DNA of 35,304 nt from assembly GCA_013813435.1 (NCBI GenBank), contig JACCRS010000050.1, positions 1-35,304 of the forward strand, in the 5' to 3' direction. This document shows positions 1-35,304 of the stretch, one piece after another; position 1 is the first letter of the stretch, and each line of letters begins with the position of its first letter. The translations under genes were made by a program, and so were the position numbers. The DNA comes from Gemmatimonadales bacterium. GTDB lineage: Bacteria > Gemmatimonadota > Gemmatimonadetes > Gemmatimonadales > GWC2-71-9. Under the pieces are notes generated by a model that had not been told where the DNA came from, did no database searches, and worked only from the letters and a program-made list of their open reading frames with translations.

Positions 1-912
1 CCCGCACACTGGGTCCTGCAAACGCCCGCTCCGGGCCTGAACCCCTAGCGCAACGGTAGACAGGGGGCGGGCCACAACCATATTGACGGCCAGTGCCCAT
101 CTCCGCGCCGCCCTGCCTTGCCCACTGCCTGCTGCCGTTGCCACAATACCCCCGGTCCATGGTCCCGCAGCCACCAGCACAGCGCGAGAGCGTATGTCCA
201 CCTGGGCCCCCGTGAGCCGGTCTGTCCCGCGGGCACCTTGCACTATTCCGCCGCCGGTCATCAGCCGATCGACCCGGAGGTAGTTTACCGGTATGGCGCC
301 AACGCTCGCGGCAGATTGCAGGAAGCTCAGGGTGAGCCGCTCCGGGTGGCGGAGTTGGGCATCATACCACACTGCGCCTCCGGACAACCCGTGAGACTCA
401 AACCACGGGAACAGACCCAGACACTCGTCTCGGGAAACGACGCTCCCGCCGGGGATGAGACGATTCTGGTCCAGGTGCCGGTTACGTCCGAGTGACACAA
501 GGTCGTTTAAGGCCAGGGCGGCGGCATGTGCCAGCCGGCCTTTGCTTCCGAGCCCGTAAGTGGGAACCAGGACCTTGAGGGGCCGCACCAGCCCGGGGGC
601 GATCCGGAGCAGCGCGGAGCGCTCCCGGATCGACTCCCGCATGCGCGCGAAATCGCCCCGCGCTAGATAGCGAAGGCCGCCGTGGACGATCCTCAGGCTG
701 TTGGCCGAAGTGGCCGCTCCGAAATCATCCTGGTCTACCACTGCCACTGACAGGCCGCGCAGGGACGCATCCCAAGCCGCGCAGGCGCCGTAGATGCCGG
801 CGCCAACGATTAGGAGGTCGAACCTGGTGTCTGCCAGACGAGGGATGTCGCGTCGCATGTCCGTGGTAGTCGGGAGCCCGGGCCCTTGAAGGTTCTCCCG
901 AACGGACACCAT
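1..912 (-). CDS. GlpD-like FAD-dependent oxidoreductase, 3' end cut by window edge
   Basis: The frame is open from an ATG at 912 to base 1 with no stop, giving 304 residues of a longer protein. An N-terminal Rossmann FAD site reads FDLLIVGAGIYGAC (GxGxxG at about residues 37-42). It is followed by a DFGAATSANS / RIVHGGLRYL segment typical of aerobic glycerol-3-phosphate dehydrogenase and the DAO superfamily. Family members oxidise glycerol 3-phosphate to dihydroxyacetone phosphate and pass electrons to quinone at the membrane. The substrate here is inferred, because the C-terminal half is missing and related FAD oxidoreductases share this N-terminus. An in-frame ATG at 858 is an alternative start. 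The gene lies 18 nt downstream of a glycosyltransferase on the same strand, so it probably ends a glycolipid or polysaccharide operon. Confidence 0.8.
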   Translation of the reverse strand, partial: MVSVRENLQGPGLPTTTDMRRDIPRLADTRFDLLIVGAGIYGACAAWDASLRGLSVAVVDQDDFGAATSANSLRIVHGGLRYLARGDFARMRESIRERSALLRIAPGLVRPLKVLVPTYGLGSKGRLAHAAALALNDLVSLGRNRHLDQNRLIPGGSVVSRDECLGLFPWFESHGLSGGAVWYDAQLRHPERLTLSFLQSAASVGAIPVNYLRVDRLMTGGGIVQGARGTDRLTGAQVDIRSRAVLVAAGPWTGGIVATAAGSGQGRAARRWALAVNMVVARPLSTVALGVQARSGRLQDPVCG

Positions 913-930
913 CTCGCAAGGCGGCGCCAC

Positions 931-1920
931 CTAGGCACGTTCGCGCACCCGGTAGGCCCGCCGATGCGGCGCACGAAGGTGGACGATTATCTCTCCCACT
1001 AAACCTAGTCCCATCAGCTGGACACCCAGAGCCAGCAGGAGCACTGCCAGCAGGAGAGCCGGCCGATTGGCTATTCCCTGGCCCACGATCCGCTGCACCA
1101 GGAGCACCAGGCTGAGCAGGGTACCGGCGCCAAGGAATAGCGAGCCCACCAGCCCGAAAAACCTCAGCGGCTTCTCAGTGAATTTGGCGAGAAAGAAAAA
1201 AGTGCCGATGTCGAGCAACCGCCGCAGATAGACGCCGGGCCGATAGAGCCGGGTCCGGGCATCATCGGGATGCTGCGGTACCGAGACCTCCTCTACCCGG
1301 AAGCCTTCTCGGAGAGCGAGCGCCGGGATGAATCGGTGGAGGTCTCCGTAGAGGGGGAGGGCCTCGGCCACGCTGCGCCGCATGGCCCGAACACCGCACG
1401 CCATGTCGTGAAACCGCTGCTCCGAGACGCCGCCCACAATGCGGTGGAACGCGCGCGACTGGAGCCGATTGAGCCAGCTGTCGAGCCTGGGCGACCGGCT
1501 GGCCACCACCATATCGGCACCGCCCGATACCGCCTCGAGCAGCAGGCGGATGCCTTCGGGTTGAACCTGAAAGTAGGCGGGCAGGGTGATGACGAGATCG
1601 CCCCGGCTCTTCTCGATACCCAATCGAAGGGCCGCCGTCTCGCCGAAGGAACGGGCGAAGCGAAGGAGGCGAACCGCTTCATTTTCGCGAGCCAGGGTCA
1701 CCAGCTCTGCCGGCGGCGTAAAGCGGCCATCAAAGATGAAGATAAATTCGTACGCTTCCGGGCGAGCCTCGAGCTCACGCGCGAACGCATGGTATACCGC
1801 CACCAGCGCGTCGGCGCGCTCTACCACCGGTACGATCACGGAGATGAGGCCCGGATCGAGGGCAGCCCGGGCGTTAGAGGTACTGGACGTGGGTTCCATC
1901 AGAATCCCCTGTGCGCTCAT
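931..1920 (-). CDS. Family-2 glycosyltransferase-like protein lacking DxD, with two C-terminal membrane helices
   Basis: A 329-aa protein that aligns without gaps over its first 120 residues with the next gene upstream and has the same layout: GT-A fold, then two hydrophobic helices near residues 245-310. It resembles the DPM1/GtrB/ArnC group, which load sugars onto polyprenyl phosphate at the inner membrane. The key motifs are changed. Residues 61-70 read FIFDGRFTPP where the paralogue has LVDDGSRDGT. Residues 111-121 read ITLPAYFQVQP where the paralogue has VSLDGDLQNDP, so the metal-binding DGD is PAY. It may be a regulatory or scaffold partner, or may use another mechanism. The ATG at 1920 is chosen over a GTG at 1938 because GGGAGG lies 10 nt upstream; it starts 2 nt after the paralogue's stop codon, so the two are probably co-translated. 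Confidence 0.85.
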   Translation of the reverse strand: MSAQGILMEPTSSTSNARAALDPGLISVIVPVVERADALVAVYHAFARELEARPEAYEFIFIFDGRFTPPAELVTLARENEAVRLLRFARSFGETAALRLGIEKSRGDLVITLPAYFQVQPEGIRLLLEAVSGGADMVVASRSPRLDSWLNRLQSRAFHRIVGGVSEQRFHDMACGVRAMRRSVAEALPLYGDLHRFIPALALREGFRVEEVSVPQHPDDARTRLYRPGVYLRRLLDIGTFFFLAKFTEKPLRFFGLVGSLFLGAGTLLSLVLLVQRIVGQGIANRPALLLAVLLLALGVQLMGLGLVGEIIVHLRAPHRRAYRVRERA

Positions 1921-1922
1921 GT

Positions 1923-2924
1923 TCAACGAACCTCCCACGCATTGGGAATGTCAGTCGCATCCCCGCGTTCACTGTTGAGCGCGACCTCGGCAACGAGACC
2001 GAGCATGAAGAGATAGAAGGCCACCTCGAGGGCAAGAAGCCCCGCGCCGGGGAAAATCAGCGCCGCGGCCTTCTCCGGGCCGAAGTGGGTGAGACTGAAA
2101 AGCCAGAACCCGCCGAACACCAGGGCAACCGCCAGAGCCGGGATGGCCGCCAACCCGAAACCCAGCAGAGGCCGTGACCGGAATGTCGTGATCATCTTCA
2201 GCGTGATAAGATCCACCAGGACCTTCAACGTCCGGGAAATGCCGTACTTGCTCTCACCGAATCGCCTCGCGTGATGCCGGACCGGCATTTCAGTTATGCG
2301 GGCTCCGACACTGGCTGAAAGCGCCGGAATGAATCGGTGCTGTTCCGCGTATAAGGAGATGCGTCTCAGCAGATCGCGCCTGTAGGCCTTGAGAGAGCAG
2401 CCGTTGTCGGTGATGGGAACTCCGGTCAAGCCTCGGATCAGCCGGTTGGCCAGCCAGGAGGGCACTTTTCGGAGCAGCAGCTTGTCCTTGCGACTTTGGC
2501 GCCACCCACAAACAAGGTCGTATCCCTCGCTGAGCTTGGAGACCAGGGCGGGGATATCGCGTGGGTCGTTCTGCAGGTCGCCGTCGAGCGAGACGATGAC
2601 CTCGCCGCGGCTGTTGTCAAACCCGGCCATCATTGCGGCGGTCTGACCGACATTGGCTCCCAGTCGCAGGCCGCGGATCCGCGGATCAATGGCGGCCGCC
2701 CGAACCTCATTCCACGTCCCATCCCGGCTGCCATCGTCAACCAGGATGACCTCAAAGGTGCCCACGTAGGACTCCAGCGCCTGAAGGATCCACTCCACCA
2801 ATGGGCGCACGTTCTCCGCCTCGTTGTAGAGCGGAGCGACCACCGAAAGAGTAGGTACGCCGGTATTTGCTTTAGCAGAGGCTGAAGACACGCTCGTCTG
2901 GTTCACCAGGTCAGGGCAATCCAT
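1923..2924 (-). CDS. Family-2 glycosyltransferase, polyprenyl-phosphate type (DPM1/ArnC-like)
   Basis: A 333-aa protein with intact GT2 motifs: SVVAPLYNEAENV at 27-39, LVDDGSRDGT at 61-70 for nucleotide binding, VSLDGDLQNDP at 111-121 carrying the DxD metal site, and an HHARRFGESKYG segment. Two C-terminal hydrophobic stretches (about residues 258-280 and 290-315) anchor it in the inner membrane. Family members transfer a sugar from a nucleotide donor to undecaprenyl or dolichyl phosphate; the particular sugar cannot be read from the sequence. It heads a minus-strand cluster with a motif-degenerate paralogue and a GlpD-like oxidoreductase. No good Shine-Dalgarno sequence precedes the ATG, so the first 20 residues are less certain. 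Confidence 0.9.
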   Translation of the reverse strand: MDCPDLVNQTSVSSASAKANTGVPTLSVVAPLYNEAENVRPLVEWILQALESYVGTFEVILVDDGSRDGTWNEVRAAAIDPRIRGLRLGANVGQTAAMMAGFDNSRGEVIVSLDGDLQNDPRDIPALVSKLSEGYDLVCGWRQSRKDKLLLRKVPSWLANRLIRGLTGVPITDNGCSLKAYRRDLLRRISLYAEQHRFIPALSASVGARITEMPVRHHARRFGESKYGISRTLKVLVDLITLKMITTFRSRPLLGFGLAAIPALAVALVFGGFWLFSLTHFGPEKAAALIFPGAGLLALEVAFYLFMLGLVAEVALNSERGDATDIPNAWEVR

Positions 2925-3121
2925 AAGGATAGGGTCAAAGTCGCCGCCTTACTAGCAATCGCCATTCCCCCGAAGGCAGTCGGCAGCCCTTTCCTAAGTT
3001 GTTGTCATACATAACATGGGGGAAACATGGAAAGTTCGGCGGGACCAACGGCGAGCCGTTTGGCGCATCAGTGTGGCTCGCGTGCCACGAACTGCGAAGC
3101 AATAGCTATGGCAAACCGGCG

Positions 3122-3880
3122 CTACCAGCCCCCCCGACGCAGCAGGATCACGGGGACGGTCTTCAGCATGATGCGCAGGTCTTCAGCCACCGACTGGCGG
3201 CGGATGTACTCGAGATCGTAGTGCACCTTGGTGCGCACGTCATCGAGCGAGCGGTCGTAGTGGTGATTGATCTGGGCCAGGCCGGTGATGCCGGGTTTGG
3301 CCCTCTGGCGCAACGGGTACTCGGCGATATGCTCGCGGAGCTCGGCGAAAATGGTGGGCCGCTCGGGCCGGGGTCCCACGATGTTCATCTCGCCCTTGAG
3401 CACATTGAGCAGCTGGGGCAGCTCATCCAGCCGGTACTGGCGCAGGACACCGCCGATAGCGGTGACGCGGGGGTCCTGCTGCTGGGCCCAGACCGCGCCG
3501 CTCGCGTGCTCGGCGTCGACCCGCATGGTGCGAAACTTATAGATGGTGAACGGCTGACCTCCCATGTCGAGCTGACGTCTGTGGTTCTGAAAGCCGCTGG
3601 CGGGGGCACGCCGATCGAGCCCCACCCGCACCTGAGTGTAGAGGATAGGCCCGCGCGAGGTCAGCCACACGAGCACCCCGATCAGGAGCATGATCGGCAT
3701 CATGACCACCAGGGCCACCAGCGCCAGAATTACATTGACCCCGCGACGAGACCACTCCGAAGAGCGCGAAGGGCCGTACCATGTTCCCGTCTGACTCCAG
3801 TCACGATAGTGCTGGCGAGGCAGCGACGGGTCCATCTGGATTGCGGGAAGTGAGGGACGGCTACTGCGTACTCCGGACAT
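3122..3880 (-). CDS. Bacterial sugar transferase (WcaJ/EpsL/PglC type initiating glycosyltransferase)
   Basis: A 252-aa protein with one hydrophobic helix at about residues 48-74, followed by the cytoplasmic bacterial-sugar-transferase domain. Visible signatures are IYKFRTM (113-119), the DELPQL segment (152-157), NIVGPRPE (166-173), and KPGITGLAQI further on. This family transfers a sugar 1-phosphate to undecaprenyl phosphate, the first membrane step of exopolysaccharide or O-antigen synthesis. The short form without the PglB/WbaP accessory domains is the minimal catalytic type. I prefer the ATG at 3880 because GGGA lies 6 nt upstream; ATG codons at 3892 and 3895 and a GTG at 3898 are alternatives. 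A consensus -10 box and four 21-bp repeats lie upstream. It is on the same strand as the glycosyltransferase pair but separated by about 200 nt. Confidence 0.92.
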   Translation of the reverse strand: MSGVRSSRPSLPAIQMDPSLPRQHYRDWSQTGTWYGPSRSSEWSRRGVNVILALVALVVMMPIMLLIGVLVWLTSRGPILYTQVRVGLDRRAPASGFQNHRRQLDMGGQPFTIYKFRTMRVDAEHASGAVWAQQQDPRVTAIGGVLRQYRLDELPQLLNVLKGEMNIVGPRPERPTIFAELREHIAEYPLRQRAKPGITGLAQINHHYDRSLDDVRTKVHYDLEYIRRQSVAEDLRIMLKTVPVILLRRGGW

Positions 3881-3942
3881 TGCAATTCCCATCATCACAC
3901 TCAGCAGAAGAAAATGGACCCGGTAACAGTGTGCCTTCCAAC

Positions 3943-4026
3943 AACAGAAACTTCACCGACTGCAACAGAAACTTCACCGACTGCAACAGAGACTCCACCG
4001 ACTGCAACAGAGACTCCACCGACTGG
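3943..4026 (-). repeat. Four tandem 21-bp repeats upstream of the sugar transferase
   Basis: Four head-to-tail copies of 21 bp start at 3943, 3964, 3985 and 4006. The first two are identical. The third and fourth share two substitutions (AACTTC becomes GACTCC), and the fourth ends in G. The period equals two helical turns and also three heptamers. Each unit contains GACT, which hints at kinship with the heptameric AGTC/GACT arrays elsewhere in the window. The array lies between a candidate -10 box at 4048-4053 and the sugar transferase start, so it would be transcribed as 5' leader. Confidence 0.9.
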
Positions 4027-4047
4027 CGCCCCTTTGCCACGTCCGAC

Positions 4048-4053
4048 ATTATA
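4048..4053 (-). promoter_or_regulatory. Candidate sigma70 -10 box for the sugar transferase
   Basis: The minus strand reads TATAAT exactly, in a local AT-rich island within GC-rich DNA. No good -35 hexamer sits at 16-18 nt, so an activator or an extended promoter would be needed. Transcription would start near 4040 and read the 21-bp repeats into a leader of about 160 nt. Confidence 0.45.
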
Positions 4054-4791
4054 ACGGGGTTATTTCCAGAAATACCTTAATACCGCCCAGGAAAGTTCCC
4101 TGTGACCCCACTCACTTGGTGCTTGCGCGAAAAAAAGATGCTCAGGTGCGTCGCCGCCGCTTGCTTGGGGGGCGTAACTCCGTGAGCAACGGATCTGGAG
4201 CTTCCCCAAGGCCGAAACTCGCTAGCCGCTGGCTGAACTGTGAGAGCTCGCCGGGGAGCTTGGCCGCTGACGCGGCATCAGACTGCTCGTCCTGGTTCGC
4301 ACTGTTACCAGCGCTGACGTCATCTTGTGGAACAGGTGTAGGGTGCAGCGATTCGCTCGGCATCCGGCGTCAGCTTCCAAAAGAAGTTCGCTTCGACCTC
4401 GGGAATGCCGTCAGCTTCAAGTATGGAGCCGCGAATTCGGCTGGCTGCCGCTCGGCTGTGGTGCCCCTGATAATCGATCGTAAGCGCAACATCTTATTCG
4501 ACTTGCGTCGGATGAACAAGTTCTTGCCCGCGGTTGACTCCAGCCGGGGCGTTGCTGGGAAACCACACCGACCAAGGCTAGATTGCCACAATCTGCACGG
4601 TGTCAAGTGCCGTGGCATCACAGCATCCAAAGTGTGGCGCCTTCCCCGCGATTCCTCACTGTTGGAGCCGCAGAATGACTGGCAACCTATTGTGGGGTAA
4701 ACAGTTATGACTTCGAAGGGAAGGCGCACAAGACCTGCTCTCCTGCCCAGGACGCCCCTATCTTTGCTTCTCATCTCTCTGGCAAACGCGC
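4054..4791. other. About 740 bp with no supportable gene
   Basis: Base composition is visibly lower in GC than the flanking genes. Open frames exist on both strands: a GTG-started frame of 194 codons at 4116-4700 plus, 73 codons at 4142-4363 minus, and 134 codons at 4370-4774 minus. None shows a recognisable domain, a ribosome-binding site or GC-rich third positions. The stretch may be a decayed gene, or it may be the upstream region of the two divergent genes that flank it. Confidence 0.5.
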
Positions 4792-5745
4792 ATGGCTAAC
4801 CGGGAAAAGGCTCCTTCCGCGCCTCTCGTCCTCATCGCCAACGACCAGGAATGGTCGGCCCGATCCCTCGAGAGTATTCTGGGACCGAGCGGGTACTCTG
4901 TGGTCCGGGCTTATACCGGGCAGCAAGCCCTTGAACGGGTCCGCACTGCTCGGCCCGACATCATTATCCTCGATGCGCAGATGCCCGACCTGCATGGGTT
5001 CGAGGTATGCCGCGAGCTCCGCAGCGACCCTCGCTTCAGCGCAACCACCCCGATCATTATCACGACTTCAGGCCCCTCGGGGCGGACGCAACGCCTCGAG
5101 GCCTACCGGGCAGGTGCGTGGGAGTTTCTGGGTCAGCCGGTTGATGGAGAGGCTTTGCTCCTGAAGCTCGTCACCTTCCTGCAGAGTAAGCGCGAGGTCG
5201 ACGCTCTTCGAGATGAGAGTCTCCTGGATCCGGGAACTGGTCTATACAACATGAGAGGGCTTTCTCGCCGGGCTCACGAGATCGGCGCCGACGCATTCCG
5301 GCGGCGCGATCCCCTCGCCTGCGTGGTCTTTGCCCCTGAGCCACAAGGAGCGGCTGAGGGTGAGTCGCCGGACGAAGAGCTACAGCGGATCGCGGAGCAG
5401 GTCGGCAAGCTGTTGAAGCGAGTAGGACGCTCCTCCGATGCCATAGGCCGTCTCGGACAATCGGAGTTTGCTGTCATCGCCCCGGCCACTGGAACCGAAG
5501 GTGTGCTGCGCCTGGTCCGCCGGCTCGGGGGTAGCATCGAGTCCTCGACCGTTCCGGTGCGGGGTGGGGAGCGGTCGCTACGGGTAAAGGCCGGCTACTG
5601 CGCTGTGCCGGACTTCGCCGAGTCTCCAGTGGATGCCGTTGAGCTTCTGCTACGCGCCACAACCGCGTTGCGGGACCTGAAACGCGACAGTAATACCGAA
5701 CAGGTCCGTGGATTCGAGCAAACCCCGCTTACCTACCCTATCTGA
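4792..5745 (+). CDS. Response regulator with a degenerate GGDEF domain
   Basis: A 317-aa cytoplasmic protein. Residues 11-130 form a receiver domain with phosphoacceptor D61 in the DIIILDAQMP strand and TTSG at 91-94. Two standard receiver residues are altered: the acidic pair is N17-D18, and the conserved lysine before proline is Q115 (LGQP). Residues 140-300 resemble a GGDEF fold, beginning at DPGTGLYN, but the signature loop is LGQSEF instead of GGDEF. Diguanylate cyclase activity is therefore unlikely, and a c-di-GMP-sensing or protein-binding role is more plausible. The gene stands alone 244 nt before an NtrC-type regulator and histidine kinase on the same strand, so a shared pathway is possible but inferred. 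Confidence 0.85.
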   Translation: MANREKAPSAPLVLIANDQEWSARSLESILGPSGYSVVRAYTGQQALERVRTARPDIIILDAQMPDLHGFEVCRELRSDPRFSATTPIIITTSGPSGRTQRLEAYRAGAWEFLGQPVDGEALLLKLVTFLQSKREVDALRDESLLDPGTGLYNMRGLSRRAHEIGADAFRRRDPLACVVFAPEPQGAAEGESPDEELQRIAEQVGKLLKRVGRSSDAIGRLGQSEFAVIAPATGTEGVLRLVRRLGGSIESSTVPVRGGERSLRVKAGYCAVPDFAESPVDAVELLLRATTALRDLKRDSNTEQVRGFEQTPLTYPI

Positions 5746-5773
5746 CCCCAACCTGAGACAGTTGTAGGGGTCA
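5743..5773 (+). terminator. Weak hairpin at the end of the receiver/GGDEF gene
   Basis: TGACCCC at 5743-5749 pairs perfectly with GGGGTCA at 5767-5773. The hairpin overlaps the stop codon but has a 17-nt loop and no following T-run, so it is a poor intrinsic terminator. Confidence 0.3.
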
Positions 5774-5799
5774 ACCTACGAATACCCAGCTCTGCCGGA

Positions 5800-5816
5800 T
5801 TGGCGCTGTGGCTGCC
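5800..5816 (+). promoter_or_regulatory. Possible sigma54 (-24/-12) promoter
   Basis: The segment has GG at 5802-5803 and GC at 5814-5815, exactly 10 nt apart, in a TTGGCGCT...CTGC context close to TGGCAC-N5-TTGC. It lies about 175 nt upstream of an NtrC-type sigma54 activator gene, which would fit autoregulation. One match of this quality can arise by chance in GC-rich DNA. Confidence 0.3.
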
Positions 5817-5829
5817 AGTCCTCACCTGC

Positions 5830-5858
5830 TTGACAAAAGCGTCACTCTGTGGTAGAAA
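5830..5858 (+). promoter_or_regulatory. Candidate sigma70 promoter of the NtrC-type regulator/kinase operon
   Basis: A perfect TTGACA at 5830-5835 is followed after exactly 17 nt by TAGAAA at 5853-5858 (four of six matches to TATAAT). Transcription would begin near 5865, giving a leader of about 125 nt before the ATG at 5990. Confidence 0.55.
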
Positions 5859-5989
5859 AGCTACTGTGCCCTGTAGCGACTGCGGAGAGCGGAGCTCGCC
5901 GCCGGTCGGTGAACTGCCCAGCTGGCTCAGCATGAGTCAGGTCTGAGTTAAACTGACCGCGCAGCGCGGTCCCCCCGGGAGTCTGCAGG

Positions 5990-7513
5990 ATGGTCAATCC
6001 TCTCGCTCAGCAAGACCGGAAGATTCCAGCCGGCTCCGACAGTATGGCGCGCGATCCCCTTTCCATTCCCAGCGAGGTGAAGGCGAGCATCCGGGTCCTC
6101 GTTGTCGATGACGAGCGGACCCTGCGTGAGAGCTGCGCCAGCGTCCTGCAGATGGATGGGTACAACGTTACGCTGATCGGCCGGGGTGAGGAGGCCCTGG
6201 AAACGGTGCGCCGGCGCAAGTTCGATGTCATCCTCGTGGATCTCTATATGTCGCAGGTTTCCGGCCTCGAGATCCTCCAGTCTACGTTGGAAGCATATAA
6301 GGACACAATCGTCGTAGTCATGACCGGTAATCCCAGCGTTACCAGCAGCATTGAGGCACTTCGCGCCGGTGCCTGGGACTACCTGCCGAAGCCTTTCTCA
6401 GCCACCCATCTGCAAGTGCTGATCGGCCGTGCATCGCATGCCGTGATGATGTCCCGCGAGGCCCAGGACCTGCGCGTGCAGCTTATGAAGCAGAACGGCC
6501 ATAGCGACAAGATCGCTCTGATCGGCATCGCACCACTATTCCGAAAGGCCGTGGATCTGGCCCGCAAAGTGGCCGCTACCGATGCATCGGTCTTCATCAG
6601 TGGCGAGAGCGGGACCGGCAAGGAGGTTATTGCCCAGTTCATACATCAGAACAGCCGCCGGGCTGGGCGCGCCCTGGTACCCATCAACTGTGCGGCACTG
6701 CCGGAGCCGTTGCTGGAGTCGGAAATGTTTGGGCATAAGAAGGGGGCGTTCACCGGCGCCGACCGTGACAAGCCGGGTCTCCTGGAAACCGCCAACGGCG
6801 GCACGCTCTTTCTCGACGAATTGACGGAAATGACCATGCCGCTGCAGGCCAAGCTTCTCCGGGTCATTCAGGACGGGGTGGTGCGCCGGGTGGGCAGTGA
6901 GACCCAGGACGCGGTGGTTGACGTTCGCTTCATTTCCGCCACCAATCGTGAGCCCCAGGAGGCGGTCGACCAAGGGGTGCTCCGGGGCGACCTTTTTTAT
7001 CGGCTCCGCGTGGTTCCTATAAAACTGCCGCCACTGCGGAAGCGCCTCGAGGACATCCCCCTCCTCGCCAATCATTTCCTTACCTACTACTGGCAGCGGC
7101 ACCGCCAGATGGGTGACCGGGTTCCCCGCCTGAGTGAGGCGAGTGTGGGCTTCTTGCGTTCCCGTCCCTGGCGAGGCAACGTTCGTGAGCTTCAGAACGT
7201 CATCGAGCATGTCGCAGTGCTGGCCGAGCCGGATCAGACTATCCAGCCAAACGACATCCCGGTATACGACGAGGGTGCGGAATGGCCGGCCGAAAGCGTC
7301 ACCCCGCCAGGAGTCATGGACGAAGCGTACCATCCCGCCAAGGATCGCGTGGTGGTGCAATTCGAGAAGGAGTACCTGACTCGTTTGATCAACCGAGCCG
7401 GGGGGAACATGTCCAAGGCGGCCCGTCTGGCGAGCATCGACCGCACTACTTTATACCGCCTGATGGACAAACACGAATTCCAGAGGGACGAGACCTCGGG
7501 ATCGACTGCGTGA
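5990..7513 (+). CDS. NtrC-family sigma54-dependent response regulator
   Basis: A 507-aa protein with three domains. A receiver lies at about 33-150, with acidic residues D40 and D41, phosphoacceptor D84 and K134. The AAA+ sigma54-interaction domain spans about 175-405, with Walker A GESGTGKE at 205-212, the GAFTGA loop at 252-257 that contacts sigma54, and Walker B in TLFLDEL near 272-278. A C-terminal Fis-type helix-turn-helix (GGNMSKAARLASIDRTTLYR) follows. All catalytic motifs are intact, so it should remodel sigma54-RNA polymerase after phosphorylation. GGGAG lies 8 nt before the ATG. It is the first gene of a pair with a histidine kinase whose GTG overlaps its TGA stop, which strongly suggests a cognate two-component system. 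Target genes are not evident. Confidence 0.97.
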   Translation: MVNPLAQQDRKIPAGSDSMARDPLSIPSEVKASIRVLVVDDERTLRESCASVLQMDGYNVTLIGRGEEALETVRRRKFDVILVDLYMSQVSGLEILQSTLEAYKDTIVVVMTGNPSVTSSIEALRAGAWDYLPKPFSATHLQVLIGRASHAVMMSREAQDLRVQLMKQNGHSDKIALIGIAPLFRKAVDLARKVAATDASVFISGESGTGKEVIAQFIHQNSRRAGRALVPINCAALPEPLLESEMFGHKKGAFTGADRDKPGLLETANGGTLFLDELTEMTMPLQAKLLRVIQDGVVRRVGSETQDAVVDVRFISATNREPQEAVDQGVLRGDLFYRLRVVPIKLPPLRKRLEDIPLLANHFLTYYWQRHRQMGDRVPRLSEASVGFLRSRPWRGNVRELQNVIEHVAVLAEPDQTIQPNDIPVYDEGAEWPAESVTPPGVMDEAYHPAKDRVVVQFEKEYLTRLINRAGGNMSKAARLASIDRTTLYRLMDKHEFQRDETSGSTA

Positions 7514-8679
7514 CACCTGAGATTGCGCTCACCGGTTCGACTGGAGAGCGCCGGCGGGTCATGCAGGAAGCCTCCGGGTCCGCACGGGCGTGGGACCCGA
7601 ACGGGCCGAGCGGCGGCTCTCTTGCGCCGGCGATCTGGGACGCATTGCGGGAGGCGGTGCTCTGGGCCGAGGCGGAATGGGAGCGGGTCCTGCAGCACGC
7701 CTCTGGAGTCGAAGAGGCAACCGCCCATCTGGCCCAGCTGTGCACCGCCATCCGGCAGGAAGCCTCGGGCCAGCCGGCGGATACCACGTCCGTACCCCGC
7801 AACGCTCTGTCCCGCCGGTGGCTCAGCCTCATTCGTACGGCCTTTCTGGAGCGGGTGGCAGCGCTGTCCGCCTCCGACTCAACTCAGCTGCTGCAGGTCC
7901 TCAACGCCATCGAGCGCATAGCTCAGCATCTCGAGGCCGACTGGTCGCAGCACTTTACCGACCGACTCTCCGGGCCCGACGGCCTGGAGCTGGTGGTGGA
8001 AGTGGCACATGACCTTCGCTCGCCGCTTACTTCCATTCTCTTTCTGGCCGAGACGCTACAACGCGGCCGGAGCGGGGCGGTGAACGCGGTGCAGGAGCGG
8101 CAGCTAGGGCTGATCTACAGCGCAGCGTTTGGCTTGAGCTCGGTGGCCAGCGATGTCATCGAGTTGGCGCGCGGCGGCGACCGCCTCGTCGATCTGGATC
8201 CCATTCCGTTCTCAGTCACCGACATCCTGGAATCGGTGCGCGATATTGTCCAGCCCATTGCCGAGGAGAAGAATCTCGTAGTGCGGCTGACTTCGCCCGC
8301 GGTTGACTTCCGAATCGGCCATCCAGTAGCCCTGAGCCGTGTGCTGCTGAACCTTACCACCAACGCGCTCAAATTCACCGGTGAAGGTTTCGTGGAGCTG
8401 ACCACGGTCCAACACACTGATCGTTCCATCGAGTTCTCCGTGCGCGACACTGGGCGCGGAATTCCTCCACAGTCGATGGCGACGCTCTTCGAGCCCTTCC
8501 GCCGCCGCCACAAGCCCGGAGAATACGCCTTTTCCGGCTCGGGGCTGGGCCTTTCGATCTGTCGCAAGCTGGTCGAGGCCATGGGTGCCGCCCTGCAAGT
8601 AGAGACTGCGCCCGGTTACGGGACCCGCTTCTACTTCGTGCTCGACCTTCCTGTGGCCGGTGAGCCTCAGTTCGGCTGA
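7510..8679 (+). CDS. Soluble histidine kinase, probable partner of the upstream NtrC-type regulator
   Basis: A 389-aa protein without membrane segments. Residues 1-155 are mostly helical with no recognisable sensor domain. The H-box is VAHDLRSPLTSIL with the phosphorylated H167. The catalytic domain has the N-box LLNLTTNALKFT, G1 in VRDTGRGI, the F-box LFEPF and G2 in GSGLGLSI, so it should autophosphorylate. The proposed GTG start overlaps the preceding stop as GTGA, indicating translational coupling; an ATG at 7561 is the alternative. The frame stays open upstream to 7282, but that part overlaps the regulator gene and resembles no domain. The soluble N-terminus suggests a cytoplasmic signal or a partner protein. 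Confidence 0.93.
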   Translation: MTPEIALTGSTGERRRVMQEASGSARAWDPNGPSGGSLAPAIWDALREAVLWAEAEWERVLQHASGVEEATAHLAQLCTAIRQEASGQPADTTSVPRNALSRRWLSLIRTAFLERVAALSASDSTQLLQVLNAIERIAQHLEADWSQHFTDRLSGPDGLELVVEVAHDLRSPLTSILFLAETLQRGRSGAVNAVQERQLGLIYSAAFGLSSVASDVIELARGGDRLVDLDPIPFSVTDILESVRDIVQPIAEEKNLVVRLTSPAVDFRIGHPVALSRVLLNLTTNALKFTGEGFVELTTVQHTDRSIEFSVRDTGRGIPPQSMATLFEPFRRRHKPGEYAFSGSGLGLSICRKLVEAMGAALQVETAPGYGTRFYFVLDLPVAGEPQFG

Positions 8680-9045
8680 TCCACGGAGCTCCCGGCCCTT
8701 CCAACGCCCCTGCAGTGCGGATACATTTTTCCCCGCAAGCCGCCACCCGCGGATGCCGTCTGTCGCGCCGGCAACACGGCCCGACCGGTTTTCCGGTGAG
8801 CAAAGCGCGCGTCGGCGACCCGGCCGGCGAGGCGCGCTCCTGGAAGACGTTTCCCGGCTGCCGCGTGTGGCTGGCACAACCTGGTTCGCTCAGACCATCG
8901 CGGCGGTATACCTGCCCGGTGCGGAGCGGACCCCCACAATGGTCCTTCGGCCTAGTGGGCTCCCTCGACGCCCTGCCGATTTCCGGGTCCGGCCAGGAGC
9001 GACGAGGGGGCGCGCGGAGGCCTCAGACCCGGAACCGAGAGCTAA
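8680..9045 (+). other. Intergenic stretch of 366 bp, no convincing gene
   Basis: One plus frame is open from 8660 to 9049 and its TGA overlaps the GTG of the next gene, but its translation is Arg/Pro-rich with no domain or ribosome-binding site. Such open frames are common in GC-rich DNA. I see no tRNA, structured RNA or clear promoter here. Confidence 0.5.
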
Positions 9046-10698
9046 GTGAATCGACCGCTTATTCGGCCGGGCCGGCATCTCAGCCAGCCCCCAGTACACG
9101 CCCCACATGCTGCCCTTCTGATCGATTTCGATAACGTCACCCTGGGTATTCAGAAAGACCTCACTAAGGAGCTCCGCACCCTATTAAACAGCGACATCAT
9201 CAAAGGCAAAGTTGCGGTTCAAAGGGCCTATGCCGACTGGAGGCGGTATCCCCAGTATATAGTCCCGCTGTCGGAATCGTCCATTGATCTCATCTTCGCC
9301 CCCGCCTTCGGGTCCAGTAAGAAGAACGCCACCGACATACGCCTTGCCATCGATGCCATCGAGCTGGTCTTTACTCGCCCCGAAATCGGAACCTTCATTT
9401 TGTTGTCGGGGGACAGTGACTTCTCAACGATGGTGATCAAGCTGAAGGAGTACGGCAAGTACGTGATCGGCGTCGGAATCCGGGAATCGGCCAGCGATCT
9501 GTTGATTCAGAATTGCGACGAGTACTACTCCTACAACGATCTCGCCGGCCTCACCAAGGAGGTAGACACTCCTTCGATTCAGCGTGATCCATGGGAGCTT
9601 GCCGCGGAAGCCGTGGCCCAGATGGCTCGTAATGGCGACGTCATGCGCTCTGACCGGCTCAAGCAGGTGATGCAGCAGATCGACTCGAACTTCGACGAAC
9701 GGAATGCGGGGTTCAACCGCTTCAGCAAGTTTGTACTGGAGGCGGGCCAAAAGGGGATCGTACAGATCACGAAGCTGGACAACGGACAATACGAGGTTGC
9801 TCCTGGTACCGTCGTGCCGGCCGCAACTGCAGCAATAGCCGCAGCGGCCCCGGCCTCGACGCCGGGCCCCCGTCAACGGTCGCCTGCAGAGTCAGCGCGG
9901 GAGGATGGTGGACGCCGCGGGAGGGGGCGGCGTGGCCGGGGCGGACGTGAGCGCACGGGTGTCCGGGATGCTGGTGGCCGCGCACGCGGGCCGGAAAGCC
10001 CACGTGACGACAGCGCGCCGCGGCCGGTCCGGGAGGAGCGCGCGGACAGCGGGCTCACGCTCGCTCGAGCCTTTCAGCTGATGTCTCAGGCGTTATCGGA
10101 GTTCCGTTCGCCGGTGGGCCAGGAGGCACTGCGGCTCCGCATGGTCGCGGTGCACGGCCGGGAAGATCCGCTGCTCGATGCCGCTCGCTTCCCGCGGTTG
10201 CTCCGGCAGGCAAACGATGCCGAGGTAGCTGATGTGCGAAAACTGGGCGACGACGACTACGAAATTTCTTTGCAGCGGCAGCCTTCACGACCTATGATGC
10301 CACCAGCAGTGCGTGAGGAGCCACTGGAACAAGGTGCGAGTGCTGCCGACCCTGTGCCGGAGCCCGTCACGGCAGCCGGCCGGGAAAACGGTCAGCGGTT
10401 GGGGCTGCGGTTCCGCCGCGGGTCACGTGGCCCGACGCGGGCCGGGGAGATTCCCCTCATTGGCCTGGTGAGTATCGAGCCGCCGGTGGAACCGGATGAG
10501 CCGGCGGCGTCGGCAACCCTGGCGCCGGTAGAGATTCTGGAGCCGGCGCCGGCAGCGAAGCCGGCCCGGGCCGTGCGGCCCCGTCGCAAGCGGGCCGCGG
10601 CAGCTCCCGCGGAATCCTCCCCGGGCGGGGAAGGCGACGGCGATGCGGTAGCCCCACCTAAACGACCTCGGCCCCGTCCGCGGAAGAAAGCGGAATGA
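9046..10698 (+). CDS. NYN (PIN-like) domain protein with LOTUS/OST-HTH-like repeats and an RGG-type linker
   Basis: A 550-aa protein. Residues 20-165 are a NYN domain of the LabA/limkain-b1 type. Conserved acidic residues occur in LLIDFDN (D27, D29), KKNATDIRLAID (D97) and LLSGDSDF (D123, D125), the usual metal-dependent nuclease site. Residues of about 178-258 look like a winged-helix OST-HTH (LOTUS) module, ending in a DNGQYEV strand. About 285-325 is Arg/Gly-rich. A second LOTUS-like module spans about 340-415, followed by a Pro/Ala-rich basic tail. The combination suggests an RNA-binding ribonuclease or RNA-silencing-type factor; the substrate is unknown. The start is a GTG with weak GAGAG upstream. 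Its stop overlaps the ATG of a DNA glycosylase by 4 nt. Confidence 0.85.
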   Translation: MNRPLIRPGRHLSQPPVHAPHAALLIDFDNVTLGIQKDLTKELRTLLNSDIIKGKVAVQRAYADWRRYPQYIVPLSESSIDLIFAPAFGSSKKNATDIRLAIDAIELVFTRPEIGTFILLSGDSDFSTMVIKLKEYGKYVIGVGIRESASDLLIQNCDEYYSYNDLAGLTKEVDTPSIQRDPWELAAEAVAQMARNGDVMRSDRLKQVMQQIDSNFDERNAGFNRFSKFVLEAGQKGIVQITKLDNGQYEVAPGTVVPAATAAIAAAAPASTPGPRQRSPAESAREDGGRRGRGRRGRGGRERTGVRDAGGRARGPESPRDDSAPRPVREERADSGLTLARAFQLMSQALSEFRSPVGQEALRLRMVAVHGREDPLLDAARFPRLLRQANDAEVADVRKLGDDDYEISLQRQPSRPMMPPAVREEPLEQGASAADPVPEPVTAAGRENGQRLGLRFRRGSRGPTRAGEIPLIGLVSIEPPVEPDEPAASATLAPVEILEPAPAAKPARAVRPRRKRAAAAPAESSPGGEGDGDAVAPPKRPRPRPRKKAE

Positions 10699-11330
10699 AG
10701 CAATCGAGACGGGCAGCTACGCTGCCCGTCGCTTTTTTCCGGCGCCCCGCCGAAACGGTGGCCGCCGAGCTGCTCGGAAAGGTCGTGGTGTCAACCGCGG
10801 GCGGTGAGCTCGCGGCTGGTCGGATAGTGGAGACCGAAGCCTACCTCGGTTATGATGACCCCGCGTCACATGGTTATCTGCACCGCCGGAACGCGCGCAA
10901 CGCGGCGCTATTCGGCCCACCCGGGATCTGGTACGTCTATCTGTCATACGGGATGCACTGGTGCTCCAACCTGGTTTGCCAGCGGGCCGGCCTTGCCAGC
11001 GCTGTGCTGCTCCGGGCTCTGGAGCCGGTTGATGGGTTGGCAACTATGCGGCGTCGGCGGGGCTCGGTACCGGACCACGAGCTGTGCTCTGGACCGGGCA
11101 AGCTGTGTCAGGCCCTGGGGATCACCCGCGACCTGGATGGAGTTGCCATGGCCGGCGGACCGGTGATGGTGCTCCAGGGAGAGCCGCTTGCCCCCGGCTC
11201 GGTTTCCGCAACCCCCAGAATTGGTATCACGAAGGCCGCGGATTGGCCGTTGCGCTTCCACCTGGTTGGATCACCGTGGACATCCCGCAAAGAAAAGGGC
11301 GGGAGATTTCGAAGATCTCCCGCCCCTTAA
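10695..11330 (+). CDS. mpg: 3-methyladenine DNA glycosylase, AAG/MPG family
   Basis: A 211-aa protein that excises alkylated or deaminated purines as the first step of base-excision repair. The catalytic segment VETEAYLGYDDPASH aligns with human AAG. E48 corresponds to the general base E125, Y50 to the stacking Y127 and H59 to H136. The downstream WYVYLSYGMHWC, LLRALEP and SGPGKLCQALGI blocks are also typical, and the length is usual for bacterial members. The ATG overlaps the preceding stop (ATGA), so it is translationally coupled to the NYN-domain gene. The last codons lie inside a strong hairpin shared with the convergent outer-membrane gene. Confidence 0.96.
   Translation: MKQSRRAATLPVAFFRRPAETVAAELLGKVVVSTAGGELAAGRIVETEAYLGYDDPASHGYLHRRNARNAALFGPPGIWYVYLSYGMHWCSNLVCQRAGLASAVLLRALEPVDGLATMRRRRGSVPDHELCSGPGKLCQALGITRDLDGVAMAGGPVMVLQGEPLAPGSVSATPRIGITKAADWPLRFHLVGSPWTSRKEKGGRFRRSPAP
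11297..11325 (-). terminator. Intrinsic terminator of the outer-membrane protein gene, also inside the 3' end of mpg
   Basis: An 11-bp perfect stem (GGGCGGGAGAT at 11297-11307 with ATCTCCCGCCC at 11315-11325) closes a 7-nt loop. On the minus strand it is followed by TTTTCTTT, a good U-tract. On the plus strand only TT follows, so it is mainly a minus-strand terminator but may also slow mpg transcripts. Confidence 0.85.
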
Positions 11331-11346
11331 CGCACCGGCTCGACCG

Positions 11347-12042
11347 TCAGTAGCCGCCGCCGCTCGCTCTCTCGCGGGCGTTGCCCAGATTGAACCGCAG
11401 GCCCGCCGTGAACGTATGGGTTGGGCCACTCAGAAGGTTACCGAAGGCAAACACCTCGGAGCCATCGCTGAACGTCTGCGTGTAGGTCCGCCTGCCTGGA
11501 CCGGTAGTCAGCTGGTACTGTCCGAAGGCACTGAAGTGACTCACGCGGAAGTTCAAGCCTCCGACCAGCGTGCCGAAGCCCGAGCTGCCCATCGATTTTA
11601 CGATGTCGTCATCGGCCGAGTGCCCGCCGGTGTGGAGAAGGCCCACTCCTATACCGAAGAACGGAGTGGCTGGCCCCTTGATTGGGAAAGCCATCAGGAC
11701 CGCGGAGTACTTCCGAATGTAGCTGAACGTCGTTCCCAGGTTTGCGCTGCTGAGTACCCCACCCTCGGCATCCGACGACTGAACGGTATAGAACCCGGCG
11801 CCGTCGGCGTCAAAGCCCTGTTCGGCGGAGAGTAGCAGACCGGTGCGGCGCGCGGTGACCAGCAGGTGGGCGCCACCGAGGGCTACGTTGTCTCTCTCAG
11901 TTCCCATTCCGAAGTTCATTACGCCGCCATGACCACCGACGTACCATTGAAACGTGCCATTGCCCGGCTGTTGGGCTGAGAGCTGGGCCGCCCCAATGCA
12001 AAGGGCCAGCGCGACCGGGATGCTCAGGGTGACCATGCGCAT
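11347..12042 (-). CDS. Outer-membrane beta-barrel protein with signal peptide
   Basis: A 231-aa protein starting MRMVTLSIPVALALCIGAA, a clear Sec signal peptide with likely cleavage after LSAQ near residue 24. The rest shows alternating hydrophobic strands, many glycines and aromatic strand ends (WYVGGHGG, FSAFGQYQLTT, and a C-terminal THTFTAGLRFNLG), typical of small 8-strand porin-like or OmpW/OmpA-type barrels. No specific family can be named. The ATG at 12042 is preferred over 12078 because GGAGG lies 8 nt upstream and the signal peptide begins there. The gene ends in a strong terminator and is monocistronic. Function is unknown. Confidence 0.85.
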   Translation of the reverse strand: MRMVTLSIPVALALCIGAAQLSAQQPGNGTFQWYVGGHGGVMNFGMGTERDNVALGGAHLLVTARRTGLLLSAEQGFDADGAGFYTVQSSDAEGGVLSSANLGTTFSYIRKYSAVLMAFPIKGPATPFFGIGVGLLHTGGHSADDDIVKSMGSSGFGTLVGGLNFRVSHFSAFGQYQLTTGPGRRTYTQTFSDGSEVFAFGNLLSGPTHTFTAGLRFNLGNARERASGGGY

Positions 12043-12185
12043 CAGACTGCCTCCAAAAGGTGTCCGCACCAGGGCCATCCTGATGCTTACCGGGCCGATT
12101 CAGCACGGTAGGTCAAAATGCGGGAACTCATGCTGGAAATCGCGGGATGGAAGTGGAGGGCGAGGCAGGAAGCCTCAGGTATACT

Positions 12186-12220
12186 GCTGGCTTGTTTAGA
12201 GTTAGTTCATACAAGCCAGC
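12186..12220. repeat. Perfect 10-bp inverted repeat
   Basis: GCTGGCTTGT at 12186-12195 and ACAAGCCAGC at 12211-12220 are exact complements separated by 15 nt. It lies between the kbl stop and the outer-membrane gene start, so it could be an operator for the latter or part of the kbl 3' end. No T-run follows in either direction. Confidence 0.7.
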
Positions 12221-12273
12221 TCATCCACAACCGTCGCGGGGGGTGGAATTGCAAGGACCGGGCCCGTTTTTGG

Positions 12274-12301
12274 AGTCACGAGTCTGGAGTCAGAAGTCTG
12301 G
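12274..12301. repeat. Heptameric AGTC repeat array, copy 1 (single arm)
   Basis: Four consecutive 7-nt units begin with AGTC at 12274, 12281, 12288 and 12295 (AGTCACG, AGTCTGG, AGTCAGA, AGTCTGG). The array ends 3 nt from the kbl stop codon. Unlike the other three copies it has no facing GACT arm. Confidence 0.85.
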
Positions 12302-12303
12302 AA

Positions 12304-13503
12304 CTAGATAAGTCGCAGTTGCCGGCCAACCTTCCGGAACGCCGCGAGCGCCTGATCGAGATCTTCGCGGGTATGGGTAGCTGATAACTGGCAGCGAACC
12401 CGGGCCTGTCCTTGAGGCACCACCGGATAACCGAAACCGGTGACGAAGATGCCCTCAGCCAGTAGCAGGTCGCTCATCCGGATGGCAGCAGCGGTCTCGC
12501 CCAGGATGACGGGAACGATCGGCGTCTCTCCCGGCAGCGGTTTGAAACCCAACCCGAGCAGCTGATCGCGGAAGTAACGAGCGTTTTCCCGCAGCGCAGC
12601 CACACGCTCGGGATGAGCTTCGAGGTACTCGATACTGGCAAGGGAGCTCGCTGCCACCGTGGGAGGCAACGCGTTGCTGAAGAGTTGCGGCCGGGCGCGC
12701 TGGGTCAGGTAATCGCAGACCGCCGCAGACGCCGATACGAAGCCACCGGCCGCGCCGCCTAGCGCCTTGCCCAGGGTTGAGGTGATAATGTCCACCTCGC
12801 CGACCATGCCGAAGTGCTCCGCTGTCCCGCGTCCTGTATCACCCAGGACTCCGGTAGCGTGGGAGTCGTCGACCACCAGGACCGCCTCATGCCTGCGGCA
12901 CACCTCGATGAGATCGGGCAGCTTGGCGATGGCGCCTTCCATGGAAAAGACACCGTCGGTAATAACCATCTTGACCCGGCGGTCGCGGGCCGCGGTGAGC
13001 TTCGCGTCAAGGTCGGCCAGATCTCCGTGCTGGTACACCGCCGTGTGGCATTTCGTAACGGCTTTGGCCAGACGGATCCCATCGATAATTGAAGCATGGT
13101 TCAGCTGGTCACTGATTACCAAGTCATGTTCCGTGAGCAGAGTTCCCGTAACAGCCTCGTTGGCATTCCAGGCACTCCCGAAGCTGAGTGCGGCCGGGGT
13201 GCCGACCAGCCGGGCGCAAGCGGTCTCGAGCGCCCGATGAATTGTGAATGTTCCGCAGATGAATCGAACTGAAGCTGTGCCTGCCCCGAAGCGGTCGAGC
13301 CCTTCCTTGCCGGCCCGGACCACGCTGGGCTCGTTCGACAGGCCGAGATAGTTGTTGGAGGAAAGGATGATGATCTCACCTTTTCCTTCCATGCGCACCC
13401 GGCTCGCCTGTGGGCTTTCCAGAAAGTTGAGCCGCTTGTAGGTGCCGTCCCGAACCAACTGCTCCAGCTCCGGCCCTATTCGCTGCTCCAGCGGGCTGGT
13501 CAC
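12304..13503 (-). CDS. kbl: Glycine C-acetyltransferase (2-amino-3-ketobutyrate CoA ligase)
   Basis: A 399-aa PLP enzyme of the alpha-oxoamine synthase family. It cleaves 2-amino-3-ketobutyrate with CoA to glycine and acetyl-CoA, the second step of threonine catabolism. Visible features are SSNNYLGLS near residue 48, the VVDDSHATGVLG aspartate loop, and the PLP-binding K246 in TSTLGKALGG (K244 in E. coli). The length matches the family. The start is a GTG whose TG is shared with the tdh stop (GTGA), so the two are translationally coupled. A frame open upstream to 13650 lies inside tdh and is not part of the protein. The tdh pairing separates it from BioF and HemA relatives. Confidence 0.97.
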   Translation of the reverse strand: MTSPLEQRIGPELEQLVRDGTYKRLNFLESPQASRVRMEGKGEIIILSSNNYLGLSNEPSVVRAGKEGLDRFGAGTASVRFICGTFTIHRALETACARLVGTPAALSFGSAWNANEAVTGTLLTEHDLVISDQLNHASIIDGIRLAKAVTKCHTAVYQHGDLADLDAKLTAARDRRVKMVITDGVFSMEGAIAKLPDLIEVCRRHEAVLVVDDSHATGVLGDTGRGTAEHFGMVGEVDIITSTLGKALGGAAGGFVSASAAVCDYLTQRARPQLFSNALPPTVAASSLASIEYLEAHPERVAALRENARYFRDQLLGLGFKPLPGETPIVPVILGETAAAIRMSDLLLAEGIFVTGFGYPVVPQGQARVRCQLSATHTREDLDQALAAFRKVGRQLRLI

Positions 13504-14540
13504 GCGCCCACCTCCAGGATGACCTTGCCCGCCTGTCCATCCTTGATGACCTGAATGGCCTCGGCGATGCGCTCCAGGGGAAAGCGATGGGTGATGACCG
13601 GCCGGGGATCGAGCTGCCCAGCCCGGAGAAAGCGCTGCATCTGCTGCCATGTCTGGTACATCTTCCTGCCGGTTACTCCGTAGAGAGTGACGCCCTTGAA
13701 GATGATGTCCCGGGCAAAGTCGACTTCGGTCGTGCGATTGGGTGTACCGAGGAGATTTATTCTTCCTCCCCTGCGGACGGCGGACAGTGCCTGCGCGTGA
13801 CCGTTGGGATGCCCACTCATTTCACACACCAGGTCGACGCCATCTCCCGAGGTCAGCTCGAGTATCCGGGCTACCACGTCTTCAGAGCCGGGATTCAGCG
13901 TAACATGCGCGCCCATGGCCCGCGCCAGGTGGAGCCGCTTGGGGTTGTAGTCGCTCGCGATGACCAGCGAGGCGCCGGCCGCCCGAGCCACGCCCACCGC
14001 AAAGCAGCCTATGGGGCCACAACCAAGCACGAAGACGGTGCTCCCCGGTACGTCCCCCTCCAGCACGGTATGCACCGCATTGCCCATGGGATCCATGACG
14101 GCGCCAATCTCGGTGGGAATTCCATCGAGCCTCATGACATTGGAGACCGGCATTGCGATGAAGTCGGCGAAGGCGCCGTTGCGGTCGACCCCGATAATCT
14201 GGGTTCGCCGGCAGAGGTGGGCATCACCCAGCCGGCACTGCAGGCAGTGGCCGCAAACCACGTGGCCCTCGGCTGTGACCAGATCCCCCACCGAGATCAG
14301 TCCGGCCGCGCTGGCCTCGCTACCCATCTCAGTGATCTGGCCCGCGAATTCGTGTCCCACCGTAACCGGGGGCTTGAGACGGCCGCTCGCCCAGCTGTCC
14401 CACTCCCAAATGTGAACATCGGTGCCGCAGACGCCGGCGTGGTGCACCCTGATCAGTACGTCGCTCGCGCCGCAAGCCGGAACCGGCACCTCGCGAAGAA
14501 CGATGCCGGGGCCCGGCGATACCTTCACCAGCGCGCGCAT
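13500..14540 (-). CDS. tdh: L-threonine 3-dehydrogenase
   Basis: A 346-aa zinc-dependent medium-chain dehydrogenase that oxidises L-threonine to 2-amino-3-ketobutyrate with NAD+. Catalytic zinc and proton-relay residues are visible as C38 and T40-D41-H43 (GVCGTDVHIW) and H63-E64 in VGHEF. The structural zinc cysteines are in CGHCLQCRLGDAHLC near 96-110. The NAD site is VLGCGPIGCFA near residue 170. It is the first gene of the tdh-kbl operon, overlapping kbl by 4 nt. A possible -10 box (minus-strand TATATT, 14566-14571) lies 26 nt upstream. Confidence 0.97.
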   Translation of the reverse strand: MRALVKVSPGPGIVLREVPVPACGASDVLIRVHHAGVCGTDVHIWEWDSWASGRLKPPVTVGHEFAGQITEMGSEASAAGLISVGDLVTAEGHVVCGHCLQCRLGDAHLCRRTQIIGVDRNGAFADFIAMPVSNVMRLDGIPTEIGAVMDPMGNAVHTVLEGDVPGSTVFVLGCGPIGCFAVGVARAAGASLVIASDYNPKRLHLARAMGAHVTLNPGSEDVVARILELTSGDGVDLVCEMSGHPNGHAQALSAVRRGGRINLLGTPNRTTEVDFARDIIFKGVTLYGVTGRKMYQTWQQMQRFLRAGQLDPRPVITHRFPLERIAEAIQVIKDGQAGKVILEVGA

Positions 14541-14565
14541 GAGGACTCGAAGTTAGGACGGGGAG

Positions 14566-14571
14566 AATATA
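14566..14571 (-). promoter_or_regulatory. Possible -10 box for tdh-kbl
   Basis: The minus strand reads TATATT (five of six to TATAAT) 26 nt before the tdh ATG. No good -35 element is present. Confidence 0.3.
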
Positions 14572-14605
14572 GCGAGGCAGCGGGTCTGCGGGTCTGCGGC
14601 TAGTC

Positions 14606-14624
14606 CGTCACCCTGAGCGCAGCG
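14606..14624 (+). repeat. CACCCTGAGCGCAGCG-type intergenic motif
   Basis: CGTCACCCTGAGCGCAGCG lies between the fdhF-type gene end and the tdh start. From memory, closely similar strings recur as intergenic repeats in several bacterial phyla. Only one copy is visible here, so it is recorded tentatively. Confidence 0.3.
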
Positions 14625-14636
14625 TTGAGTCCAGGT

Positions 14637-17576
14637 CTAGTCAGCGAAGACTGGAGTCACAGCTTCCACCTGCACCGCGCTGATCTTGAACTCCGCGATC
14701 TTGGCGTAGGGGTCGAGCCGCGGGTTAGTCAGCAGGTTGGCCGCCGCTTCCCGGAAGTGGAAGGGTATGAATATCTGACCCCGAGCCTGGCGCTCCGACA
14801 GGCGCGCTCCAATTAGCATCGAGCCGCGACGGGAGGTCACTCGGACGGTGTCTCCCTCGCGGACGCCAAGCTCCAGCGCATCCCTCGGGTTGATATCCAC
14901 CACCGGCACCGGCTCACGGGAGTCGAGCCCGGCGGAGCGCCGCGTCATAGTCCCGGTGTGCCAGTGGTACATCTGGCGTCCGGTATTCATGATGAACGGA
15001 TACTCCGCGTTGGGTAGCTCCTCGGGGGCCACATACTCCACGGGAACGAAGAGGGCGCGGCCGTCCGCGGTGGGGAACGCTTCATTGAAGAGGAATGCGG
15101 TGCCCTTGGAATCAGGCGTCAGCACGGGATACTGTAGCCCCGCCCCCCTCAGTCCCCCGTATGTTACTCCGCGCCAGGAAGGGGTGACACTGGCAATTTC
15201 CCTCATCACATCTTCGGGGTCCGACCAGGTGGTCTTGAGTCCCAGCCGATTGCTCAGGTCGGTCAGAATGTCCAGATCACGCCGAGCGCTGCCGGGCGGG
15301 TCGAGTGCGGCCTCGGCGAGTTGAATCCTTCGCTCCGTATTAGCATAGGTCCCCCTCTTCTCAGCGAAAGAAGAGCCGGGGAGCACCACATCGGCCCATC
15401 GAGCGGTCTCGGTGAGGAATAGGTCCTGGACGGCCAAAAATTCCAGGCCCCGGACCCACTCTTCGGCATGAGCGATGTTGGGATCGGAAATAACCGGATT
15501 CTCGCCCATGACGTAGAGACCGCGGATCGGACTGTCTTCCCGGGTCATTTCGGTCACCATCATGCCGGGCTCGAGCGAGAGCGATTCCTCGGGTACTTTC
15601 CAGGTTTGGGCATATTCGGCCCGGTTGGCCGCGTCGGTCACCGGCCGATAATCGGTATACGCGAAGGGAATGGCACCCATATCGCTGGCGCCCTGCACGT
15701 TGTTCTGCCCGCGAATCGGCATCATCTGCGCGCCCCACTTCCCGATCATCCCGCAGGCAAGCAGCAGGTTGAGCAGGCTGGCTACGATGTCGGTGCCGGT
15801 GGCGTGCTGTGTAAGGCCCATGGCCCAGAGGGTCGAGGTTCTCGGGCCGCGGGCGTACATCTCTGCCGCTTGACGGATAAGCTCCGCGGAAATGCCGGTA
15901 ATCTTCTGGCCCATCTCCAGCGTGTAAGGGGCAACCGCGGCCTTCACCTTCTCGAAGTCGCGAGTACGTGCGCCGACGAACTCGGGATCGGTCAGCCCGG
16001 CGTCGATGATGTGGTGCAGCATGCTGTTGAACAACACCACGTCGGAGCCCGGCGTCATCTGAAGGTGGATGTCGGCCATTGCGGCGAGCTCGACCTTCCT
16101 CACGTCCGCCACGATCAATTTGGCGCCGCGCGCTACGGCCCGCTTTATCAGTGCGCCAAACACAGGATGCGACTCGGTGGTGTTGGCGCCGGCAATGAAG
16201 ATTACGTCACATGCCTCCTCGATCTCTCGCATGGAGCCGGAGGCAGCCGCCGTGTTGAGCGCGCGGTTCATCGCCGAGACCGAGGTCGAGTGGCAGAGCC
16301 GGGTGCAGTGATCGACGCTGTTGGTGCGGAATGCTCCGCGTACCATGCGCATGAACGCGTAGTTGTCTTCGTTGGTACACTTGGCGGAAGAGAGGGCACC
16401 CAAAGCGCGTGGGCTGTGCTGTTCTCTGATGCGGAGGATCTGCTGGGCGGCCAGGCTGAGTGCTTCGTCCCAGGTGGCTTCACGGAATGCGCTGTACCAT
16501 CCGGCGGGGGTGGCCACTCGATCGCGGATGTCCTCCTCGCCCGGCTGCGCCAACCCAGTCAGGGGCGGCTTCCCGATCTGGCGTAGCGGAGGCCTGGGCT
16601 TCTTCCGATCGCCCATCTCTTCGATAGTGAGCCAGGGCCCCTCCCGACGGCGGGGCGATTCCCCAGTCCAGATCCACTGCCCATCCTGACACATCCAGCC
16701 CTTGCGGATGAGCGGGGTGGTGAGTCGATCACGATGCTGGGTAAAGTCGTAGCCGAACCGCCCCTTGACGCAGGTGGAGCCCTGGTTGGGTGTATCGTCC
16801 TCGATCCAGGGCGAGGTTACCCGCATCAGCGTCTCGTCTTTGACGTGAAGGTCGATCTGGCACCCCACAGCGCAGTAAGGGCAAACTGAGCGGGCTACCT
16901 TATCCGGAGTACGGAGTGCCTCGGCTCCGTACCGCTGCCTGGGGATGAATTCAAAGATGGCGCCAGTGGGGCAGACGCGAACGCACTCGCCACACCAGGT
17001 GCACCCCGCGTGATCGGGGTCGCCGTCTCCTCCCACGATGATCTGTGCGTGCTCTCCACGGAGGCCCACCTCGAGCACTCCGACTTCCTGGATGTCTTCA
17101 CATGCGCGGACACATCGGGTGCAGAGAATACACGTGCTCATGTCGTGCTGGATCATCACGTCGCCCGGGCGCTCATCGCCGGTGCGAAGCGGCAGCTCGT
17201 GATGGGTCCTGACCGGCACGTCGTACTGGACGACGTAACGCTCGAACTCGTTCCGGGGACGCTCACGCCCCCCGTTTGCCAGGTGCTCGCCGGGATAACG
17301 CTCGAGCAGGAAATCCAGGACGCTTCGCCGGTTCTCCGCGGCGGCGGGTGACTCGACGTCTACCACCATGCCCTCTGCTGCCGGGGTGGCGCAGGCGGGT
17401 AACAGCTTGTTCTGGCCTTTGACCGACACCAGACAGATCCGGCAGTTGCCGACGATGGGCAGCTTCGGATACCAGCACAACGTAGGAATCTCGACCCCGA
17501 CAGTGCGCGCCGCCTCCAGGATTGTAGCGCCAGGCTGGAAGGAGACAGGATTGCCGTTCAGGGTCAGGGAGGGCAT
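14637..17576 (-). CDS. fdhF: Formate dehydrogenase-type molybdoenzyme alpha subunit, cysteine form
   Basis: A 979-aa protein. Residues 1-80 are a NuoG-like [2Fe-2S] domain (C34, C45, C48, C62). Residues 145-205 hold two [4Fe-4S] clusters (C149/152/155/159 and C192/195/198/202). The molybdopterin domain starts near 228 with C232, C235, C239 and C269. The Mo ligand is C428 in DHCTRLCHSTSV, where E. coli FdhF has selenocysteine. The family oxidises formate to CO2. Oddities: no cysteines occur between 62 and 149, so the usual His-Cys3 [4Fe-4S] cluster is absent, and residues 293-362 form an extra basic, proline-rich segment before TWDEAL. No NuoE/NuoF-like partner or FdhD lies nearby, so the electron acceptor is unknown. 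A related nitrate reductase or hydrogenase-linked role cannot be excluded. Confidence 0.9.
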   Translation of the reverse strand: MPSLTLNGNPVSFQPGATILEAARTVGVEIPTLCWYPKLPIVGNCRICLVSVKGQNKLLPACATPAAEGMVVDVESPAAAENRRSVLDFLLERYPGEHLANGGRERPRNEFERYVVQYDVPVRTHHELPLRTGDERPGDVMIQHDMSTCILCTRCVRACEDIQEVGVLEVGLRGEHAQIIVGGDGDPDHAGCTWCGECVRVCPTGAIFEFIPRQRYGAEALRTPDKVARSVCPYCAVGCQIDLHVKDETLMRVTSPWIEDDTPNQGSTCVKGRFGYDFTQHRDRLTTPLIRKGWMCQDGQWIWTGESPRRREGPWLTIEEMGDRKKPRPPLRQIGKPPLTGLAQPGEEDIRDRVATPAGWYSAFREATWDEALSLAAQQILRIREQHSPRALGALSSAKCTNEDNYAFMRMVRGAFRTNSVDHCTRLCHSTSVSAMNRALNTAAASGSMREIEEACDVIFIAGANTTESHPVFGALIKRAVARGAKLIVADVRKVELAAMADIHLQMTPGSDVVLFNSMLHHIIDAGLTDPEFVGARTRDFEKVKAAVAPYTLEMGQKITGISAELIRQAAEMYARGPRTSTLWAMGLTQHATGTDIVASLLNLLLACGMIGKWGAQMMPIRGQNNVQGASDMGAIPFAYTDYRPVTDAANRAEYAQTWKVPEESLSLEPGMMVTEMTREDSPIRGLYVMGENPVISDPNIAHAEEWVRGLEFLAVQDLFLTETARWADVVLPGSSFAEKRGTYANTERRIQLAEAALDPPGSARRDLDILTDLSNRLGLKTTWSDPEDVMREIASVTPSWRGVTYGGLRGAGLQYPVLTPDSKGTAFLFNEAFPTADGRALFVPVEYVAPEELPNAEYPFIMNTGRQMYHWHTGTMTRRSAGLDSREPVPVVDINPRDALELGVREGDTVRVTSRRGSMLIGARLSERQARGQIFIPFHFREAAANLLTNPRLDPYAKIAEFKISAVQVEAVTPVFAD

Positions 17577-17611
17577 GAGCGACCGGTCAGAGGGAGGATG
17601 TCGTCAATTCG

Positions 17612-17640
17612 AGTTTAGACGGGAAATTGCTGTGGTGCAA
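17612..17640 (-). promoter_or_regulatory. Candidate promoter of the formate dehydrogenase gene
   Basis: On the minus strand TTGCAC (17640-17635) is followed after 17 nt by TAAACT (17617-17612). Matches to the sigma70 consensus are modest (three and four of six), but spacing and position, about 35 nt before the ATG, are right. Confidence 0.4.
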
Positions 17641-17651
17641 GGGGTTTGGTC

Positions 17652-17747
17652 GTCGCAAGTCGGTAGTCGCGAGTCGGGAGTCGCCAGTCGCCAGCTATTC
17701 CCCGAGTCGTCAACCTCGTGACTTATGACTCGTGACTCGCGACTAGA
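17652..17747. repeat. Heptameric AGTC/GACT foldback, copy 2
   Basis: The left arm has six 7-nt units starting GTCG at 17652, 17659, 17666, 17673, 17680 and 17687. The right arm has four units starting GACT at 17720, 17727, 17734 and 17741. The arms are inverted relative to each other. The best paired block is 12 nt without mismatch (TAGTCGCGAGTC), and the AGTC cores of further units also pair. The array lies 10 nt past the terminator at 17758-17779 in the minus-strand direction. Confidence 0.9.
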
Positions 17748-17757
17748 AATACAAACA

Positions 17758-17779
17758 CCCCCGGACCGAAGTCCGGGGG
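17758..17779 (-). terminator. Strong intrinsic terminator of the 57-aa gene
   Basis: CCCCCGGAC (17758-17766) and GTCCGGGGG (17771-17779) form a perfect 9-bp stem around a CGAA tetraloop. On the minus strand it is followed by the T-rich TGTTTGTATTTC, and on the plus strand by CGTTTCGG. Its place 40 nt after the stop at 17820 supports that small gene. Confidence 0.85.
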
Positions 17780-17819
17780 CGTTTCGGCGCGCCGCACCCG
17801 CACCGAGGGCGGGTCTAGC

Positions 17820-17993
17820 TTACGCGGCGTGCTCGGCTGGAACCCGCTGATGCCAGTGCTGGTCCACTGCGTCCTCGTCGTCGCTGGCCCAGAGGTATGC
17901 CCAGAACCTAACGGGCTTCGGCTTCGGAGCCCCGCTCCTGATGACGATGCCGAGCGCCTCGGATTGTAGAGCAGCGAAGGGAAGCCGGGTCAC
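17820..17993 (-). CDS. Uncharacterised 57-aa protein, Trp-rich acidic centre
   Basis: A short GTG-started frame encoding VTRLPFAALQSEALGIVIRS, then GAPKPKPVRFWAYLWASDDE and DAVDQHWHQRVPAEHAA. It has an N-terminal amphipathic part, a KPKP hinge, three tryptophans (FWAYLW and HWH), an acidic DDEDAVD run and an Ala-rich tail. GAGGA lies 8 nt before the GTG, codon third positions are mostly G or C, and a strong terminator follows the stop by 40 nt. These three signs together argue for a real gene. I do not recognise a family. It is isolated, on the same strand as the genes around it. A cofactor-like or regulatory small protein is possible, but no function is claimed. Confidence 0.65.
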   Translation of the reverse strand: MTRLPFAALQSEALGIVIRSGAPKPKPVRFWAYLWASDDEDAVDQHWHQRVPAEHAA

Positions 17994-18145
17994 GGGTTAG
18001 TTCCTCACGCTCGGGAAGACGATCTCGCGAGGCAGGGAATAGCACCGTTCGTGCCGTCTGAATCAACGAGGTAACTCAATAACAAATAAGTGCTTACAGG
18101 GGTCAGTCCGACCGCGCGTGTCGCTTGGACTCGACCGGCCGAACG

Positions 18146-19003
18146 TCACGCTGTGTCCGGCTGACACGTTGGTTTGCAGAGAACCATGCCTTCCGGCCGG
18201 CGGTTGTCAGCACTGCGCCGGCGCCGCTTGGGATCTTCATCCTGAGTCCAACCGGGGTAAAGAGAGCGAAGCGCATCGGGTCCGATCGCTCTACAGGTCG
18301 GCAGCAGCACGTGGATACCGCCGGGGCGGCACCGTGCCTGGAGGTCCTGTACCAGGTCGCCGCGGTCAGAGGCAGAGAGATCGGCCAGAACGCTTGGGTC
18401 GAGCACCACGATGTCAACCCCGTTGAGAAAGCTCAGGAACTCTGGCAGAGCCTGGTCGAGTTGCGTGACATAGCTCTCGAAAAGGCTCGCCAGCGCCTCC
18501 GCAGCCATACGGGATTCCACCCGCTCCACGCATCCCAGATCCGCGGCGATGAATGTGACGGTGGCATCGTGGGCGGCAAGAAGGTACGTGGTGGGTGCCG
18601 CCTGGCTGCCCACCACCAGTGCAGTGTCCTCTGGCTCCAGTCGAGGCAGTAACGCTGTCAGGGGACAGTGCGGCTCGAGGCCCCAGTGTGTAGGAGTGCG
18701 CTGCGCCGCCCGCAGCTTGATGAACTGCTGGCGCCAACGGCGGTATGGGCGTAGAGACAGACGCTTCATGATGAGGCGGTCAACCGACTCGAGCATGAGG
18801 ACCTCGGTCAACACGAACTGTCCCTCTGTCGTCGCCTGCAGCTCGGAGGCTGCCTCATCTCCCAGCCGCAGCAGCTCGTCCCGGCCGATGGAATTCTTGT
18901 AGCCTTCAATGCGCTGGAGGATGTACTCGTGATAATGCTGCTTGTCCGAGTACGGAGAGCGACGTCGTCGGCCGACCAGCCGAACCTCGGTGGCGCTCAG
19001 CAT
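18146..19003 (-). CDS. Unknown protein with a Rossmann/methyltransferase-like core
   Basis: A 285-aa soluble protein. The first 100 residues are helical and basic (RLSLRPYRRWRQQFIKLRAA at 81-100). From about 127 an alpha/beta pattern appears: ALVVGSQAAPTTYLL (128-142) in the place of SAM motif I, TFIAADL (150-156), and VDIVVLDPS (196-204) followed by RPGGIHVLLPT. The order resembles class-I SAM methyltransferases, but the glycine loop is degenerate (GSQAAPT), so catalysis is uncertain. Its ATG overlaps the stop of the CDF transporter by 7 nt, so the two are co-translated and may act together. The C-terminus is basic (KRRRRSADNRR). Function is unassigned. Confidence 0.75.
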   Translation of the reverse strand: MLSATEVRLVGRRRRSPYSDKQHYHEYILQRIEGYKNSIGRDELLRLGDEAASELQATTEGQFVLTEVLMLESVDRLIMKRLSLRPYRRWRQQFIKLRAAQRTPTHWGLEPHCPLTALLPRLEPEDTALVVGSQAAPTTYLLAAHDATVTFIAADLGCVERVESRMAAEALASLFESYVTQLDQALPEFLSFLNGVDIVVLDPSVLADLSASDRGDLVQDLQARCRPGGIHVLLPTCRAIGPDALRSLYPGWTQDEDPKRRRRSADNRRPEGMVLCKPTCQPDTA

Positions 19004-19872
19004 GGCTCGACGTGGACCGTCACTTCATCGAGCTCGAGGCTGCGGCGCAGCCGGTCCTCGACCTGATCCGCGATCCGATGAGCGCTGGCCACATTAGAGT
19101 GACCATCGACCGAGATGGTCAGTTCGGCGAACCTCCGATCCCCGACCCGGCGCGAGCGGATGGCGTAGGCCGAGACGACGCCGGTCACTTCCTCGGCTTC
19201 GCGCTGGATAGTGGACTGATCGAACGCCCTCTCATCCACCAGGGTGGGGATCGAGCGGCGCAGGATCTGATAGCCCGCGCGCCCCGCCAACACTGCCACG
19301 ATCAGGGCCAGTACCGGATCGGCCCACGCCAGCCCCGCCCGGGCCAGTGCCAGCCCAGTGAGCACGCCCAGCGTGATGAAGACGTCGGTGCGGGTATGAA
19401 GTGCGTCTGCGAGGAGGAGATCACTCTGAAGGCGGCGTCCAGCGCGGGTCTCGAACCAGACGACGCCCACGTTCAGCGCCAGGGTAAAAACCAGTAGCGC
19501 AAGGGCAACGCTCGAGACATTCAGGGGCGGCGCGCCCATGAGAATTCGTGCGATGGCGCCTCGGACCAGCTCGAATATGGAAAGGGCAAGCAGCAGCGCG
19601 ATGAGCAGTGCACCGAGGGTTTCGAACTTGCCGTGACCATATGGATGATCCTCGTCGGGCGCCTTGGATGCCAGCCGGACTACAGCCAGGCCGAAGAGAT
19701 TATTTACCGCGTCCACGGAAGACTGAAGGGCATCACCGAACACGGCCAGCGAGTTGGTATCGAACCCCACCAGGAACTTCACTATGACGACTACGATGTT
19801 CGCGGCGAGGATGCCGCTCAGGACCCGGCGCACCCCCGACGATTTGTTCCGAGAGTCTGCTACGCTGGGCAT
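18997..19872 (-). CDS. Cation diffusion facilitator (CDF) family divalent metal exporter
   Basis: A 291-aa inner-membrane protein with six predicted helices and a C-terminal cytoplasmic domain from about residue 205. The helix-2 metal motif is FGDALQSSVDAVNN and the helix-5 motif LLADALHTRTDVF, giving the Asp/His set of Zn2+, Fe2+ or Mn2+ exporters; helix 2 carries Gln where many members have His. DEDHPYGHGKFE after helix 2 is the family signature. The C-terminal domain (VSAYAIRSRRVGDRRFAELTISVD) contains the HMA-like dimer fold with D-G-H positions. Metal specificity cannot be read. The stop overlaps the start of the downstream unknown protein. A heptameric repeat array starts 22 nt upstream of the ATG, leaving no obvious ribosome-binding site. 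Confidence 0.93.
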   Translation of the reverse strand: MPSVADSRNKSSGVRRVLSGILAANIVVVIVKFLVGFDTNSLAVFGDALQSSVDAVNNLFGLAVVRLASKAPDEDHPYGHGKFETLGALLIALLLALSIFELVRGAIARILMGAPPLNVSSVALALLVFTLALNVGVVWFETRAGRRLQSDLLLADALHTRTDVFITLGVLTGLALARAGLAWADPVLALIVAVLAGRAGYQILRRSIPTLVDERAFDQSTIQREAEEVTGVVSAYAIRSRRVGDRRFAELTISVDGHSNVASAHRIADQVEDRLRRSLELDEVTVHVEPC

Positions 19873-19894
19873 GGGTGCAAGTTGGGAAGTTGAG

Positions 19895-20003
19895 AGTCGA
19901 AAGTCTAGAGTCTAGTCACGAGTCACGAGTCACAAGTCTCCAGGTCTAACTCATCAGCCACCACATCGGCCACTCTGGACTACCACTCGGACTGGCGACT
20001 GGC
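19895..20003. repeat. Heptameric AGTC/GACT foldback, copy 3
   Basis: AGTC units start at 19895, 19902 and 19909, then after a 2-nt phase slip at 19914, 19921, 19928 and 19935. GACT units follow at 19979, 19990 and 19997. The right arm ends 6 nt from the RlmI-type gene stop. Pairing between the arms is weaker than in copies 2 and 4. Confidence 0.85.
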
Positions 20004-20009
20004 AACCCC

Positions 20010-21164
20010 TCATACCGCCCTCAACACCGCCCCCTTCAGATACCCCGTCTCCGGAATCGTGAGCACCACCGGGTGGTCGTCTCCCTGGCCGAGGACCCGC
20101 GACAGGGTTAGGCGACGCCCGCTGTCCCCTGCCGCCTCGGCCAGCATGCCGAGGAACTGGGGCAGCTGGACGTGAAATGAGCAGGAGGCCGTGAGGAGAG
20201 TGCCCCCGGGCGAAAGGATGCGCATCGCGCGCAGGTTGATTTCGCGATAGCCCCTGAGCGCGGCCGCAACTGACGCTCGCGATTTCGCGAACGCGGGCGG
20301 GTCGAGGACAATAAAGTCGAAGCGCTCACGCGACCGCTCCAGCTCTCGCAGCCGCTCAAAGACGTCGGCCTGATTCCATTCGATGTTTCGGAGTTCGTTC
20401 AGAGCGGCATTGGCAGCGCCCCGATCCAACGCGTCGCGGCTGACGTCCAGGGCCGTCACGCTGGCGGCGCGACGGGCCAGATGCATCGAGAATGAGCCGT
20501 GATAGGCGAAGCAGTCGAGCGCTCGCCCTCCCTCCGGCATCAGATGCCCAGCGAGGACTCGGTTCGGGCGCTGATCCAGGAAGGCACCGGTCTTCTGCCC
20601 TTCCCACGGCGCCGCAAAGTATTGCGAGGCTTCTTCCCGCACCGCGATCTGCCGCGGCACGGTTCCATGGGCCTCGACGACCTCGGACGCCAACCCCTCA
20701 CGACGGCGGGCCGGGGCATCGTTCCGAAGCAGGATCCCCTCCGGCCTGAGCACCTCGACCAGGGCTTGCAGGATGAAGTGGCGCATGGTGTCGAGGCCGG
20801 CAGACAGGATTTGGACCACCAGCCATCGATCGTAACGATCGACGATAAGCGATGGGATTCCATCTCCCTCACCATGGACCAGACGGAGCCCGGTGGCGTC
20901 TATTCCGCTGCGGCGCGCAGCGCAGGCTCGCAGCTGCCCGGCCCACCACTCGCTATTGACCGGACGGTCGCTGCGCTCCAGCAGGCGCAGCCGGATCTCT
21001 GATTTGGGAGAGTGGAGCGCCTGTCCCAGGAAACGGCCCTGGGCGTCCCGCACTGCAACCAGGCCCGGCTCGTCCGGTGCTGCCACCACCTCACTGCGGA
21101 AGATCCAGGGATGGCCCCGCACCCAGCGCTCGGCGCCGCGCGGAGTTACCCTGGCGCCGGTCAC
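20010..21164 (-). CDS. rlmI: Class-I SAM methyltransferase, RlmI-type 23S rRNA (cytosine-C5) methyltransferase
   Basis: A 384-aa protein. An N-terminal PUA-like domain begins RGAERWVRGHPWIF and continues in VRDAQGRFLGQALHSPKSEI. A central domain with VDRYDRWLVVQ and QKTGAFLDQRPNR follows. The SAM domain has motif I ALDCFAYHGSFSMHLA, an LDV acidic loop, FDFIVLDPPAFAKS (motif IV) and LLTASCSFHV with the likely catalytic cysteine. This order matches RlmI (m5C1962 of 23S rRNA); the exact target is inferred. The GTG start overlaps the aroH stop by 4 nt (GTGA). The frame open up to 21323 lies within aroH and is excluded. Confidence 0.92.
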   Translation of the reverse strand: MTGARVTPRGAERWVRGHPWIFRSEVVAAPDEPGLVAVRDAQGRFLGQALHSPKSEIRLRLLERSDRPVNSEWWAGQLRACAARRSGIDATGLRLVHGEGDGIPSLIVDRYDRWLVVQILSAGLDTMRHFILQALVEVLRPEGILLRNDAPARRREGLASEVVEAHGTVPRQIAVREEASQYFAAPWEGQKTGAFLDQRPNRVLAGHLMPEGGRALDCFAYHGSFSMHLARRAASVTALDVSRDALDRGAANAALNELRNIEWNQADVFERLRELERSRERFDFIVLDPPAFAKSRASVAAALRGYREINLRAMRILSPGGTLLTASCSFHVQLPQFLGMLAEAAGDSGRRLTLSRVLGQGDDHPVVLTIPETGYLKGAVLRAV

Positions 21165-21532
21165 GCCCGATCGGGACGGAGCACCGTGGCTCCGCGCAGA
21201 TAGCAGTGCTTGATTTCCGCTCGGCCGCGGGCGGTGTACGCATGGACCAGAAGCCGGATACACATCGGTAGCGAGCCGGGGACGGGTATTTCGGTGGCGT
21301 GCAGCAGTGCTACGATGTTCCAACCATACTCTTCGGCGGCGCGCGCCGGAAAGGCGGCATCCAGATCATTCGTCACCGTGAACAGGCCGCTCACGATGTC
21401 ATCAGGCTGAAGTCCGTTAGCCTCTATCAGCGAGCGCAGCAGCTCGTCAGTCGCCGCCAAAATGTCGGCGGAGTCGTTGCGGGAGACTGTAGTAGCTCCG
21501 CGGATGCCGTGCAGACGGACCGGAGGCGGCAT
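21161..21532 (-). CDS. aroH: Monofunctional chorismate mutase, AroH class
   Basis: A 123-aa enzyme converting chorismate to prephenate, the branch point to Phe and Tyr. It matches the trimeric Bacillus subtilis AroH fold. R11 in GIRGATTV aligns with catalytic R7, E81 with E78, R93 in CIRLL with R90, and Y111 in CYLRGA with Y108. The B. subtilis R63 position is Glu here (E67), with an Arg three residues earlier. The stop overlaps the GTG of the RlmI-type gene. The ATG shares the CATG palindrome with the divergent thiE start, so any ribosome-binding site would lie inside thiE, and none is obvious. Confidence 0.95.
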   Translation of the reverse strand: MPPPVRLHGIRGATTVSRNDSADILAATDELLRSLIEANGLQPDDIVSGLFTVTNDLDAAFPARAAEEYGWNIVALLHATEIPVPGSLPMCIRLLVHAYTARGRAEIKHCYLRGATVLRPDRA

Positions 21533-22178
21533 GGGTCATAATGTAGCGGAACTAGTGCGTCTGATGCTGGTCACCGATGACCGGATGACAGCAGGCCGTG
21601 ACCTCGTAGGGCTGGCGCTATCGGCAGAGCGGGGTGGGGTGACGTCGTTGCAGCTGCGGCTCAAGCAGGCCACGCCGCGCGAGCTCGCGGAAGCAGTTCG
21701 TGCCCTCATCCGCGCGCTCCGCATTCCACTCCTGGTGAATGATCGTCCCGATGTTGCAATTGCCGCTGGTGCCGCGGGCGTGCACCTCGGGCCCGACGAC
21801 CTGCCGGTAAGCCTCGCTCGGAGGATCGGTCCCCCAGGATTCGTGATCGGAGCCTCTGTCGGTAGCGAGCAAGAGGCTGCCGCCGGGACTTCGGCCGATT
21901 ACTGGGGTATCGGCCCCTGGCGCGGCACCGGAACCAAAAGCGATGCGGGCGCAGCGCTGGGAGCCGCCGGCTTCGCCCGTTTGCTCGATCTGGCCGGAGA
22001 CAAACCGTGTATCGCCATCGGCGGTGTCACCCCGAACGACGTTCCTCTGGTTCTGAGGGCGGGGGGCAAGGGGGTGGCGGTGGTATCGGGGATTCTAGCA
22101 GCACGCGATGTAGAGGCGGCGGCGAGACGTTACGCACGGGCGGGCAGCCGAGCGGAGGGGCAGCAGGGCAGTAATTGA
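21531..22178 (+). CDS. thiE: Thiamine-phosphate synthase
   Basis: A 215-aa TIM-barrel enzyme that joins HMP pyrophosphate and thiazole phosphate into thiamine phosphate. Family blocks are RLMLVTDD, LQLRLK, LLVNDRPDVAIAAGAAGVHLGPDDLP and GASVGSEQEA, then WGIGPWRGTGTKSDAGAALG (phosphate-binding) and AIGGV. GGAGG lies 5 nt before the ATG at 21531, which makes this start firm; the frame open to 21462 is inside aroH. No other thi genes or TPP riboswitch are nearby, and the divergent aroH start overlaps its own. The extreme 3' end is GGGGCAGC-rich and complementary to the end of the convergent mltG. Confidence 0.93.
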   Translation: MGHNVAELVRLMLVTDDRMTAGRDLVGLALSAERGGVTSLQLRLKQATPRELAEAVRALIRALRIPLLVNDRPDVAIAAGAAGVHLGPDDLPVSLARRIGPPGFVIGASVGSEQEAAAGTSADYWGIGPWRGTGTKSDAGAALGAAGFARLLDLAGDKPCIAIGGVTPNDVPLVLRAGGKGVAVVSGILAARDVEAAARRYARAGSRAEGQQGSN

Positions 22179-22272
22179 ATGGCGAGTGTCCGGGTCCGGA
22201 ACGGGTGAAACGCTCTCATGTCTACAACTATCGTTTTCTACTGCCGGCCTCCCCGGCTGCCCCGCTGCCCCG
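22157..22272. repeat. 15-bp inverted repeat linking the 3' ends of thiE and mltG, with three GCTGCCCC units
   Basis: GGGGCAGCAGGGCAG at 22157-22171 pairs with CTGCCCCGCTGCCCC at 22258-22272 at 14 of 15 positions, with 86 nt between. The right arm belongs to three tandem GCTGCCCC units (22257-22280). Both arms lie in coding sequence of the convergent genes. Confidence 0.7.
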
Positions 22273-23275
22273 CTGCCCCCCTGATCTTCCGGATCGCGCG
22301 CAAATGCTCGTTGTAGGTACGGGAGAACACGTGCCGACCGTTGGTGTCGGCCACGAAATACAGGTAGCGCACGTCCGCGGGATAAAGCGCGGCTTCGATG
22401 CTGCGCCGGCTGGGGGAGTTGACCGGACCCGGCGGCAGGCCGGGGTGGAGGTAGGTGTTGTAGGAGGATTTGAAGGCGTAATCTCGGGTGAACAACCGGG
22501 GCTTGCGCCTGCCCGTCTTAAGACTGATGGCGTACTGCACTGTCGGATCGGCCTGAAGGGCCATGCCGATCCGCAGGCGGTTGTGGTAGACCCCCGCGAT
22601 CGTCTCTCGCTCTTCATCGGCCCTGGCCTCTCCCTCCACGATCGAGGCCAGCGTCACCAGGCCGAGCTGGTCCATCTTCAGTGAATCGAGCCGGCCGTCC
22701 CACGCCGGCTGCCACTCGGACTTGAAGCCTTCGGCCATGACCCGCACCAGTTCCCGGGCACTGATATCGGCAGGAACAAGATAGGTTTCGGGGCGCAGGA
22801 AGCCCTCGAATGAAGAGACTCGCATGCCCAGCGCGGCGGCGGCGGCGGCGCTATCCCGCGCGGCGCTGACGAACGAATCTGCCCCTATACCAAGCTTATC
22901 GGCGGCCAGCGCCGCCACTTCCGGAATGGTGAGACCCTCGGGGACGGTGAATCGGAGTGCGGCCTTCCGACCGGTCGATAGCATGGTGAGCACCGTCCAC
23001 GGCCGGGTACCCGCCGGAATCTCATACACACCTGCATGTACCGCACGGTCTACGCCGCGCAACCGCGCCATGAGTTTGAACGGGCCCGGACTGGTGATCA
23101 CCTCATGAGCCTTTAGGCTGTCGGTTACGGCGGCGAAGGAGGCGCCGGGAGGAAGGATCACCCGGGCGGGCTTCTGCGACGCGTCGCACGCGGAAAGGGC
23201 AGAGGCGGTAAAGGCGGCTATGGTGGTACGCCTGATAAAGCCCCGCCTACCTGCTGATTCCAAACGACTCAGCAT
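22238..23275 (-). CDS. mltG: Endolytic murein transglycosylase MltG (YceG), probable lipoprotein
   Basis: A 345-aa protein that cleaves nascent peptidoglycan strands and so ends glycan polymerisation. It has the LysM-like N-terminal region and the YceG core with the catalytic Glu in LASIVEGEARADEER, then the VYHNRLRIGMALQADPTVQY and YNTYLHPGLPPGPVNSP blocks. The N-terminus is unusual. MLSRLESAGRRGFIRRTT resembles a twin-arginine motif and is followed by LSAC at 27-30, a lipobox, instead of the single membrane helix of most MltG proteins. The 3' end contains an 8-bp tandem repeat, so the C-terminal tail may vary. The start overlaps the ruvX stop by 7 nt. Confidence 0.93.
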   Translation of the reverse strand: MLSRLESAGRRGFIRRTTIAAFTASALSACDASQKPARVILPPGASFAAVTDSLKAHEVITSPGPFKLMARLRGVDRAVHAGVYEIPAGTRPWTVLTMLSTGRKAALRFTVPEGLTIPEVAALAADKLGIGADSFVSAARDSAAAAAALGMRVSSFEGFLRPETYLVPADISARELVRVMAEGFKSEWQPAWDGRLDSLKMDQLGLVTLASIVEGEARADEERETIAGVYHNRLRIGMALQADPTVQYAISLKTGRRKPRLFTRDYAFKSSYNTYLHPGLPPGPVNSPSRRSIEAALYPADVRYLYFVADTNGRHVFSRTYNEHLRAIRKIRGAAGQRGSRGGRQ

Positions 23276-23766
23276 TCTTTCTGCTCGGAACCGTTCGGCA
23301 CCGCTCTTTCCGCCCTTTCCGCCTCTTCCGCTCTATTCCTGCGGGCATCCAGGAAATGCTGCAACAGCACGGCGGCGGCCAGGGCGTCTACCTCGCCCTT
23401 GCGGCCCCGGGTGGAGCCGCCCTGCTCGCGGATAGCCGCCAGTGCGCGGGCCGTGCTCATGCGTTCATCCCAGAACTCGAGGGGCAGCCCAGTGCGCCGG
23501 GCAAGGGTAGCCGCCATCTCCCGGGACGCCTCGGCGCTCTCGCCCTCGGTGCCTTCGAGGGAGAGAGGGAGACCAACCAGAAGCCCTGTAGGATTGTGCT
23601 GGGCGGTGAGCTCCAGGAATCGCGGCATTGGGAACCGCTTGCCCAGCCTGCGGCTCAGCGTCTCCAGCGGGGTGGCCAGGATCTGAGATTCGTCGCTGAG
23701 AGCGAGGCCGATTCTGATCTCGCCCCAGTCCACGGCGAGTAGGCGTCCAGTATTCGGGAGGGGCAT
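23269..23766 (-). CDS. ruvX: Putative pre-16S rRNA nuclease / Holliday-junction resolvase-like YqgF (RuvX)
   Basis: A 165-aa RNase-H-fold protein implicated in 16S rRNA 5' maturation. Motifs are LAVDWGEIRIGLALSD with the catalytic Asp near residue 12, LLVGLPLSLEG, FWDERMST and VDALAAAVLLQ. The ATG at 23766 is chosen because the upstream frame (to 23871) is encoded by a heptameric repeat foldback and has no family similarity. The C-terminal tail RAEEAERAERA is encoded by 9-bp imperfect repeats. It overlaps mltG by 7 nt. Confidence 0.92.
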   Translation of the reverse strand: MPLPNTGRLLAVDWGEIRIGLALSDESQILATPLETLSRRLGKRFPMPRFLELTAQHNPTGLLVGLPLSLEGTEGESAEASREMAATLARRTGLPLEFWDERMSTARALAAIREQGGSTRGRKGEVDALAAAVLLQHFLDARRNRAEEAERAERAVPNGSEQKEC

Positions 23767-23767
23767 G

Positions 23768-23862
23768 AGTCGGGAGTCAGGAGTAGGGGGTCGGGAGTCG
23801 GGAGCTTTGATTGAGGAAGGAGCCCTTATGCTGATCCCCCCGACTCCCGACTTCTGACTCCC
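23768..23862. repeat. Heptameric AGTC/GACT foldback, copy 4, between rho and ruvX
   Basis: Five AGTC-type units start at 23768, 23775, 23782, 23789 and 23796. Three GACT-type units start at 23842, 23849 and 23856. Read as RNA on the minus strand, the arms pair at 21 of 24 positions around a loop of about 40-50 nt. It fills the gap between the rho stop (23868) and the ruvX ATG (23766). Confidence 0.92.
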
Positions 23863-23867
23863 GATGC

Positions 23868-25115
23868 TCATTGTGCCATGGTCGCGAAGAACTCCTTGTT
23901 GTTCTTGGTGCGCTTCATACGCTCGAGGAGGAACTCGATAGCCTCCACCGGGGGCATGTCGGCGAGGAAGTTGCGCAGGAGATAAACCCGGTTGAGCTCG
24001 TCTTTGTCCATCAGGAGCTCTTCCTTGCGGGTGGAGGTTCGCTGAATGTCGATTGCGGGATAAATGCGTCGGTCTGCCAGGCGGCGGTCGAGCACCAGCT
24101 CCATGTTGCCGGTACCCTTAAACTCCTCGAAGATGACCTCGTCCATCCGGCTGCCGGTATCGATCAGCGCGGTAGCAATGATCGTCAGGCTCCCGCCCTT
24201 ATCGATATTTCGGGCTGCTCCGAAGAAGCGCTTGGGCTTCTGAAGGGCGTTGGCATCGACACCGCCAGAGAGAATCTTGCCCGAGTGTGGCACCACCACG
24301 TTATGTGCCCGGGCCAGGCGGGTGATGGAGTCGAGCAGGATCACTACATCGCGGCCGTGCTCCACCAGCCGCTTCGACTTTTCGATGACCATGTCGGCCA
24401 CCTGCACGTGGCGGTCGGCCGGCTCGTCGAAGGTGGAGGAAATGACCTCCGCCTTGACGTTCTCCTCCATGTCGGTGACTTCCTCGGGGCGCTCGTCGAT
24501 GAGCAGGACGATCAGCACGATCTCCGGATGATTCTCACTGATGGCATTGGCAAGCTTCTGCATCAGGATGGTCTTGCCCGCCTTCGGGGGCGCCACGATG
24601 AGCCCTCGCTGCCCTTTGCCGATGGGGGAAAGCAGGTCGACCACCCGCATCGAGAGATCGCCCGTCTTGCGCTCGAGCCGGATACGTGCGTCGGGATACC
24701 GCGGCCGCAGGTTGTCGAACGCGATCCGGTGCTTGGTCTTCTCCGGCTCCTCGAAGTTGACCTGTTCGACCTTCAACAGGGCGAGATAGCGTTCTCCCTC
24801 CTTGGGCGGACGGACCTGGCCCATGACAGTGTCGCCAGTGCGCAGATCGAAGCGCTTGATCTGGCTGGGTGATACGTAGATATCGTCGGGCCCATACAGA
24901 TAATTCCAATCCTGACTCCGCAGGAATCCGTATCCCTCCGGCAGGATTTCCAGCACGCCCTCGCCGCGGATGACCGTGTCGGAGTCGAGCAGAGACTGCT
25001 CAATGCGGAAGATCAGGTCCTGCTTCCGAAGGCCGGAGTAGTTGGTGATGTTCAACTGCTCTGCCAGCGTGTGCAGCTCAGCGACCGACTTCTGCTTTAA
25101 CTCAGCGATATCCAC
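23868..25115 (-). CDS. rho: Transcription termination factor Rho
   Basis: A 415-aa hexameric RNA helicase. The N-terminal Rho-N helix bundle is [20 protein letters not shown]. The cold-shock-like RNA-binding domain contains [22 protein letters not shown] (EGYGFLR type). The ATPase has Walker A APPKAGKT, the [13 protein letters not shown] block, and Walker [17 protein letters not shown] with the Q-loop [21 protein letters not shown]. All match canonical Rho. The GTG at 25115 is chosen because GGAG lies 8 nt upstream and the family starts here; the frame open to 25280 has no similarity. A C-rich leader precedes it. Confidence 0.98.
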
Positions 25116-25495
25116 GGGTGGGACTCCATGCGAACAGGCCCGGCCAAGGGTCGGGCTGGTGGGGTGGGTTGTGAGAGTGCAAGACCGAGCGAGGTTGGAC
25201 CGTGTATGTAGTGGCGCAGAGCGCCGGAGCCTGCAAGAACGTTGTGGTCGGGGATTTTCTCTGGGACAAGAAAGCTCCATAAAGTAGGAGTCGGAGGAGG
25301 CTTAGTCAAGTGCCCGAGACGGCTCTGGCGGTGCCGCCCACGTGGGACTCGTCCTTCGGTTGCCGCTGATACACCGCAGCTTGCCGCTATTGCATTAGCT
25401 CCCGGTGGCTACAATCTTTACGCCTTCCAGGCGGCCAGGTGCAAATCCCCGACGACCGCAGCAAGCCGGAGTGCGACCTTCCTCAACCAAGCCTC
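25116..25495 (-). other. rho upstream region, 380 bp without a gene
   Basis: The minus strand is unusually C-rich and G-poor at 25180-25148 (20 C and 3 G in 33 nt), resembling a rut site where Rho could bind its own leader. A frame in phase with rho is open to 25280 but has no domain. Nothing else is recognised apart from a tRNA-like look-alike near 25390-25455 that does not fold. Confidence 0.45.
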
Positions 25496-25678
25496 ATGAA
25501 CGATTCCGAGAGGCTCAGCCGCCTGCGCCACGATCTGTCCAATCCGCTCTCGGCCCTGCTTGCCGAGACGCAACTGCTCCTGCTGAACGAAGCACGGATT
25601 GACGCGGAGATCCTGACAGGACTCAGGGAGATCGAGGCACTGGCCATCCGGATGAGGACAATGTTAAGGGAGTTATAG
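25496..25678 (+). CDS. 60-aa stand-alone histidine kinase dimerisation (DHp)-like protein
   Basis: A 60-residue frame reading MNDSERLSRLRHDLSNPLSA, then a long helix LLAETQLLLLNEARIDAEIL and a second helix to RMRTMLREL. The HDLSNPLSALL segment (H12) is a typical H-box, and the two helices with a short turn match the DHp hairpin of kinases. No ATPase domain follows: a stop comes at 25678 and a convergent gene begins 28 nt later. It could be a phosphotransfer protein, a competitor for kinase dimers, or a remnant of a deleted kinase. A GTG at 25439 is an alternative start; no clear ribosome-binding site is seen. It faces an HD-GYP response regulator, a possible partner by position only. Confidence 0.6.
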   Translation: MNDSERLSRLRHDLSNPLSALLAETQLLLLNEARIDAEILTGLREIEALAIRMRTMLREL

Positions 25679-25705
25679 CAGCGCGAGGGCGAACCTCTTC
25701 GGAGC

Positions 25706-26764
25706 CTATGCCGAAATAGGCAGGTCGCCGGGATGAGGATACGCGTCCACGAATGCTTCTACGGCCTGGGGATCAAGCTGGGTACCGGCTACTCGTCGCA
25801 GCTCGTGAACGGCGTCATCGGCCGGCTTGGAATCTCGATAAGGTCTGCTGGTGGTCATGGCATCGAACGAGTCGGCCACGGCGACAATTCGCGCCTCGAT
25901 AGGAATATTCTCACCCCGCAGACCGTCGGGAAATCCCGCCCCGTCCAGCCGTTCGTGGTGCGAACGCACGATGCGCAAAACGTCGGGCGACTCGTGCGCC
26001 AGCGGGGCCAGCATCCGTTCGCCGAGCACGGGATGCTCGGTGATCTGGCGGAATTCGTCGGCGGTCAGTGTACCGGGTTTGTGCAGCACGGATTCCCGGG
26101 TTCCGATCTTGCCGATATCATGGAGTTCGCCGCCCAGCCGGATGCCGTCCAGGCCGGGGCCATCGAATCCGAGCCGGGCGGCGGTTGCCACAGCGTATTG
26201 GCTTACCCGTATCGAGTGGCCCCGGGTGTACGCGTCTTTGGCTTCCAGGGCTCGCGCCAGCATCTGAATGCCCTGGAGGAAAAGTTCCTGGATTCGCTGG
26301 GCCTGAACCTGCACTTGTCGCTCCAGATGCTCCTGATAGAACCGGTTTTGCAGTACCAGGGCTCGCTTCTCGAGCGCGCGCACGACGCGGGCCTGCAGCT
26401 CACCCAGGGAGATCGGCTTGAGCAGGAAATCGGCCGCACCGAGATGGAGACAGTCGACCGCGGTGGTCGTTTCGCTGATGCCGCTGAGCATTATGACGGA
26501 GCTGTCAGGGAATCGAAGGCGGACCGCCTCCAGGAAGCCCATGCCATCGAGCTCCGGCATCCGCATATCCGAGATGATCAGCGGCGTCTCGCCTATACGG
26601 TCGAGTACCTGCAGCCCTTCTCGTCCGCTGCCCGCTTCGAAACAGTTGAAGCCTTGGGTCTGCAGCATGCGGGCGAGTGAACGGCGCACACTAGGCTCGT
26701 CGTCGACGATGAGACAGTTGGCGGAGGCGGCCACGACCGCGCTCGCTGCCTGAGCTTCTGGCAT
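25706..26764 (-). CDS. HD-GYP response regulator (cyclic-di-GMP phosphodiesterase type)
   Basis: A 352-aa protein. The receiver at about 15-130 has D21-D22, phosphoacceptor D66, S94 and K116. A coiled helix (about 130-165) leads to the HD-GYP domain, with the KDAYTRGHS helix, the metal pair H215-D216 in ELHDIGKIG, and H269-H270 in [14 protein letters not shown]. The GYP tyrosine is Phe (GFP, 277-279), a common variant. The domain hydrolyses c-di-GMP; phosphorylation would gate it. The ATG at 26764 is chosen because the frame open to 27124 overlaps aconitase. It diverges from acnA with 196 nt between. A small hairpin (25704-25721) straddles its stop. Confidence 0.93.
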
Positions 26765-26960
26765 TACGGCTGTTACCGGTGTGGTGGGGATAGGATGCCA
26801 CGAACATCCGATCGCCACACACTGTAAGCCGGTGGCCAGAGATTGTCCACTGGCAAGCCTTTCGTCAGCGTCGGAGCAGCGGCTGACAGCGAGATCACAA
26901 GTCAGAGAGTCGAGCCTGGAACCGGGGCACATTCCGCTGCCGCTGGTTACTTTACGGGTC

Positions 26961-29873
<2,913 letters not shown>

Positions 29874-29881
29874 GGCGGCAC

Positions 29882-29905
29882 GGCGGTACGGCTTCACCTA
29901 CCGCC
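29882..29905 (+). terminator. Weak hairpin after acnA
   Basis: GGCGGTA (29882-29888) and TACCGCC (29899-29905) form a 7-bp stem with a 10-nt loop 9 nt past the acnA stop. No T-run follows, so termination is uncertain. Confidence 0.35.
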
Positions 29906-29990
29906 GCTTCGTCCTCCGCCTTAGACTTTACCCAACCCTGAGATATCGCCTGACCCATCTGCGAGCCGATTTCAACGGCGAGGAGAGGAG

Positions 29991-30224
29991 ATGCCCGGTG
30001 TGCAGGCACGTCTGCGATCGGAGCACAAACGCCGCTACCTGGACCTCGACCCCACTACGTGGTACCAGGTAGTGCCGGTCTTCCCGGGTGTGACGCAACG
30101 GATGGTCAACATGGCTGGCGAGCGGCTGGCCCGGCTGGCCACACCCAAGGGCTTCACGACGCTCAGGGCAGACCATCTGGAGTTTCGCTCTGCCCCGGCG
30201 GAGGCGAAGACGCAGCGGGCGTAG
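29991..30224 (+). CDS. Uncharacterised 77-aa protein
   Basis: A small basic protein: MPGVQARLRSEHKRRYLDLD, then PTTWYQVVPVFPGVTQRMVN, then MAGERLARLATPKGFTTLRA and DHLEFRSAPAEAKTQRA. It has no signal peptide or membrane helix. The ribosome-binding site GGAGAGGAG directly precedes the ATG and is one of the strongest in the window, which supports a real gene. Secondary structure looks mixed (a basic helix, a VVPVF strand, a helix, a strand). I do not recognise the family. It lies between acnA and a convergent hybrid kinase and could be co-transcribed with acnA. Confidence 0.6.
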   Translation: MPGVQARLRSEHKRRYLDLDPTTWYQVVPVFPGVTQRMVNMAGERLARLATPKGFTTLRADHLEFRSAPAEAKTQRA

Positions 30225-30240
30225 TCTCGCCAACGGAGAA

Positions 30241-32574
30241 CTACTGCGGCGCCGGCGGGCGGCGGGGATGCCGGTCGAGCATCCAGCGGACCTTGGTGGC
30301 GAGTCCAACCGGAGTAAACGGCTTCTGTTGGAAAGGTGCTCCCGGGTCCAACAAGCCCCGGTGCATCACGTCGTCGCCGGTGTACCCCGACATGTAGAGG
30401 ACCGGCAGTCCGGGCTCCTGCTGCGCCAATAGTTGACCCAGTTCTCGCCCGCCCATTTCGGGCATCACAACGTCCGATATGACCAGATCGATGGCCCCGG
30501 GATGCTCCCTGATATACTGCAGCGCCTGGATTCCGTTGCAGGCCTCGAGGACAGAATAGCCCTGATCCTTGAGTCCTCTGCAGGCGAGGTTCCGAACCAT
30601 ATCTTCGTCTTCGATGATCAGGATCGTCTCCGATCCGCCTACGGGCATCCTCGGGGGTTCGGGCTTGAGCTCACCCGGCAGGGTCGGCTCGGCCACAGGG
30701 AGGTAAATCTTGAACACGCTTCCCTGGCCAAGCTCGCTGTAGACCCAGACGTAGCCGCCGCTTTGCTTCACGATACCGTACACCGTCGACAACCCCAGGC
30801 CGGTTCCCTGGCCGACCGGCTTGGTGGTGAAAAACGGCTCGAAGATACGGGCCTGAACATCGGCATCCATACCGCAGCCGGTGTCGCTGACGGCCAGCAT
30901 CACATAGCGGCCGAGCGGAAGGTCTACCCCGCCGTGCCGCTGGGCATAGATCTCGTCCCAGACCATCATGCCGGTTTCGACCGTGACACGTCCGTGGCCG
31001 GTCAGGGAATCGCGGGCATTGATTACCAGGTTGATGAGCACCTGCTCGAGCTGGCCCCGGTCGGCTCGAAGCTTCCCGGCCTCGGATGAGAGCTGAAGAT
31101 CGAGCACGTGCCCTTCGCCGAGCGACCGGCGCAACATTTTTTCCATGTCGCCCACCACAGTATTGACGTCGAGCACCTGAGGCTGCAGAAACTGCTGCCG
31201 GGTGAATGCCAGCAGCTGCCGGGTGACATCCGCGGCGCGGGTACCGGCTTTGATGATTTCCTCGACGTCGGATCGGCGCGCATCTCCCTCCTCGAGGCTC
31301 CGAAGCAGGAACTCGCTGAATCCGATGACGCCGGTCATCATATTGTTGACTTCGTGCGCCACGCCCCCCGCCAGCTTTCCGGCAGCCTGCATGCGTTCCG
31401 CCCGGCGCAGGTGCTCCTCCACCCGCTTCCTCTCAGTGACGTCGCGGTAAATACCGCGCACCACTGCGGGCTGGCCATCCTTGAAAGTGCAGCTGAGGTT
31501 CCCCTCCACCGTAATGGGACTGCCGGCTTTGGGCATAAAGATGAGCTCCACATGGTCCAGCCTGTCACCGGTGAGAACGCGCTGGAGGACTTCGGTGTAA
31601 AACGCGCGGCTGTCGGGGTGGATCAGATCGAGCAGCTGCATCCGGCCGATCTCGTCTTCACCATAGCCGGTGCCGTGTTTCCAGGCCTGATTCACATACA
31701 GGAGGGATCCGTCGGGAGCCGCCATGCATACCAGATCACTCGCGTGGTCGAACAGATCGCGGTAGCGCTCCTCGCTTTCGCGGAGCGCTCGGTCGGCTCG
31801 CTTGCGCTCACTCACGTCCCTGGCGTTCAGCACGATCCCCCGGATGGTCGCGTCATTCAGCAGGTTGGTTCCGACGGCCTCCAGCCAGACCGGTGTTCCA
31901 TCGCTCCGCCGCAAGCTGAACTCAACCGGGCCGGCACTGTCCGACTTCCCGTTGCCGGTTTGAAGCAACCGCTGCACCGTCCGTGCGTCATCGCCGCCCA
32001 GGTAGGACAGCAAACTGGTGCCCACCAGTTCACCGGGCGAATAACCCACGATACGCTGGGCCGAGTCGCTGGCGTAGAGGATGGTGCCGTCAGGGGCCAG
32101 AATCGTCACCAGGTCGGATGAGTTCTGCACCAGCGACCGGAAGCGGCGTTCACTGGCGGCGAGCGCGGCCTCGGCCTGGGTCTTTTGAGCCTGCGCTCGG
32201 GCTCGCTCGAGTGCGGCCTGAATGGCAGGACCAATCCGCGCCAGGTTGCTCTTCAGGAGGTAGTCGGTGGCTCCAGCCTTCATGCAGCCCACAGCGGTCT
32301 CTTCATTGACCGAGCCGGTAACAATCAGGAAGGGGATGCTGGGAGCGCGTTCCCGGGCCAGCGAGAGCGCAGTCATGCCATCAAAGCGCGGTAGGGTGTA
32401 GTCGGACAGGATCAGGTCGGGACCGAACTCCTCCAGCTCACGCAGGAACTCGTCACGGCTGTCCACCCGGCGGGAGGCAAACGGGATCCGAGCCCGCTCC
32501 AGCTCGTATTCCATAAGCTCCGCATCCATTGGCACATCTTCGAGAATAAGGATGCGGAGGGCATCTTCAGGCAT
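30241..32574 (-). CDS. Hybrid sensor kinase: REC-PAS-PAS-HisKA-HATPase-REC
   Basis: A 777-aa cytoplasmic protein. An N-terminal receiver (about 6-125, D58 in LILSDYTLP) is followed by two PAS domains, starting at SERRFRSLVQNSSDLV and SEERYRDLFDHASDLV; the second ends in a RDVTERKRVEEHLRR PAC linker. The H-box is GGVAHEVNNMMTGV with H407. The ATPase has NLVINARDSL (N-box), SDTGCGMD (G1), FEPFFTTK and GTGLGLSTVYGIV (G2). A C-terminal receiver has the VISDVVMPEMGG strand and an SGYTGDD loop. A receiver at both ends suggests input from another kinase and internal phosphotransfer. The ATG at 32574 matches the receiver start. It diverges from the poly-HAMP gene, sharing a CRP-like site. Confidence 0.95.
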   Translation of the reverse strand: MPEDALRILILEDVPMDAELMEYELERARIPFASRRVDSRDEFLRELEEFGPDLILSDYTLPRFDGMTALSLARERAPSIPFLIVTGSVNEETAVGCMKAGATDYLLKSNLARIGPAIQAALERARAQAQKTQAEAALAASERRFRSLVQNSSDLVTILAPDGTILYASDSAQRIVGYSPGELVGTSLLSYLGGDDARTVQRLLQTGNGKSDSAGPVEFSLRRSDGTPVWLEAVGTNLLNDATIRGIVLNARDVSERKRADRALRESEERYRDLFDHASDLVCMAAPDGSLLYVNQAWKHGTGYGEDEIGRMQLLDLIHPDSRAFYTEVLQRVLTGDRLDHVELIFMPKAGSPITVEGNLSCTFKDGQPAVVRGIYRDVTERKRVEEHLRRAERMQAAGKLAGGVAHEVNNMMTGVIGFSEFLLRSLEEGDARRSDVEEIIKAGTRAADVTRQLLAFTRQQFLQPQVLDVNTVVGDMEKMLRRSLGEGHVLDLQLSSEAGKLRADRGQLEQVLINLVINARDSLTGHGRVTVETGMMVWDEIYAQRHGGVDLPLGRYVMLAVSDTGCGMDADVQARIFEPFFTTKPVGQGTGLGLSTVYGIVKQSGGYVWVYSELGQGSVFKIYLPVAEPTLPGELKPEPPRMPVGGSETILIIEDEDMVRNLACRGLKDQGYSVLEACNGIQALQYIREHPGAIDLVISDVVMPEMGGRELGQLLAQQEPGLPVLYMSGYTGDDVMHRGLLDPGAPFQQKPFTPVGLATKVRWMLDRHPRRPPAPQ

Positions 32575-32710
32575 GACGCAGATCCAGGTGACGAGCAGGC
32601 CGGGTACCGACCGTCCGGACAACAGCCTATGGTTCAGTGAGCAATTGATGAAGTGTCGCCGATGTAAAGCGTAAGTCAAGCGCCTGGCGGCTATCCAATT
32701 TCTTGACACT

Positions 32711-32726
32711 TGTGATCTGCCTCACA
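32711..32726. promoter_or_regulatory. Perfect CRP/FNR-family operator TGTGA-N6-TCACA
   Basis: TGTGATCTGCCTCACA matches the CRP consensus TGTGA-N6-TCACA at all ten fixed positions. It lies in the 227-bp gap between the divergent hybrid kinase and poly-HAMP genes, next to TTGACA (32703-32708) and 13 nt before an AT-rich TATATAGT (32739-32746) that could be a plus-strand -10 box. Regulation of one or both genes by a CRP-like protein is inferred. Confidence 0.55.
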
Positions 32727-32801
32727 GTCGTTCATTTCTATATAGTTCCATCTTGCGGATCTCCGCTTGCCACAAACCAGCTCGCCCCCTCGGGAGTATT
32801 C

Positions 32802-35304
<2,503 letters not shown>

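Follow-up and report, generated by a model that had tools for sequence, protein, structure and literature searches.

Background

DHp domains are usually studied inside histidine kinases, and cut-down constructs have shown that a DHp alone can act as a phosphatase. In HisKA proteins the acidic residue that follows the His (H+1) is needed for kinase activity and is dispensable for phosphatase activity, which needs a Thr or Asn at H+4 (PMC3510030). For both EnvZ and HK853, the DHp in isolation acts as a phosphatase (PMC5727384, PMC7005713); in particular, the HK853 DHp dephosphorylates RR468 in vitro, and its H260A mutant is less active (PMC5727384). Two other kinds of DHp-based system are relevant here. 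The phosphotransferases Spo0B and ChpT build the same four-helix bundle, and ChpT, which is dimeric, has no autokinase activity (PMC3433190). In addition, RetS blocks GacS through a heterodimeric DHp-DHp interface (PMC12148439).

The window (the whole stretch of DNA analysed here, 35,304 nucleotides of contig JACCRS010000050.1 from a Gemmatimonadales bacterium) contains a gene for a DHp by itself. Its product shares with the HisKA domain of kinases (PF00512) the two-helix hairpin, the H-box H-D/E-x-x-N-P-L and the match to the kinase-DHp fold, but it has no CA domain, sensor or linker; it carries an A-E-x-Q motif, and most of its homologues in family f2 have no acid at H+1. It is DHp-based like Spo0B and ChpT; however, ChpT retains a C-terminal ATPase-like domain, as does Spo0B, while the window protein has none and matches no corresponding Pfam family. 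The EnvZ and HK853 constructs resemble it (DHp alone, catalytic His, Thr or Asn at H+4), but they are laboratory truncations, whereas the window gene occurs in nature and is conserved across its family. RetS/GacS offers a possible inhibitory mechanism through DHp-DHp interaction and the best structural match, although RetS resembles a whole sensor kinase and the window protein is only the hairpin. Every element is already known: the DHp fold, the phosphatase activity of DHp constructs, and phosphotransferases with a degenerate C-terminal domain. In the literature searched, which was limited and left most subscription journals outside, no natural single-copy DHp-only family is described.

A gene for a complete DHp hairpin

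The open reading frame begins with an ATG at 25496 and ends with a TAG at 25676-25678 on the + strand, giving the product MNDSERLSRLRHDLSNPLSALLAETQLLLLNEARIDAEILTGLREIEALAIRMRTMLREL (Table 1). HisKA is its sole Pfam family. The match of the window copy is weak (18.7 bits vs a cut-off of 26.9); all 58 of the 58 aligned orthologues match HisKA at E<=0.01 (best 6.9e-11), and several of the relatives lie above the cut-off. AlphaFold2, with the 58 orthologues as input, predicts a two-helix hairpin (pLDDT 94.6, single chain). The ten top Foldseek matches in the PDB are all histidine-kinase DHp domains, with probabilities of 0.89-0.99 and E-values weakened by the small size of the fold; the first of them is the GacS DHp, chain A of the RetS-GacS DHp complex 7N0E (TM 0.79). 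No CA (HATPase_c) domain is present on the chain, since the stop codon lies right after helix 2 and Pfam finds HisKA alone; there are zero residues past helix 2 for a C-terminal ATPase-like domain of the Spo0B/ChpT kind. The Hpt profile gives no match to the window protein at E<=10, and Pfam returns no Spo0B or ChpT family match for it or its orthologues. These results confirm that the gene encodes a complete HisKA-type DHp hairpin with nothing else attached and, as the initial annotation had read from the sequence, with its histidine (His12) intact. No consensus promoter or terminator was found around the gene.

Table 1. Positions of the stand-alone DHp gene, its sequence elements and its neighbours in the window
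Feature	Position	Strand	Basis
Gene for transcription termination factor Rho, a conserved neighbour divergent from DHp; core conserved up to 25115, start ~25118 by inspection	23868..25118	-	
rho/DHp divergent intergenic region; lacks the M50 peptidase and 94-aa genes that most relatives have here	25119..25495	.	
Stand-alone DHp protein, 60 aa, without CA or sensor domain	25496..25678	+	Pfam, AlphaFold2, Foldseek
Helix 1, residues 3-29, H-box RHDLSNPLSALLAETQ	25502..25582	+	AlphaFold2 model
His12 codon, phosphorylatable/catalytic histidine; invariant in 56/56 f1/f3 orthologues	25529..25531	+	alignment
Asp13 codon (H+1); retained in the window's family, missing from most rho-linked f2 homologues	25532..25534	+	alignment
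Asn16 codon (H+4), HisKA phosphatase residue position; invariant in f1/f3/f2	25541..25543	+	alignment
Ala23-Glu24-Thr25-Gln26 codons (H+11 to H+14), A-E-x-Q signature, absent from control kinases	25562..25573	+	alignment
Helix 2, residues 37-59, Glu47 and Arg54 invariant	25604..25672	+	AlphaFold2 model, alignment
Response regulator with HD-GYP-type domain, convergent with DHp; adjacency not conserved	25706..26764	-	

Conservation of the short form

A full-length counterpart is found in 56 of 101 relatives at E below 1e-8, every one from family f1 or f3; apart from the window's own genome, the best counterpart reaches 6e-29. The short homologues of equal length that the initial annotation had proposed to look for are therefore there: the orthologues are 58-77 aa long with a mode of 60 (the genomes are mostly MAGs, and start codons are predictions). 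They stop at the hairpin or after a short tail, mostly 1-20 aa past it, and have no CA domain. The full-length kinase that the annotation had named as the sign of a remnant was also looked for at this locus, and the relatives carry the short protein instead. Exactly one copy is present in 46 of the 51 near-complete genomes of the window's family, and 22 of its 25 genera have the gene; the carriers that bear names are Gemmatimonadota MAGs plus 'Bacterium HR33'. Nine positions (His12, Asn16, Pro17, Leu18, Ala20, Glu24, Gln26, Glu47 and Arg54) are invariant in the 56 aligned sequences, and pN/pS within a genus is 0.06-0.27, which represents strong purifying selection. An in-frame stop 0-4 codons 5' of the start rules out a longer N-terminus in 13 of the 56 relatives. 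Similarity and selection of this order are far beyond chance, and the 60-aa DHp protein is a conserved single-copy Gemmatimonadota protein, not a broken gene.

Gene neighbourhood

The conserved neighbour of the gene is rho, which is divergent and upstream of it in 57 of the 60 loci whose upstream sequence extends for 3.5 kb or more. Of these, 37 have both an M50 peptidase gene and a gene for a 94-aa protein between rho and the DHp gene, 9 have only the 94-aa gene there, 5 only the peptidase gene and 6 neither. The presence of both in most members suggests that the order rho–M50 peptidase–94-aa–DHp is ancestral. Since the DHp gene survives the loss of the other two, it is independent of both; no M50 peptidase was found in the genus of the window.

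The M50-type membrane peptidase (in L034, between 1.5 and 0.4 kb 5' of the DHp gene, and in relatives) is divergent from rho and 5' of the 94-aa gene. In most relatives the 94-aa gene is directly 5' of the DHp gene, with stop and start often abutting; it is missing from the window. Its product (L096:5705-5986 and 56 further loci) is a conserved uncharacterised protein with the C-terminus VRDLRDHHLRDLYRSLL and an invariant Trp75. It is modelled as beta-rich (pLDDT 80.6), and comparison with PDB folds and with families gave no convincing match.

Other DHp proteins without a CA domain in the class

A profile of the window family picks up weaker relatives across the class (families f2, f5, f7 and f10), and nearly all cases examined end shortly past the hairpin without a CA domain; L179 is an ordinary kinase caught by the profile search. 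In f2 (presumably Gemmatimonadaceae, of the same order as the window) 30 of 33 loci have the DHp gene in tandem with rho and 5' of it, and the protein ends 1-12 residues past the matched hairpin. Many of the f2 frames are short (67-116 aa), and others lie within long GC-rich frames where the start is ambiguous, as such frames obscure the true starts in f2, f7 and f10. Aligned with each other, the f1 and f2 profiles match over 57 columns at a probability of 98.7%, a value that the shared HisKA fold alone could give; the common linkage to rho and the A-E-x-Q signature argue for orthology of the two.

The remaining relatives were not found beside rho but beside signalling genes or gcvH. In f10 a DHp with an N-terminal extension of ~130 aa lies directly 5' of a gene for a response-regulator HD-GYP protein or overlaps it by a few bases. 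A comparable protein in f7 is followed by genes for a complete NtrB-like kinase and an NtrC-like regulator. The N-terminal domain of f7 and f10 has no Pfam match and looks receiver-like by eye only. The f5 protein (L164-L168) is a stand-alone DHp of 72-79 aa, ~90 nt upstream of a gcvH-like gene (named from sequence by inspection), and has G-H, not A-E, at H+11/H+12.

Two single loci differ in other ways. In the f10 DHp-like protein at L172:5872-6030, which adjoins an HD-GYP gene, Gln replaces the phospho-histidine (RQEVNSP). In f2, the stretch L154:5305-7123 holds, upstream of the DHp, an AraC-type regulator, a 135-aa single-domain receiver and a divergent TPR-like gene of 198 aa; the receiver is a possible partner of that DHp.

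Kinase and phosphatase residues

The His and the Asn at H+4 are invariant in 73/73 f1/f3 and 17/17 f2 sequences, and the Asn is retained throughout a larger, partly overlapping f2 set (n=33). The protein therefore has what is looked for in a phosphatase of the HisKA type, a Thr or Asn at H+4 together with the catalytic His. The acidic residue at H+1 is missing from 28 of the 32 scored f2 homologues, all of which retain His and Asn, and is present in 28 of 29 true kinases that six genomes of the class supplied as a control (Fisher p 6e-12, which overstates the number of independent losses because the sequences are related by descent). The f1/f3 copies, which retain Asp at H+1 (51/56 and 72/73), do not discriminate between mechanisms.

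A second pattern lies further along helix 1, where A-E-x-Q at H+11 to H+14 is constant across f1/f3, f2 and f7, with one exception among 99 sequences. The control kinases mostly have G at H+11, an aromatic or other residue at H+12 and E at H+14, and by the listed counts none of the 29 has E at H+12. In known complexes, regulator contacts fall on the portion of helix 1 where these three positions sit, and the constancy of A-E-x-Q suggests a single conserved partner surface. The residue pattern suits a response-regulator phosphatase or a phosphoryl shuttle better than part of a kinase, and suggests that the protein acts on the phosphate of a regulator, most likely by removing it.

A proposed function and its rivals

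Because the ATP-binding domain is missing, the DHp alone cannot autophosphorylate. The best explanation, held at somewhat less than an even chance, is that it may be a stand-alone response-regulator phosphatase. We infer that two hairpins would pair into the usual four-helix bundle as a homodimer and that this dimer would use the invariant face of helix 1 to dock on a single conserved response regulator. As in the HisKA proteins that have been studied, Asn16 would then place the attacking water and His12 would serve as the catalytic base, so that the phosphoryl group is stripped off the regulator; the net role would be that of a phosphatase or phosphate drain built of a DHp alone. This reading draws on the single copy, the spread over genera, the ~60-aa length and the strong purifying selection, on the invariant His and Asn, the loss of the H+1 acid in f2 and the HK853 precedent, and on f7, where an extra DHp ahead of a complete kinase and regulator would serve better as a modulator or phosphatase than in a relay. 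Three points count against it: the Asp that f1/f3 retain at H+1 would be superfluous for a pure phosphatase, Asn at H+4 is compatible with phosphotransferases too (Spo0B has it), and the f10 member L172 has lost the His. The wider proposal, that the CA-less DHp proteins of Gemmatimonadota (~60 aa in the window's family) form a class-wide family of dedicated phosphatases of one conserved regulator, kept beside rho and with kinase chemistry dropped in one branch, is possible but more doubtful.

The initial annotation had offered two roles, relay and dominant inhibitor, both of which are possible and are the main rivals here; a response-regulator phosphatase, absent from it, fits the residue pattern better. 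As a relay, the DHp dimer would take phosphate from the receiver of a hybrid kinase onto His12 and pass it to another regulator, in the manner of Spo0B or ChpT without the C-terminal domain. The invariant His12, the H+1 Asp of the window's family and the bundle shared with those phosphotransferases suit this, and HisKA kinases are numerous in the genome, a PAS-HK-receiver hybrid at 30244-32709 in the window among them; yet most f2 homologues have no H+1 acid, no conserved hybrid-kinase neighbour is seen, and HPt, Spo0B and ChpT family matches are all lacking, which leaves the relay unlikely, if a serious contender. That the hairpin might instead pair with a full kinase's DHp in a heterodimer and block autophosphorylation, as RetS does with GacS, is improbable: a pure dimer poison needs no invariant His, Asn and Pro, yet these are among the best conserved residues, and the 7N0E match reflects only the common DHp fold, although the position of f7 members 5' of a full kinase gene would suit such an inhibitor.

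A role outside phosphoryl transfer, such as a Rho-linked adaptor that uses the DHp-like bundle as a scaffold, would account for the proximity to rho in both f1/f3 (divergent) and f2 (tandem), but it is quite improbable given active-site residues that do not vary and f5, f7 and f10 relatives that lie elsewhere. Decay of a histidine kinase, in keeping with the sub-threshold HisKA score of the window copy, is rejected as having next to no probability: length is near-equal in all relatives, the short form is conserved across genera, and the upstream stops, the invariant H/N/P and the low pN/pS speak against it. A conserved natural DHp-only gene would show evolution using the module by itself, and as a 60-aa system it would allow phosphatase, phosphotransfer and dimer-interference roles to be separated in a poorly studied phylum.

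The adjoining HD-GYP regulator

The initial annotation had placed an HD-GYP response regulator opposite the DHp gene, 28 nt away. The two genes are indeed convergent and close, tail to tail, with 27 nt between their stops (25679-25705), but the regulator is not a conserved neighbour: it was found adjoining the DHp gene in just three species of the genus, the window's and two sisters, while in six other f1 species its orthologue lies ~7 kb away. Their proximity in the window is thus probably a derived local juxtaposition, so that this regulator is no more than a candidate partner of the DHp. A conserved HD-GYP partner of the window orthologue is likewise unsupported by comparison with f10, where in one genome the DHp-linked HD-GYP protein stands at 39% vs 44% for the best f10 match to the window HD-GYP. 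The independent DHp-HD-GYP operon of f10 keeps the idea of an HD-GYP partner alive.

In the window regulator the GYP motif reads GFP (DGAGFP), and the acidic residues and Lys of its receiver appear intact by eye. Elsewhere in the window, at 5990-8676, an NtrC-like regulator is followed by a complete HisKA kinase.
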